Source: a virus | Length of the DNA: 37,681 nt | Direction: 5' to 3' (one strand) | IMG/VR virus record: IMGVR_UViG_3300042559_001825 | Span: 1 to 37,681 of that record | Shown here: positions 1 through 37,681 of the stretch, one piece after another | How the letters are laid out: each line of letters begins with the position of its first letter | Position numbering within the stretch: the first letter of the stretch is position 1 | Position numbers and translations under genes: made by a program | The notes under the pieces: generated by a model | The model's input: the letters and a program-made list of their open reading frames with translations, nothing else | Database searches by the model: none | What the model was told of the DNA's origin: nothing

Positions 1-1755
1 ATTAACATTCGTGTTAATTTAGATGAAACTGAAGCATTACTTAGACAAGGTGATAAGGATATAGTATTGGACATCGCTCAACTTTTTGATGATGAGAGAA
101 ACGAAAGTAACAATTATAAAATTCACGGAAAACTAAAAATGGTTTTTAGGAATTTATATACTGGCACCACAACATATGCACCACTTAAAAGAAATTTATA
201 TTTAAACGGTGATGGTACTGAAGCTTTAACAACATATCCAGGTTCATTACCATATAATGAATTTGCGTTTCTTAGAAAAGATGTACTGAGGGAAGTTAAC
301 ATACCACAAACAGGTTCTACATTAACTACATTCACACAAAATATACAACTTACAGGTACAACATATACTGGACATACAACTACAACATCAATAGATGCTC
401 CATATAAAAATTGGAACGTTTATTTAAGCTACGCTTACGCAAAAAATTCAGACCACCCAATGGCATACACCTTAACAGGTGGAACGACTGGGTTAACATA
501 TAATTTTACGGCCAAAGATGGTATTCCTTTTAGAGTAACTGACGATGGAACATATTATGTTTTAACATCACCTGTAGAACATGGAATGTCACAAGGGGAA
601 TACGTTACACTTTCAACAACGGGTAATACTTTTTATTCAACAATAGGTACAGGAACCACAACAAACGTAACAGGTAGAACATTTTATATAGATACGGTAG
701 GTAATGAGGTACATAATTCTGAAAAATATGTTATTAGTTTATTAAAGACGGATTTTAAAAATGGGTCAACATTAGGTACTGTTGTTTTTGGTAAAAGATG
801 TATAGATAAAGATAATATAACAGGAACCACATCAGAATATTATGTCCATAAATTAAAAACACTAACAGAAACCAATGATTATATTTTAGATAAACTTGGG
901 TTCGAAACACCAATTTGGGAGGAAGAGAGAAAGTTAGTTTTTGAAACGAGTGAAGGTGATAATGATTATTTGGTGGAATTAAACAGAATGGAATCCGTTT
1001 TGTACGATTTTAAAGAACCACTTAATTTAACGGGAGTAACCAATAATTTGGGATACTCACCGACCGAAGTTTTTGTATCTGTAATTTTTAGAAATGGAAA
1101 TGGGTACTTTGACTACCCACCAAAAGTAGGTTACAAGTTTAATTTTCATAATACTTGGATTGACAATCATTTTGTTGGTACAGGATCAACAGAAACAGGA
1201 ATACCAAGTTCAACTTTCACAAGTAATATTGGTACAACAGGTTTTACTAGAGGAAATGAATTACCAATAGGTACAGTATTAACTGGTGATTTTATTGAAT
1301 ACAACAGACAAGAACTAAAAGAAAGGGTTGTTAGTCCCGCCTTTCACAAATTTAATATTAAATCAACAATTTTTAATCACGGACAAAATACCGCGTTAAC
1401 TTATGCGGGACAAAGTCCTGTTGGGTTATATTATCAACCGTATTATAAGATTAAGTTAAGACAACTATCTCCATATATTGAGACATCAAATACCGATGAC
1501 ATTTACAATTTACCAGAAAACGCCACATATTTCGAGGATGAAGGTTTATGGAAATGGAGAGACGTTTATGATATGGGTTTCATCGATATTGATGGGAACG
1601 GTATAGATTATCCATTTATTAATAACATTCATTACGTAAAAAACGATATTAATTTCTATTTAAGGAATGAGGAGTATTACACCAATAAAGAAGACGGTAT
1701 AACAAGTTTTAACAATAGAAATAACTTAAACGGAACAAATCTTACTGACTGTTAA
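1..1755 (+). CDS. Phage structural protein, 5'-truncated
   Basis: The reading frame is open from base 1, so the gene begins upstream of the window; the TTG at 67 is an internal Leu codon and not a convincing start. At least 584 residues are visible. The protein is rich in Thr, Gly, Asn and Tyr with many short beta-prone stretches, as is usual for phage tail, baseplate or fibre proteins, and it has no signal peptide or membrane segment in the visible part. It overlaps the next gene by one base (TAATG), which points to translational coupling in a structural operon. I do not recognise a specific family. The structural role is inferred from composition and from the tail-type genes downstream. Confidence 0.75.
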   Translation: MNIRVNLDETEALLRQGDKDIVLDIAQLFDDERNESNNYKIHGKLKMVFRNLYTGTTTYAPLKRNLYLNGDGTEALTTYPGSLPYNEFAFLRKDVLREVNIPQTGSTLTTFTQNIQLTGTTYTGHTTTTSIDAPYKNWNVYLSYAYAKNSDHPMAYTLTGGTTGLTYNFTAKDGIPFRVTDDGTYYVLTSPVEHGMSQGEYVTLSTTGNTFYSTIGTGTTTNVTGRTFYIDTVGNEVHNSEKYVISLLKTDFKNGSTLGTVVFGKRCIDKDNITGTTSEYYVHKLKTLTETNDYILDKLGFETPIWEEERKLVFETSEGDNDYLVELNRMESVLYDFKEPLNLTGVTNNLGYSPTEVFVSVIFRNGNGYFDYPPKVGYKFNFHNTWIDNHFVGTGSTETGIPSSTFTSNIGTTGFTRGNELPIGTVLTGDFIEYNRQELKERVVSPAFHKFNIKSTIFNHGQNTALTYAGQSPVGLYYQPYYKIKLRQLSPYIETSNTDDIYNLPENATYFEDEGLWKWRDVYDMGFIDIDGNGIDYPFINNIHYVKNDINFYLRNEEYYTNKEDGITSFNNRNNLNGTNLTDC

Positions 1756-2549
1756 TGAAAATATTAAGAAACGATAACAATAATAAAATTCTTTTACAAA
1801 AAGAACAAAGTTTCAGAACTGATGCTGGATGGGAAGGTGATATGCAAGAACTTGAAACCCAAACCTTAAAAAAGATTATTAATGTTATTGAAAACTATGA
1901 GACTGTAAGATATATACATAACCCATATACTGGATCAACGTTACCTACAGGTTTAAGACAAACGGATATTTGGTTTCAATTTTATTTTTTAAGTGGTGCA
2001 ACATATGTTCAAGACTATGACCCAACAGGATTATCTTCAAAGGAGAACGTAGAAATGTTGGCACAATTTAAAAATAGTTTTTTTAGATTAGAATTTTTTA
2101 AAACCCCAAACAACGCAGCACCAGATAGAACAAACAGAAGATTAGTTTTTGCTAAAAACTTATCATTACCGTTAGGTGAGAAATATTTTTATGAAGAATT
2201 AGGTAATTTGATTTTTAAACCAGTTTTTATGGGTTCAAACTACAGAAATTCAGAAAATATGTATCTATTTTGGTTTCAGGACGACACTGCTCTAAATGAA
2301 ACAACATTAACTGGTAATACATTTTGGATGTCTGCAAAATTCTATAACGCAGAAGACGGTTCTATTTTAGATTTTGTTAAAACTGACATCGGTTCTGCTC
2401 AAGTTAATGAATCAAACGATATGTACTATAAGGTGGTAATTGATAGAACAAACTATTCTTATGAGGTATATCGATACAATAATGGAACTCAAGGGTCTAG
2501 AATTGGTGAAAGTAATGACCCAATAAAATTCTACCAGAAAAAAGGATAA
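1755..2549 (+). CDS. Hypothetical phage structural protein
   Basis: A 264-aa protein whose ATG overlaps the stop of the preceding gene by one base, and whose own stop overlaps the next start in the same way. It is rich in aromatic residues and Asn, contains several predicted beta-strand segments (for example around residues 55-75 and 130-160), and lacks a signal peptide or transmembrane helix. No catalytic motif is visible and I do not recognise the family. Its position between two likely tail or baseplate proteins suggests a virion component made at a similar level to its neighbours. That role is inference from context only. Confidence 0.75.
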   Translation: MKILRNDNNNKILLQKEQSFRTDAGWEGDMQELETQTLKKIINVIENYETVRYIHNPYTGSTLPTGLRQTDIWFQFYFLSGATYVQDYDPTGLSSKENVEMLAQFKNSFFRLEFFKTPNNAAPDRTNRRLVFAKNLSLPLGEKYFYEELGNLIFKPVFMGSNYRNSENMYLFWFQDDTALNETTLTGNTFWMSAKFYNAEDGSILDFVKTDIGSAQVNESNDMYYKVVIDRTNYSYEVYRYNNGTQGSRIGESNDPIKFYQKKG

Positions 2550-3733
2550 TGGAACCAAATAAACACGAAATATTAAAAAAACACGTTATTGTAACCACAT
2601 TAGTTTCACTAACAAGTCAAAATTGGATAGATTCTAATAATGAATTGGTGTCGTGGACAAATAATGGAGATTACTTTGGACCAGACAGTGGTGATGTTAT
2701 TTTTAATTTGACTGGAGGGACGGTTACCACTGGTTATTACAAATGGAACGAACCAATATCGGATAGATGGAATTTAATTAAAGCCGCACCAATAAAATCT
2801 GACACCGAAACTGATAAAGAATATTTGAATAAAGTTATCTCTAAAAATTTTGAAAATTATAATCTACCACTTTATTTAGAAAGTAGTGTAGACGAAATGG
2901 GTGTTATGGTTGGATTTGATGGAGAGATTCAACAAATCGACCAAATTGTTAATTTCACATATTCGGGGGCAACAGGTTCTAAAACAATTACGTTGTATTC
3001 AACAACTAATCCTGATAAATTAAGAAAAATTGTAGATCAAGTATATTCAGTTAATTGGGGTGACGGTTCTGCAATCGTTTCGTTTCCAGTTAATAGTGGT
3101 ATCCCAAACTCTTCTTTTCCATCTACAGGACACACATATACCACAGATGGTACATATGACGTGTCAATAACATTATCAGCTCCCTGGGGGACTCAAATCG
3201 TTAAGAAACAAATTAAAGTACCAATTAACAATCCAAATACTATTAGTAACGAATTTGGAACATTTAGTGGAGTAACAATGCCAATTGAAATTGATTACAT
3301 AAATAATCTAGACAATTCAACTGACCCGACAGGAAACGCAACCATTAAATTTATGGGTATAGGTCAAAGTAGAATTGAAGAATTAAGAAAATACGGACAA
3401 ACAACATTTAATGGGGTAACGACGGGTACTACGGATGGAACTAGTTGGAGTGGTTATACATTAGACAACCTCTATTATCGTGACTTTAGTGATGGTTATA
3501 CGATGATTACAGGTAGTACATCGAGTTTTACTAAAGAAGAAGTAGTTAATAGAATGGTTACAAGAAATGAACACTTTTTGGGGTTTATTGATGAACCGAC
3601 GATATATTCTGACATTTTTGTTGAAAGAGGAAAACAAGGTGTTATGGAAAAAAATTTAAGATTAGGAGAAATTGACAACATTGGTGAGGTAGACATATAT
3701 GGAAATGGATATTTTAATGTAAGAAAACAATAA
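2549..3733 (+). CDS. Structural protein with PKD-like beta-sandwich domain
   Basis: A 394-aa protein starting at a TAATG overlap with the gene before. Residues about 140-226 look like a PKD-type immunoglobulin-like fold: a WGDGS core at 170-174, then a GHTYTTDGTYDVSITL strand pair ending near 209. PKD-like domains are common in phage tail and surface proteins, where they act as binding or spacer modules. The N-terminal 130 residues and the C-terminal region are unrecognised. The gene is followed by a short gap holding a TATTTATT promoter-like motif, so it is probably the last gene of its coupled group. The fold call is motif-based; the exact virion role is unknown. Confidence 0.75.
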   Translation: MEPNKHEILKKHVIVTTLVSLTSQNWIDSNNELVSWTNNGDYFGPDSGDVIFNLTGGTVTTGYYKWNEPISDRWNLIKAAPIKSDTETDKEYLNKVISKNFENYNLPLYLESSVDEMGVMVGFDGEIQQIDQIVNFTYSGATGSKTITLYSTTNPDKLRKIVDQVYSVNWGDGSAIVSFPVNSGIPNSSFPSTGHTYTTDGTYDVSITLSAPWGTQIVKKQIKVPINNPNTISNEFGTFSGVTMPIEIDYINNLDNSTDPTGNATIKFMGIGQSRIEELRKYGQTTFNGVTTGTTDGTSWSGYTLDNLYYRDFSDGYTMITGSTSSFTKEEVVNRMVTRNEHFLGFIDEPTIYSDIFVERGKQGVMEKNLRLGEIDNIGEVDIYGNGYFNVRKQ

Positions 3734-3739
3734 AAATTA

Positions 3740-3750
3740 TATTTATTATA
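3740..3750 (+). promoter_or_regulatory. Variant of the TATTTATA late-promoter motif
   Basis: TATTTATTATA lies 7 bases before the ATG at 3758, in the first real gap after a chain of overlapping genes. It matches seven of the eight positions of the TATTTATA motif found before seven other genes in this window. Promoter function is inferred from that recurrence. Confidence 0.4.
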
Positions 3751-3757
3751 AAAAGTT

Positions 3758-4675
3758 ATGGCAGTAGGAAGTTACGGAATAATTAGACCAGCAGATGTAT
3801 CCCCAGCGGACGTAGATGTTTTTTATCACTACGTTCCAAATAGAACATCAACTGCGGAGGTAACCTTAAAAAAGTTAAACTCTGAAGAAGTTCTTGCTCC
3901 TGTTTTTCATAACGGAGATACCACAGACAGTACCGATGCTCCAGACGTTGAAATTTTAGGTGGATTATATAGTTTAACATTAACTTCTGACGATTTTAGT
4001 GAATTAGGAATATATACACTTCACATCAGACCAAAACAAATCAGAACGTCAATCACAGATTGTGGTATTTTAGCTTCTTTACCATCTGTTAGAGGTTTAG
4101 TTATCGATTTAAGTACTGTTCCGTCTGCTGACAGAAACAAATTTACACCACAGGGATTGGTGGGTTATCGAATTGAATATTTAAATTCAAATGACAATAC
4201 CAAAGTTCCAAATTTTTATAGAATAGTAACATCATCTTTTTACTGTACTCCAGTGGTTTCAAACCTAACTAGTACAACTCAGAAGGCGATTAGATATCAA
4301 TATAGTGTGGCCGCTTCAAATTTATTATTTTTAACGGTAACACCATCTTCGGCACCATCAAGTAGACCGAATGTAGTTCCATTTATTGGGCAACCAGGAC
4401 AAAATATCATCTTAACCAATACATTCTTTAACCCAACAACGGTTGAAGTTGAAATGGTTGAACACGATTCGTCAACATTGGCTTACGCATTATATGGTAA
4501 TCAAAGTAAGGCGGTGTCTTCAGGTATCTATACCATTTATGATAACAATAACAATATCTTCAAGCAATACAATCTTTATGAAGTTAAGGATGAGTTTAAC
4601 GAAACCTTATTTGAGATTAGAGAAAACAAGACAGATATTGATGAGACATTAAATTTCGATGATATTACACAATAA
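3758..4675 (+). CDS. Hypothetical virion protein, 305 aa
   Basis: A 305-aa protein starting at the first ATG after a 24-base gap, and overlapping the next gene by one base (TAATG). The N-terminal 125 residues read as a compact domain with the core strings IRPADVSPADVD and LGIYTLHIRPKQI. The rest is Ser/Thr/Asn-rich and beta-prone, ending in an acidic Asp/Glu/Thr tail. There is no signal peptide, transmembrane helix or catalytic motif. Coupling to the 1900-aa tail-type gene suggests a baseplate or tail-associated role, but I cannot name the family. Confidence 0.75.
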   Translation: MAVGSYGIIRPADVSPADVDVFYHYVPNRTSTAEVTLKKLNSEEVLAPVFHNGDTTDSTDAPDVEILGGLYSLTLTSDDFSELGIYTLHIRPKQIRTSITDCGILASLPSVRGLVIDLSTVPSADRNKFTPQGLVGYRIEYLNSNDNTKVPNFYRIVTSSFYCTPVVSNLTSTTQKAIRYQYSVAASNLLFLTVTPSSAPSSRPNVVPFIGQPGQNIILTNTFFNPTTVEVEMVEHDSSTLAYALYGNQSKAVSSGIYTIYDNNNNIFKQYNLYEVKDEFNETLFEIRENKTDIDETLNFDDITQ

Positions 4676-7600
4676 TGGCAAGAAGAAAAGTTCCAAGTCA
4701 AGTTGCGACGGGTGCAGAAACATTTAGCGATAGTTTAGTTGGTAGACAAATTACCGATGGTACTAGTCAATTGACTAATACGAACTTTGCCATTGATCGT
4801 ATCATACCAGAAAAGGATAGTAAAAAATTTAGAACAAGTCAATTTTCAGATTTTTTAACTTTAGAGGATTTAAAAGAAGAGACCGATTCTCCCACAACAT
4901 CCGCAAAAACAAAAGAAGAAAGAAAAAAAGAAATTAAATTTAAGTCTTCTAAAAATAATGCGTCTGTTTCTATTTTCGGTTCATTAAGAAGTAGATTACT
5001 TGCTTCAATCACACGAATTATTAAGAAATTCCCTGCAACATCACTTGTTGATTCCGAGAGTTTAATTAAAAATTCAATTTACACAGCATATAATATATCT
5101 TACGATTTTAATCAGAACACTACAGAATTTACTGTAGATTTTGCGATGATTTACAATCCTTTGGATGTTTTATTTGTTAAACCAAATAGTAATGTAATTC
5201 CAACTACCGACAACGAGGTTAGAAATTTTCATTCATCATATAAAAAATATGTAATAGAAGTTTCAGGGACGACTTATCCGGTATTAACATATAGTGAACC
5301 AAATTCAAATAATGAAGTTTCATTTAAAGTTTTTGGTAAACCATTTGGAACATCATCAACATATGATTTAAATTATTTAATCAGACCAAATGATGGTATA
5401 GTTGAAGAGTTCTTTATGGGGTTAGATGATTTAGAAGAAATCCTTTTAAATAGAGAATCCACACCAAAATATAAAGCAACGTTTAAGGTTCCTAGAGATA
5501 GTTTCGATGGAGATAGAACCGAAATAACTGACGTTGAGGTTACTTGGCCAACATCTAAAGATGGGTGGAACATTAAAATTGTTGGTTTAGAATATGAAAA
5601 TTATCTAACCCAACTAACCGATTTATCAGATGAAATAGACAATTACAAATCAAACCTTTTTATAAGGTTTATGAGTGCACCTCAATTGTATGAGTTTGAT
5701 AGTGATGACAAAAAAATCGAAGCCATATTTCAATTATATGGTCAAAATTTTGACAAGGTAAAAAAATACATATCGAACATTGCAAATATGCGTAATGTTT
5801 CTTATGACGGTATCAATAATGTTCCGGATGTATTATTAAAAAATCTAGCAAACACATTAGGATTATCAACAGTTAGTCTTTTAGATGAAAAACAAGTTGA
5901 TGAACTTTTATATGTTAGACAAGATTCACAATATGAAGCAGTTAACCTTGGTACAAACATCGTTGATGCCGAATATGAATTTTACAGAAGATTATTAGTT
6001 AATTTAGTTGAGTTATATAAATCAAAAGGTACAAGAAAATCCATTGAATTTTTCCTAAAATTCTTAGGTGCTCCTGAACCAATGATTAAAATAAACGAAT
6101 TTGTTTATAAAGTAGTTGGGTTCCCTAAGTCTTTAGATTTAGAATCAGACATTTGGGATGTTATTGAGGGTACACAAGTTAATACAACTTTAACCTTTGA
6201 TGAGGACACGTTTTCTTATATAACAGGAACAACAACTTCAAAAACAACTTATGATAGAAAAGAGTATCCTGTAATTGAAAATACGATATTACCTAGAAGG
6301 GCTATCGATAGTGAAACAGATATGTTCTTCCAAAAAGGAGCTGGTTGGTATGAAAAAACATTAGACCACAGGTCTTCAATGATTTTGGATGAAGAATTGT
6401 CAAGTGGAACTTATGTTGATGGGGTATTCCAATTAACAGGTAGAACCAAAACAATTAAAACTAAATCAAAAGATTTCACATATGGTGAGGATTATTTCGA
6501 TGTATTTAGAACCTTACCTGGATTAGATACGGGATTTGACATTATTAATCAAATTGATAATAAGAAGTCACACCAAAATGATGACGGTTCAATTTATCTA
6601 TTAAACAGAAAAAACATCAGTATTAATCTATCGGCAGCTCAAGCTCTTGATTATGACATTTATAGAAAATCAAGAGAATTAAGTCTGTCGTTTGGTACTG
6701 TAACATTAACCCCACAAACGGGGGTAACCTTTGCTGAGTTTTTAAATAAAACATTAAGTGAACAAATTAAAAATTCAAACTCTGTAAAATACAAAAAGAA
6801 TTATATTATTCTTGAAGACATTTATAGAGACTACATTACCAATACAAATTTCACACCGTATAATCTTCCTGATATAAATGAGTTTATCAATAAGATGAGT
6901 CCATATTGGACACAAGTAATTGACCAATTTATACCTGCAACCACATTGTGGATGGGAGGTAATTTAATTGAGAATGGGTTATTTGGTCGTTCAAAATATC
7001 AATATAAATTTGGTTGTCAACCAAAAGAATTTATTGAGGAATTATTTCCTGATTTTGAAACTGCGATTGAGGAAGATTTAGAAACTTTACTTGGTGATGA
7101 AGATAACTTTAGAGGATTATTAAATTCGACAGGAGTTACTTATTATCCAATAATTGAAATAGATGGTGCAATCTACACTGGTAACGCAGTTGTTGTTAGT
7201 GGAATAGCCAACACAGCAAATAGTGCTAAATTATTTGACGAATGGATTTTAGATGATTGTACTTGTTACTTTGGAGGTACCGCATTATTAAACGGACCAA
7301 CAAGAACTTACACACATAAGTTACCGTTAATTTGTGACTATAAACAATACATCAACCCAGATGTTACCAAAATAAAAGAACTTTGGAGACAATCATTAAT
7401 TACATTAATTAATTTTATAAATTCAGATAACGAGATTAATGAGGCTGGATGTATCGACACTTACGAACCTTATGCCTTGGCGGCTAGATGGCCTTGTTTA
7501 AGTGGATGTACTTTAAGTGGTACAACAAAATACGGTACAACACCAAATACGTTACCTGAACCATATCAATGCGTTGGTACGGATAAGAAATTAATCGACT

Positions 7601-10377
7601 ATCAATTTTTTATTGATAATGATGGAATTGAAAAAATTAGATTCACATCAATAAAGTACGGCCCAAATGATTGTTCAGTTGAAGAATATTTTGATTATAA
7701 ATTTACATCATTAAATGAACCACAATTAACAACTTGTGGTATTGAGTTAGATTTTTCAAATGAATGTGAGAATGGTGAAACCACCACATACGTTTTAGGT
7801 AGTGAAGATGATTGTAAAATCAAAGGTAATATTACAATTAAAATAACTGGAACCACAATACCGATACAATCGGGTTCAACAATTGATTGGCCAGTATATG
7901 TACATAGAAACTGTGATTTAGGAGTTAACCAATATGAAGGATATTCAATATCGGGAGCAACAATGGATAATCCAGATGGTTGTACTATTTTATTAAGAAA
8001 CGTATATGAAGATGATGTTATTGATTTATTATTTACCGATGCAGCTAACTGTGATTTAAAAGTAAAAATTGAAGGTTTAGGTATAAAATATGTTCAAGGT
8101 GACAAGTTAAACTCAGACCCATCAGATGATATTGTTTATGAAATTGTACCAAAAATACAATATAGAGAATCTTTTAACTACGGTTTAAAAGGTGATACAA
8201 CGGTATTAGTACTTACAGGATTAACACCAACTAATTTAACAAATTATGTTGAACGTGAGGTGGTTAATTTAGTTGCTGGAAATACAATTTTATCAGCAAA
8301 TTACAAAAATTGTAATCAAATTAAAAACCAAGACATTAAGGATGGTTTATTGGAAGATGATTTCTCATTTGTTTATGAATATAATCCAATTACAATTTCA
8401 AAAATAGATTGTTTAGGTTCCGTTAAAAAGAATATTATTGTTGGTAGAACATCAACGGGGGTTTTGGAAACATTTGAAGTTTTACCAACATCAAAACTAA
8501 GAGTATATACCAATAAATCAATTACGATTGAAGAGGGTGGTAATGTTTTAATCGAGAAAAGTAGATTTTATTTCTTTGATGAAAGATTCCCAGAACAATT
8601 ACAAATTGCGGTAGAACAGATTGAACCTTGTTGTGACCACAATAATGATTATTTAGAAAAGGGTGATTTTTTAATAACGGCGGAAGGTAAATTAATTGAA
8701 GTTATATCGGTTGAATTAGATTATTGTACACCTGAAATATATTATCATATAAATGTTACGGGATCACAACCAACTAATTTAATAGTGTTTAATGGTAATA
8801 GTAATCACCAATTATTGTTACAACATAAGTATGACCAATTCAATAGATTTGATTTTAATTTAAATCAGATTTACATAACAGATTCTTGTCCAAATGGAAT
8901 ACCTGAACCTAGAGTTATTGGCTCATTACCTTGTGACATGGATGGTAATATTGCTTTAGCTTGTGGTGATGAATACCCAATTCCAACACCGACACCAACA
9001 AGTACACCAACCCCAACCAATACATCGACATCAACACCTACGTCAACACCAACTAGCACACCTACATCAACACCAACTAGTACACCAACTAGTACGCCTA
9101 CATCAACACCAACTAGTACACCAACTAGTACGCCTACGATTACACCAACAATTACTAGTACACCTACATCAACCGCAACACCAACCGAAACATTGGATTG
9201 TAACTTCGATGTGGATTTAGAAACTACAATAACAACACCAACACCTACTAATACTCCAACATCGACTTCAACATTAGATTGTGATTTCGACGTGGATTTA
9301 GATATTGTTATAATAACTCCTACACCAACCAACACACCAACTTCAACTTCTACATTAGATTGTGATTTTGGTGTAAATGTGGTTATACCAACACCAACAC
9401 CGACTATTACGCCAACAATAACCGCAACCCCAACTTCTACATTAGATTGTGATTTTGGTGTAAATGTGGTAATCCCAACACCGACCCCAACTAATACACC
9501 TACTGGTACACCAACCAATACACCTACATCAACAGAGACTGGTACACCAACAATAACTTCTACTCCAACTACAACATTAGATTGTGATTTTGGTGTAAAT
9601 GTGGTTATACCAACTCCTACTCCGACTAACACTCCAACTAGTACACCAACTTCAACTTCTACATTAGATTGTGATTTTGATGTGGACTTAGATGTGGTTA
9701 TACCAACACCAACACCAACATCAACCCCAACGTCCACTTCGACACCAACAATAACTTCAACACCAACACCAACAGAAGTTGAGTGTGTAAGTTCTTTCAC
9801 GATAACTGAGGTTTTTGACCCATCTAACGTGGTTGTTAATTATGAAATTTTTAAAATTAGTTCAAACGCTACAGGTTATGTTACGGACGGAACAACAAAT
9901 GGACAAACTTTACGTAAAACAATCGCAATTAATGGATCAAGTACTATAACTGGAGTAACAACAAATGATAGTTTATTCTTAGGTTGGAGTAATGTTAAAG
10001 GAGAAGGTAATTTAATACAAACTAATCCAGTGTTAACACATAACCCAACAAAAAATACAACATATTACGCCATCATTAAAAAGAATGCGCCGATTAGTAA
10101 AGACTTCTGTTATTACCCTGAAAATAGTGATTTAAATGATATTTGTTTGGCGTGTTTAACAACAAGAAAAATATACTTTAATTCAACCGATTATGAAAAT
10201 AGTGGATTTGAATCAATCACTTGGTATCAAGATGAAAATTTAACAATACCTGCGGATAATGGATTCTATAAAGATTCGGAAATAAATGTAGTAACACCAA
10301 TAATATACGAATTAACAACGGGCACATCAACTAAATATGGTTTATGTGGACCTGCTGGATTCATATATTGTGAATGA
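4675..10377 (+). CDS. Giant tail/baseplate protein with gpI-like region and Thr/Pro stalk
   Basis: At 1900 aa this is the largest protein here. Residues about 330-490 resemble phage tail protein I/baseplate proteins: a helical segment ending in [21 protein letters not shown], with the characteristic KGTR at 451-454. The middle (about 490-1430) is an unrecognised beta-rich, Cys-containing region. Residues about 1436-1702 form a Thr/Pro stalk of (T/S)xTPT units interrupted by six LDCxF(D/G)V modules. Residues about 1703-1790 look like an InlB/Listeria-Bacteroides B-repeat ([11 protein letters not shown] and later TTYYAII). The C-terminal 110 residues are unrecognised. The layout suggests a baseplate anchor carrying a long spike or fibre with a distal tip. 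This domain reading is by eye. Confidence 0.85.
8980..9778 (+). repeat. Thr/Pro-rich stalk with six LDC modules in the 1900-aa protein
   Basis: This stretch encodes runs of (T/S)xTPT built from short CCA/CCT-ACA/ACT-AGT codon blocks, broken by six copies of an LDC-x-F-(D/G)-V module near 9193, 9277, 9355, 9444, 9577 and 9664. Three of the modules (LDCDFGVNV) are almost identical in DNA. The same two-part pattern recurs in the genes at 14174 and 15271. The opposite strand reads as a long Val/Gly artefact in one frame. Confidence 0.9.
9061..9132 (+). repeat. Perfect 36-bp tandem duplication
   Basis: Two exact 36-bp copies (9061-9096 and 9097-9132) lie head to tail inside the Thr/Pro stalk and encode [12 protein letters not shown] twice. 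A partly matching copy precedes them. Exact identity including synonymous positions points to recent slippage or unequal exchange; a gain or loss keeps the reading frame. Confidence 0.85.
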
Positions 10378-10392
10378 TAAAAAATGAAATAA

Positions 10393-10400
10393 TATTTATA
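10393..10400 (+). promoter_or_regulatory. TATTTATA late-promoter-like motif
   Basis: TATTTATA ends 4 bases before the ATG at 10405, within a short AT-rich gap. If it is a -10 element, transcription would begin at about the start codon and the message would be leaderless. The function is inferred from recurrence before other structural genes. Confidence 0.5.
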
Positions 10401-10404
10401 ATAG

Positions 10405-13400
10405 ATGCCATATAGTAATACAGTAATAACAAATTTTGTATCGACAGATTTTACTTCGAACAAACCATCATATAGTGATGTTGGGTCATTTCCTAGTAAT
10501 ATGAAATTCGCCAACATAACTAAATCATTACAGTTAGGTAATAAAAATTATGGTTATTTAAAATTTGAGGTTTCATATACTGGTGTTGTTGATTACGTAT
10601 CTATAAATTTTTCAGACCCTAATAAAGGATATGTTTCGGTTTCAACAAATCAAAATTCATTATATAAAATGTCTAGATTTGATACACCACTTGAAAATAT
10701 TATCTTAAACGATAAAACAAGTGGAACAAAAACATTTTATGTAATAGTAAATGGAGACCAGTCAAACAAATCATCTGTTTTAAATATTAATATGGCGATA
10801 GGAAAATACAATACACCTCCTAGCACGTCAAGTATTACGTTGTCATATGATTGTACAGAGCCTTTGTATGAATATGAAACTGGATTACACGTTTATTCAC
10901 CTTATGATGCGATTGACGGAACATCAAAAGTAAGAACAAAATTATATTCAATAACCCCGATTGAAAGTTGGGCAACTGACACTCCAATATGGGGTGGTGT
11001 GTATTTTGAAAATCCCGCATTACCATATTATTATGGTTTTGGTACTAAAGTTTATAAAATTGGTGGACCATATGATAGGGCATACGGAACACAAAAACAA
11101 GTTACTGTAAAAAAGAAACTTTTTGGTAAACCAAAAGTAAACGAAGAAACAATTGGACCTCAATCATTTTTTTATTTAAATGATCAAACATCGGATGCCT
11201 GTACTGTTCCATTTATGGAGGGTGTTGGTAAATTGAGAGAAATATTCACAGCGTCAACATTATCACAACCACAACAATATCGTTATTATTTAGGATACAA
11301 CCAAACAAATAAAACATTATCAAATGATAGTGTTTTTACTCAGTATAGTATGTCAACAAAGACATCAAATCCAATTGTTGGTGCAACCCACGCCTTGTCA
11401 AAAACATTATACGGTGTTGTAAGTGGTTACGACACTGAATGGAGATTAAACGAATGGACACTTGCAGGTACCGTTTTAGGTCTTGGAATGTTAATACCAA
11501 TAGAAAGTGCGTTATATAGTACAATTGGTCAATTAGTTGGACACTGGTTTGATTATTTAATTGGACCCTTAGTTCCGCAATGGTTAACATTGGGGGTTAA
11601 AGCGACCGCATTTCTAAATGTGGCATTACCTTGGTTATTTGGAGCACTTTTACTTGCCTCTATTTTAACTTTAATTTTTTCATCTAGAACAACGACATAT
11701 AGAGAATCATGTAAAAAATTTTTACATCACTTTACAAATAAACCATATATTGAAATAAGTACAACGGGGAACGATACAATTCTTTATAGAGACATTACAT
11801 TATCAACAATAAACAATGGATATTATTGTGATGGGGTTTATTACTACCAACAAGTTGGGGGAAAAATAACATCTAAAGAATTATCATACACAAACGCAAT
11901 TGTTAATGATAGTCCACTGAAATTTGAATTTCAATATTCAATAAAGGCGGATGACCCAACCTTAATTACAAATTTTAATAAACTAATAATTCTTTCATAC
12001 ACAAGTGGTAAACCTTTACCATACTGTGGTAGTGGAACAATTTACTACAACGATACAACATTAACTCAAACAATTAGTAATAGTTGTTGTGATTTAGAGG
12101 TTGGACAATCTACGGTTCTAACTGTACCATCTGGAAGTGAATTTAGTTGTATAAGTCAAAATGATGCGAACGCTAAGGCGACCAAGAAACTTACTTCTTT
12201 AGTAACATACGCGCAAAATGCGGGTAGATACTGTACACCAATAAGTGAAACTAGTGTGGGGGTATTAAATTCATATTTTACACATGAACTAAAAGTTGAA
12301 ACAAATCCAACAAATGTTACTGTTTTCTATGATAATAGAACAGGAGGTGCCACGGTAGGTAAAACACTTTATTATGACGATTACGGTTGTCAAAAAGTGT
12401 TAAATGGTTACTATGCGATATCAGGAACATCCATATATCGTACTTTTTATCATACAACAAATGGTACCATAGATGGGATTTACTCGATGCAAAATTCAGG
12501 TAGTACGACTACAACAACAAGTGAACCAATAATAGGAACAAATTTAGATTACTCAAGTAATTGGTACATGTCGGGAATTGATAAAAATTCTATAGACACC
12601 TACACTAATAGAATTGAAGACACTAAAGGGTTTGATCCAAATAGTTTATATACAAATACATCACTTAAAAAAGGGTTCATAAAAACCCCAATCACATTGA
12701 ACGATTTCCAATTATACACAGGTTTTACAACAACTTCGTATAATGAGGCAGCAACAGGTTGGTATAGACCATTAATTGATTGGATAGAAAATGATACATT
12801 TTATTACCAAAGATCAGAAACAATATCAATTAATTTAGATGAGGATTGTGGATATAAAACTACAAGTTCAACAAGAGGTTTTAATATTGTTGGTAAATCT
12901 GGTGGTAATAATACCGCATTACATAATCCTGTAAGTATGGTTGTTAAAGCGTATACAACTGGAAATGTATTAACCGGAACATTCAACGCAACTTCATCTG
13001 CGTCAGAAACAAAAACATTTGTACCTTTTGGTAGTCAGGTTAATTTTAATGAACCAATTACAAGTTTGGTTTTAGATTCAATTACTTCTGAAAATCCAAA
13101 AAATAAAATTACTTATACCGTTGGGACTAGTACAACATGTACCGCGGTTCAAACATGTAATTTAACATTGGCGTTCACATCAACCAATCCAACAAGTGGT
13201 AATAATGGAACAGCAACGGTTACTGTGTCAGGTGGAACCGCACCATACACATACGCATGGTCACCATCACCTGGTACAACATATACCAATATAACACCAG
13301 CAACCCACACTATTACAGGATTGTCAGCCAATACCGTTTATACCGTTAATGTAACAGATGCAAATAATTGTACAAAATCGGGAACAGTTACAACAGGTCA

Positions 13401-13944
13401 AAATACATTCGTTTTTGATGCCGATTATATGGTGTTAACATATCAATTTACGAATGGTCGAGATTTAGATACGAGATCTAGAGTTGCATTACCTAATATT
13501 GGACAAACAACTCTTTTATCCTATGTGGGCTGGAACAGGTCGGCTCAATGGCCAACAAGTGGGTTACCAATAATCAGATGGGGTGGAGATAACACAGGAA
13601 CCGGATTTGAATCTGTTTATGTCAATTTAATTAAATTTAGACAAGACTATCCAAATGAAAATAGTATTGTAATAGATTTAAGAGCATTTTGGTTTGGTAC
13701 AGTAGGTACTAATCCTGTTAATGTTGCTGCAACATTATATAAAGGAGGAACAATAAGTGGACCAACTAACTATGTATTTACAAACACAACCTTTACATCT
13801 AAATTTGATATTAGTTCTGTATCTAAAGTGATAACAAGTACTAATCGTAACGATGGAGGACAAAGAGTTGCAACTTTAACTTACAATTTAACAACAAATA
13901 CCGGTACATTTAATAATAGCGATACAACAACACCTTCAGTATAA
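10405..13944 (+). CDS. Large virion protein with internal hydrophobic helices and SprB-like domain
   Basis: A 1179-aa protein starting just after a TATTTATA motif. The N-terminal 350 residues are beta-prone. Residues about 351-429 contain two or three strongly hydrophobic stretches (TLAGTVLGLGMLIP, TAFLNVALPWLFGALLLASILTLIF), which is unusual for a soluble structural protein. They are followed by a basic segment (YRESCKKF). Residues about 911-1000 form one SprB/PKD-like repeat with GGTAPYTYAWSPSPG and TVNVTDANNC, the family abundant in gliding adhesins of Bacteroidota. The last 180 residues are another beta-rich domain. It could be a tail or adhesin protein that inserts into a membrane during entry; that is inference. 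No family name can be assigned to the whole. Confidence 0.8.
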   Translation: MPYSNTVITNFVSTDFTSNKPSYSDVGSFPSNMKFANITKSLQLGNKNYGYLKFEVSYTGVVDYVSINFSDPNKGYVSVSTNQNSLYKMSRFDTPLENIILNDKTSGTKTFYVIVNGDQSNKSSVLNINMAIGKYNTPPSTSSITLSYDCTEPLYEYETGLHVYSPYDAIDGTSKVRTKLYSITPIESWATDTPIWGGVYFENPALPYYYGFGTKVYKIGGPYDRAYGTQKQVTVKKKLFGKPKVNEETIGPQSFFYLNDQTSDACTVPFMEGVGKLREIFTASTLSQPQQYRYYLGYNQTNKTLSNDSVFTQYSMSTKTSNPIVGATHALSKTLYGVVSGYDTEWRLNEWTLAGTVLGLGMLIPIESALYSTIGQLVGHWFDYLIGPLVPQWLTLGVKATAFLNVALPWLFGALLLASILTLIFSSRTTTYRESCKKFLHHFTNKPYIEISTTGNDTILYRDITLSTINNGYYCDGVYYYQQVGGKITSKELSYTNAIVNDSPLKFEFQYSIKADDPTLITNFNKLIILSYTSGKPLPYCGSGTIYYNDTTLTQTISNSCCDLEVGQSTVLTVPSGSEFSCISQNDANAKATKKLTSLVTYAQNAGRYCTPISETSVGVLNSYFTHELKVETNPTNVTVFYDNRTGGATVGKTLYYDDYGCQKVLNGYYAISGTSIYRTFYHTTNGTIDGIYSMQNSGSTTTTTSEPIIGTNLDYSSNWYMSGIDKNSIDTYTNRIEDTKGFDPNSLYTNTSLKKGFIKTPITLNDFQLYTGFTTTSYNEAATGWYRPLIDWIENDTFYYQRSETISINLDEDCGYKTTSSTRGFNIVGKSGGNNTALHNPVSMVVKAYTTGNVLTGTFNATSSASETKTFVPFGSQVNFNEPITSLVLDSITSENPKNKITYTVGTSTTCTAVQTCNLTLAFTSTNPTSGNNGTATVTVSGGTAPYTYAWSPSPGTTYTNITPATHTITGLSANTVYTVNVTDANNCTKSGTVTTGQNTFVFDADYMVLTYQFTNGRDLDTRSRVALPNIGQTTLLSYVGWNRSAQWPTSGLPIIRWGGDNTGTGFESVYVNLIKFRQDYPNENSIVIDLRAFWFGTVGTNPVNVAATLYKGGTISGPTNYVFTNTTFTSKFDISSVSKVITSTNRNDGGQRVATLTYNLTTNTGTFNNSDTTTPSV

Positions 13945-13945
13945 T

Positions 13946-14161
13946 ATGGAACCAAAAGAAATGACTAATATATTATATGACACAATTGATGTGGCAAATA
14001 ATATTGAAATACAAAATATCAACAATAAAGAATATAGTATTTTCAAAGCTGCGGAATCTGAGGATTACATGGTTTGCATATTTGATGATGCTAATAGTTA
14101 TAATAGTGATGTTTTTCACACAATAAATGAGTGTTATGATTGGATAAAACAAAATTCCTAA
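13946..14161 (+). CDS. Small hypothetical protein, 71 aa
   Basis: A 71-aa acidic protein whose ATG begins two bases after the stop of the 1179-aa gene, indicating coupled translation. It is rich in Asp, Asn, Ile and Glu and has a central IFKAAESEDYMVCIFDD stretch and a C-terminal DWIKQN. There is no signal peptide, membrane helix or recognisable motif. It lies between two structural genes, so it could be a chaperone or small accessory for one of them. That is only a suggestion from position. Confidence 0.65.
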   Translation: MEPKEMTNILYDTIDVANNIEIQNINNKEYSIFKAAESEDYMVCIFDDANSYNSDVFHTINECYDWIKQNS

Positions 14162-14173
14162 TAGGTATAGTAA

Positions 14174-15250
14174 ATGAGATATTTTTATGTAAGGATTGAT
14201 GCGGGATTTTCGAATAGTATATATAGCATATACTCTACGTTACCACCTGCGGGAAATCTTGCATTATTGTTTGACCCAATAGGTAGTACATTAGTTGCTA
14301 CTGGATTAACATATACCCAATTAACAACAGGTGATGGAGTTTTAGTTGAAGTCCCAGGAGACACACAAAGAATTTACTTATACGATGCTGATGGTAATTT
14401 TTGTTCTGTTGGTATTGAAAACGACATAAGAGTTAACTCCTTACCGGTTCCAACACCAACACCAACGCCAACACCTACTAGTACACCAACATCAACTTCA
14501 ACTTTAGATTGTTATTTTGATGTGGAATTAAATACGGTTATAATAACCCCAACACCTACTAGTACACCTACATCAACTTCTACATTAGATTGTAGTTTTG
14601 ATGTGGATTTAGACACTGTTTACCCAACACCAACACCTACTAGTACACCTACATCAACTTCAACGTTAGATTGTAGTTTTGATGTGGATTTAGAAACCGC
14701 AATATACACACCAACACCTACTAATACCCCAACGTCAACACCTACTAGTACACCAACAGGACCTGATGATTTGTGTTTTGAATTTGAATTAACGGAAATA
14801 GTATACGATAGAACATTAACATTCACAAGTTACCAACAAGGTCTATTTACATTTGAATTATCCGAACCGATTAATACTGATCTTTATATAAATTTTGCAC
14901 ATATTAGTTCTTTTGAACTTTATGGATGTTATGGTACCCAATACAATCAACCCGATGAATTTGGTGGAAATACATTAATCGAATCATTAAAAATAAATGG
15001 TGGTAGTACAATCGGCACTAAAATGGGTAAAACACCATTAACGGGAAGTACCTTATCGTATAAATTTTCACAAGAAATAAGTGTGGTTAATGATGATTTA
15101 GCGAGTAATGTGTGGGTATCAAATAATGACACGTTCACATATGATGGTTTAGTAATAAAGGTAATTATTAATAATGATTGTCAAAATTATACTATAATAA
15201 CTCCAACAGAGACACCAACACCAACTAACACACCAACACCACCATTTTAA
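14174..15250 (+). CDS. Stalked fibre/adhesin protein with three LDC modules
   Basis: A 358-aa protein with three parts. Residues 1-90 are a compact N-terminal head; its LVATGLTYTQL string resembles LATGVTYNNI in the Hint protein at 19133, so the heads may share a fold. Residues about 94-196 are a Thr/Pro stalk with three LDC modules ([27 protein letters not shown]). Residues about 197-345 are a beta-rich domain with no known motif, followed by a short [11 protein letters not shown] tail. There is no signal peptide, as expected for a virion protein assembled in the cytoplasm. A short fibre or decoration protein is the best guess. Confidence 0.8.
   Translation: MRYFYVRIDAGFSNSIYSIYSTLPPAGNLALLFDPIGSTLVATGLTYTQLTTGDGVLVEVPGDTQRIYLYDADGNFCSVGIENDIRVNSLPVPTPTPTPTPTSTPTSTSTLDCYFDVELNTVIITPTPTSTPTSTSTLDCSFDVDLDTVYPTPTPTSTPTSTSTLDCSFDVDLETAIYTPTPTNTPTSTPTSTPTGPDDLCFEFELTEIVYDRTLTFTSYQQGLFTFELSEPINTDLYINFAHISSFELYGCYGTQYNQPDEFGGNTLIESLKINGGSTIGTKMGKTPLTGSTLSYKFSQEISVVNDDLASNVWVSNNDTFTYDGLVIKVIINNDCQNYTIITPTETPTPTNTPTPPF
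14449..14760 (+). repeat. Thr/Pro stalk with three LDC modules
   Basis: This is a second occurrence of the alternating pattern: [16 protein letters not shown] blocks followed by FDVDL-type strands and then another TP run. The DNA of the repeats is close to that in the genes at 4675 and 15271, including the recurring ACTAGTACACC codon block. Confidence 0.88.
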
Positions 15251-15270
15251 AATAAAAAACAAATAGAAAA

Positions 15271-18200
15271 ATGAAAATATCGTTCATATATAGTGGAATA
15301 TACGCATCACATTTATCATGGCAAGGCTATGATGGTGATACTTTATATACCCTAAGATGGAACAGTTCTTCACAGTACGATTCTTTTTGGGAAATTGAGG
15401 GTTGGTTGTATGACGGTCAACCTAGAAACTACACAACAGACGAAATACCAGTAACAGGATGGACCTTATATAATGCGGTAAATAATACTGCAACGTTTAA
15501 TGTTAATTTAGGGGTATGTCCAACACCAACACCAACTAATACACCTACTAGCACGCCAACCAACACACCTACTATAACATTAGATTGTAGCTTCGATGTG
15601 GATTTAGAAACTACAATAACAACACCAACACCAACCAATACACCGACTAGTACCCCAACATCAACGGAGACTAGTACACCAACAATAACCCCAACATCGA
15701 CCTCAACATTAGATTGTAGCTTCGATGTGGATGTGGTAATACCGACTCCTACACCTACTAGTACACCAACTGCAACTAGTACACCTACCAGTACATCAAC
15801 TGGTACACCTACTATAACTAATACACCAACTACAACATTAGATTGTAATTTTGATGTAGACTTAGACGTGGTAATACCAACACCAACCCCAACTAGTACA
15901 CCAACTAACACACCTACTAGTACCCCAACATCAACGGAGACTAACACACCAACATTCACACCTACTAGTACATCAACTGGTACCCCAACAATAACCGCAA
16001 CACCAACTACAACATTAGATTGTAACTTCGATGTTGATTTGAATGTAATTATACCAACACCAACTCCAACTAATACACCTACTAACACACCTACTAGTAC
16101 TCCAACATCAACGGAGACTAGCACGCCAACTAATACGCCAACATCCACACCAACTAGTACACCTACTACAACCAATACACCAACTAGTACACCAACATCA
16201 ACTAGTACACCTACTATAACTAATACACCTACAGTAACATTAGATTGTAACTTTGGTGTAGGTTTAGTTGTTAATTACCCACCAACAGACATTTATTTAA
16301 CAAATAATAGTATCAATGAGAATAGTTCAATTAACACTATTATCGGTACACTTTCAACTACATCAATAGACAGTAGTGATACATACACATATTCCATTGT
16401 TGCGGGTTCAAGTAACTTCAATATATCTGGTACATCATTAAGAAGTTCACAAAGCTTTAACTATGAAGCCGCAACATCACATAGTGTTACAATAAGAGTT
16501 ACCGATAGTGTTGGTCAATATTTTGATAAGGCATTTACAATAAATGTTAATAATGTTAACGAAACACCATACGGTATTAACCTTAACAATAATTCACAAC
16601 AAGAAAATACTGCAACAGGTACGACTATAGGAACATTTACATCATTAGATGTTGATTCTGGAGATACGTTTACATATTCATTACATGATACAGGTAGTTA
16701 CCCAGATAATAGTAATTTTACATTATCTAGTTCTGGTGTATTGAAAAACTCAACAGTGTTTAATTATGAAGCAAAAACTTCGTACACTATTAGAGTTAGA
16801 ACAACAGATGCGGGTGGTTTAACATACGACGCTACATTTACTATAAATGTAACAAATCAAAATGAAACACCTACAAACATTAATTTAAGTTCATCATCAA
16901 TATCTGAAAATGTTCCAACAGGTACAACTATTGGTACATTATCAGCAACAGATCCTGATTCTGGAGATACGTTTACATTTAGCTTAGTTGATGGTGGAAC
17001 ATATCCTGATAATTCAGCGTTCAATATATCTGGTACATCATTAAGAAGTTCAGCGATTTTTAACTACGAATCAAAATCATCTTATTCAATAAGAGTTAGA
17101 GCTACCGATGCTGGCGGTTTAACATTTGATAAAACATTAACAATAACAATTACAAACGTTACAATAACTGTAACGGCTAGTCAAACAACGGCCATAACAT
17201 GTAATGGTGGTAATCAAGGAGTTATAACGGTTTCAGATGCATCGGGAGGTACGGCTAATTACACATATTCAAAAGATGGTACAAACTATCAAGTTAGTAC
17301 ATCATTTGGTAGTTTGACTGCTGGGTCATATACAATATATGCTAAAGACTCATATGGTGAAGTTGGGTCAACAATTGTAAATGTTACACAACCTGCGGTA
17401 GTTTCGGTATCAGCGTCTGGAACTAACCCAACTTGTTTTGGTGGAACTGATGGTTCTATTTCAGTATCAAGTGCTACTGGTGGAAATGGAACATACACAT
17501 ATTCTAAAGACGGTACAAATTATCAAGCTAGTGCAACATTTAGTAGTATCGGAAGCGGTTCATACACAATCTACGCTAAAGATGGTAATGGTTGTGTTGG
17601 GTCAACTTCTGTGACATTAAATAGAACACAAGTAACTGCAACAGTATCACAAACTAATGCAACATGTAATGGTGGTAGTGATGGTTCAATCTCTGTTTCA
17701 GGTTTAGCTGGAGGTCAAGGTGGACCATACTCAACTAAATTGAATTCTGGTGGAACATATCAAGTAATAACAACTTCTAGAACATATTCATCACTATCCG
17801 CTGGGGCAAATACAATTTACGTGAAGGATAGTGCGGGTTGTGAAAACACATATTCTGTTACATTAACACAACCAACCGCTGTAACTATCTCATTATCTTC
17901 ATCTTCGGCACCAACTTGTTTCGATGGATTTAATGGTAGTATCGTTGTAAGTGCTGGTGGAGGAAATGGATCACATCAGTACAGAATAAACAGTGGTTCT
18001 TGGCAATCAAGTGGAACATTTAGTAGTTTAGGTTCGGGGTCATATACTTTACAATCAAGAGATACCAATGGTTGTGAGTCTTCAACAATAAATGTGAATA
18101 TCACAAAATCGGCACCAACTGCAAGTGTTTCACAAGGTAATGTTACTTGTAATGGTGGATCAAATGGTTCAATTAGTGTATCGAGTCCATCAGGTGGAAG

Positions 18201-19077
18201 TGGTTCTGGATATACATATTCAAGAGACGGAGTAAATTACCAATCAAGCGGTACGTTTAGTAGCTTAACCGCCGGTGGTTATGACATCTACATAAAAGAT
18301 GGTGTTGGATGTGTAAATTATTTAACAACCATAACAATTACTCAACCATCGGCTCAAGCGGCAACAATAACTGTTAACACATTTGCAACTTGTAATGGTG
18401 TGGCGGATGGTGCAATTACATTATCTTCTTCTGGAGGAACATTCCCTAAGACATATAGATTATATGCTGACACATCGGCACCTTATGTTACTTGTGGCGG
18501 AACTTTAGTTGGAACATACACAGGTGTAACTTCAGGTGGACCATCCGTATATGTTACGGGTATTGACGAATATGGATATTGTCTTGAAGTTACAGATAAC
18601 AATGGTTGCGTAACCAATAGTAGTGTTGTTGAAACAACCGCTTGTTCTGGAACTTGTTACACAATAACATTACCGCAAAGTATTTTAACATATAATGGTG
18701 AGAGTTTATATATAAATTACACAAAAACGAATGGTACACTTGTATCCCGACCATATTCTGATTTCCCGGCAGAGTTTTCAGCAAATAACGATTATATAAC
18801 CAATATTTGTTCAAATTTCCAACCTTCATACCAATACGGTACAAGTGGTAATGGATTTTTAGATCCTGGAGTTGGAATTACAATAAACGGAAAATGTAAC
18901 GATAGTCAATGGTGTGGAGGTGCGGACCCTTATGTTCCACCAACTGGTGGAGGCGGAGGAGGTGGTGGTACCACTTATTCTTGTAAGGAGTCTCCAGGTG
19001 GACCATGTAGTGATTACAACTCACCGTGTTCATCGTTAGGTTTAATGAATTGTAGTGATTTGGAAGAAATTACATAA
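15271..19077 (+). CDS. Modular adhesin: Thr/Pro-LDC stalk, three cadherin-like repeats, six SprB-like repeats
   Basis: A 1268-aa protein. Residues 1-80 are a unique head rich in Trp and Tyr. Residues about 83-330 are a stalk with five LDC modules. Residues about 337-630 hold three cadherin-like repeats with IxENxxxGTxIGT, [12 protein letters not shown] and FNYExxxSYxIRVRxTD signatures. Residues about 631-1130 hold six SprB-like repeats, each with a T/NxTCxGGxDGSIxVS start and a [15 protein letters not shown] end. The C-terminal 140 residues are Cys-rich with a seven-glycine run. SprB repeats are typical of surface adhesins that move over gliding Bacteroidota cells, so a phage receptor-binding fibre is likely. 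The role is inferred from domain content. Confidence 0.85.
15517..16260 (+). repeat. Thr/Pro stalk with five LDC modules
   Basis: Five LDC(S/N)F(D/G)V modules near 15582, 15711, 15839, 16015 and 16240 alternate with long (T/S)xTPT runs. Positions 15591-15632 are identical to 9204-9245 in the 1900-aa gene, which shows exchange or duplication between the two genes. Confidence 0.88.
17160..18660 (+). repeat. Six tandem SprB-like repeats (protein level)
   Basis: Six repeats of about 80 residues are marked by Cys-Asn/Phe-Gly-Gly (ITCNGG, PTCFGG, ATCNGG, PTCFDG, VTCNGG, ATCNGV) and by a closing KDxxGC-type turn. DNA identity between copies is only moderate, so they are older than the stalk repeats. 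Confidence 0.75.
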
Positions 19078-19106
19078 TTAAAAAAGAATAAAACAAAATA
19101 AACAGA

Positions 19107-19114
19107 TATTTATA
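19107..19114 (+). promoter_or_regulatory. TATTTATA late-promoter-like motif
   Basis: TATTTATA lies 18 bases before the ATG at 19133 in a purine-rich AT leader. It is one of the exact copies of the motif found in gaps before structural genes. Confidence 0.5.
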
Positions 19115-19132
19115 TAAAAAAGAAAAAAAACA

Positions 19133-20068
19133 ATGGGAACATTTAACGCAACATTTACATTAACGGCAGGTTCATCAGCGAACGTTGGTGGATTTAATAT
19201 CGTAGGAAATCCTGGGTCGGTAAGTATCGCAACAGGAGTAAGTAGAGCATCATTAGCCACAGGTGTGACATATAATAATATTGCAGATACTGTAACAGAA
19301 TTTACAATAACAAGTACTGGTGACTGTACAAATTCGGTAACTGTGCTAACTGCTCCGGAACCAACACCAACACCAACATCAACTGTATATACATATGATT
19401 GCTTTGAGGGATCTTGTATTCAAGTGGTGGGAACAGATGGTCAATATGGAACATTACAATTATGTCAGGGATCTTGTACTGTAGATCCTTGTTTCATCGA
19501 AGGAACTAACATTACGTTAGCTGATGGTTCACAAGTATTAATTGAAACATTACAAGTTGGCGATATTTTAAAATCATTCGCAATTGACACTTTACCGTTA
19601 TATTCTGACGATAATACGGTATTAACAACTTGGAGTACGGAAAATTTAACAGGTACATTATCGACTGCAACAATTATGTCAATCACACCAGTTCAAGTTA
19701 GTGAAATTGTAGTGATTAATGATTTATTAAAAACAACATCTAACCACAAACATTTAGTTAAACACGATGGTGTTTGGTCATTTGTAATGGCTAGTAAGGT
19801 TGTTGTTGGAGATATAATGATAGACATTAACAATAATGAAGTAGAAGTAACATCTGTTGAAACTCAAGAAGTTGAGAAAACAGTTTACAAAATGGACGTT
19901 GAAACACTTGACGTATTCTACGCTGAGAACATATTAACACACAACATTAAACCAAGTGGAGATACATGGGATTGTACACCTCAAGGTTGTGTTCAAGCAG
20001 TTGATGGGGATTACGCCACATTACAGGACTGTCAAAACGCTCCTTGTGTTCAAGGTCCACAACAGTAA
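19133..20068 (+). CDS. Hint-domain (intein-like) protein flanked by paired Cys modules
   Basis: A 311-aa protein. Residues 1-75 are a head domain, followed by a short PTPTPTST linker. Residues 88-115 form a Cys module (C90, C95, C111, C115). Residues 120-271 are a Hint domain: C120 in CFIEGTNITLADGS, a GD in QVGDILKS, a TTSNHKHL block B with H205, and a C-terminal ENILTHN ending at N271. Residues 279-305 repeat the Cys module (C281, C286, C300, C305, with DGxYxTLQxCQ in both). The residue after N271 is Ile, not Cys/Ser/Thr, so ordinary intein splicing is unlikely. Self-cleavage of the bacterial intein-like type is more plausible. No homing endonuclease fits in the short domain. Confidence 0.85.
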   Translation: MGTFNATFTLTAGSSANVGGFNIVGNPGSVSIATGVSRASLATGVTYNNIADTVTEFTITSTGDCTNSVTVLTAPEPTPTPTSTVYTYDCFEGSCIQVVGTDGQYGTLQLCQGSCTVDPCFIEGTNITLADGSQVLIETLQVGDILKSFAIDTLPLYSDDNTVLTTWSTENLTGTLSTATIMSITPVQVSEIVVINDLLKTTSNHKHLVKHDGVWSFVMASKVVVGDIMIDINNNEVEVTSVETQEVEKTVYKMDVETLDVFYAENILTHNIKPSGDTWDCTPQGCVQAVDGDYATLQDCQNAPCVQGPQQ

Positions 20069-20090
20069 TCGAAAAGTTAATTTATATTTT

Positions 20091-20119
20091 AAAAAACCCC
20101 TTCACAAAAGGGGTTTTTT
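20091..20119 (+). terminator. Intrinsic terminator after the Hint gene
   Basis: ACCCCTT and AAGGGGT form a perfect stem around a CACA loop, extended by an A-run that pairs with the following T-run. It lies 22 bases after the stop of the Hint gene and just before the next TATTTATG motif, so it separates two transcription units. The A/T flanks could also let it work on the other strand. Confidence 0.9.
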
Positions 20120-20140
20120 TGTTTAAATTTTATATGGTTG

Positions 20141-20148
20141 TATTTATG
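20141..20148 (+). promoter_or_regulatory. TATTTATG variant of the late-promoter motif
   Basis: TATTTATG ends 5 bases before the ATG at 20154 and lies directly downstream of an intrinsic terminator, which makes a new transcription start here likely. Confidence 0.5.
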
Positions 20149-20153
20149 GTAAT

Positions 20154-21932
20154 ATGAGTTTTAAAATTAAGTTAAATAACATTACAGTACCTTCGGGTAA
20201 TCAGTTCAAAGTGTTCTACAAATTAGATAGTAGAACACCAGGATCTGTCGCATCACAAGGTGATAATGCTTGGGGTACGTTATATGGAACTTATACAGGA
20301 GGGACAACAACAAATATTGAAATTGATTTTTTACCAATCATATCTAACCCATATGGTAAACAACATTGGTTTAAAATTTTAGATACGATTACGGGGAGTT
20401 ATATTATAGAAAACATTTATATTCACGAATATGAATATTACACCCAATGTGTACCAACCCCAACACCTACTAATACACCAACATCTACACCTACTAATAC
20501 ACCAACTAGCACACCAACTAGTACATCAACACCGACTATTACACCTACAGGTACTTCAACAAGTACTCCAACATCGACTGTCGACCTAACAGTCACACCT
20601 ACCATAACAGGCACCCCAACTATAACTAGTACACCGATTATAACTGATACACCTACTATAACAAGTACACCAACACCAACAGAAGTAACAATTACAGTAA
20701 AATATCATGGACCAACAGAACCAATTGGAAATTTTGCATGTAATACCGGTACTGATATACAAGTTGTAATGGATAACACTGTTTTCTGTAATGCAACAAC
20801 ATATGTTAGTAGTTATTTCAATTCGATAGGAACTGGAACTTTTTGGATATCATATAATGGTAGTTACAGACAAATTTACCATGGTACTGGAAACAGTGCA
20901 ACACAATCTGGTACATGTAAAACATGTGTGGGAGTTGAACCAACATATTACTACTACGCAATGGGTGATTGTAATGATATGAGATATGCGGGTACTGAAA
21001 CAACCATTTTTGGTTTTGGAGCACCAGTAGTGGTTCCTGTTTGTATGACCTCCGCACAGATTACTCAATGGTATTCTACAGCTAATTTCGCACAACAAAC
21101 GTTAAGTATTGATTACGATGACCCTTGTGCCTTTGGTGAAGGTTATTCAGGTGTAACAGTTGGTAGAAGTACAACAGAATTAACAGAAGGAACTGTTTAT
21201 CTTGTTAGTGGACAATGTTTATCTGTTATTTCTATTAACGCAGAATACGTTGGAGAATGGGGTGTTGATTTAGACGGCAGAACTCCAATAGGTGGATCTA
21301 ACCCATGTGGTTCTTGTGACCCACCATTCACTGGTTATACATTAACAGGATATAGTGGTGTGACTTGCGATACAGGTGAAAATATCCTTGCGTTAACAAT
21401 ATTAGGATCGTTAGTGATTGGTAAGGTTTATGGAATACAACTATACAACGGAGCTACTCCTGCGGGTGATGCTAGATGTATGACTATCAACGCCAATCTT
21501 GGTCCTCAACTTACCATTACCGACCCAACAACTAATCCATATTCAGGATATCAAATATCAGATGGGGGACCATTTGTTTTAGGACAACCAATGTTCCAAG
21601 GATATGTGGATTGTCCAGCATGTAACAGTGTACCGAAAAAATATAAAATAGATGGTGTAAGGTGTGATAACGCAAGTTACAGTGTAACTGTGTGGTCCGA
21701 TACATTACCAACAATTGGAATTAATGATACGTTTAGAGTTAACGATTCATTCTTAAGTACATTCTGTTGGAAAGTAACCGCAAAAGATAACTATAAAACG
21801 GTTGTTTATAGTACACCTGAATTTAGTATATTGGATACGGGATGTGCACCTTGTGATGGGTCGTTACCATCAACTCCTACCCCAACTGATGGAGATGGAG
21901 GTTCTGGAGGTGGAGGAGGGTCCATAACTTAA
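20154..21932 (+). CDS. Stalked fibre/adhesin protein with large Cys-rich C-terminal region
   Basis: A 592-aa protein. Residues 1-98 are a head domain that includes RTPGSVASQGDNAWGTLYGTY. Residues about 100-180 are a Thr/Pro stalk ([12 protein letters not shown], then [14 protein letters not shown]) without LDC modules. Residues about 181-575 are a beta-rich region with many Cys residues, often as CxxC (CKTC, CGSC, CPAC, CAPC). It ends in a short PTPTDGDG linker and a glycine-rich tail. The start follows a terminator and a TATTTATG motif. Repeated CxxC pairs suggest metal or disulfide stabilisation of several small domains. A receptor-binding or decoration protein is the likely role; the domain family is not recognised. 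Confidence 0.8.
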   Translation: MSFKIKLNNITVPSGNQFKVFYKLDSRTPGSVASQGDNAWGTLYGTYTGGTTTNIEIDFLPIISNPYGKQHWFKILDTITGSYIIENIYIHEYEYYTQCVPTPTPTNTPTSTPTNTPTSTPTSTSTPTITPTGTSTSTPTSTVDLTVTPTITGTPTITSTPIITDTPTITSTPTPTEVTITVKYHGPTEPIGNFACNTGTDIQVVMDNTVFCNATTYVSSYFNSIGTGTFWISYNGSYRQIYHGTGNSATQSGTCKTCVGVEPTYYYYAMGDCNDMRYAGTETTIFGFGAPVVVPVCMTSAQITQWYSTANFAQQTLSIDYDDPCAFGEGYSGVTVGRSTTELTEGTVYLVSGQCLSVISINAEYVGEWGVDLDGRTPIGGSNPCGSCDPPFTGYTLTGYSGVTCDTGENILALTILGSLVIGKVYGIQLYNGATPAGDARCMTINANLGPQLTITDPTTNPYSGYQISDGGPFVLGQPMFQGYVDCPACNSVPKKYKIDGVRCDNASYSVTVWSDTLPTIGINDTFRVNDSFLSTFCWKVTAKDNYKTVVYSTPEFSILDTGCAPCDGSLPSTPTPTDGDGGSGGGGGSIT

Positions 21933-21947
21933 AAAAATATTAAAAAT

Positions 21948-22592
21948 ATGGGAACATTCAATAGAACGGCTAATTTAAACGATAGTATTTTTTTCCAAAG
22001 AGGAGTTGTAACGTCAACAAATCATTGGACTAGACCGTCATATCAAAAAGTTTATGATTTTTTATTTAATTTATATCTTAAATCAATGATTATAAAGGAA
22101 TATGATGTGTACCTAATGGGTGGAGTTTTATTTGACTTTAATAACACTTGGGATTTGGATATATGTCTTGTTGGAGGTAACCATACCGATAAAAAAATAG
22201 AAAATGATTTGAATTTTATGACGGATATGGGATTAAATCAATTTGATTTATTAATGGACGTAATTTGGTATGAACATCGACCATCAAATCTAAGATATGA
22301 CGAAATGGTTCAGAATGAATTTAAACCAGATAATATGATTCACAAAAAAATAGGATACACCAAAAAACAAATTAATGATGAATTTGAAGAGAGAGATTTA
22401 AGAAATAATCCCGATTTTATTTTATTGGGTGATTATTTGGTTCAAACAAATTCTAGTATAAACGGTAGATATAGTGAAAAAATAATAAATAAAGTTCAAA
22501 ATAATCCAAACCCTATAACAATAACAACATTTAGTGTTAATGATTTTTTAGAAAAAGGTGAAAGTTATTTTCTAAATAATACTAATCGTTAA
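21948..22592 (+). CDS. Nucleotidyltransferase-fold protein
   Basis: A 214-aa protein with the hallmarks of the Pol-beta-type nucleotidyltransferase superfamily: LMGG at 56-59, then DLD with D69 and D71, and a third acidic residue at D104 (LLMDVIW). Such enzymes transfer a nucleotide to protein, RNA or small-molecule acceptors, and the family also includes antitoxin-linked and aminoglycoside-type members. The C-terminal half is charged and unrecognised. It begins with MGTFN, the same five residues as the Hint protein at 19133. Being between fibre genes is unexpected and suggests modification of a virion or host surface component, but the substrate cannot be read from sequence. All three acidic residues appear intact. 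Confidence 0.75.
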   Translation: MGTFNRTANLNDSIFFQRGVVTSTNHWTRPSYQKVYDFLFNLYLKSMIIKEYDVYLMGGVLFDFNNTWDLDICLVGGNHTDKKIENDLNFMTDMGLNQFDLLMDVIWYEHRPSNLRYDEMVQNEFKPDNMIHKKIGYTKKQINDEFEERDLRNNPDFILLGDYLVQTNSSINGRYSEKIINKVQNNPNPITITTFSVNDFLEKGESYFLNNTNR

Positions 22593-22604
22593 ATTAAATA
22601 AGAA

Positions 22605-22612
22605 TATTTATA
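22605..22612 (+). promoter_or_regulatory. TATTTATA late-promoter-like motif
   Basis: TATTTATA ends 4 bases before the ATG at 22617, in the same TATTTATAACATATG arrangement found before the gene at 23775. This extended match makes chance less likely. Confidence 0.55.
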
Positions 22613-22616
22613 ACAT

Positions 22617-23744
22617 ATGTCATTTCCATCAACAATTACAATAACAGGGAGTACTAACATCACAAATTTCGACATTTACCAATGTCCAACTTCAGCCTGC
22701 ACAGGTTGCGTCGCAATCACTGGTAGTACTGGTGAAGATGTGAGTAGGATGAAATTATTAACAGGACACACTGTTACGGTTACTCAAGGATATAGATATA
22801 TTAAATTAGTGGCGAACACACCAACTTGTAACAATTCAGTTTGTATGGAAGTTGTTGGTATACCAGCATCAACACCCACACCAACTAGTACGCCTACACC
22901 AACGTCAACAATTGGAGCCACTAGTACACCAACTATAACACCTACTAGTACAACAACATCTACCCCAACTATAGGAGTAACCCCAACACCAACTATAACT
23001 GGTACACCTACTATAACTGGTACACCTACTATAACTGGTACACCTACTATAACGGGCACACCAACTGTAACTAATAGTAGTGTTCAAATTACTAATTGTG
23101 TAAGATTGGTAAAGGATGATGCAATAACAGGTACTGATTGTGCATTTGATAGAGTCCAAAGACACGAAGTGACGTTATATGACCCAACTGGTGCTAATAT
23201 ACAAGTTGCCACATATGATATAACCGTTACTTTAAGTGGTACGGATGCTGGCGTCTCAACAACGTGGGATTTAATTATTGAGACTGGACAATCATCGGCG
23301 TATGAAGATATTGTTACTCGTGAGACTCCAGATTGTGGTAACAGAGATGGTATGATAATTAGATATGTTTCTGGAATATCATCAATATCACCTAATAATA
23401 TCGATGAATGTGAGCCAGTACCACCACCAACAGGAACTACACTAAATACATTCTACCGTGGTCAAGGACTTTCAACTAGTATTGCTCATTGTGGAACTAA
23501 TTACATAATTAATTCACCACTCTTCTCAACCGCCACAATCATTAGTGGGTTGATGAATCAAACCGTTTACACCACTATTGATGGTACTACAGCATTTAAT
23601 GGGTTAGGTCTTTGGTATCCAGTTGCTTTAGATAATGCAACAAACACATTAAATGGACAATATAACGTTATAAAAATAAATTCGAATGGAGGTGTTGAGG
23701 ATATTGCGTTTGTGGCTGATTGCGGTGGAGTGGCTCCATTATAA
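22617..23744 (+). CDS. Stalked fibre/adhesin protein with TITGTP tandem repeats
   Basis: A 375-aa protein. Residues 1-80 are a Cys-containing head (CPTSACTGC). Residues about 84-155 are a Thr/Pro stalk that ends in four TITGTP units. The remaining 220 residues are a beta-rich C-terminal region with Cys in the strings ETPDCGNRDG and AHCGTNYI. The head-stalk-tail layout matches the genes at 14174 and 20154, but the heads and tails differ, so these look like variants on one architectural plan. A four-base spacing from the TATTTATA motif to the ATG suggests strong late expression of a leaderless message. The exact ligand or virion position is unknown. Confidence 0.8.
   Translation: MSFPSTITITGSTNITNFDIYQCPTSACTGCVAITGSTGEDVSRMKLLTGHTVTVTQGYRYIKLVANTPTCNNSVCMEVVGIPASTPTPTSTPTPTSTIGATSTPTITPTSTTTSTPTIGVTPTPTITGTPTITGTPTITGTPTITGTPTVTNSSVQITNCVRLVKDDAITGTDCAFDRVQRHEVTLYDPTGANIQVATYDITVTLSGTDAGVSTTWDLIIETGQSSAYEDIVTRETPDCGNRDGMIIRYVSGISSISPNNIDECEPVPPPTGTTLNTFYRGQGLSTSIAHCGTNYIINSPLFSTATIISGLMNQTVYTTIDGTTAFNGLGLWYPVALDNATNTLNGQYNVIKINSNGGVEDIAFVADCGGVAPL
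22992..23063 (+). repeat. 18-bp tandem repeat, four copies
   Basis: Three exact copies of ACTATAACTGGTACACCT (22992-23009, 23010-23027, 23028-23045) are followed by a fourth with three changes (23046-23063). Each encodes TITGTP, so copy-number change alters stalk length in steps of six residues without a frameshift. Confidence 0.88.
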
Positions 23745-23762
23745 TTAAATTAAAGAAAATAG

Positions 23763-23770
23763 TATTTATA
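23763..23770 (+). promoter_or_regulatory. TATTTATA late-promoter-like motif
   Basis: TATTTATA ends 4 bases before the ATG at 23775 and is followed by ACATATG exactly as at 22605. It is one of three copies with this four-base spacing. Confidence 0.55.
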
Positions 23771-23774
23771 ACAT

Positions 23775-25997
23775 ATGAGTTTTTTAAACAGTAGTAATTC
23801 AGAATATCTTTCAGCAAGAATAACCCAAAAAGGTAGAAATTCTATTGCTAAGGGTGAATTTATAATCAATTATTTTCAAATAGGAGATTCCGAATTTGAC
23901 TACAATTTAGCGTTTTCAGGATTAACGGGACAAACAAACCATCAAATGGTATTATCTCCAGTTGATAAGGAAAGTGGTGTGAAATACCCATATAAATTAG
24001 ATACGGCAACAAACGTAACATACGGTATACCAATTGAAAATTCAACAATAGAAACTGTAAGAAATGTAATGGGACCTGCGGGATTTGTTTCAGAATATAA
24101 TCCATATGATTCTGTTGAGTGTACGGGTTCGACAATTGAATGTATAACAGAAAGTATTAACATTAGTAATATAAATGGTGATAATGTTATAACCGTTCCT
24201 TCAGGACAAGTGTTTCAAAATTCTGAATATATTACCTTAGTCTTTGGTGAATTCAATGGATTAGATGAAAATCATCCAGTCATTAGTGGACACACAAATA
24301 GTTTAATTTATAAAATTATAAGCATAAGTGGTAATGTAATCACGTTAGATAGAAAAACACCAGATTTATCGAGTCTAAGTGGATTTGTTCAAATAGTTGG
24401 TAACAAATGTGAAATAGAATTCCCAATCAGTTCCGAAATATCTCCAGTATGTTCACCAACATCAATAGACCCAATGGATCAACATAATCCTTGGACACTT
24501 AACGTTGTTTGGGATGAGAAACCTATCGGTGCAGATGTTCAAGGTACAACTACAGATGAGAATTTAAGTGGATACACAAGTAACATTTATTTATCTTCAA
24601 AAGAATTCTTTGGATATAACTCAACAGGACAAACATTTCAAAATTTAACAGGTGGAACTATCACGGGATTCAGTTCAACAAATGTTAGCACAGGATTTAA
24701 AAATTCATTTGGTGAATTAATTGAAGTAACACCACAAGAACAAAGATGTGTTGCAATTATTCATTACTCAGAATTAGGTGATTTAATAAATGACCCAGAA
24801 AGATTCTTTAAATATGATGACTACATAAGTTATAAAACGGGAACAACGGGTGATGACATTTCATTAGTCGACGATAGAGAAGGTGAACCAATAAGTGATA
24901 CGGAATATTTTGAAATTTTTATTCCATTTATATCTTATCACAGAAATCCTACAAACTCAGACACAAACGGCGCTGTGTTTACAATGGACACAGTTAACTA
25001 TTATGTAAGACCTGTAACGGGAATTACCGAATCAAGATTCGAATTGTTATTTAGATATCTTTTAGATGAATCAGGTAATAGAGTGGGTAAAGTATTCCCA
25101 ACTAAAAAGATTGTTATTTTTGATGACCAAGAATTGGTTGCCATTTTAGATTATAGAAGTAATAGAAGATATACATTAGGAGCACCTAAAGTTGGATTCA
25201 CACCTGCGTCACTTAATGAAGCGTTAGTGTCTGGAACAACTGAACAAACTTTTTGGGTGACTTATTTATTTGAAAACGGAACAGGAAGTTTATTCAATGC
25301 ATTACCTTGTAACTATTTTACTAAAGTTTCAGTTAATTTTGATTTAGATACTTGTAACATTTCAAATCCATCAAATTTTACATTAAGATTTACTGGAGAT
25401 ACTTTTCAACATATGAATTATAGTTCAACATCTTCAAACGTTGACATATTCAAAACAGGATTTATGGCAAAGAAATTTAAAGTATTAATCCAAGAAACAA
25501 CAGGACTCACAAACAAATACCCAACAATGGGAGGATGGTCAGCAATTGATTGCACAACAAGGGTAGGTGGTGACGGTACGGCATATATTAATCCAACGGG
25601 AATGACATCTAATACGGTTGTCATTACAAAGAGTGATGTAAACGCGGCAACACCATTTGACTTAGAATCACATTTGTCAGGATTTGGTAGTAATTACATT
25701 GGTGATGCAACAACTAACGACTGGGGAGTTACTGCACCACAATTTGGTGATGAACAACCATTCCCTGGAAGTATTAGATTGGTGAGAGCAACAGATATTG
25801 AAGAGATGAATTTCTTGGTAAATTTACCTTGTAATCAATTTGACCAAACTCAAAATCCTACATACGTTAGTGGTAATAAATTTATAACTGAAGTAGCTTT
25901 ATTAAATTCAAATAAAGAACCATTGGTGGTTGCTAAAACTTCTATTCCGATAAAAAGATTAGGAACTCAAGTATTTGCGGTTAAGTTAGATTTTTAA
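23775..25997 (+). CDS. Large virion structural protein, 740 aa
   Basis: A 740-aa protein with no Thr/Pro stalk, so it differs from the adhesin genes before it. The N-terminus (ARITQKGRNSIAKGEF, then YFQIGDSEFDY) reads as an ordered domain found in phage structural proteins. The middle includes PERFFKYDDYISYKTG and a run of Asp/Glu-rich turns, and the C-terminus is beta-rich (KTSIPIKRLGTQVFAVKL). No catalytic motif, signal peptide or transmembrane helix is visible. It is the last structural gene before the replication block and has its own TATTTATA motif. A tail, neck or baseplate role is likely from context; I cannot identify which. Confidence 0.78.
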   Translation: MSFLNSSNSEYLSARITQKGRNSIAKGEFIINYFQIGDSEFDYNLAFSGLTGQTNHQMVLSPVDKESGVKYPYKLDTATNVTYGIPIENSTIETVRNVMGPAGFVSEYNPYDSVECTGSTIECITESINISNINGDNVITVPSGQVFQNSEYITLVFGEFNGLDENHPVISGHTNSLIYKIISISGNVITLDRKTPDLSSLSGFVQIVGNKCEIEFPISSEISPVCSPTSIDPMDQHNPWTLNVVWDEKPIGADVQGTTTDENLSGYTSNIYLSSKEFFGYNSTGQTFQNLTGGTITGFSSTNVSTGFKNSFGELIEVTPQEQRCVAIIHYSELGDLINDPERFFKYDDYISYKTGTTGDDISLVDDREGEPISDTEYFEIFIPFISYHRNPTNSDTNGAVFTMDTVNYYVRPVTGITESRFELLFRYLLDESGNRVGKVFPTKKIVIFDDQELVAILDYRSNRRYTLGAPKVGFTPASLNEALVSGTTEQTFWVTYLFENGTGSLFNALPCNYFTKVSVNFDLDTCNISNPSNFTLRFTGDTFQHMNYSSTSSNVDIFKTGFMAKKFKVLIQETTGLTNKYPTMGGWSAIDCTTRVGGDGTAYINPTGMTSNTVVITKSDVNAATPFDLESHLSGFGSNYIGDATTNDWGVTAPQFGDEQPFPGSIRLVRATDIEEMNFLVNLPCNQFDQTQNPTYVSGNKFITEVALLNSNKEPLVVAKTSIPIKRLGTQVFAVKLDF

Positions 25998-26035
25998 GCT
26001 TTACAATTCTTTATATTTTACTTATATATTGTATT

Positions 26036-26647
26036 ATGAGTATAGATGTAAAATTTAAAAACAAACCAAAAATTCTTGGTTTAGATATTTCAACTAAGAC
26101 CATTGGTTTTGCTTTGTTTGATATATCAGGTTCTAAATTATTGGAACTAACCCATTTTTCACCAAAGATTAAACCTCAACCTGAAGATAAGATTGAAGAA
26201 CTTATTAAGAAGGCGGATGCGTTTAAGAAACATTTGGAGGAATATAAAAATATGGGTATTACTCGTGTTATTATTGAAGAACCTCTTTTACAATCAAACA
26301 ACATTTATACTGTAGGTACTTTATTAAGATATAACACACTTATTTTAAAAAATTGTTACGATGTGTTGGGTATTTTACCAACATTTATTTCCACATACAA
26401 CTCAAGAAAATTTGCTTTCCCCGATTTAGTTGGTGCTAACGATAAAGGACGTAATGTTTTATTCGGTGGTTATCCAAAAGATATCGATAAGAAACACGTT
26501 ATATGGGAACACGTTAATGCGGTATGTCCTGATATTAATTGGTTATATGGAAAGAACGGAGTACTTAAGAAAGAAAACTATGATATGGCCGACGCGGCGA
26601 CTTGTGTCATTGGTTACATCAATATGTTGAAAGTTGAAAAAAAATAA
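26036..26647 (+). CDS. RuvC-like Holliday junction resolvase
   Basis: A 203-aa RNase H-fold nuclease that would cut branched DNA during phage recombination and before packaging. Motifs in order are LGLDISTKTIGFALFD with the first catalytic Asp at D17, VIIEEP with E81/E82, and NYDMADAATC with D183 and D186 near the C-terminus, the usual DxxD/H arrangement of RuvC proteins. The length is close to that of bacterial and poxviral RuvC-type enzymes. It is the first gene of the DNA-metabolism block and is followed by the candidate small RNA. A general RNase H-like nuclease is the alternative; the acidic set is complete, so activity is expected. Confidence 0.85.
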   Translation: MSIDVKFKNKPKILGLDISTKTIGFALFDISGSKLLELTHFSPKIKPQPEDKIEELIKKADAFKKHLEEYKNMGITRVIIEEPLLQSNNIYTVGTLLRYNTLILKNCYDVLGILPTFISTYNSRKFAFPDLVGANDKGRNVLFGGYPKDIDKKHVIWEHVNAVCPDINWLYGKNGVLKKENYDMADAATCVIGYINMLKVEKK

Positions 26648-26656
26648 TGAACTATA

Positions 26657-26688
26657 TTTCACTTTAAAAGAAAAATAGTTTATACTTA
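26657..26688 (+). promoter_or_regulatory. Host-like promoter before the small RNA
   Basis: TTTC (26657-26660), 20 bases, then TATACTTA (26681-26688). The same spacing of a TTTC/TTTG box to a TAnnnTTN box is seen before the genes at 30472, 33721 and 36284, and agrees with the known Bacteroidota primary-sigma promoter (TTTG, 19-21 bases, TAnnTTTG). Start of transcription is expected near 26695. Confidence 0.5.
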
Positions 26689-26694
26689 TAAAAC

Positions 26695-26766
26695 AGGACG
26701 GGACGGGTAGAAATACTCGTTTTGGTTGGTTTCCCCTGGGAGTGGTGTACCAGGGGATTTTTTTTT
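26695..26766 (+). ncRNA. Candidate small RNA of about 70 nt
   Basis: This gap has a complete RNA-unit layout and no convincing protein. After a promoter-like pair come a tandem GGACG GGACG, a hairpin of CGGGTA and TACTCG closed by a GAAA tetraloop (26704-26719, one G-U pair), a short GU-rich linker, and a terminator hairpin at 26732-26757 with a T-tract. GC content is clearly higher than in the flanking AT-rich DNA. It could act as a separate regulatory RNA or as a leader that attenuates the primase gene, whose ATG is 32 bases after the T-tract. No known RNA family is recognised. Confidence 0.55.
26732..26766 (+). terminator. Intrinsic terminator before the primase gene
   Basis: TCCCCTGG and CCAGGGGA form an 8-bp stem around a 10-base loop, followed at once by nine T residues (26758-26766). 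A start codon placed upstream of it would make the primase coding region run through this hairpin, so the ATG at 26798 is preferred. Confidence 0.88.
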
Positions 26767-26797
26767 GTCAAATTTTTTACGTATATTTCTACTAACT

Positions 26798-27739
26798 ATG
26801 GTAGAACATGAAATTGATTACTCAGCGGTTGTGGATATTCTCGAAGATATTTTGGGAGAACATAGACTGCACAATGACTACAAAGGACAGATATCGTTTG
26901 ACTGTCCTGTATGTTCTCACGATATCAAAGGGTTAGATGATGGAGACGGTAAGGGTAACTTAGAAATCAATTACAAGAGAGGTGTCTATAAGTGTTGGGT
27001 ATGTGCGGAAACTCACGATACTTACGGTTCTTTATATAAGTTATTGAAGAAATATGGTAATGCTAAACAATTAAAGAAATATTTGTTGTTAAAACCTGAG
27101 GATGACGGAGAACAACCAAAAAGAACTTTTATACAGGTTAGATTACCAAAAGAGTTTGTACCATTCAAAGACGCTAGTTTAGGTCTTAAAATGACCCCAC
27201 ATTACAAACAAGCATTCAACTATCTACAAAAAAGAAATATAACAGATTTAATGATTCAAATGTATAATATAGGTTTTTGTTATACTGGTCATTATGAACA
27301 TAGAATTATTATTCCATCTTACGATTCGGAAAACAGATTAAATTATTTTATTGCTAGGTCTTATTTGAATAATACCAAGATGAAATATAAGAATCCCGAA
27401 GTAGATAAAGAGAGTTTAATTTGGAACGAACATCTGATTAATTGGGATGAACCTGTTTACATTGTGGAAGGGGCATTTGATTCCATATTCTTACCAAATT
27501 CAATACCAATGTTAGGTAAGTTTATGACTCAAAATCTATTTGATAAACTTTATGACAACGCAAAGAAAGTTGTAATTGTATTAGACCCAGATGCTTGGGA
27601 AGATGCGTTTAGATTATACCATAAATTAAATTGTGGTAAGTTAATGGGTAAATTATGGATTGTTAAATTAGATGGGGATAAAGATATTGCGGATTTAAAA
27701 GGAGATTTAAGTGAATATGAAATAAAACAATTAGATTAA
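26798..27739 (+). CDS. DnaG-type DNA primase (zinc finger plus Toprim)
   Basis: A 313-aa primase that would lay RNA primers at the phage replication fork. It has an N-terminal zinc finger (C36/C39 in FDCPVCSHD and C66/C69 in YKCWVCAE) and a Toprim catalytic domain with E224 in YIVEGAFDS and D263/D265 in VIVLDPDAW, followed by a later acidic KLDGDKDIADL. It is much shorter than bacterial DnaG (about 580 aa) and lacks the helicase-binding C-terminal domain, like other phage primases. The start is set at the ATG after the terminator; an upstream in-frame GTG/TTG would translate the hairpin. The gene is 11 bases from the next one. Confidence 0.88.
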   Translation: MVEHEIDYSAVVDILEDILGEHRLHNDYKGQISFDCPVCSHDIKGLDDGDGKGNLEINYKRGVYKCWVCAETHDTYGSLYKLLKKYGNAKQLKKYLLLKPEDDGEQPKRTFIQVRLPKEFVPFKDASLGLKMTPHYKQAFNYLQKRNITDLMIQMYNIGFCYTGHYEHRIIIPSYDSENRLNYFIARSYLNNTKMKYKNPEVDKESLIWNEHLINWDEPVYIVEGAFDSIFLPNSIPMLGKFMTQNLFDKLYDNAKKVVIVLDPDAWEDAFRLYHKLNCGKLMGKLWIVKLDGDKDIADLKGDLSEYEIKQLD

Positions 27740-27750
27740 ATATAAACACA

Positions 27751-28266
27751 ATGATAGTAGAGAAACATTACAGGGTACAGTTGTTAGATGGTAAAGAAAC
27801 CACTACACTTTATGAGACAAGACAAGAAGCGGTTAGAGCCCACAGAGGTAATATCGTTAAATTAATTGAGGTTTTACCCAAACACACTAAACCAAAAGTG
27901 GTCACACCAACAAATGATCAACTTGCAATTGTTATTAGTAAACGTAGTAACGAAGATTTAGAAATTTCAAAAAGTTGTGGTTATGCGGTTATGTATAATT
28001 GTCCAAAAATGGATAAGATATATGATGGTATGAAATATCTTGAAGTATCAAATGATTATGTATTGGAGGCAACAATTACCAAGTTAGAGAAATACGAAAA
28101 GAGTATTCATCATCATTGGAAAGGTCCTGGATATAGACCAGATAAAACTTGGAAATGGGCAATATTTCATAAGGATGGTAAGTTAGTACCGAGAAAATCG
28201 GCGGAAGAAAGATATAGTAATCCACTTAAAGGAACTCAAGGTGGAATTAGTTATATTAAAATTTAA
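27751..28266 (+). CDS. Hypothetical protein, 171 aa
   Basis: A 171-aa basic protein lying between primase and the RecB-like nuclease with very short gaps on both sides, so it is probably part of the replication operon. The N-terminal 45 residues (YRVQLLDGKETTTLYETRQE) look like a small beta-alpha domain. The C-terminus contains an aromatic HHHWKGPGYRPDKTWKWAIF stretch. No catalytic set, zinc motif or membrane segment is convincing, and I do not recognise the family. A replication or recombination accessory role is inferred from neighbours only. Confidence 0.7.
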   Translation: MIVEKHYRVQLLDGKETTTLYETRQEAVRAHRGNIVKLIEVLPKHTKPKVVTPTNDQLAIVISKRSNEDLEISKSCGYAVMYNCPKMDKIYDGMKYLEVSNDYVLEATITKLEKYEKSIHHHWKGPGYRPDKTWKWAIFHKDGKLVPRKSAEERYSNPLKGTQGGISYIKI

Positions 28267-28271
28267 AAAGT

Positions 28272-29153
28272 ATGAATTTACAAGAAATAGCAATAGAGAT
28301 AAATGAGTTACTCGAAAGTAGAAGAAAAGAGTTAGACTTAACATTCGTTGAAGAGGAACACATTTATTATATGAGAGATACGGAAGGGGTGTTAAGAAAA
28401 ACATTCCCATCCGTATCTAAATTAATTAAAAAATTCCATAAAGCTTTCGATGCTGAAGGTATGTCACTTAGAATGTGTAAAGGTGATCCTGAAGCTGCCG
28501 CACTTTTAAGAGAAGAATGGAAACAATCTGGAACCTACGCAACTAATATGGGTAGTCGTGTTCACTTTGAATTAGAGAATGACACTATTTCTCGTTTCGG
28601 TGATTATAAAGAAGTTAGACAACCCATATTTGAATGTGACGAAGCTCAATTATTGAGAAGTGACAGTATGATTAAAGCGGGAAAGGAATTTCTTGATTTA
28701 ATGATTGAACGAGGAGCAATACTTTTGGATACTGAAATCGTGTTAGGTGATAATGAATTAGGTTACACAGGACAACCTGATAAAGTTTGGTTAATGTTCA
28801 ACAAAGACAAAACGGATTTTGGAATTGTAATTACAGATTGGAAAACAAACCAACCTAAAAACTTTGAAGTACAACATTACACGGGTAAAATGTACGCACC
28901 ATTCAATCAATACCATGATACTGCACTTGGACATTATTATTTACAGTTACCACTCTACGCTAGATTGTTACTTAAAATGTTGAAGGGAACTAAGTACGAA
29001 AACTTAAAATTATTAGGATGTGTTGTAATTTTATTGAAAGACGATGGAACATATCAAGAATATAAAGTACCTTCGCAGGTAAACAATACGGTTTTAAATT
29101 TAGACTTAACGAAATATATCGATTATGGTAAAAAAGGTTATACATATCGCTGA
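28272..29153 (+). CDS. RecB/Cas4-like PD-(D/E)XK nuclease
   Basis: A 293-aa nuclease with the RecB-family order of motifs: H98 in SRVHFELE, E155 in DTEIVLGD, D170 in YTGQPDKVW, D189 and K191 in VITDWKTN, and Q225 to Y229 in YYLQLPLYA. This family degrades or trims DNA ends, and phage members work in recombination-dependent replication or host DNA breakdown. The four-Cys iron-sulfur cluster of Cas4 is not seen. The gene overlaps the SbcD-like gene by 29 bases in another frame, so the two are likely co-translated and may act together on DNA ends. Confidence 0.82.
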   Translation: MNLQEIAIEINELLESRRKELDLTFVEEEHIYYMRDTEGVLRKTFPSVSKLIKKFHKAFDAEGMSLRMCKGDPEAAALLREEWKQSGTYATNMGSRVHFELENDTISRFGDYKEVRQPIFECDEAQLLRSDSMIKAGKEFLDLMIERGAILLDTEIVLGDNELGYTGQPDKVWLMFNKDKTDFGIVITDWKTNQPKNFEVQHYTGKMYAPFNQYHDTALGHYYLQLPLYARLLLKMLKGTKYENLKLLGCVVILLKDDGTYQEYKVPSQVNNTVLNLDLTKYIDYGKKGYTYR

Positions 29154-29943
29154 TATACACATCAGAACGATTCAAATGCATGAATTGTATAAAAGACAGT
29201 TTGATGCACTTATTGAAGAAATTAAAGAACATTCAGTTAAATGGACAGATGAGGGTATATCGCACAACGAAATTAGAATTGTTATTGCGGGTGATATCGC
29301 ACATCAAAAAATTAATATCTCAAATGAACAACTCCTTTTAACTAGTTGGTTCTTGAGAGAATTGGCGTCATACGGTAAAGTTGTTATCATTCCTGGTAAT
29401 CACGATTTTTTAGAAAACAACACTCAACGATTAGATAGTATTACTCCAGTTGTTGAATTGTTAAACAATGAAAATATCGTTTACCATAAAGACAGTGGTG
29501 TTTATTCAGATGAAAATGTTAATTGGGTGGTGTACTCGTTATATCAACATAATGCACGACCTGAATTCACAAAGGAAGAAGGTAAGTTTCACATTGGATT
29601 ATTCCATAGTCCAATCCAAGGTATGTCAACCGATATGGGATTTCAATTTGAAGATTCATATGACCAACTAAATTTTGTTGGGTTGGATTTACTGCTTTGT
29701 GGTGACATTCATAAAAGACAAACCTTCACATTACCTGAAGGTGGTAAGGGTGTTATGATTGGTTCATTAATACAACAGAACTTTGGTGAAACAGTTAAAC
29801 ATCACGGATACGGTATTTATGATATTGAAACGGACAACTACAGTTTCCACGATATGGATAATGAACAACCGTTTCTACACTTTAAAATAAACGACATAAA
29901 TGACATTGAAAATGAAAAAGAAGAACTCGTTAACCTTGGATAA
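29125..29943 (+). CDS. SbcD/Mre11-like nuclease (T4 gp47-type)
   Basis: A 272-aa calcineurin-like phosphoesterase, the nuclease subunit of the SbcCD/Mre11-Rad50 complex. The metal-binding motifs are all present: D10 and H12 in HIADIHI, D57 in IAGDIAH, GNHD at 91-94, H161 in LFHSPIQG, and D194/H196 in CGDIHKRQ. It is shorter than E. coli SbcD and T4 gp47, so the C-terminal cap is reduced. The partner ATPase gene lies about 1.4 kb downstream, separated by three small genes. It would process double-strand ends for recombination-driven replication. The ATG is inside the end of the RecB-like gene. Confidence 0.88.
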   Translation: MVKKVIHIADIHIRTIQMHELYKRQFDALIEEIKEHSVKWTDEGISHNEIRIVIAGDIAHQKINISNEQLLLTSWFLRELASYGKVVIIPGNHDFLENNTQRLDSITPVVELLNNENIVYHKDSGVYSDENVNWVVYSLYQHNARPEFTKEEGKFHIGLFHSPIQGMSTDMGFQFEDSYDQLNFVGLDLLLCGDIHKRQTFTLPEGGKGVMIGSLIQQNFGETVKHHGYGIYDIETDNYSFHDMDNEQPFLHFKINDINDIENEKEELVNLG

Positions 29944-30424
29944 TGAATTTCTTCTTTATTGTGAGATAAATGGAGTTGAAAATATTGAGAAACTTGCAAA
30001 GGAAACCTTCGAGAGAGGGTTTTCTTTATTAAAGTATGGTGAAACCCCAACAGGTAATAGTACTATAAAAGAAAAAATTGTTGAGGTTGTCAAAGAAGTT
30101 ATCGTTGAGAAGCAATTACCTCCTGAAATAAAATACATAGATAGGGAAGTTATTAGAGAGGTCCCCATTGAAAAGATTGTGGAGATAATAAAAGAAGTAC
30201 CAATACAAATTAAAGGGGATACACAAGTTATAACCAAAGAAATCATCAAAGAAGTCCCAGTGGAGAAGATTGTTGAAATTACAAACAACGATGAAATAGA
30301 AAGACTCCTCAAAAAGAATTCCGAATTGGAAACAGAATTGGGAAATATTAAAACATCATTAGAGAAATTCAATAAAGCCACCTATATGAAAAATAGTGAC
30401 TTGGGTAGTTTATATAGCGAATAA
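29900..30424 (+). CDS. Hypothetical protein with KEVPxEK repeats
   Basis: A 174-aa protein overlapping the end of the SbcD-like gene by 44 bases; a second ATG at 29912 is an equally good start. Residues about 50-135 carry imperfect repeats of the form (K/R)EV(P/I)(V/I)EKIVEI, and residues 135-162 are predicted coiled coil (LLKKNSELETELGNI). Such Val/Glu/Lys repeats give extended rod-like proteins. There is no enzyme motif. Sitting between SbcD and SbcC suggests a scaffold or regulator of that complex, but this is only positional evidence. Confidence 0.7.
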   Translation: MTLKMKKKNSLTLDNEFLLYCEINGVENIEKLAKETFERGFSLLKYGETPTGNSTIKEKIVEVVKEVIVEKQLPPEIKYIDREVIREVPIEKIVEIIKEVPIQIKGDTQVITKEIIKEVPVEKIVEITNNDEIERLLKKNSELETELGNIKTSLEKFNKATYMKNSDLGSLYSE

Positions 30425-30456
30425 TTTCTTTTTCTCAAAAAAATAGTTTATAATTT
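30425..30456 (+). promoter_or_regulatory. Host-like promoter before the 101-aa membrane gene
   Basis: TTTC (30425-30428), 20 bases, then TATAATTT (30449-30456), with the ATG 16 bases on. The DNA around the downstream box (AAAATAGTTTATA) is also found before the small-RNA unit at 26673-26684. Confidence 0.45.
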
Positions 30457-30471
30457 AATAAAAACAATACT

Positions 30472-30777
30472 ATGGTTTTATTAACGTTATGGGCATTTAT
30501 TGCTTACGGATTCACATCTATACTTGTATGGGGATCTATTTTTGAAAGTACTAGATTATTCATTAAAAGTAAATCAAAATTTTTTGGTGATTTAATCTCT
30601 TGTACATTATGTACCTCAACTTGGGTTGGATTTTTTATGTCAATATGTCTTGGTGGAATATCCTCAAGAATTTTAGACATACATTGGTTACCAAGTATTT
30701 TCTTTGATGGTATGTTTACCGCTGGCTCAGTATGGGCAATAAACTCGATAGTTGAATACTTCGAGGAAAAAAGATAA
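30472..30777 (+). CDS. Small membrane protein, DUF1360-like
   Basis: A 101-aa protein with about three hydrophobic segments: residues 4-22, 46-62 and 76-92. The central LISCTLCTSTWVGFF with C44 and C47 resembles the CxxC-plus-WxGF signature of the DUF1360 family of small membrane proteins found in phages and bacteria, whose function is not known. It has its own promoter-like pair and lies 10 bases ahead of the next gene. It could act in lysis, envelope change or exclusion. The family call is from motif resemblance. Confidence 0.72.
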   Translation: MVLLTLWAFIAYGFTSILVWGSIFESTRLFIKSKSKFFGDLISCTLCTSTWVGFFMSICLGGISSRILDIHWLPSIFFDGMFTAGSVWAINSIVEYFEEKR

Positions 30778-30786
30778 AAAGAATTA

Positions 30787-31362
30787 ATGGCAATTTTAAC
30801 AGGAACTTCTTATGATGATACGAGGGTTAGAAATTTTATAATTAACTTTTGTTTAGAACAATGGGGTATGAAATTAAAAACAAATGATGAATTATATAAA
30901 ATTGATTTATTAGGTGTTGACGATTCGTTATTGGGTGTAGAAGTCGAACATGGAAAATGGAAAAATAACTTTTGGGAAGATGACAATTATTCATTAATTT
31001 CGGAGCAGAATTTTAGAACAGTTAACATTCCAGCTAGAAAAGAAAAATACTGGTTGGAAAGTTTTGAAAGTAGAAAAAAACTTATTGACAATCCAAGTCA
31101 CAATAAGAATATTTTTATGAGAACTAATAAGGACTTTACTCAAGTCATAGTTATTAGACCTGAAACGGTTAAAAATTCTAAAAAGTGTATAAGGACAAAA
31201 TTCCAACCAAAAAATAGTAACGAGGTTGAGAATTGGTTATCGTTTAGAAGAGAAGATGTTGAAACTTATAATTTGATTGATGGTAAGTTTATATTAGAAC
31301 AAGATGAAAACAAAAATTTAATAAAAAAAATATGGTTTACAATAACCCATTTATTAAAGTAA
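30787..31362 (+). CDS. Hypothetical protein with possible PD-(D/E)XK-like core
   Basis: A 191-aa protein overlapping the SbcC-like gene by 31 bases. Near the N-terminus it has KIDLLGVDDSLLGVEVEHGKW, which has the spacing of a PD-(D/E)XK nuclease core (Asp in a first strand, then an E-x-E strand and a Lys), followed by a helix and a NIPARKEKYW strand. That would suit a small endonuclease or a DNA-end-binding factor. The rest is charged and unrecognised. The nuclease suggestion is weak because a full set of supporting motifs is not visible. Confidence 0.7.
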   Translation: MAILTGTSYDDTRVRNFIINFCLEQWGMKLKTNDELYKIDLLGVDDSLLGVEVEHGKWKNNFWEDDNYSLISEQNFRTVNIPARKEKYWLESFESRKKLIDNPSHNKNIFMRTNKDFTQVIVIRPETVKNSKKCIRTKFQPKNSNEVENWLSFRREDVETYNLIDGKFILEQDENKNLIKKIWFTITHLLK

Positions 31363-33674
31363 CCTGGGAAGATACCCCGGAGAACTTCACCCCTGAAAAA
31401 ATCAGAAGAGTTAAATCTTATTTTCAAGACAAATACAAAGGAAAGAACATTCAGGTTATAACTAAGAGTTTGGTTAACACTTCCGATGTGCAATTACAAT
31501 CGTTAGAAGCGTCCGACAGTATCTTAGATAATCAGTATCAAAAAAGTCTAATGAAGGATTTTATTAAAGAAAATAAAATCACTACTAAATGGGACTTAAT
31601 TGATAGATTAGATAATAGAGTTAACGGTGAGATTGATAAATTAAATCAGAATAAAGTCCGTTACAATAAATGGTACATTAAGAAGATTGAATTTTCTAAT
31701 TTTTTATCTTTTGGTGAAGACAATGTAATCGATTATACCGCATTAGATGGTATCACCGTTATCGAATCAACACCAAAGAACTTCGGAGGTAAGTCCACAT
31801 CTTCAGTTGATTTATTAATGTTCCTATTTTTCAATTCAACAACTAAGACTAAAACGGCAATTGAGATATTCAATAAGTTTAGTGATAAAGATGAATTGAG
31901 TGTTAGAGGTGAAATCACAATTGATGGTGACGATTATTTTATTGAGAGAAAGTTATCAAGAAAGAAAACTAAAGTAGGTGAATACAACGTAACCAACAAA
32001 CTTGAATTCTATAAGAAGAAAGAAGACGGTACAGTTGAAAACTTAACCGGTGAACAAAGAAGAGAAACTGAAGCATTTATTGCGTCTGCAATTGGTAGTG
32101 AAGAAGATTTCTTAGCAACCATTATGACCACAGGTAATAATTTGGAACAATTAATTGAATCCAAACCAACCGCACGTGGACAAATTCTAACTAAGTTTAT
32201 GGGGTTAGAAAGTTTAAAGGTAAAAGAGGATATCGCAAAGGGAATATACAATGATTGGAGCAGAAAGCTGGTATCTAATACATACAACATTACTCAATTG
32301 GAGATTGATAATACCAACTATCAAGACAGTATTACCAATTCAGAGAATGAGAATGAAAGATTAAATGGTGAACTAACTAGATTAGATAAACATCTAAAAG
32401 AATTAGAAGGTAGAAGAGACACGGTATTAGGTTCTCGTAACAACGATATTGACAGAGAGTTAATCAACACCAACCCAACACTATTGGAAAGAGAGATTAA
32501 CGATTTAAAATCACTAAAAAATAGTAGTCAAGTAAATGCTGATACCGTAAGTGTTATTGAACCTTCAAAATATTATGACGAAGACCAACATAAAGAGTTA
32601 AGAGGTCAAATGGCAGATTTGCAAGGAATCGATGTTGCGGCAAAATATGAGAAAGGGGAGAAAGAAAAGTTAATCAAAAAATTTGAGGAGGGAACCGTTT
32701 GTCCAACTTGTAATCGAGCATTAGACGAAGTTGACCATACCGAAGAAATTGAAAAGATTAAAAAAGAAATTGAGGAGATTACTAAAGATATTGAATTAAA
32801 TAAAATTCAATTTGACCTATTAAAAGAACAGTCCAATAGTTTAGAAGCGTTAAGAGCTGAATTCGACACCTACGAGAGAAACAAACTTCGTAAGGCTCGT
32901 TATGAATTGGAAGTAGAACAAAAACAATTAGAAATTGATTCTAAACAATTGAAGTTAGACCGTTATGATGACAATAAAAAGAAATTAGAGGAGAATCAAA
33001 AAATTGATGCTGAAGTTATTGCGTTAAGAACTAAAATTGATACCACCACCGCTGATATTAGAATTGCAAATAGTACGGTTGAAAAACACAAATCGAATAT
33101 TACGTCGATGGGTGAAAAAATTGCAGTTAATAATGATTTGATTACTAAAATTAAAGGTGAGGAGGAACTTGGGGGAGTATTTAAAACTTACTTAACGATT
33201 TACGGTAAGAATGGTATATCAAAACTGATTATGAAGAATATGATTCCATTATTAAATCAGGAGTTGTATCGTCTATTGGTTGATAGTTGTCATTTTATAT
33301 TAGAATTAAATGTAAACGATAAGAACGAGGTTGAATTCTTAATGATTGATACCGAGACAAGAGTTGTTAAACCATTAAACGCGGGTTCGGGGTATGAAAA
33401 AACAATTTCATCTTTAGCACTTAGATCTGTATTAACTAAAATTTCATCGTTACCAAAACCAAATATTGTTGTTATGGATGAGGTGTTCGGTAAAGTTGCG
33501 GATGAGAATCTTGAAATGGTCGGAGAGTTCTTTAAAAAGATTAAGGATTACTTTGAACATATTATAGTTATTTCTCATAACCCTTTGATACGTAACTGGT
33601 CAGATAATATTATTATGATTAAAAAAGATGATAATATATCGTCTATTGATTATATCACCACAAAAATTTCATAG
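31332..33674 (+). CDS. SbcC/Rad50-like ATPase (T4 gp46-type)
   Basis: A 780-aa SMC-type ATPase that would pair with the SbcD-like nuclease on DNA ends. After an unusual 113-residue N-terminal extension comes the family start (IKKIEFSNFLSFGE), then a degenerate Walker A ending GGKST at 152-156 (FGGKST in place of GxGKST). Long coiled coils flank a zinc hook with C457 and C460 (VCPTCNRAL). The C-terminal half has the signature region (NAGSGYEKTISSLALR), Walker B with D716 and E717 (VVMDEVFG) and an H-loop (VISHNP). It is longer than T4 gp46 (560 aa). The ATG lies inside the upstream gene. Confidence 0.9.
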   Translation: MVYNNPFIKVTWEDTPENFTPEKIRRVKSYFQDKYKGKNIQVITKSLVNTSDVQLQSLEASDSILDNQYQKSLMKDFIKENKITTKWDLIDRLDNRVNGEIDKLNQNKVRYNKWYIKKIEFSNFLSFGEDNVIDYTALDGITVIESTPKNFGGKSTSSVDLLMFLFFNSTTKTKTAIEIFNKFSDKDELSVRGEITIDGDDYFIERKLSRKKTKVGEYNVTNKLEFYKKKEDGTVENLTGEQRRETEAFIASAIGSEEDFLATIMTTGNNLEQLIESKPTARGQILTKFMGLESLKVKEDIAKGIYNDWSRKLVSNTYNITQLEIDNTNYQDSITNSENENERLNGELTRLDKHLKELEGRRDTVLGSRNNDIDRELINTNPTLLEREINDLKSLKNSSQVNADTVSVIEPSKYYDEDQHKELRGQMADLQGIDVAAKYEKGEKEKLIKKFEEGTVCPTCNRALDEVDHTEEIEKIKKEIEEITKDIELNKIQFDLLKEQSNSLEALRAEFDTYERNKLRKARYELEVEQKQLEIDSKQLKLDRYDDNKKKLEENQKIDAEVIALRTKIDTTTADIRIANSTVEKHKSNITSMGEKIAVNNDLITKIKGEEELGGVFKTYLTIYGKNGISKLIMKNMIPLLNQELYRLLVDSCHFILELNVNDKNEVEFLMIDTETRVVKPLNAGSGYEKTISSLALRSVLTKISSLPKPNIVVMDEVFGKVADENLEMVGEFFKKIKDYFEHIIVISHNPLIRNWSDNIIMIKKDDNISSIDYITTKIS

Positions 33675-33698
33675 TTTAAAATAAAATTATTACATTTG
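33667..33698 (+). promoter_or_regulatory. Host-like promoter of the clpP gene
   Basis: TTTC (33667-33670), 20 bases, then TACATTTG (33691-33698), which is a perfect match to the Bacteroidota TAnnTTTG box. The ATG is 23 bases downstream, giving a leader of about 15 bases. The upstream box overlaps the end of the SbcC-like gene. Confidence 0.6.
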
Positions 33699-33720
33699 TA
33701 CAACAATAAAAACTTATAAT

Positions 33721-34395
33721 ATGACACCAAACGATTACAAAGGTTTCGGTCTATTCGCTAAAGACCACGGAGTTAGTTCAATGAACTTACACAACTACAA
33801 CAAAAGAGTGGAAAACAGTTTAACCCCATATATTTTGGAGGAAAGACAAATGAATGTTACCGCAATGGACGTATTTTCACGTTTGATGATGGAACGTATC
33901 ATTTGGGTAGCTGGGGAGGTTAATGATCACATGTCAACCATTGTACAGGCTCAATTGATGTTCTTGGATAGTATTGATAGAAATGACATTACAATGCACA
34001 TTGACAGTCCAGGAGGTTCGGTTAAATCGGGATTATCCATGGTAGATGTTATGGAATATATTAATTCCGATATCCGTACCATTAACACGGGTATGGCGGC
34101 TTCTATGGGTTCAGTCCTACTTGGGGCAGGAACTAAAGGTAAACGTGGTTCCTTGAGGTTCTCACGTACTATGTTACACCAATCTTCAGGGGGTGCAGGT
34201 GGAAATATCCAAGATGCTCGTATCACTATGATAGAGTGGGAGAAAATCAATGATACATTATTTGAGTTATTGGGTGGATATTGTGGTAAAGACGCTGAAA
34301 CCGTAAAAAATGATGCAAGTCGAGATTTATGGTTGGGAGCCCAAGAGGCTCTGGATTACGGGATTATCGATGAGATAGTTAAGAAAAAAAGTTAA
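33721..34395 (+). CDS. ClpP-family serine protease
   Basis: A 224-aa ClpP-like peptidase. The oxyanion strand is HIDSPGGS (93-100). The catalytic Ser is S128 in TGMAASMGS, His is H153 in TMLHQSS, and Asp is D202 in ASRDLWLG. The spacings of 25 and 49 residues equal those of E. coli ClpP. The N-terminus is longer than a mature ClpP. Phage ClpP-type proteases often act as head maturation enzymes, but here the gene is far from any capsid gene and has its own promoter and terminator. It could instead process phage or host proteins, perhaps with a host Clp ATPase. Confidence 0.88.
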   Translation: MTPNDYKGFGLFAKDHGVSSMNLHNYNKRVENSLTPYILEERQMNVTAMDVFSRLMMERIIWVAGEVNDHMSTIVQAQLMFLDSIDRNDITMHIDSPGGSVKSGLSMVDVMEYINSDIRTINTGMAASMGSVLLGAGTKGKRGSLRFSRTMLHQSSGGAGGNIQDARITMIEWEKINDTLFELLGGYCGKDAETVKNDASRDLWLGAQEALDYGIIDEIVKKKS

Positions 34396-34400
34396 TATGA

Positions 34401-34429
34401 AAGGGGACGAAAGTCCCCTTCTTTATTTT
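34401..34429 (+). terminator. Intrinsic terminator after clpP
   Basis: AGGGGAC and GTCCCCT form a perfect 7-bp stem closed by a GAAA tetraloop, followed by TCTTTATTTT. It lies 6 bases after the clpP stop, so clpP appears to be a single-gene transcription unit between its own promoter and this hairpin. Confidence 0.9.
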
Positions 34430-34433
34430 CCCA

Positions 34434-34441
34434 TATTTATA
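34434..34441 (+). promoter_or_regulatory. TATTTATA late-promoter-like motif
   Basis: TATTTATA lies just after the clpP terminator and 13 bases before the ATG at 34455. Its place between a terminator and a new gene supports promoter function. Confidence 0.55.
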
Positions 34442-34454
34442 ATAAAAACTAAAT

Positions 34455-34793
34455 ATGAAATCAAACAAGACTACAATCCTATTAATTTTGATTGCTTGTT
34501 TAGCGGCATATACCATTTTTCAGAATCAGGGGATAAAGACCGATGTGAAGGGGTATAATGCTAAAATCGACTCCATTCAAAAAGAAGTGGATTCGGTTTA
34601 TGCCGTTAATAAAGAAATCGATAACCAAATTGAAAAAGTTGACAATCACATAGTTAACGTCGAAAAAGACGTTCAAAGTGTGGTTAAGAACATAACTATA
34701 ATTAAAAACGAAACAGATGAAAAAGTTAATATTATTACTACTATTGGTAACAGTGAGCTTGAGCAGTTATTCGCAGACAGATACAACAATTAA
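34455..34793 (+). CDS. Small membrane-anchored coiled-coil protein (spanin-like candidate)
   Basis: A 112-aa protein with an N-terminal hydrophobic segment (residues 7-22) preceded by Lys residues, then a charged helix predicted to be coiled coil (residues about 35-95). LIAC at 12-15 fits a lipobox, so the protein may be a lipoprotein instead of having an uncleaved anchor. The last 77 bases overlap the next gene in another frame, with that gene's signal peptide encoded inside this one. This small anchored-helix plus overlapping secreted partner arrangement resembles Rz/Rz1 spanins, but the family is not proven. Confidence 0.7.
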   Translation: MKSNKTTILLILIACLAAYTIFQNQGIKTDVKGYNAKIDSIQKEVDSVYAVNKEIDNQIEKVDNHIVNVEKDVQSVVKNITIIKNETDEKVNIITTIGNSELEQLFADRYNN

Positions 34794-35136
34794 TCGAGAC
34801 ACCACAAAAGTCATTTTATCAACAAGAGTGGCAAGATTGGTTTATCAAGACTTAATTCGTTATGACGGTGCTAAGTTAGAAATTGTTGAATTAAACAAAA
34901 TGGTTGGTTTAAAAGACCAACAAATATTTTCTTTTAAAGAAAAGGATGAACTTAAAAATCAGAAAATTGGTAACTTGGAATTAATTATTACAAAGAAAGA
35001 TGAACAATTTTCACTTGAAAGACTGAAATCAGAAAGTCTTTTAAAAGAATTAAAAGCTCAGAGAACAAAGACATTCTTCTATAAAGTAGGTTCATTTGTT
35101 GGAATAATTGCAACGTCTATACTTTTATTAAAATAA
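34717..35136 (+). CDS. Exported protein with C-terminal membrane anchor, overlapping the upstream gene
   Basis: A 139-aa protein. Residues 1-19 form a signal peptide (MKKLILLLLLVTVSLSSYS) with likely cleavage before Gln20 and no lipobox Cys. The middle is a charged coiled-coil helix (residues about 50-110), and residues 117-137 are a C-terminal transmembrane segment. The ATG is within the upstream gene in a different frame, so the two genes are probably made together. The pair, with the next gene two bases downstream, could be a lysis or envelope-spanning cassette. The domain family is not recognised with certainty. Confidence 0.72.
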   Translation: MKKLILLLLLVTVSLSSYSQTDTTINRDTTKVILSTRVARLVYQDLIRYDGAKLEIVELNKMVGLKDQQIFSFKEKDELKNQKIGNLELIITKKDEQFSLERLKSESLLKELKAQRTKTFFYKVGSFVGIIATSILLLK

Positions 35137-35137
35137 A

Positions 35138-35779
35138 ATGAAGAAATACATTAACACCAAGAACATTATAATTGTTATATTAATAATTCTTTTGTTCTTG
35201 GTATTCCTTAACCCAGGTGGATACGTTCCTATGAGAACAAAGTATGTACCAAAAATTGACTCCATACCATATGCGGTCCACGACACTATTTCTGTGGACT
35301 CATTAGTGGAAGTTGAGGTTGAGGTTGAAGTACCATATGAGGTTGAGAAAAGGGTGGAAATACCTGTTATACAATCCGTTGATACTATGGAAATATTGAA
35401 AGTGTTCTACACTAAGAATATTCAAAAAAATGTATTAAATTTACCTAATGGTGTTGGGACAATTACGTTGACCGACACTATTGTTCAAAACAAAATAGTT
35501 GGGACATCATTTGATTCTAAAATCAAAAAACAAATTGTAAGAGACACCCTTCGTTTACCTGAAGAGAAGAAAAATAAAGTTTACTTTGGTGTTACCACAC
35601 AAGTAGACAGACCAAACTTCATTAATGGTATGGGTATGGGTTTATTATATCAAACCAAAGAGGATAAAATTTTTAAAGTTGGAGTTGGTGTAAACAATTG
35701 GGTGAAAGATGGTGTGAATGGTACGTTTACCCCATATGTTGACGCCGGAATCTATTGGAAGATTAAAGTAAGACGATAA
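35138..35779 (+). CDS. Membrane-anchored protein with Val/Glu repeats and beta C-terminus
   Basis: A 213-aa protein that starts two bases after the stop of the previous gene. Residues about 9-26 form one transmembrane helix with a positive N-terminus, so most of the chain is expected in the periplasm. Residues about 55-75 carry a VEVEVEVPYEVEKRVEIP repeat. The C-terminal 65 residues alternate in a beta pattern with many Gly (VYFGVTTQVD, GMGMGLLYQ, VGVGVNNW), ending in basic residues. It may complete an envelope-associated cassette with the two genes upstream. No named family is claimed. Confidence 0.7.
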   Translation: MKKYINTKNIIIVILIILLFLVFLNPGGYVPMRTKYVPKIDSIPYAVHDTISVDSLVEVEVEVEVPYEVEKRVEIPVIQSVDTMEILKVFYTKNIQKNVLNLPNGVGTITLTDTIVQNKIVGTSFDSKIKKQIVRDTLRLPEEKKNKVYFGVTTQVDRPNFINGMGMGLLYQTKEDKIFKVGVGVNNWVKDGVNGTFTPYVDAGIYWKIKVRR

Positions 35780-35783
35780 TACT

Positions 35784-36227
35784 ATGAAGACATTCATACT
35801 TTTTATCTTTGGGACTTTCGAAGACCACGAAGATATTGCATTTTTTTGTACGGAAATTTTAGGTAGTTCAACCGCCGTAAAATCATTAAAGTATGTTATT
35901 GAAAGTTCACAAAATATAATTGTTATATTTGATTCTGAATTGGAACATAAAGAACTATCTCAAGAACTTTATGAAACACTAGTAAGTGACGTAGTAAAAT
36001 TTTATTTTATGTTTGAAAGGTCGTCATTAGTTTGTGCACACTTACCTGAACAGGTTAAGGATTTTATATTTAAACCTTTACCAGACTCATCTGCGATTGA
36101 AATTAATTACATAAAAAATACCCCCGAAGAATTGGACTTGGATGAGGTTCTAGACAAAATAGAAAAGATGGGGATGAGCAGTTTAACAGACGAAGAAAAA
36201 AATTTCCTTGATAATTTTGATAATTGA
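35784..36227 (+). CDS. Hypothetical protein with Bacteroidota-type C-terminal motif
   Basis: A 147-aa acidic protein, four bases after the previous stop. The first 90 residues alternate hydrophobic strands and helices (TFILFIFGTF, NIIVIFDSE). The C-terminal 28 residues (DLDEVLDKIEKMGMSSLTD, then EEKNFLDNF) match a short helical motif of the form LDKIxxxGxxSLTxEEKxFL that is common at the C-terminus of diverse Bacteroidota proteins. That supports the host inference, though its function is not known. It lies directly before the promoter of the sigma gene. Confidence 0.7.
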   Translation: MKTFILFIFGTFEDHEDIAFFCTEILGSSTAVKSLKYVIESSQNIIVIFDSELEHKELSQELYETLVSDVVKFYFMFERSSLVCAHLPEQVKDFIFKPLPDSSAIEINYIKNTPEELDLDEVLDKIEKMGMSSLTDEEKNFLDNFDN

Positions 36228-36246
36228 TTTTTATTGTTTATCTTTA
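36216..36246 (+). promoter_or_regulatory. Host-like promoter of the sigma-factor gene
   Basis: TTTG (36216-36219), 19 bases, then TATCTTTA (36239-36246; one mismatch to TAnnTTTG). It begins within the last codons of the upstream gene. The downstream box lies inside the 13-bp inverted repeat at 36229-36265. Confidence 0.5.
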
Positions 36247-36265
36247 TACCATATAAACAATAAAA
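36229..36265. promoter_or_regulatory. Perfect 13-bp inverted repeat: candidate operator
   Basis: TTTTATTGTTTAT (36229-36241) and its exact complement ATAAACAATAAAA (36253-36265) are separated by 11 bases. The repeat covers the -7 box and the expected start of the sigma-gene promoter, so a dimeric repressor bound here would block it. A hairpin in the early leader is the other reading. No T-tract follows, so it is not a terminator. Confidence 0.6.
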
Positions 36266-36283
36266 CTGCTCTTGCCAACAATT

Positions 36284-37099
36284 ATGAAAAAATCCATCAT
36301 CATCAACACAGAGGAGATCCAGCAGTATATCAAGGATATCCGTAAAATTCCAGTAATTTCACACGAAAGACAAGAGGAAATTTTTAAACTTCTAATTTCC
36401 AAACAAACACCCAAAAAAGAGAAGACGGATTTACTCAATGAGTTGGTTGTCGGTAATTTAAGATTTGTTATATCTGTCGCGAAGATGTATCAGAGTCAAG
36501 GTATGGACATTATGGATTTAATTTCAGAAGGAAATATCGGATTGATAAAAGCGGCAGAAAGATTTGACCCAACTAGCGGTCTCAAATTTATTTCATATGC
36601 AGTATGGTGGGTTAAACAATCAATTATGGCATCTCTTAATGAGAACGCTCGTACAATTAGAATTCCATCTAACTTAGTTCAAGAGGCTCAGAAACAAAGA
36701 AAGAAAGAAGAGATTGGTGTTGAAGATCAATTTTATTTAGATAAGGACATTGAACAACCCGTTGGACAAAATCTACCTTATTGTATTGGTTTATATAATG
36801 AAATTAATGAGGATGGTGACACTCTTATTGACTTAATTCCAAATAAGAACGCCGACGACCCAGAACAATTTTTAAATTCACCTGAAGAGATAAAGAAAAA
36901 AGTTGCCTTAATGTTAAACGTTTTAGATGATAGAGAAAAAATCATCATTACAAAATATTATGGATTAACCGGAATTGAGTCTAATTTAGATGATTTGGGT
37001 GAGGAATTCGGTTGTACTAAAGAACGTATTAGACAATTACGTGATAAGGCCATCAAAAAGTTACGTAACGAGAGTTTTGGTCTACTAAACTATTTATAA
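36284..37099 (+). CDS. Phage sigma-70 family factor, RpoD-like, with short region 3
   Basis: A 271-aa sigma factor that would redirect host RNA polymerase to phage promoters. Region 1.2 (IQQYIKDIRKIPVI) is followed by region 2 (ELVVGNLRFVISVAKMYQ, DLISEGNIGLIKAAERF, KFISYAVWWVKQSI). Region 4 has LDDREKIIITKYYGL and a helix-turn-helix (LDDLGEEFGCTKERIRQLRDKAIKKLR). Between RIPSNLV and LIDLIPN only about 47 residues remain, fewer than in a typical RpoD, so region 3 is reduced. The ATG at 36284 is chosen; the in-frame TTG at 36272 is a poorer start. It may drive the TATTTATA promoters, which is inference. Its own promoter overlaps an inverted repeat. Confidence 0.9.
   Translation: MKKSIIINTEEIQQYIKDIRKIPVISHERQEEIFKLLISKQTPKKEKTDLLNELVVGNLRFVISVAKMYQSQGMDIMDLISEGNIGLIKAAERFDPTSGLKFISYAVWWVKQSIMASLNENARTIRIPSNLVQEAQKQRKKEEIGVEDQFYLDKDIEQPVGQNLPYCIGLYNEINEDGDTLIDLIPNKNADDPEQFLNSPEEIKKKVALMLNVLDDREKIIITKYYGLTGIESNLDDLGEEFGCTKERIRQLRDKAIKKLRNESFGLLNYL
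37091..37098 (+). promoter_or_regulatory. TATTTATA motif overlapping the sigma-gene stop
   Basis: TATTTATA overlaps the last codons of the sigma gene (Tyr-Leu-stop) and lies 29 bases before the next ATG. The sequence is partly fixed by coding, so promoter function is less certain here than at the other copies. Confidence 0.3.
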
Positions 37100-37127
37100 A
37101 AATAAAAATTATTCCTATTATTATAAT

Positions 37128-37421
37128 ATGAAAAAGCTAATCGAATTAATTAAAACATATAAACTTCAGATATTGATTTTTTTAACAGTCATTTTCTTTT
37201 TTCGCTCTTGCAGTAATTCAAGTAAAGTGGATAAGTTAGAAAAAAATGAAAAGAAAAACGTTGCAACGATTGATAGTCTTAAAGTTGCACATAAAAATGA
37301 AAAAATAGGTATTCATAGTTTTTATGATAATTGGATCACACAAAAAGATAGAGGACCACAATTAATGGAACTTCATTTTATTGTTAAAGAAAACCTAAAA
37401 AAAGAACAAGAATCTAAATGA
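37128..37421 (+). CDS. Small membrane-anchored protein, 97 aa
   Basis: A 97-aa protein with a positively charged N-terminus, one transmembrane helix at residues about 12-26, and a charged helical remainder (KVDKLEKNEKKN). It has Cys28 right after the helix, but the preceding residues do not form a good lipobox. The general plan resembles the spanin-like gene at 34455. Its stop overlaps the next start as ATGA, so it is coupled to the truncated membrane protein downstream. No family is recognised. Confidence 0.65.
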   Translation: MKKLIELIKTYKLQILIFLTVIFFFRSCSNSSKVDKLEKNEKKNVATIDSLKVAHKNEKIGIHSFYDNWITQKDRGPQLMELHFIVKENLKKEQESK

Positions 37422-37681
37422 AAAATTGGTTTAATAAAAATTATAAAACATTAATCATTGCTGCGTTCTTGATACCTATCTTGACCGTGGCTGTGGTTTC
37501 TATTTCACACGTTACCGAATGGTACGGTTTATCTAATCCAGTAACTTGGGCGGTATACCTATCAATTGGTATTGAAATTGCTGCGTTATCTGCGTTGGCT
37601 GCTATCTCAGCAAATATGGGGTCTAAAGTTTATTTTCCATTTGCAATTGTAACTATCGTACAATTCATTGGTAACATCTTC
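37418..37681 (+). CDS. Multi-pass membrane protein, 3'-truncated
   Basis: The ATG at 37418 overlaps the previous stop (ATGA), and the frame stays open to the window end, giving 88 residues. Three hydrophobic segments are visible: LIIAAFLIPILTVAVVSI (12-29), TWAVYLSIGIEIAALSALAAI (43-63) and YFPFAIVTIVQFIGNIF (72-88). The sequence between the first two contains HVTEWYGLSNP. It is an integral inner-membrane protein; function cannot be read from the visible part. Confidence 0.65.
   Translation, partial: MKNWFNKNYKTLIIAAFLIPILTVAVVSISHVTEWYGLSNPVTWAVYLSIGIEIAALSALAAISANMGSKVYFPFAIVTIVQFIGNIF

Follow-up and report, generated by a model that had tools for sequence, protein, structure and literature searches.

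The gene at positions 19,133 to 20,068 of the window (the whole 37,681-nt stretch that we analysed, IMG/VR record IMGVR_UViG_3300042559_001825) encodes a 311-aa protein, here called P0001, in which an intein-like Hint domain was proposed to lie between two cysteine modules. This locus raises the question of what a domain with the residues of a self-cleaving device would do at such a place in a phage protein.

Domain layout of P0001

Translation of the ORF gives, in order, an N-terminal domain, a Pro-Thr (PT) linker, Cys module 1, the tetrapeptide TVDP, the Hint domain, the heptapeptide IKPSGDT, and Cys module 2 (Table 1). The ORF and its coordinates, C120, N271, I272, the spans C90 to C115 and C281 to C305, and the DGxYxTLQxCQ motif shared by the two modules all stand in the sequence as the initial annotation had described them. 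The N-terminal domain is predicted to be beta-rich and is the probable anchor of the protein; the linker that follows it resembles the long PT linkers of neighboring proteins, with PT repeats in ORFs 4675, 14174, 15271, 20154, and 22617. A strong terminator-like hairpin 3' of the ORF suggests that transcription would end directly after the Hint gene.

Table 1. Features of the P0001 gene (coordinates are positions in the window)
Feature	Coordinates	Strand	Basis
N-terminal domain, residues 1-77	19133..19363	+	Conserved across syntenic phages; N-domain HMM matches in 15 distinct syntenic loci
Pro-Thr linker, residues 75-85	19355..19387	+	Translation
Cys module 1, residues 86-116 (C90, C95, C111, C115)	19388..19480	+	Module HMM 55.8 bits (not independent, as the HMM seed includes both P0001 modules)
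Hint domain, C120-N271, 152 residues, A-type BIL-like	19490..19945	+	Fold, HMM built without P0001, conserved residues
C120 (Cys1), predicted N-terminal cleavage nucleophile, after P119	19490..19492	+	Cys in 53/53 aligned Hint domains
T202-S-N-H205, block B TxxH	19736..19747	+	T in 52/53, H in 53/53 aligned domains
H270-N271, block G, predicted Asn cyclization site	19940..19945	+	H in 51/53, N in 52/53 aligned domains
+1 Ile and linker IKPSGDT, residues 272-278	19946..19966	+	Sequence
Cys module 2, residues 279-307 (C281, C286, C301, C305)	19967..20053	+	Module HMM 61.4 bits (same HMM, not independent); orthologous to L251 module 2
Likely intrinsic terminator 3' of the gene, hairpin with T-run (AAAAAACCCCTTCACAAAAGGGGTTTTTTT)	20094..20121	+	Read from sequence

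Fold and residue pattern of the Hint domain

The likeness of P0001 to Hint domains is beyond chance. A profile HMM of 65 other Hint domains, P0001 not among them, scored 110 bits over residues 120 to 271 (E = 4.5e-30 for a Z of 1e6), and a sequence search of the PDB returned a bacterial intein-like (BIL) domain of Clostridium thermocellum as the top match (E = 0.0047). In the profile search that had been proposed as a check, the curated Pfam models Intein_splicing, Hom_end_hint, Hint_2, Hint, and Vint reached 13 to 19 bits on P0001, below their gathering cut-offs of 27 to 36. Structure prediction, also proposed, gave the horseshoe fold of the HINT superfamily at high confidence: the AlphaFold2 model of P0001, made from a 63-row alignment, has a pLDDT of about 97 over most of the Hint domain (mean of 85.3 and pTM of 0.62 for the model). 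The top five Foldseek matches to the Hint model were all BIL domains. Structural alignment with VIA-align 2 gave a Z of 20.8 to BIL2 of Tetrahymena (6y75; 140 residues, 1.8 Å), 18.9 to the C. thermocellum BIL domain (2lwy; 131 residues, 1.5 Å), 19.0 to the gp41-1 intein, and 17.8 to Hedgehog-C; 82 chains matched at Z of at least 8, and the best 50 of these 82 are BIL domains, inteins, and Hedgehog-C. The profile and fold matches bear out the assignment of C120 to N271 as a Hint domain.

A-type BIL domains end in His-Asn and lack a +1 nucleophile; cleavage dominates in them, with some ligation or splicing (PMC4031507). P0001 has C120, the T202-S-N-H205 block, and H270-N271, followed by I272 in place of Cys, Ser, or Thr, and as read from the sequence this is the pattern that marks A-type BIL domains. 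Residues equivalent to C120, T202, H205, H270, and N271 are conserved in 51 to 53 of 53 aligned Hint domains, a conservation that is partly selected at Cys1 and His-Asn since our scan patterns favored Cys1 and one of them favored His-Asn. The +1 result is free of this selection: 57 of 59 viral Hint domains that end in the block G Asn lack Cys, Ser, or Thr at +1, and two of 59 have one of them. The residue otherwise varies freely, Lys being the commonest overall and I, V, K, A, E, and Y occurring in the close group. Because the catalytic residues are kept while the +1 position is free, the pattern fits cleavage chemistry retained without splicing chemistry. Ile at +1 had been taken to argue against normal splicing and to allow cleavage of the bacterial intein-like kind; the intact cleavage residues and non-nucleophilic +1 agree with this, although ligation would still be possible (PMC4031507).

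Two complete Cys modules and a Hint-free sister gene

That the Hint domain sits between two related four-Cys modules was borne out: modules 1 and 2 align with a similarity score of 72, against maxima of 56 in 5,000 full shuffles and 51 in 5,000 shuffles with the cysteines fixed. The further suggestion that self-processing would part two halves of a repeat did not hold. Both modules are complete, with four Cys each, which places the Hint domain in the linker between them, where it splits neither; an origin of module 2 by Hint splitting a single module was rejected, as both modules are complete and both are present in a sister gene that has no Hint domain.

This sister, found by scanning IMG/VR with an alignment of the Cys modules, is in locus L251 (IMGVR_UViG_3300028027_000194). 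Its 147-aa product consists of the N-domain, Cys module 1, SGGGSG, and Cys module 2, and P0001 without residues 120 to 271 aligns with it along its length. Gene order is that of the window: homologues of ORFs 2549, 3758, and 4675 precede the 147-aa gene, next comes an 802-aa ORF where the window has ORF 20154, followed by homologues of ORFs 22617, 23775, and 26036. DNA identity between window and L251 is high on the left up to ...CAATTATGTCAGGGATCTTGT and resumes on the right near the start of module 2. The L251 protein looks like an "already spliced" P0001 product, and on this comparison the Hint domain is an optional insert in the linker of a preexisting or shared tandem-module payload.

The closest relative of the Hint domain itself is in locus L126 (IMGVR_UViG_3300011268_001990), the only contig returned by a scan for close homologues. 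It is about 64% identical (63 to 65% in two pieces) and is preceded by the N-domain seen in P0001 and then a Cys module, with an extra domain and a long PT linker upstream of that module; its C-terminus reads HN-NKNLTPN(E), leaving 7 to 8 residues after His-Asn and no second module. At about 6300 to 6320 of L126 a one-base frameshift falls inside the Hint domain, with about 64% identity on both sides in different frames, which could reflect either faulty assembly or true decay. Between P0001 and L126, pN (0.27) is lower than pS (0.59) over the first 104 codons. Gain of the Hint domain in the window and loss in L251 would both be compatible with the three loci. The exact arrangement of P0001 was found in one genome only, that of the window, and a single-sequence scan of IMG/VR with P0001 returned no relatives. 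Neither megablast of the first 25 kb of the window nor tblastn of ORFs 4675 and 23775 gave a match in phage records, and thus no cultured relative was found.

Modules homologous to those of P0001 occur in L251, L126, and L125. The same kind of module was also seen in large ORFs of other phages (L125, 7157 to 10291; L253, 1926 to 8405) and in a PT-linked neighbor gene (L271, 729 to 1748); one phage of this set is presumably crAss-like, judging by its gene content. By these occurrences the Cys module is a shared building block. Against phage records, tblastn with Cys module 2 gave weak matches only, to tail tubular proteins of Klebsiella T7-like phages, which we treated as chance (E of 0.04 and above), and the tandem modules of L251 gave none at E up to 1. 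In a model of the L251 protein the Cys modules have pLDDT below 50 and the N-domain about 90, and no PDB match reached E of 0.001 or better.

A payload-swapping gene among adhesin-like neighbors

A scan with the neighbor ORF 23775 gave 58 loci, 15 distinct ones having an N-domain gene at the same place, after a giant ORF. The N-domain is well conserved (HMM E-values of 1.9e-15 for L309, 9e-15 for L251, and 4.6e-14 for L322; 63 of 74 residues identical between L251 and L322). Past it, the payload of the window is shared by L251 alone; payloads are unrelated in 14 of the 15 syntenic loci, and none of the 15 genes has a Hint domain. A conserved N-domain with a swapped payload is typical of variable proteins for receptor binding or display.

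The Hint domain stands in a gene cluster of adhesin-like proteins, with SprB/cadherin and PT-linked neighbors. The phage-borne ORF 15271 (window 15271 to 19077; 1,268 aa) encodes SprB repeats together with cadherin domains, and with the 33% GC these suggest a Bacteroidota host. The repeats of this ORF resemble those of Bacteroidota gliding adhesins. PT-rich 12-nt repeats occur in 73 copies in window regions 8967 to 9783, 14443 to 14785, 15511 to 16287, 20444 to 20674, and 22859 to 23083, and the same regions hold units of about 81 nt with a TLDC(D/N/S)F(D/G)V module, common to several ORFs. Both kinds of repeat are likely a substrate for recombination among adhesin-type genes. From the gene context, and from distant Hint proteins that are annotated as virion structural proteins, we infer that P0001 is in the virion.

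Comparison with known Hint families

A-type BIL domains sit in hypervariable regions of nonconserved proteins (PMC7765530), and the variable payload of the P0001 gene matches this location. The A-type BIL domain of C. thermocellum is alike in its Hint fold, Cys1, TxxH, His-Asn, missing +1 nucleophile, and variable, nonconserved protein; the Hint domain of P0001 differs from it in being viral, in standing between tandem Cys modules, and in having a Hint-free sister allele, and it is known from sequence and a model. A class 1 intein would carry Cys, Ser, or Thr at +1, where P0001 has I272, and would be inserted where a conserved protein is itself conserved, whereas this domain lies in the linker of a variable one; close relatives that differ in having or lacking the domain at one site, also a mark of class 1 inteins, are seen here in the window and L251. 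A recent homing intein was rejected, as there is no endonuclease and no +1 nucleophile and +1 is free across the whole subfamily. A Hedgehog Hog domain was rejected as well: His-Asn, which a Hog domain lacks at its end, is present, only 40 residues, the Cys module, follow it, and there is no sterol-recognition region. The Pretoxin HINT model (PF07591) scored an E of 0.18, below cut-off, and a C-terminal 40-residue Cys module stands in place of a toxin domain.

BIL2 of Tetrahymena BUBL1 (6y75, 6tmm) is the closest solved fold and likewise lies between two related small modules, which are ubiquitin-like domains in BUBL1 and short Cys modules in P0001. This BIL2 makes isopeptide bonds to lysine (PMC8616854); such conjugation, known for BUBL1, would be conceivable for P0001.

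Hint domains in other phage proteins

The initial annotation had expected the use of a Hint domain as a maturation device for a phage decoration protein to be unusual, which proved half right. Hint domains are very common in fibre- and adhesin-like phage proteins in IMG/VR, and annotated examples exist in cultured or sequenced phages; uncommon at this locus are a conserved module downstream of the Hint domain and an allele that has no Hint. One block A pattern scan of IMG/VR gave at least 120 matches, and most of those examined were Hint-containing ORFs. In the closest group (L028, L033, L100, L127 to L136, and others) the Hint domain is at the very C-terminus, with 4 to 31 residues after His-Asn, and is preceded by Gly-, Pro-, or PT-rich linkers; a PASTA match in L033 and a weak TSP_1 match in L127 are consistent with binding proteins. 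The "intein domain" tail proteins of phage NCTB and a "virion structural protein" of Alexandravirus also have a Hint domain with His-Asn near the C-terminus but differ from P0001 in their 25 to 33% identity, their lack of Cys modules, and the roughly 7 to 10 residues that follow His-Asn. Tandem Hint arrays with 0 to 9 residues between domains were seen in L187, L010, L049, L067, L118 to L120, L155, L173, and L210; in the 1,838-aa ORF of L187, five successive VHNKCFIAG junctions leave a single Lys between His-Asn and the next Cys1. Searches of the open literature for Hint function in phage virions found nothing, and the papers on phiCbK and CBB describe only inteins that lie in terminase or reductase genes.

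Proposed action of the Hint domain and alternatives

We consider it reasonably probable, from the sequence comparisons and the model, that P0001 is a small payload-bearing protein of the virion or adhesin type whose A-type BIL-like Hint domain mainly cleaves at both of its ends and perhaps ligates a fraction. The Hint domain would fold, and C120 would form a thioester with P119; N271 would cyclize with the help of H270, releasing a 40-residue tail that carries Cys module 2. Without a +1 nucleophile the thioester would mostly be hydrolyzed to leave a fragment made up of the N-domain and Cys module 1, and in some of the molecules the freed amine of I272 might attack the thioester instead, giving a ligated, Hint-free tandem-module protein. 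This ligated product would match the architecture that L251 encodes directly, the most striking point of the locus. Pro at -1 and a beta-branched Ile at +1 may slow, respectively, the N-S acyl shift of inteins and Asn cyclization; L028 likewise has Pro at -1. C115 lies five residues before C120, and a disulfide between module 1 and Cys1 acting as a redox brake is only an idea. Activity of the Hint domain and its dominant product are, like the place of P0001 in the virion, what we infer.

Ligation could instead be the main outcome, the Hint domain excising itself and P119 being joined to I272, which would make it a nearly neutral intein-like passenger. L251 has the same architecture, at 147 aa against the 159 aa predicted for spliced P0001, and direct amine attack lets A-type BIL domains ligate without a +1 nucleophile (PMC4031507). 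We nevertheless judge this unlikely, given Ile at +1, the predominance of cleavage products in the A-type BIL domains tested (PMC4031507, PMC7664689), a non-nucleophilic +1 kept throughout the relatives, the lack of a homing endonuclease, and a host gene that is not a conserved one. By analogy with BUBL1, the thioester could also attach the N-domain and Cys module 1, by way of the new C-terminus, to a lysine residue on some other protein of the virion or host surface in an ATP-independent conjugation. Tetrahymena BIL2 is the nearest solved structure (Z as above), the flanking by two related modules recalls its ubiquitin-like domains, and the short tails of 4 to 31 residues that most close relatives keep after His-Asn imply that their useful reaction would be N-terminal; yet no acceptor is known, and likeness of fold is no proof of such an activity, so that we rate conjugation as improbable, at best on a par with ligation as the main outcome. 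Lower still we place an inactive Hint domain that would be either a spacer or one more folded domain of the payload. Payloads are freely swapped in this gene and the Hint domain of L126 is frameshifted, and the domain could be dying or a mere spacer in this phage, but P0001 retains every residue needed for cleavage, and the viral family conserves these residues while +1 and other positions vary. Cleavage at both ends remains the reading that we favor.

Implications

In proteins of uncultured phages, Hint domains that keep the cleavage residues but not the splicing nucleophile are very common, and our search of the open literature found no paper that states their role. In the window and L251 one and the same gene occurs with and without a Hint domain at one site, a natural pair that makes the role of the domain directly testable. 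If conjugation were true, the Hint-minus sister phage would assemble without the Hint device. Should the Hint domain prove to cut or conjugate, variable, adhesin-type phage proteins would gain a self-processing step in their assembly or display.
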